Positions 1 through 9,136 of a stretch of 9,136 nucleotides of DNA are shown here, one piece after another. Where the stretch lies: positions 1 to 9,136 of the forward strand of contig JAKANW010000072.1 of assembly GCA_021823555.1 (NCBI GenBank), written 5' to 3'. Position numbers and translations under genes: made by a program. This stretch comes from Chloroflexota bacterium (lineage in GTDB: Bacteria; Chloroflexota; Anaerolineae; Anaerolineales; Villigracilaceae). Numbering within the stretch: position 1 is the stretch's first letter; every line of letters begins with the position of its first letter. The notes beneath the pieces are model-generated. The model saw only the letters and a program-made list of their open reading frames with translations, had not been told where the DNA came from and searched no databases.

Positions 1-627
1 GCGGAAGCCCCCGCCCACATGCCGCAGGCCAAGCGCAGCCTGGCGCTCATCTACGCCGTCAATCCCTTTGGCGCAGACCACCAGTCCAGTGAACATGATC
101 CCTACTACGAAGAAGGAGTTGGCGACTTCAACCTCGACCGCCTCAAACAGATGGGGCTTGGTTCTCCACAACCAGCCTACAGCCTCACCGAGGAAAAAGT
201 CCGCTTTGCCTTTGAGACCGAGTTGTTCTACTCCATGATGGACTCGGCTGAACTCTGCCAGTTTGTCTATGGCCCGACCTGGACGCTCTACGGCCCGCAG
301 GAAACCGTGGATATGATGCACGCCGTCACGGGCTGGGACCTGACGGTGGGCGAGCTGCTCGAAGTAGGCCAGCGCCGCCTGAACCTGTTCCGCATTTTCA
401 ACGCCCGCGAGGGACTCGGCCGCAAGGATGACAAACTGCCCAAGAAGTTCTTCAAGCAACTGAAGGGAACGGGGCCGACGACCGGCTTCGCTCTGACTCA
501 CGAGGAAGTTGATACCGCCATCGATCATTACTACAAGCTGGCAGGCTGGACCGCCGACGGCGTTCCCACCCGCGAGACGCTCAAGAAGCATGATATCGAG
601 TGGGCGGCCGAGTATCTACCGGCCTAA
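1..627 (+). CDS. Aldehyde:ferredoxin oxidoreductase family protein, C-terminal part (5' end outside window)
   Basis: This is the C-terminal third of an AOR-family enzyme. The family uses a tungsten (or molybdenum) bis-pterin and one [4Fe-4S] cluster to oxidise aldehydes to acids and reduce ferredoxin in the cytoplasm. The frame is open from base 1, so the Met at 19 is only internal. Visible family features are the segment RSLALIYAVNPFGADHQSSE, where AORs carry a conserved Tyr-Ala-x-Asn-Pro-x-Gly-Ala-x-His stretch, then DSAELC, whose Cys (codon 256-258) should be the fourth cluster ligand next to the second pterin-binding motif. After that come FNAREGLGRKDDKLP and a tail with DHYYKLAGW and GVPT, typical of full-length members. 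The usual Gly of the D-x-x-G-L-C motif is Glu here. Tandem TAA stops end it. It lies 108 bp before the aminotransferase, probably in the same operon. It differs clearly from the second AOR, which lacks this tail. Family assignment is secure; the substrate is unknown. Confidence 0.9.
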   Translation, partial: AEAPAHMPQAKRSLALIYAVNPFGADHQSSEHDPYYEEGVGDFNLDRLKQMGLGSPQPAYSLTEEKVRFAFETELFYSMMDSAELCQFVYGPTWTLYGPQETVDMMHAVTGWDLTVGELLEVGQRRLNLFRIFNAREGLGRKDDKLPKKFFKQLKGTGPTTGFALTHEEVDTAIDHYYKLAGWTADGVPTRETLKKHDIEWAAEYLPA

Positions 628-632
628 TAAAT

Positions 633-655
633 ATCCGATAAAGCGATAGTCGGAT
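633..655 (+). other. Small hairpin just after the first AOR gene
   Basis: ATCCGA (633-638) is complementary to TCGGAT (650-655) across an 11-base loop, five bases after the stop codon. No T-tract follows, so it is not a convincing intrinsic terminator and is more likely an mRNA 3'-end or processing structure. The 10-mer CGATAGTCGG within it (644-653) occurs again in inverted orientation at 3393-3402, after the second aminotransferase. Confidence 0.4.
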
Positions 656-661
656 CAAACA

Positions 662-703
662 TCGGGAGTCGGGAATCGTTCTTGTGCGATTTGCGGCTCC
701 CGA
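662..703 (+). other. Strong long hairpin in the AOR-aminotransferase gap
   Basis: TCGGAGTCG-type arms flank this element: the ten bases at 662-671 pair fully (one G.T) with 694-703. After a 2x2 internal loop, AATCG (674-678) pairs with CGATT (687-691) around an 8-base loop. The structure is followed by AT-rich sequence (TATAAAAT at 712-719), not a T-tract. It could be an mRNA stabilising or processing stem, an attenuator-like element or a palindromic repeat copy. No classical -35/-10 pair is convincing in this gap. A possible TTG start at 682 would lie in its loop, which argues against that start. Confidence 0.5.
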
Positions 704-735
704 ATCACAAATATAAAATATTCAGAGAGATACCC

Positions 736-2025
736 ATGTCTAACCAACTGTACGAACAAAACTTTCCTCACATGGCGCCAGGCTGGTCACGGATATTCAA
801 TTTTGTGGCCGACCGCGCGGAGGGGTCATATATCTACACGGATGATGGCAGGCAATTGCTGGACTTCACCAGCGGCATCGGGGTGACGAATACCGGTCAC
901 TGCCATCCCAAGGTGGTCGAAGCAATTCGTGAACAGGCCGGATTGTTCCTGCATGCGCAGGTCAACATTGTCATCCACAAGCCCATGTTGCAGCTCATCG
1001 AAGAACTGCGGAAAATCGTCCCGCCCTCGATTGATAGCTTCTTCTTTGCCAACTCGGGCGCCGAGGCCCTGGAGAACGCCGTCAAGATCGCGCGTGTGGC
1101 AACCGGCAGACCAAATATAATTGTTTTCAGCGGTTCTTTCCATGGACGCACCGCCGCGACCATGGCTCTGACCACCTCAAAGACGATTTATCGCGCAGGC
1201 TTTGCTCCTCTGCCTGCAGGCGTGTATGTAACACCGTTTCCGTATGCCTTCCGCCTAGGCATGACCGAAGACCAGGCTGCCGCCTACGCCCTGGAACAAC
1301 TCGAATACTTGCTGGCTTCCCAGTCCGCGCCAAAAGAGACCGCTGCAATCCTGATCGAGTCCGTGCTTGGGGAAGGCGGATACGTCGTCCCGCCGGTTTC
1401 ATTCATGAAGGGATTGCGTGAGATTTGCGATAAACATGGCATCTTATTGATCTTCGATGAAGTGCAATCCGGTTTTGGGCGCACAGGCAAATGGTTCGCT
1501 TTTGAACACTTTGGCGTTGTGCCGGATATCATCACCGCCGCCAAGGGATTGGCTTCCGGCATGCCGCTCTCGGGCGTCTTCAGTCGCACCGATATCATGA
1601 AGAAAGTGGACACCGGTTCCATCGGCGGCACATACGGCGGGAACGTGATTGCCTGCGCCTCGGCGGTAGCGACCATTCGCGCCATGAAAGAAGATAAAAT
1701 GCTGGACAATGCCACCGAACGCGGCGAGCAGCTGACAACAGGTCTGCGCAAATTGCAGGAAGAATATTCGCAGATCGGCGATGTGCGCGGCAAGGGTCTG
1801 ATGATCGCCACTGAATTCGTCACAGATGGCCGCCGTCCCGACAAGGCCAAACCGATGGTCAAGGAGATCATCCACGCAGCGGAGGAACGCAATCTGCTTT
1901 TGCTCTCCTGCGGCACCTACGACAATACCATTCGCTGGATCCCGCCGCTAAATGTCACGTCTCAGCAAATCAATGACGGTCTGAAGGCTTTCGAAGGCGC
2001 ACTCAAGGCAACCATAAAATCATGA
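736..2025 (+). CDS. Class-III PLP-dependent aminotransferase (4-aminobutyrate aminotransferase-like)
   Basis: A fold-type I, class-III transaminase of 429 aa, the normal family length. It should move an amino group from an amine or omega-amino acid to a 2-oxo acid through PLP in the cytoplasm, releasing an aldehyde. Visible motifs (numbered from the ATG at 736) are the phosphate-binding loop NSGAEA (106-111), SFHGRT (134-139), GEGGYVVPP (212-220), DEVQSGFGRTG with the PLP-nitrogen Asp241, and the Schiff-base Lys270 in AAKGLASG. A TGGT-type segment (GGTYGGN) follows, as in GABA/ornithine-type enzymes. The ATG at 736 is preferred because it follows a purine-rich AGAGAGA (724-730) and begins at the normal N-terminus; the longer frame from TTG 682 starts in a hairpin loop. 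The stop overlaps the next start as ATGA. Flanking AORs suggest that its aldehyde product is oxidised with ferredoxin. Substrate candidates are GABA, beta-alanine, diamines or taurine-like amines; none can be chosen from sequence. Confidence 0.93.
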   Translation: MSNQLYEQNFPHMAPGWSRIFNFVADRAEGSYIYTDDGRQLLDFTSGIGVTNTGHCHPKVVEAIREQAGLFLHAQVNIVIHKPMLQLIEELRKIVPPSIDSFFFANSGAEALENAVKIARVATGRPNIIVFSGSFHGRTAATMALTTSKTIYRAGFAPLPAGVYVTPFPYAFRLGMTEDQAAAYALEQLEYLLASQSAPKETAAILIESVLGEGGYVVPPVSFMKGLREICDKHGILLIFDEVQSGFGRTGKWFAFEHFGVVPDIITAAKGLASGMPLSGVFSRTDIMKKVDTGSIGGTYGGNVIACASAVATIRAMKEDKMLDNATERGEQLTTGLRKLQEEYSQIGDVRGKGLMIATEFVTDGRRPDKAKPMVKEIIHAAEERNLLLLSCGTYDNTIRWIPPLNVTSQQINDGLKAFEGALKATIKS

Positions 2026-3383
2026 CTCTCACCCTGGACCGAACAAAACTCGAATCTCTCCTCCAGCAAGAAGAGCAACTCTTTCACAAGAACCACCCCA
2101 AATCCTTTGAACTCTACCAGCGGGCGCGCAAGTCCCTGCATGGCGGCGTGCCGATGTTATGGATGATCCGCTGGGCAGGCTCGTTTCCGGTCTTCGTCAG
2201 GGAAGCCAGGGGCGCGCGCTTCACCGACGTGGATGGCAATTCCTACATTGACTTTTGCCTGGGCGATACAGGCGCCATGACAGGTCATGGGCCGGATGCC
2301 ACCATCAAGGCCATCCACGAACAAATCCAAAAAGGTATCACACTCATGCTCCCGTACGAGGATGCCATTTGGGTCGGCGAGGAACTCCAGCGGCGTTTCG
2401 GTTTACGGTACTGGCAATTTGCCCTAACCGCCACCGACGCCAATCGTTTCGCCCTGCGCATGGCGCGCATGATCACGGAACGCCCAAAGATATTGGTTTA
2501 CAACTATTGTTACCACGGCAGCGTGGATGAAACCTTCATCATCCTTGACGAAGAAGGCACGCCGATGTCTCGGCCCAACAACATGGGCCCGCAGGTCAGC
2601 CCTCTGCATACCACCAAGGTCATCGAGTTCAACGATGTGGCCGCCCTCGAAACGGCTCTCTCCGCCCGGGATGTGGCCGCGGTGCTGGCCGAGCCGGTCA
2701 TGACCAACATTGGCATCATCCATCCCGATCCTGGCTATCACGAAACCCTGCGCGACCTGACTCGCAAATACGGGACGTATCTCATCATTGACGAGACTCA
2801 CACCATCTGCACCGGTCCTGGCGGATACACCGCTTCACACGGACTTCAGCCTGATTTCCTGACCCTTGGCAAACCCCTCGCTGGAGGCGTCCCCGCCGCC
2901 ATCTACGGTTTCACCGAGGAAGTTTCGCAAGCCTTTGCGGCTAAACTCAACCGCGATGATGCAGATGTGGGCGGCATCGGTGGGACGCTGGCGGGCAATG
3001 CCTTGTCCATCGCGGCGATGAAGGCCACCCTGCAAAATGTGTTGACCGATGAGTTCTACGCCAAGGCGACCAAGCTACAGGAACAATTCACCGCAGGCGT
3101 GGAAGGCATAATCCAGGAGTTCAACCTGCCGTGGATCGTCAAGCGCCTTGGCAACCGCTCCGAGTACTGGTTCCGTCCGGCACCGCCGAAAAACGGCGGC
3201 GAAGCTGCTGCGGCGATCGATCATGAACTCGACCGCTACATGCACATCTTCTCCCTTAACCGCGGCATCCTGATGACACCTTTCCACAATATGGCGCTCA
3301 TCTCACCTGAGACGACCCAGGCCGATGTGGACTATCATACGAAGGTGTTTCGGGAAGCAGTACAATCACTGTTTATCATCTGA
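2022..3383 (+). CDS. Class-III PLP-dependent aminotransferase, glutamate-1-semialdehyde aminomutase-like
   Basis: A second, clearly different class-III enzyme (453 aa), closest in layout to glutamate-1-semialdehyde 2,1-aminomutases and beta-amino-acid transaminases. Visible features are LHGGVP near residues 40-45, a VDGNSYIDFCLGDTGAMTGH N-domain, CYHG (163-166), DETHT with the PLP-nitrogen Asp257, GPGGYT, and the catalytic Lys284 in LGKPLAGGVP. All core PLP residues are present, so it should be active. Two sites are atypical: the phosphate loop reads TATDAN (136-141) instead of SGTEA, and DETHT replaces the aminomutase-type DEV-x-T. This makes a haem-pathway role unlikely and fits a catabolic transaminase or amino-shifting mutase. 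ATG overlaps the upstream stop by 4 bp and no good Shine-Dalgarno precedes it, so translation is probably coupled to the first aminotransferase. The two may form a hetero-complex or act on successive substrates, which is inference. The family is certain; the reaction is not. Confidence 0.9.
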   Translation: MTLTLDRTKLESLLQQEEQLFHKNHPKSFELYQRARKSLHGGVPMLWMIRWAGSFPVFVREARGARFTDVDGNSYIDFCLGDTGAMTGHGPDATIKAIHEQIQKGITLMLPYEDAIWVGEELQRRFGLRYWQFALTATDANRFALRMARMITERPKILVYNYCYHGSVDETFIILDEEGTPMSRPNNMGPQVSPLHTTKVIEFNDVAALETALSARDVAAVLAEPVMTNIGIIHPDPGYHETLRDLTRKYGTYLIIDETHTICTGPGGYTASHGLQPDFLTLGKPLAGGVPAAIYGFTEEVSQAFAAKLNRDDADVGGIGGTLAGNALSIAAMKATLQNVLTDEFYAKATKLQEQFTAGVEGIIQEFNLPWIVKRLGNRSEYWFRPAPPKNGGEAAAAIDHELDRYMHIFSLNRGILMTPFHNMALISPETTQADVDYHTKVFREAVQSLFII

Positions 3384-3433
3384 TGAGCGATACCGACTAT
3401 CGAATAGCAAGGATCGCTTTACAGGAGTAGAGA
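3384..3433 (+). promoter_or_regulatory. Short intergenic spacer with AOR ribosome-binding site
   Basis: AGGAG at 3423-3427, six bases before the ATG at 3434, is the clearest Shine-Dalgarno of the operon. The spacer also holds CGATA/TATCG (3388-3392 with 3398-3402) and, alternatively, AGCGAT/ATCGCT (3386-3391 with 3413-3418). The second pairing would draw in sequence next to the ribosome-binding site. No promoter is visible. Part of it (3393-3402) is an inverted copy of 644-653. Confidence 0.6.
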
Positions 3434-5158
3434 ATGGCTGAATACAAATCGCAAGTTTGGCGTATCAACGTTCGCAACCAGACCCTGAGCCTGGAACCCG
3501 TCCCCGATACGTGGCAGCGCCTCGGCGGCCGCGGATTGCTCGACCGCATCCTAGTGGAAGAAGTAGAACCCACCTGCGATCCGCTTGGCCCCGGCAACAA
3601 ACTAATCTTCGCACCCGGTCTGCTGGTTGGACACATGCTTTCTTCCAACGACCGCATCTCCGTCGGAGGAAAATCCCCGCTAACAGGCGGCATCAAGGAA
3701 TCCAATGCAGGCGGACGGACGGGTCTGCACATGACGCACATGGGCATCCAGGCCCTGATCATCGAAGACCAGCCCAAAGATGAAGGTTACTGGGTACTGC
3801 ATCTCTCGCTGAATGGTGCTAAATGGGAAAAAGCAGATGATCTCGTTGGCCTCGGTGTGTATGAGACCGCGCCGAAATTGATCGAGAAGTACGGCGACAA
3901 AGTTGCCATCGCTTTGATTGGACCTGGCGGCGAAATGCGGATGAAGTCCGCCGGCATCCAGAATCTCGACAAGGACAAAGTTCCCTCGCGTATTGCCGCT
4001 CGTGGCGGCCTGGGCGCGGTGATGGGCTCGAAGGGGTTAAAGGCCATCGTGTTCGACCATACCGGCGGGCAGAAGCCGCCTATCGCCGATCCTGAAGCGT
4101 TCAAAGTCGCGCAGAAGGATTACACCAAAGCCGTATTGGAACACCCCCAGTCCATCACCTATCGCGACTATGGCACGGCAGCCATGGCATACATGTGTGA
4201 TGGCTTTGGTGCGCTGCCCACCCGCAACTTCTCAGACGGTCACTTCGAACAGGTGGATGATATTAGTGGCGAGACGCTGCGTGAGTTCACCCTGACGCGC
4301 GGCAAACCGTCAGATCCATCACACGCCTGCATGGCCGGCTGCACCATCAAATGCTCGAATGTCTTCGGCGGCGAGGATGGCAAGATCATCGTCTCGCCCC
4401 TGGAATATGAGACGATTGGCCTGATGGGATCGAACCTGGGCATTGCCTCGTTGGATACGGTCGCGCGCATGAACTGGGAGGTCAACGATCTCGGCCTTGA
4501 CTCCATCGAAGTCGGCGCGGCGTTGGGGGTCGCGGCAGAGGCGGGACTGATGCAATGGGGAGATAGCGCCAAAGCGATGGAACTGTTGGGCGAGATCCGT
4601 AAAGGCACCGAACTGGGTCATACGCTTGGCGATGGCGCCACGACGACAGGCAAGAAATACAACATCGAACGCGTGCCAGCGGTCAAGGGGCAGGCTATGT
4701 CGGCTTACGAGCCGCGCGCCATCAAGGGCACAGGTGTGACCTATGCGACCACGCCACAAGGCGCTGACCATACAGCAGGTTTGACCATCCGCGCCAAGGT
4801 CAACCACCTTGACCCGACTCAGCAGAAGGATCCATCTCTCACAGCCCAGTTGAACATGGCAGGTTATGACACGATCGGCGCCTGTATTTTCGCGGGCTTT
4901 GGCTATGCTGCCACGCCGGGGGCAGTGGTTGCGCGTTTGATCCGCGCCCGGTATGGTTGGGATGTCTCTGATGATATTCTGCAGGAACTTGGGAAAGAAG
5001 CCATCAAGCTGGAGCGCGAGTTCAACCGCCGGGCAGGCTTCACAAAGGAAGATGACCGACTGCCGAAATGGATGACCGAGGAACCGCTCCCCCCGCACAA
5101 TGCTGTGTTCGATGTGAGTCCCGAGGTGCTGGATCATATATTCGATGGGATCGAATAG
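3434..5158 (+). CDS. Aldehyde:ferredoxin oxidoreductase family protein (tungsto/molybdopterin), complete
   Basis: A complete AOR-family enzyme of 574 aa, slightly shorter than the ~605 aa Pyrococcus AOR. Domain 1 shows GGRGL (31-35), IFAPG (58-62), SSNDRISVGG and KSPLTG (80-85), NAGGRTG (91-97) and the strongly conserved RGGLGAVMGSKGLKA stretch (from 190), which together bind the pterins. Cluster ligands are Cys299, Cys303 and Cys307 in CMAGCTIKC plus Cys484 in DTIGAC. The NDLGLD motif (351-356) and DTIGAC are the two D-x-x-G-type pterin motifs. The first cysteine spacing is C-x3-C, one residue longer than the C-x2-C-x3-C of Pyrococcus AOR. The C-terminus stops soon after EDDRLP and lacks the Tyr-Tyr/Gly-Trp tail seen in the upstream AOR, so the two belong to different subfamilies. 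The start has a good AGGAG. Probable role: oxidise the aldehyde made by the adjacent transaminases and reduce ferredoxin. It is the last gene of the operon. The true substrate is unknown. Confidence 0.94.
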   Translation: MAEYKSQVWRINVRNQTLSLEPVPDTWQRLGGRGLLDRILVEEVEPTCDPLGPGNKLIFAPGLLVGHMLSSNDRISVGGKSPLTGGIKESNAGGRTGLHMTHMGIQALIIEDQPKDEGYWVLHLSLNGAKWEKADDLVGLGVYETAPKLIEKYGDKVAIALIGPGGEMRMKSAGIQNLDKDKVPSRIAARGGLGAVMGSKGLKAIVFDHTGGQKPPIADPEAFKVAQKDYTKAVLEHPQSITYRDYGTAAMAYMCDGFGALPTRNFSDGHFEQVDDISGETLREFTLTRGKPSDPSHACMAGCTIKCSNVFGGEDGKIIVSPLEYETIGLMGSNLGIASLDTVARMNWEVNDLGLDSIEVGAALGVAAEAGLMQWGDSAKAMELLGEIRKGTELGHTLGDGATTTGKKYNIERVPAVKGQAMSAYEPRAIKGTGVTYATTPQGADHTAGLTIRAKVNHLDPTQQKDPSLTAQLNMAGYDTIGACIFAGFGYAATPGAVVARLIRARYGWDVSDDILQELGKEAIKLEREFNRRAGFTKEDDRLPKWMTEEPLPPHNAVFDVSPEVLDHIFDGIE

Positions 5159-5163
5159 TTTTT
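5139..5163 (+). terminator. Intrinsic terminator overlapping the AOR stop codon
   Basis: TATTCGAT (5139-5146), loop GGG, then ATCGAATA (5150-5157) form a perfect 8-bp stem, followed by G and TTTTT (5159-5163). The TAG stop (5156-5158) lies at the base of the 3' arm, so the last codons double as terminator. The stem is AT-rich and moderate in strength. It would end the transaminase/AOR transcript just before the tRNA promoter. Confidence 0.7.
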
Positions 5164-5174
5164 CCAGAAGTTGC

Positions 5175-5203
5175 TTGACTCACCCCGTCTAGTATGGTAA
5201 TAT
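5175..5203 (+). promoter_or_regulatory. Sigma70-type promoter of the tRNA gene
   Basis: TTGACT (5175-5180) as -35 and TAATAT (5198-5203) as -10 are separated by exactly 17 bases, close to consensus. Transcription would begin near 5210, a few bases before the tRNA 5' end at 5218. It lies just after the AOR terminator, so the tRNA is independently expressed. Confidence 0.82.
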
Positions 5204-5217
5204 CGGCGGGCTAACGA

Positions 5218-5289
5218 TGCGGGGTAGAGCAGAGGCAGCTCGTCGGGCTCATAACCCGGAGGTCGCAGGTTCGAGTCCTGCCCCCGCTA
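5218..5289 (+). tRNA. Initiator tRNA-fMet (CAT anticodon)
   Basis: A full cloverleaf is visible: acceptor TGCGGGG (5218-5224) with CCCCGCT (5282-5288), D-stem GAGC/GCTC (5227-5230, 5238-5241) with a 7-base loop, anticodon stem TCGGG/CCCGG around CTCATAA (anticodon 5250-5252), T-stem GCAGG/CCTGC (5265-5269, 5277-5281) with loop TTCGAGT, and discriminator A 5289. Three features mark it as initiator rather than elongator: an unpaired 1-72 position (T.T instead of the usual bacterial C.A), three consecutive G-C pairs next to the anticodon loop, and an A11-T24 pair in the D-stem. CCA is not encoded; only one C follows the discriminator. Confidence 0.95.
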
Positions 5290-5306
5290 CTCAACTCAAT
5301 CGAAGA

Positions 5307-5335
5307 CCGCCAGGCCTCAAGGCCCGGCGGTTTTT
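5307..5335 (+). terminator. Intrinsic terminator of the initiator tRNA gene
   Basis: CCGCC-A-GGCC (5307-5316), loop TCAA, then GGCC-C-GGCGG (5321-5330) form a 10-position GC-rich stem with one A.C mismatch. TTTTT follows at 5331-5335. It begins 17 bases after the tRNA. Confidence 0.88.
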
Positions 5336-5343
5336 GATTCGGC

Positions 5344-5402
5344 GGAGTCGAAAGCTCTGCTTCCGATGCGGTTGGAAAATTCCGAAGCAGAGCTTCGGAG
5401 TC
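5344..5402. repeat. Palindromic repeat between the convergent transcription units
   Basis: Two small hairpin units lie in inverted orientation. AAGCTCTGCTTC (5352-5363) is a perfect 12-base inverted match to GAAGCAGAGCTT (5384-5395), and each arm is bordered on its outer side by GGAGTC. The right unit is itself a near-perfect hairpin, TCCGAAGC-AGA-GCTTCGGA; the left unit is the same with one mismatch. It has the look of a REP-type intergenic repeat. Its genome-wide copy number cannot be seen here. Confidence 0.6.
5376..5399 (-). terminator. Probable terminator of the dms-type operon
   Basis: Read on the minus strand, TCCGAAGC-TCT-GCTTCGGA is a perfect 8-bp stem with a 3-base loop, followed by A and TTTT (5379-5376). 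It begins about 9 bases after the stop codon of the membrane-anchor gene. The T-tract is short, so termination may be partial. It is the right half of the palindromic repeat at 5344-5402. Confidence 0.62.
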
Positions 5403-5407
5403 CGGGA

Positions 5408-6832
5408 TCAGGGACGCATCTCGTAGAACAGCCACCTGCCCAGGGCTTCTTCGGCCAGGACAATCCCAAAGGCGAGGGGACTCGTCCATAACGGGACCAG
5501 CTCCGGAATCAGAAAGGAGGCGGTTCCGATCATCCCCATCAGCGACAGTCCAAGGCGCAATCTTCCGGCTGTAGGGTGAGAAGTGCTCCAGTTTGATATC
5601 ACCAGTTGCATGGCGAGAAGCGTCAGCGTACTCCAGCCGATAAATTGCCATTGACCGAATGACAATTGGGAACCTGCCAGATACGCATCAATAGCTAATA
5701 TGCAAGACATAATGAGTTGTCCAAGCAACAGGCTGCTAACCATGAATCCGACTTCCGTCCGCCAGGTATTCCAGGCGGGTACAGATCTCAATCGGTATAC
5801 CTGGGACATGGCATGGATCAATCCCAAACCAAGCAAATCAACGAACAACGTGATAAGCAAACTTTCGATACCTGCTACTTGTAAAATAAACCACACTGCC
5901 CAACCGGTTCCAAATAACCCAGCCCACAGAAGTTCTCGGCTCAGCCATGATTTTTTCAAATTCCTAAGCACCAATATGGCATTGCGCTTTCTTCCAAGGT
6001 GAGTAAAGGCTGCCAACATCCCCACGCCAAGGCAAGCACCTGCCAGCAGGCTTGGAAGCAGGCGCAGGAGTGTGAAGTTATGTTCCACTGGCCTCCACAG
6101 CGGACCAATCAGCCACTGCATGGACCAGAATGCGCCGACAGCCATTTGAATGAGGAGGGTAAAAGCAACCAATGGAAGTTCGCTTTTGGGCTTCGCCGGC
6201 CTGATCTCTTCCCAGTTTGAAACCACTTTCTCCAGCGTATTCAACATTCCCGCATGGGGTTCGATAGCCAGGTGCGGCTCCGTGCGCGAATAGTTCGGCA
6301 AGGGGAAGGGATGTTCACTGGCGGGCACTGACCAGAGTAGTCTTTTGCCGCCTACAGCCTGCTGCCCATCATCCACTACAATAAAGTCGAGTACCCGCAG
6401 CGGACAAGCTGCCACACAGGCGGGCAGCAGACCCGCGTCAATGTTATCGAAGCAGAAATTGCACTTGGTCATTTGACCCAGATCGGGATCGTACTGCGGC
6501 ACGGCGTAGGGACAGGCCCAAGCGCAATATCCACAGCCCATGCACTTGGATTCGTCAATGTAGACAATTCCATCCGGGCGGACCACATACGCGTCGGTGG
6601 GACACACGCCTGCGCATTTGGGATGGACGCAGTGATTGCAAGCTAGCGAAAGGTTGTAAGCAAAGACCGTGTTGGTCCAGGCTTCACCCTTCCGCTGCCA
6701 GTCCCCGCCGGTGACCTCGTATACGCGCCGCCACAGAACCCCCACCGGCAGGTTGTTCTTATCCTTGCAGGCGGCCTGGCAAGCCTTGCAGCCCGAACAA
6801 GCGGAAGCATCGAAGGTGAAAGCGTAGGTCAT
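5408..6832 (-). CDS. Fused DmsB-DmsC-like protein: four [4Fe-4S] electron-transfer subunit plus eight-helix membrane anchor
   Basis: A 474-aa fusion of the two accessory subunits of a DMSO-reductase-type enzyme. Residues 1 to about 170 are DmsB-like, starting MTYAFTFDASACSGCKAC. Sixteen cysteines form four cluster motifs: 12/15/18/22, 65/68/73/77, 97/100/103/107 and 124/127/139/143, the last with the C-x2-C-x11-C-x3-C-P spacing of DmsB. A linker (about 170-217) leads to eight hydrophobic segments near 219-243, 256-278, 299-320, 322-345, 361-386, 396-414, 427-447 and 450-471. HLGR (278-281) and SWLSRE (295-300) after helix 2 are DmsC signatures. It should take electrons from membrane quinol and pass them through the clusters to the catalytic subunit. 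E. coli has two separate genes totalling about 490 aa. The ATG at 6832 is chosen because GGAGAAG precedes it and the product begins like DmsB; a GTG at 6853 would add seven residues. It lies 20 bp after dmsA in the same operon. No DmsD/TorD chaperone gene follows. Confidence 0.92.
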   Translation of the reverse strand: MTYAFTFDASACSGCKACQAACKDKNNLPVGVLWRRVYEVTGGDWQRKGEAWTNTVFAYNLSLACNHCVHPKCAGVCPTDAYVVRPDGIVYIDESKCMGCGYCAWACPYAVPQYDPDLGQMTKCNFCFDNIDAGLLPACVAACPLRVLDFIVVDDGQQAVGGKRLLWSVPASEHPFPLPNYSRTEPHLAIEPHAGMLNTLEKVVSNWEEIRPAKPKSELPLVAFTLLIQMAVGAFWSMQWLIGPLWRPVEHNFTLLRLLPSLLAGACLGVGMLAAFTHLGRKRNAILVLRNLKKSWLSRELLWAGLFGTGWAVWFILQVAGIESLLITLFVDLLGLGLIHAMSQVYRLRSVPAWNTWRTEVGFMVSSLLLGQLIMSCILAIDAYLAGSQLSFGQWQFIGWSTLTLLAMQLVISNWSTSHPTAGRLRLGLSLMGMIGTASFLIPELVPLWTSPLAFGIVLAEEALGRWLFYEMRP

Positions 6833-6835
6833 TTT

Positions 6836-6842
6836 CTTCTCC
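6836..6842 (-). promoter_or_regulatory. Ribosome-binding site deciding the DmsBC start
   Basis: The minus strand reads GGAGAAG then AAA before the ATG at 6832, placing GGAG six bases upstream. This favours ATG 6832 over GTG 6853, whose G overlaps the upstream TAG. The first two bases of GGAG belong to the end of the palindromic element at 6841-6910, so the repeat helps form this site. Confidence 0.75.
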
Positions 6843-6910
6843 ACGAAGGACACTAAGGAACACGAAAAGGTTTTAGGGCTTTTCTTAGTGCCCCTTCGTA
6901 CCCTTTGTGG
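6841..6910. repeat. Imperfect palindromic element at the dmsA/dmsBC junction
   Basis: The left arm is made of three similar units, CCACGAAGG, ACACTAAGG and AACACGAAAAGG (6841-6870). The right arm carries three units of the complementary kind, CTTAGTG-CC, CCTTCGTAC and CCTTTGTGG (6884-6910). CCACGAAGG pairs with CCTTTGTGG with one G.T; the inner units pair with mismatches. The centre is 6871-6883. Read on the minus strand, it encodes the last ~19 residues of the DmsA-like protein and its stop, and ends in the ribosome-binding site of the next gene. This type of CACGAAGG-rich palindrome resembles repeats I recall from environmental bacterial genomes; copy number needs a genome search. Confidence 0.65.
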
Positions 6911-9136
6911 ATGACTTTCTCAACCTGGACCATGAACGTGTGTTGCGCTGACCCAAAGGCAAATGGCGTCCACCTGGATGATGTGAGCACATTGACGTTG
7001 CCGCCGTAGTCCACGCCATCCTTGGCGGGATGCCACCAAGCGCCCTGCGGGATGTCCACCACGCCGGGCATGATGCGCGGGGTGACGCGGCAGGGCAGGA
7101 CGAGCGCTCCACGCGCATTGTAGACTTTGATTCTGTCGCCGTCTTTAATTCCACGCGCCGCCGCGTCAATGGGATTGATGAACACGCGCTGGGGGAAAGC
7201 CTCCTCCAGCCAATCGTTGTTGTCGTGCGTGGAGTGGACGCGGTGCAAGGTATGGTGGCCGATGGCTTGCAGGGGATATTTAGCGATGTCGTTGCGAGAC
7301 GCCGCAGGCGGCGAAGCAATCTCCTCGGGCATAGACAAATCCCGTTTAACGGGAGATTGCTTCGAGCTATCGCCCTCGCAATGACATAGAGCAAATGGAC
7401 TCTCCCATTCTTGAATATATTTTGGGATGGCAGGGATTTCGGCGGGATTGTTCAAGTCAAACAATTGCTTCGAGAAAATTTCAATCTTTCCCGATGGAGT
7501 CTTGAGCGGATACTTCTCAGGGTCGGCGCGGAAGTCTGCAAAGGCGATGGCGGGTTTGCGCGCAGGACGTGTCCACGCGCCGAGATTCTGTTCAAGGAAT
7601 TCATCCAGCGTAGGCAATTCAGGGAAACGCAGGCGGCGGAATTCACCCAGACAAAAATCCACCCAGGCTTTTTCATCGCGGCCCTCGATGAAGGCCTCGC
7701 CGATGTCGAGGCGTTCCGCCAGTTCCGCGCAGATACGGTAATCGGACTTGCACTCGCCCGGTGGTTCGACCAATTTGGGCTGGAGAATGACTTCGTCGCC
7801 GTATTTCCAGCCATCCTCCACGCCCCAGGTTTCAAACTGCGTGCAGGCGGGTAGGACAATATCGGCAAAGCGGGCCGTGGGCGTCAGGAAGTTATCCTGC
7901 ACGACAATGAATTCCACTTTCGATTCGTCGCGCAGAATCTTGGCGGTGCGATTGGTATCGGCATGCTGATTGATCAGGCAGTTCGTCGCCACGGCGTAGA
8001 TCAGCTTGATGTCGTTGTCGAGCCGCTTGACGCCGCGAATGCCGTCAGCGGAGGTCATGCTTTTTCCACGGAGGCAGGCCTCGGTCCAGAGAAAGACCGG
8101 GATCTCCGCTTTAATGGGATTTTCCCCGGTCGGGAAAACAGTCCACAGCCCGCCGCCGTCCGGGGCTTGTAATCCCAATCCACTGGCCCAGCCGCCCGGG
8201 ACGCCCACGTTGCCAGTGATGGCGGCCAGCACACATCCAGCCCGCACCACCTGCTCGCCATAGGCGCGGCGCTGCATCCCATAGCCTTGATACAAAACCG
8301 ACGGCTTGAGACTGGCATACTCGCGGGCGATGCGTGCAATGGTTTCGGCAGGCACGGCAGTGATCGCCTCGGCCCATTGCGGCGTCTTAGGAATGCCGTC
8401 CCGTTTCCCCAGAATGTAATCGCTGTAACTTTCCGCGCCATCCACAGGCATCTGCTCGGAGTCGAAGCCAACGCAATGCGTGCGGACAAATTCGGCGTCG
8501 TAAAGATTTTCGGCGAGCATCACGTAAGCCATGGCGCTCATCATGGCCGCATCGGTGCCGGGGCGGATGGGAATCCACTCGTCAGCCAGCGAGGCCGCGC
8601 TCAGCGAGTGACGCGGATCAATGCACATCACGCGCGCCCCAGCCTCGTGCGCCAGTTTGATGAAGTAATCGCTGTTGGTGCCGTCGCGCATCTCGGCCGG
8701 GTTCCAGCCCCACATCAAAATATATTTTGCGTTCAGCCAGTCCTGCCTCTGATTGCCGGTCACGAGCGTGCCATACACCGTGGGCGTCGCCAGGTTGGTG
8801 GCCGCCCACGAATACGAGTTGTAAATGCCGAGACAGCCGCCATATAAATTCATTAGGCGGCGGGCGACGTGCGAGCCGTTGAGCTGGTTGTAGGAGCCCG
8901 TGCCGTAGGGGACGAACAAGGCGGAGGGGCCGTACTGGCGCTTGACGCGCTTGATCTGAGCGGCGACCGTGTCGAGCGCCTGCTCCCACGAAATGGGACG
9001 GAACTCCCCGCCCCCGCGCCTGCCCACCCGTTTAAGCGGAGTCAGCAACCTGTCGGGGTGATACTGGCGGCGCAAATAGGAACGCCCGCGCACGCAGGCG
9101 CGTAACCGCGGCGCAGCGACTGAATCCGGGCGGTCA
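6853..9136 (-). CDS. dmsA: DmsA-like molybdopterin (bis-MGD) oxidoreductase catalytic subunit, N-terminus outside window
   Basis: The catalytic subunit of a DMSO-reductase-type enzyme, about 760 residues visible. The frame is open to the window edge and reads ACVRGRSYLRRQYHPDR, so Cys at 9096-9094 should be the last ligand of the N-terminal [4Fe-4S] cluster. The GTG at 9093 is not a real start. Along the chain are PLKRVGRRGGGEF, NSYSWAAT (the second Ser, codon 8811-8809, matches the serine Mo ligand of DmsA), DEWIPIRPGTDAA, TGNVGVPGG, NCLINQHADTNRT, RFADIVLP, LKTPSGKIEIFS and the C-terminal cofactor domain from KYPLQ through RVHSTH, DAAARGIKDGD, RITPRIMPGVV-like and NVLTSSR. These match E. 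coli DmsA closely, so an S- or N-oxide reductase is likely, though related selenate or other oxyanion reductases cannot be excluded. A Tat signal would be upstream, unseen. Oddities: about 36 extra residues before KYPLQ from an embedded palindrome, and an extra ~19-residue C-terminus from another. Confidence 0.9.
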   Translation of the reverse strand, partial: DRPDSVAAPRLRACVRGRSYLRRQYHPDRLLTPLKRVGRRGGGEFRPISWEQALDTVAAQIKRVKRQYGPSALFVPYGTGSYNQLNGSHVARRLMNLYGGCLGIYNSYSWAATNLATPTVYGTLVTGNQRQDWLNAKYILMWGWNPAEMRDGTNSDYFIKLAHEAGARVMCIDPRHSLSAASLADEWIPIRPGTDAAMMSAMAYVMLAENLYDAEFVRTHCVGFDSEQMPVDGAESYSDYILGKRDGIPKTPQWAEAITAVPAETIARIAREYASLKPSVLYQGYGMQRRAYGEQVVRAGCVLAAITGNVGVPGGWASGLGLQAPDGGGLWTVFPTGENPIKAEIPVFLWTEACLRGKSMTSADGIRGVKRLDNDIKLIYAVATNCLINQHADTNRTAKILRDESKVEFIVVQDNFLTPTARFADIVLPACTQFETWGVEDGWKYGDEVILQPKLVEPPGECKSDYRICAELAERLDIGEAFIEGRDEKAWVDFCLGEFRRLRFPELPTLDEFLEQNLGAWTRPARKPAIAFADFRADPEKYPLKTPSGKIEIFSKQLFDLNNPAEIPAIPKYIQEWESPFALCHCEGDSSKQSPVKRDLSMPEEIASPPAASRNDIAKYPLQAIGHHTLHRVHSTHDNNDWLEEAFPQRVFINPIDAAARGIKDGDRIKVYNARGALVLPCRVTPRIMPGVVDIPQGAWWHPAKDGVDYGGNVNVLTSSRWTPFAFGSAQHTFMVQVEKVIHKGYEGALRKALKPFRVP
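7287..7386. repeat. 100-bp palindromic repeat embedded in frame in dmsA
   Basis: The left arm starts TGTCGTTGCGAG (7287) and reaches CGAAGCAATCTCC (7312-7324); the right arm reads GGAGATTGCTTCG (7352-7364) and ends CTCGCAATGACA (7375-7386). The outer ends pair with one mismatch over 12 bases and the inner 13-base blocks pair exactly, separated by non-pairing GC-rich bases. The centre contains a small palindrome CCCGTTTAACGGG (7341-7353). The arm sequence, with TCATTGCGAG and GAAGCAATCTC, matches a palindromic repeat type I recall from intergenic DNA of many environmental bacteria. Here it lies entirely inside coding sequence, keeps the frame open and encodes CHCEGDSSKQSP through AASRND. Confidence 0.85.

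Follow-up and report, generated by a model that had tools for sequence, protein, structure and literature searches.

Small palindromic repeats that are read in frame are already known from several systems, among them RPE-4 and RPE-6 of Rickettsia and the CGTC and GTAG REPs. The CGTC REPs are defined by a terminal CGTC tag (TGTC and CCTC variants are allowed), a stem of 8–9 bp with A/T pairs at the first and second positions, a loop of 4–5 nt, and an unpaired tail that is mostly CCA (Di Nocera et al. 2013, PMC3733652). The available text of that paper describes these repeats as high in copy number, mostly intergenic, mostly arranged as head-to-head dimers, and without an adjacent transposase. 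It also places them in frame in some genes, where over half of the inserts encode 20–30 residues, and in recB of two Xanthomonas species the repeats lie at about one site (PMC3733652). RPE-1 of Rickettsia consists of in-frame palindromes in proteins, the repeat identity of which fades with time (PMC6649704, PMC3733652). RPE-4, RPE-6, and RPE-7 are coding palindromes with a frequent ATGAC motif that are solvent-exposed, and different RPE groups occur near one place in orthologues; in the accessible part of that account the choice between a hotspot and a common origin is left open, with the authors leaning toward one common inserted sequence (PMC3767692). Inverted repeats also lie within coding sequence in Nematomorpha mitochondria, where the available text suggests active maintenance of perfect repeats (PMC6649704). 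Finally, the QMITE of Coxiella burnetii are short inverted-repeat elements that are sometimes found in frame in the middle of an ORF, while the annotated functional genes in the source text carry them at the 3' end (PMC5896051).

The window considered here, that is, the whole stretch of DNA that was analyzed (9,136 nucleotides), contains a palindrome of this kind within a dmsA-like gene (Table 1). Judged by its sequence, the product is a DmsA-type molybdoenzyme, as it scores 803.2 bits against TIGR02166 (dmsA_ynfE; cut-off 777.7) and its AlphaFold model resembles DMSO reductases in a search of the PDB. The dmsB-like product scores 205.7 bits against TIGR02951, slightly below the cut-off of 214.1. 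The linker between the WE and YPLQ motifs comprises 41 residues in the window protein and its insert peptide includes DLSMPEEIASPPAASR. In a phmmer comparison with Rhodobacter sphaeroides DMSO reductase (1eu1), the unmatched query residues 576–617 face chain residues 624–632, a stretch of nine residues. The first-pass annotation had placed the insert just before the C-terminal cofactor-binding domain and proposed structure predictions with and without it; PF01568 begins shortly after the insert, and residues 575–615 have pLDDT values under 50 in the AlphaFold model. The mean pLDDT is 77.3 with an alignment of 39 sequences (36.8 with 33 close homologues), further stretches of low pLDDT are located at residues 628–647, residues 723–731, and the C-terminus, and the insert is predicted from the model to be disordered.

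Table 1. Positions of the dmsA-like gene, its domains, and the palindromic element in the window.
Feature	Position	Strand	Basis
dmsA-like gene (molybdopterin oxidoreductase, catalytic subunit), 760 codons in window, 5' end beyond window	6853..9135	-	open frame, PF00384 + PF01568, TIGR02166, PDB fold search
Molybdopterin oxidoreductase domain PF00384	7711..9051	-	profile match, residues 29-475
Variable 41-codon linker (SPF...IAK), between WE and YPLQ motifs	7279..7401	-	homologue comparison, pLDDT
Palindrome made of two oppositely oriented CGTC-like REP units, tags at outer ends	7286..7387	.	arms, fold, matches in related genomes
REP unit 1, GTCATTGCGAG...GAAGCAATC, T before unit (TGTC tag)	7355..7385	-	sequence
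33-nt spacer separating REP units 1 and 2	7322..7354	.	sequence
REP unit 2, GTCGTTGCGAG...GAAGCAATC, T before unit (TGTC tag)	7288..7321	+	sequence
C-terminal molybdopterin dinucleotide binding domain PF01568, starts shortly after insert	6937..7269	-	profile match, residues 623-733
dmsB-like iron-sulfur subunit fused to DmsC-like membrane anchor	5408..6853	-	PF13247 + PF04976; TIGR02951

The inverted repeat that had been reported at this position, together with a reading frame that passes through it, is real. The outer arms (7286–7298/7375–7387; 13 nt) are 92% complementary and the inner arms (7312–7324/7352–7364; 13 nt) are 100% complementary, the mRNA strand of 7392–7282 folds with -49.6 kcal/mol (z = -4.07; 0 of 200 dinucleotide shuffles were equally good), and the minus-strand frame 6853–9135 is stop-free across the palindrome. 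The two units form a dimer with tags facing outward, and TGTC, one of the allowed tag variants (PMC3733652), constitutes both outer ends of the element (7287–7290 and 7383–7386). The stem is ATTGC/GCAAT (GTTGC in unit 2), an outer stem of 5 bp followed by mismatches and a variable inner stem, whereas CGTC REPs as described have a stem of 8–9 bp and a loop of 4–5 nt; moreover, two A/T pairs come first in unit 1 only, and the tail after GCAAT is CTCC rather than CCA. Since stem and tail depart from the published CGTC families, the window unit is named "CGTC-like".

The element was also described as a mobile-type repeat of an intergenic kind, and the search for other copies bears this out. Of 18 related Chloroflexota MAG genomes, 14 contain matches to it, G002 having 42; match counts for this element, for the repeat at 6836–6915, and for the insert queries B, C, and D given below include the query's own place where it is present and, for palindromes, both strands, and are lower bounds where only the best 40 candidates were scored. 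The CGTC pattern is present in 13 of 15 host genomes in up to 139 units, and the reversed control pattern gives 0 matches. A codon-model test called 4 of 114 classifiable CGTC sites elsewhere intragenic, plus one at an edge (0/55 in G007 and 4/59 in five other genomes), where the census covers the listed sites of G007 and the fetched part only of G003, G006, G010, G012, and G014. The copies are therefore many, interspersed, and mostly intergenic, as in CGTC REPs. The same test called 30 of 34 dmsA inserts, or 19 of 21 when duplicate loci are removed, and missed L005 and L011.

Other repeats lie near this gene. A second multi-copy inverted repeat (6836–6915) covers both the 3' end of dmsA and the start of dmsB, where it would encode the last DmsA residues and the first DmsB residues; it is matched in 12 of 18 related genomes, with one match on the dmsA contig of G193, near the dmsA gene of that genome. 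A palindrome of type F (see below) is located at the dmsA 3' end in L014 (12227–12254) and L015 (12224–12251), indicating that the dmsA 3' end too carries different repeats by host. Additionally, a palindrome with 24-nt arms (83%) is found at 5343–5404, between the dmsBC 3' end and a tRNA-Met gene.

The linker was compared across 120 listed proteins among 7,831 homologues, the best 80 of 238 genome loci, and further loci from a search of 400 genomes of the order, of which 34 matched. Once 18 duplicate loci were removed, 210 rows were available (120 proteins and 90 loci, window included), 206 of them in the tree; L108, L114, and L117 (no linker found), L115, L116, and L118 (distant paralogues), and L113 (too short) were left out. 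The linker is 14–63 residues long in 131 of the 210 rows, with a median of 35, and 120 of the 131 inserts are distinct. The rows are not all independent, since seven proteins share an identical insert with one of the genome loci. Every insert row of the tree falls in one clade of 144 rows, 130 of which have 14–63 residues (110 of the 120 proteins in the clade and 20 of its 24 genome loci, among which the window is counted). Of the 62 tree rows outside this clade, 60 have a linker of exactly 9 residues and two have linkers of 5 and 13, against 41 in the window protein. Furthermore, among 121 aligned rows no internal site other than the dmsA linker recurrently has insertions of at least 8 residues; one other row has an insertion after residue 5, and N-terminal differences stem from the window cut-off.

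The alignment of relatives proposed in the first-pass annotation thus shows a variable site (14–63 residues versus 9), but no close empty site was found: the best-scoring relative, P0001 (91% identical), carries a homologous insert, and in P0007, the row closest in tree path, the linker is of a different kind and has 21 residues. Neither the exact 108-bp (36-codon) insert nor the 3-bp duplication is supported: no target-site duplication was found in six class-A loci, where the longest word common to the two 12-nt edges averages 3.7 nt versus 3.2 nt for mismatched locus pairs.

The persistence of long linkers raises the question of selection. According to this explanation, a long, polar, disordered stretch ahead of the cofactor domain benefits the clade through maturation, contact with a partner, or flexibility, and the repeats are simply the nearest sequence supply. 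The 14–63 residues kept in most of the clade and the median of 35 would fit, as would the disorder-prone composition of the inserts (63% AEGKPQRS versus 50% in the rest of the protein) and the unclassified inserts, probably old, which are still long (14–48 residues; 16 of 18 with at least 24). However, 14 of the 144 clade rows have linkers of 13 residues or fewer, neither sequence nor length is conserved among the inserts, and rows outside the clade manage with 9 residues. Selection for length is considered unlikely.

The inserts themselves are of several kinds. By DNA, type A (the CGTC-like repeat) is found at the dmsA linker of the window, L006, L007, L011, L030, and L089; type B (accacagagacacagag type; cacagag) in L010, L013, and L016; type C (acacggattacacgg type; cacggatta) in L015, L022, and L113; type D (ggctgagcg..gtcgaag type) in L002 and L019 and, degenerate, in L001; type E (ggtcgagtag..tatcgagacc) in L014; and type F (gtaggggcg type) in L012. 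A cac(a/g)ga motif is common to types B and C, which may belong to a single family, so the number of distinct types is at least five (A, B/C, D, E, F). At the dmsA linker of L006 and L089, the CGTC unit contains a nested E-type palindrome. The dmsA linkers of L011 and L104 (58 and 60 residues) contain three CGTC-like units in series.

Every one of these types is also present away from dmsA. With the own insert counted, queries of D, B, and C match 13, 11, and 12 of 19 genomes, respectively. Type C gives 21 matches in G014 and 22 in G288, both its own hosts (both strands counted), and B of L013 gives 15 in G010 and 27 in G012, counts that cover both strands and include the own inserts, while B of L010 has just two short matches in G007 besides its own insert. 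For D, the host G002 has a second, near full-length match that is 76% identical and G009 an 81% match, and the sole match of D of L019 in G013 is its own dmsA insert. Among 299 fetched loci, the E pattern occurs away from the linker in L175, L252, and L264, as does the F pattern in L014, L015, L017, and L162. When the insert peptides were compared in six frames with 1.13 Mb of DNA, with dmsA sites masked, 36 of 130 matched at E<=1e-3 versus 2 of 650 shuffles, the comparison DNA being enriched in repeat sites through the way of fetching.

Peptide motifs divide the 131 inserts into classes A (44), B (29), D (20), C (12), G (5), E (2), and F (1), with 18 unclassified; for the 120 proteins the motifs were picked by eye and DNA was not used, and L004 is in class C by peptide motif alone. 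The tree requires at least 43 class changes for 112 classified rows, versus 50–65 (mean 59) in 500 label shuffles, suggesting that the classes are partly inherited yet fast-changing; these counts are rough since 68 of 201 forks of the FastTree tree are open. For 17 genome loci (window included; L004 by peptide only) at least 10 changes are required, and the five-row neighborhood of the window contains A, A, B, G, and one unclassified insert. The palindrome does appear to have been inserted in frame, as the first-pass annotation held, but its reading as a single event is too narrow for relatives that carry several unrelated types with fast turnover. Most sources are metagenome assemblies, in which repeats can be misjoined, and an assembly artefact or a pseudogene might be suspected. 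This is extremely improbable given the number of distinct inserts, the conserved frame, the family score above the cut-off, and the presence of inserts on contigs of 972,229 bases (P0029), 592,612 bases (L015), and 446,018 bases (L010).

Hairpin strength was assessed for the 21 inserts with DNA. The fold z is -3.4 or lower in 14 of these, and 84 flank segments have a mean of -0.26 (sd 1.30), three of them being strong (-4.7, -4.3, -3.2). The other seven inserts (L001, L002, L003, L004, L005, L019, and L102) have no unusual fold and their frames are all open, suggesting that the hairpin is not what is kept; the hairpin was accordingly rejected as a generally conserved feature. Because L002 and L019 are still recognizable D repeats, a missing fold is not always decay. 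The strong folds, located at a domain boundary (the PF01568 start), could be taken to mean that an mRNA hairpin pauses translation between domains and aids cofactor insertion. Such a role at the RNA level is very improbable, as the genes of the seven inserts remain open without it.

Intragenic repeats outside dmsA are few. The four cases in the census are PyrD of G006, two proteins with weak, sub-cut-off glycosyltransferase matches, and one protein without a family. PyrD of G006 scores 414.8 bits in NCBIfam with the insert included, and in L253 (G006) and L283 (G009) CGTC dimers lie in the same loop and the same frame (MSLR...RNDT). Among 19 PyrD rows from 18 insert-bearing genomes, these two are accompanied by two others that are repeat-like by eye; a wider set of 30 rows contains three that are repeat-like by eye, two of them also in the 19-row set, the divergence of the PyrD rows not being matched to that of dmsA. 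The PyrD loop is a weaker second landing site, which suggests that such sites are not unique to dmsA. Further on in the PyrD of L253 is a second repeat-like insert, LPSPSRRGAGGEVRG. A large protein in L213 (576–2999), with no NCBIfam match and, by our reading, trypsin-like and ATPase-like, has several in-frame repeat-like stretches besides its CGTC unit.

Y1 transposases are present in 15 of 15 host genomes, with 50 matches listed. At eight of these Y1 transposase loci, of 2.4–3.4 kb, no CGTC unit was found beside the gene, in agreement with what the available text of PMC3733652 states for CGTC repeats. A REP-rich genome was rejected as a sufficient cause. The 9-residue linker is kept in G405 (60 units) and G246 (32 units, many in tandem arrays), so repeat load alone is no explanation.

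The untouched short linkers of such REP-rich genomes could instead reflect site-directed insertion, whereby a transposase prefers a DNA target or structure present at this site, whatever the protein tolerates. Several unrelated repeat types at one site, and E nested in A, are in keeping with this idea. Against it, no common target duplication was found in the six class-A loci, unrelated repeats would probably need unrelated enzymes of like preference, and PyrD, which is different in sequence, also takes repeats. Directed insertion therefore appears quite unlikely.

The evidence establishes a multi-copy repeat, read in frame, in an interdomain linker that is predicted to be disordered and that holds unrelated repeats in other members of the clade. 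Most probably, a dimer of CGTC-like REP units inserted itself in frame into a DmsA-type linker that the enzyme can do without, a linker that has been repeatedly colonized, tolerated, and replaced. We infer mobility in trans, tolerance as the cause, and overwriting. Small palindromic repeats would keep inserting genome-wide via a putative transposase acting in trans, with coding insertions being mostly purged. At the dmsA linker, insertions that keep the frame would be tolerated and would then diverge, be deleted or overwritten, and be replaced. The linker probably lost its constraint with an early insert, and repeats may also insert into repeats; in this way the site is proposed to have become a standing landing place. 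As relatives have different, unrelated repeats at the same spot, the linker seems to convert non-coding DNA to protein repeatedly. A stronger version, offered tentatively and as doubtful, is that in this Anaerolineae-type clade several unrelated families of small palindromic repeats land at the dmsA linker in succession, each being made into protein and displacing the one before. If true, non-coding mobile DNA would here supply a site that naturally diversifies a protein and that is kept by targeting or long-linker selection and not by tolerance alone. The dmsA linker provides 120 distinct natural alleles of one site, which make it possible to count how coding repeats are inserted, diverge, and are lost, and to test what a foreign segment of 30–60 residues costs in a known enzyme fold.

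How does this locus compare with the known systems? Searches of the open PMC library, with subscription papers outside the scope, turned up no title or abstract opening that describes the dmsA linker or several repeat families at one coding site. A coding palindrome in this enzyme family, put forward in the first-pass annotation as a new case, is upheld, but the element alone is not new, as the available texts describe coding CGTC repeats outside this enzyme (PMC3733652; PMC3767692); what is new is one linker repeatedly rewritten by unrelated repeats. The window element shares with the CGTC REPs, as far as their published description is accessible, a palindromic unit that has a GTC tag and begins with A/T pairs, an arrangement as dimers, a high copy number, a mostly intergenic location, and some copies in frame, and it differs in that many MAGs and several unrelated repeat types at one enzyme site are involved (PMC3733652). 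The QMITE are likewise short inverted-repeat elements that are sometimes in frame, and the accessible part of their description reports no recurrent internal site. In contrast to the Nematomorpha palindromes in the available account, several inserts here have no hairpin, whether lost or never strong. Like RPE-1 in its accessible descriptions, the palindromes here lie in frame in proteins and lose repeat identity. RPE-1 (Ogata and colleagues, 2000) reportedly occurs as palindromes in many genes, whereas here many repeat types occur in one gene. The likeness to Rickettsia drawn in the first-pass annotation is sound: in both RPE-4/-6, as described in the available text, and the window element a palindrome lies in frame in a conserved gene, and the window segment is predicted to be disordered. 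Unlike in the available account of RPE-4/-6/-7, the insert types here are unrelated and also present elsewhere in their hosts, which favors repeated insertion. Consequently, on the question raised for Rickettsia of a hotspot or a single diverged insert at one orthologue site (PMC3767692, in its accessible part), unrelated repeats at one linker across a large clade argue for repeated insertion.
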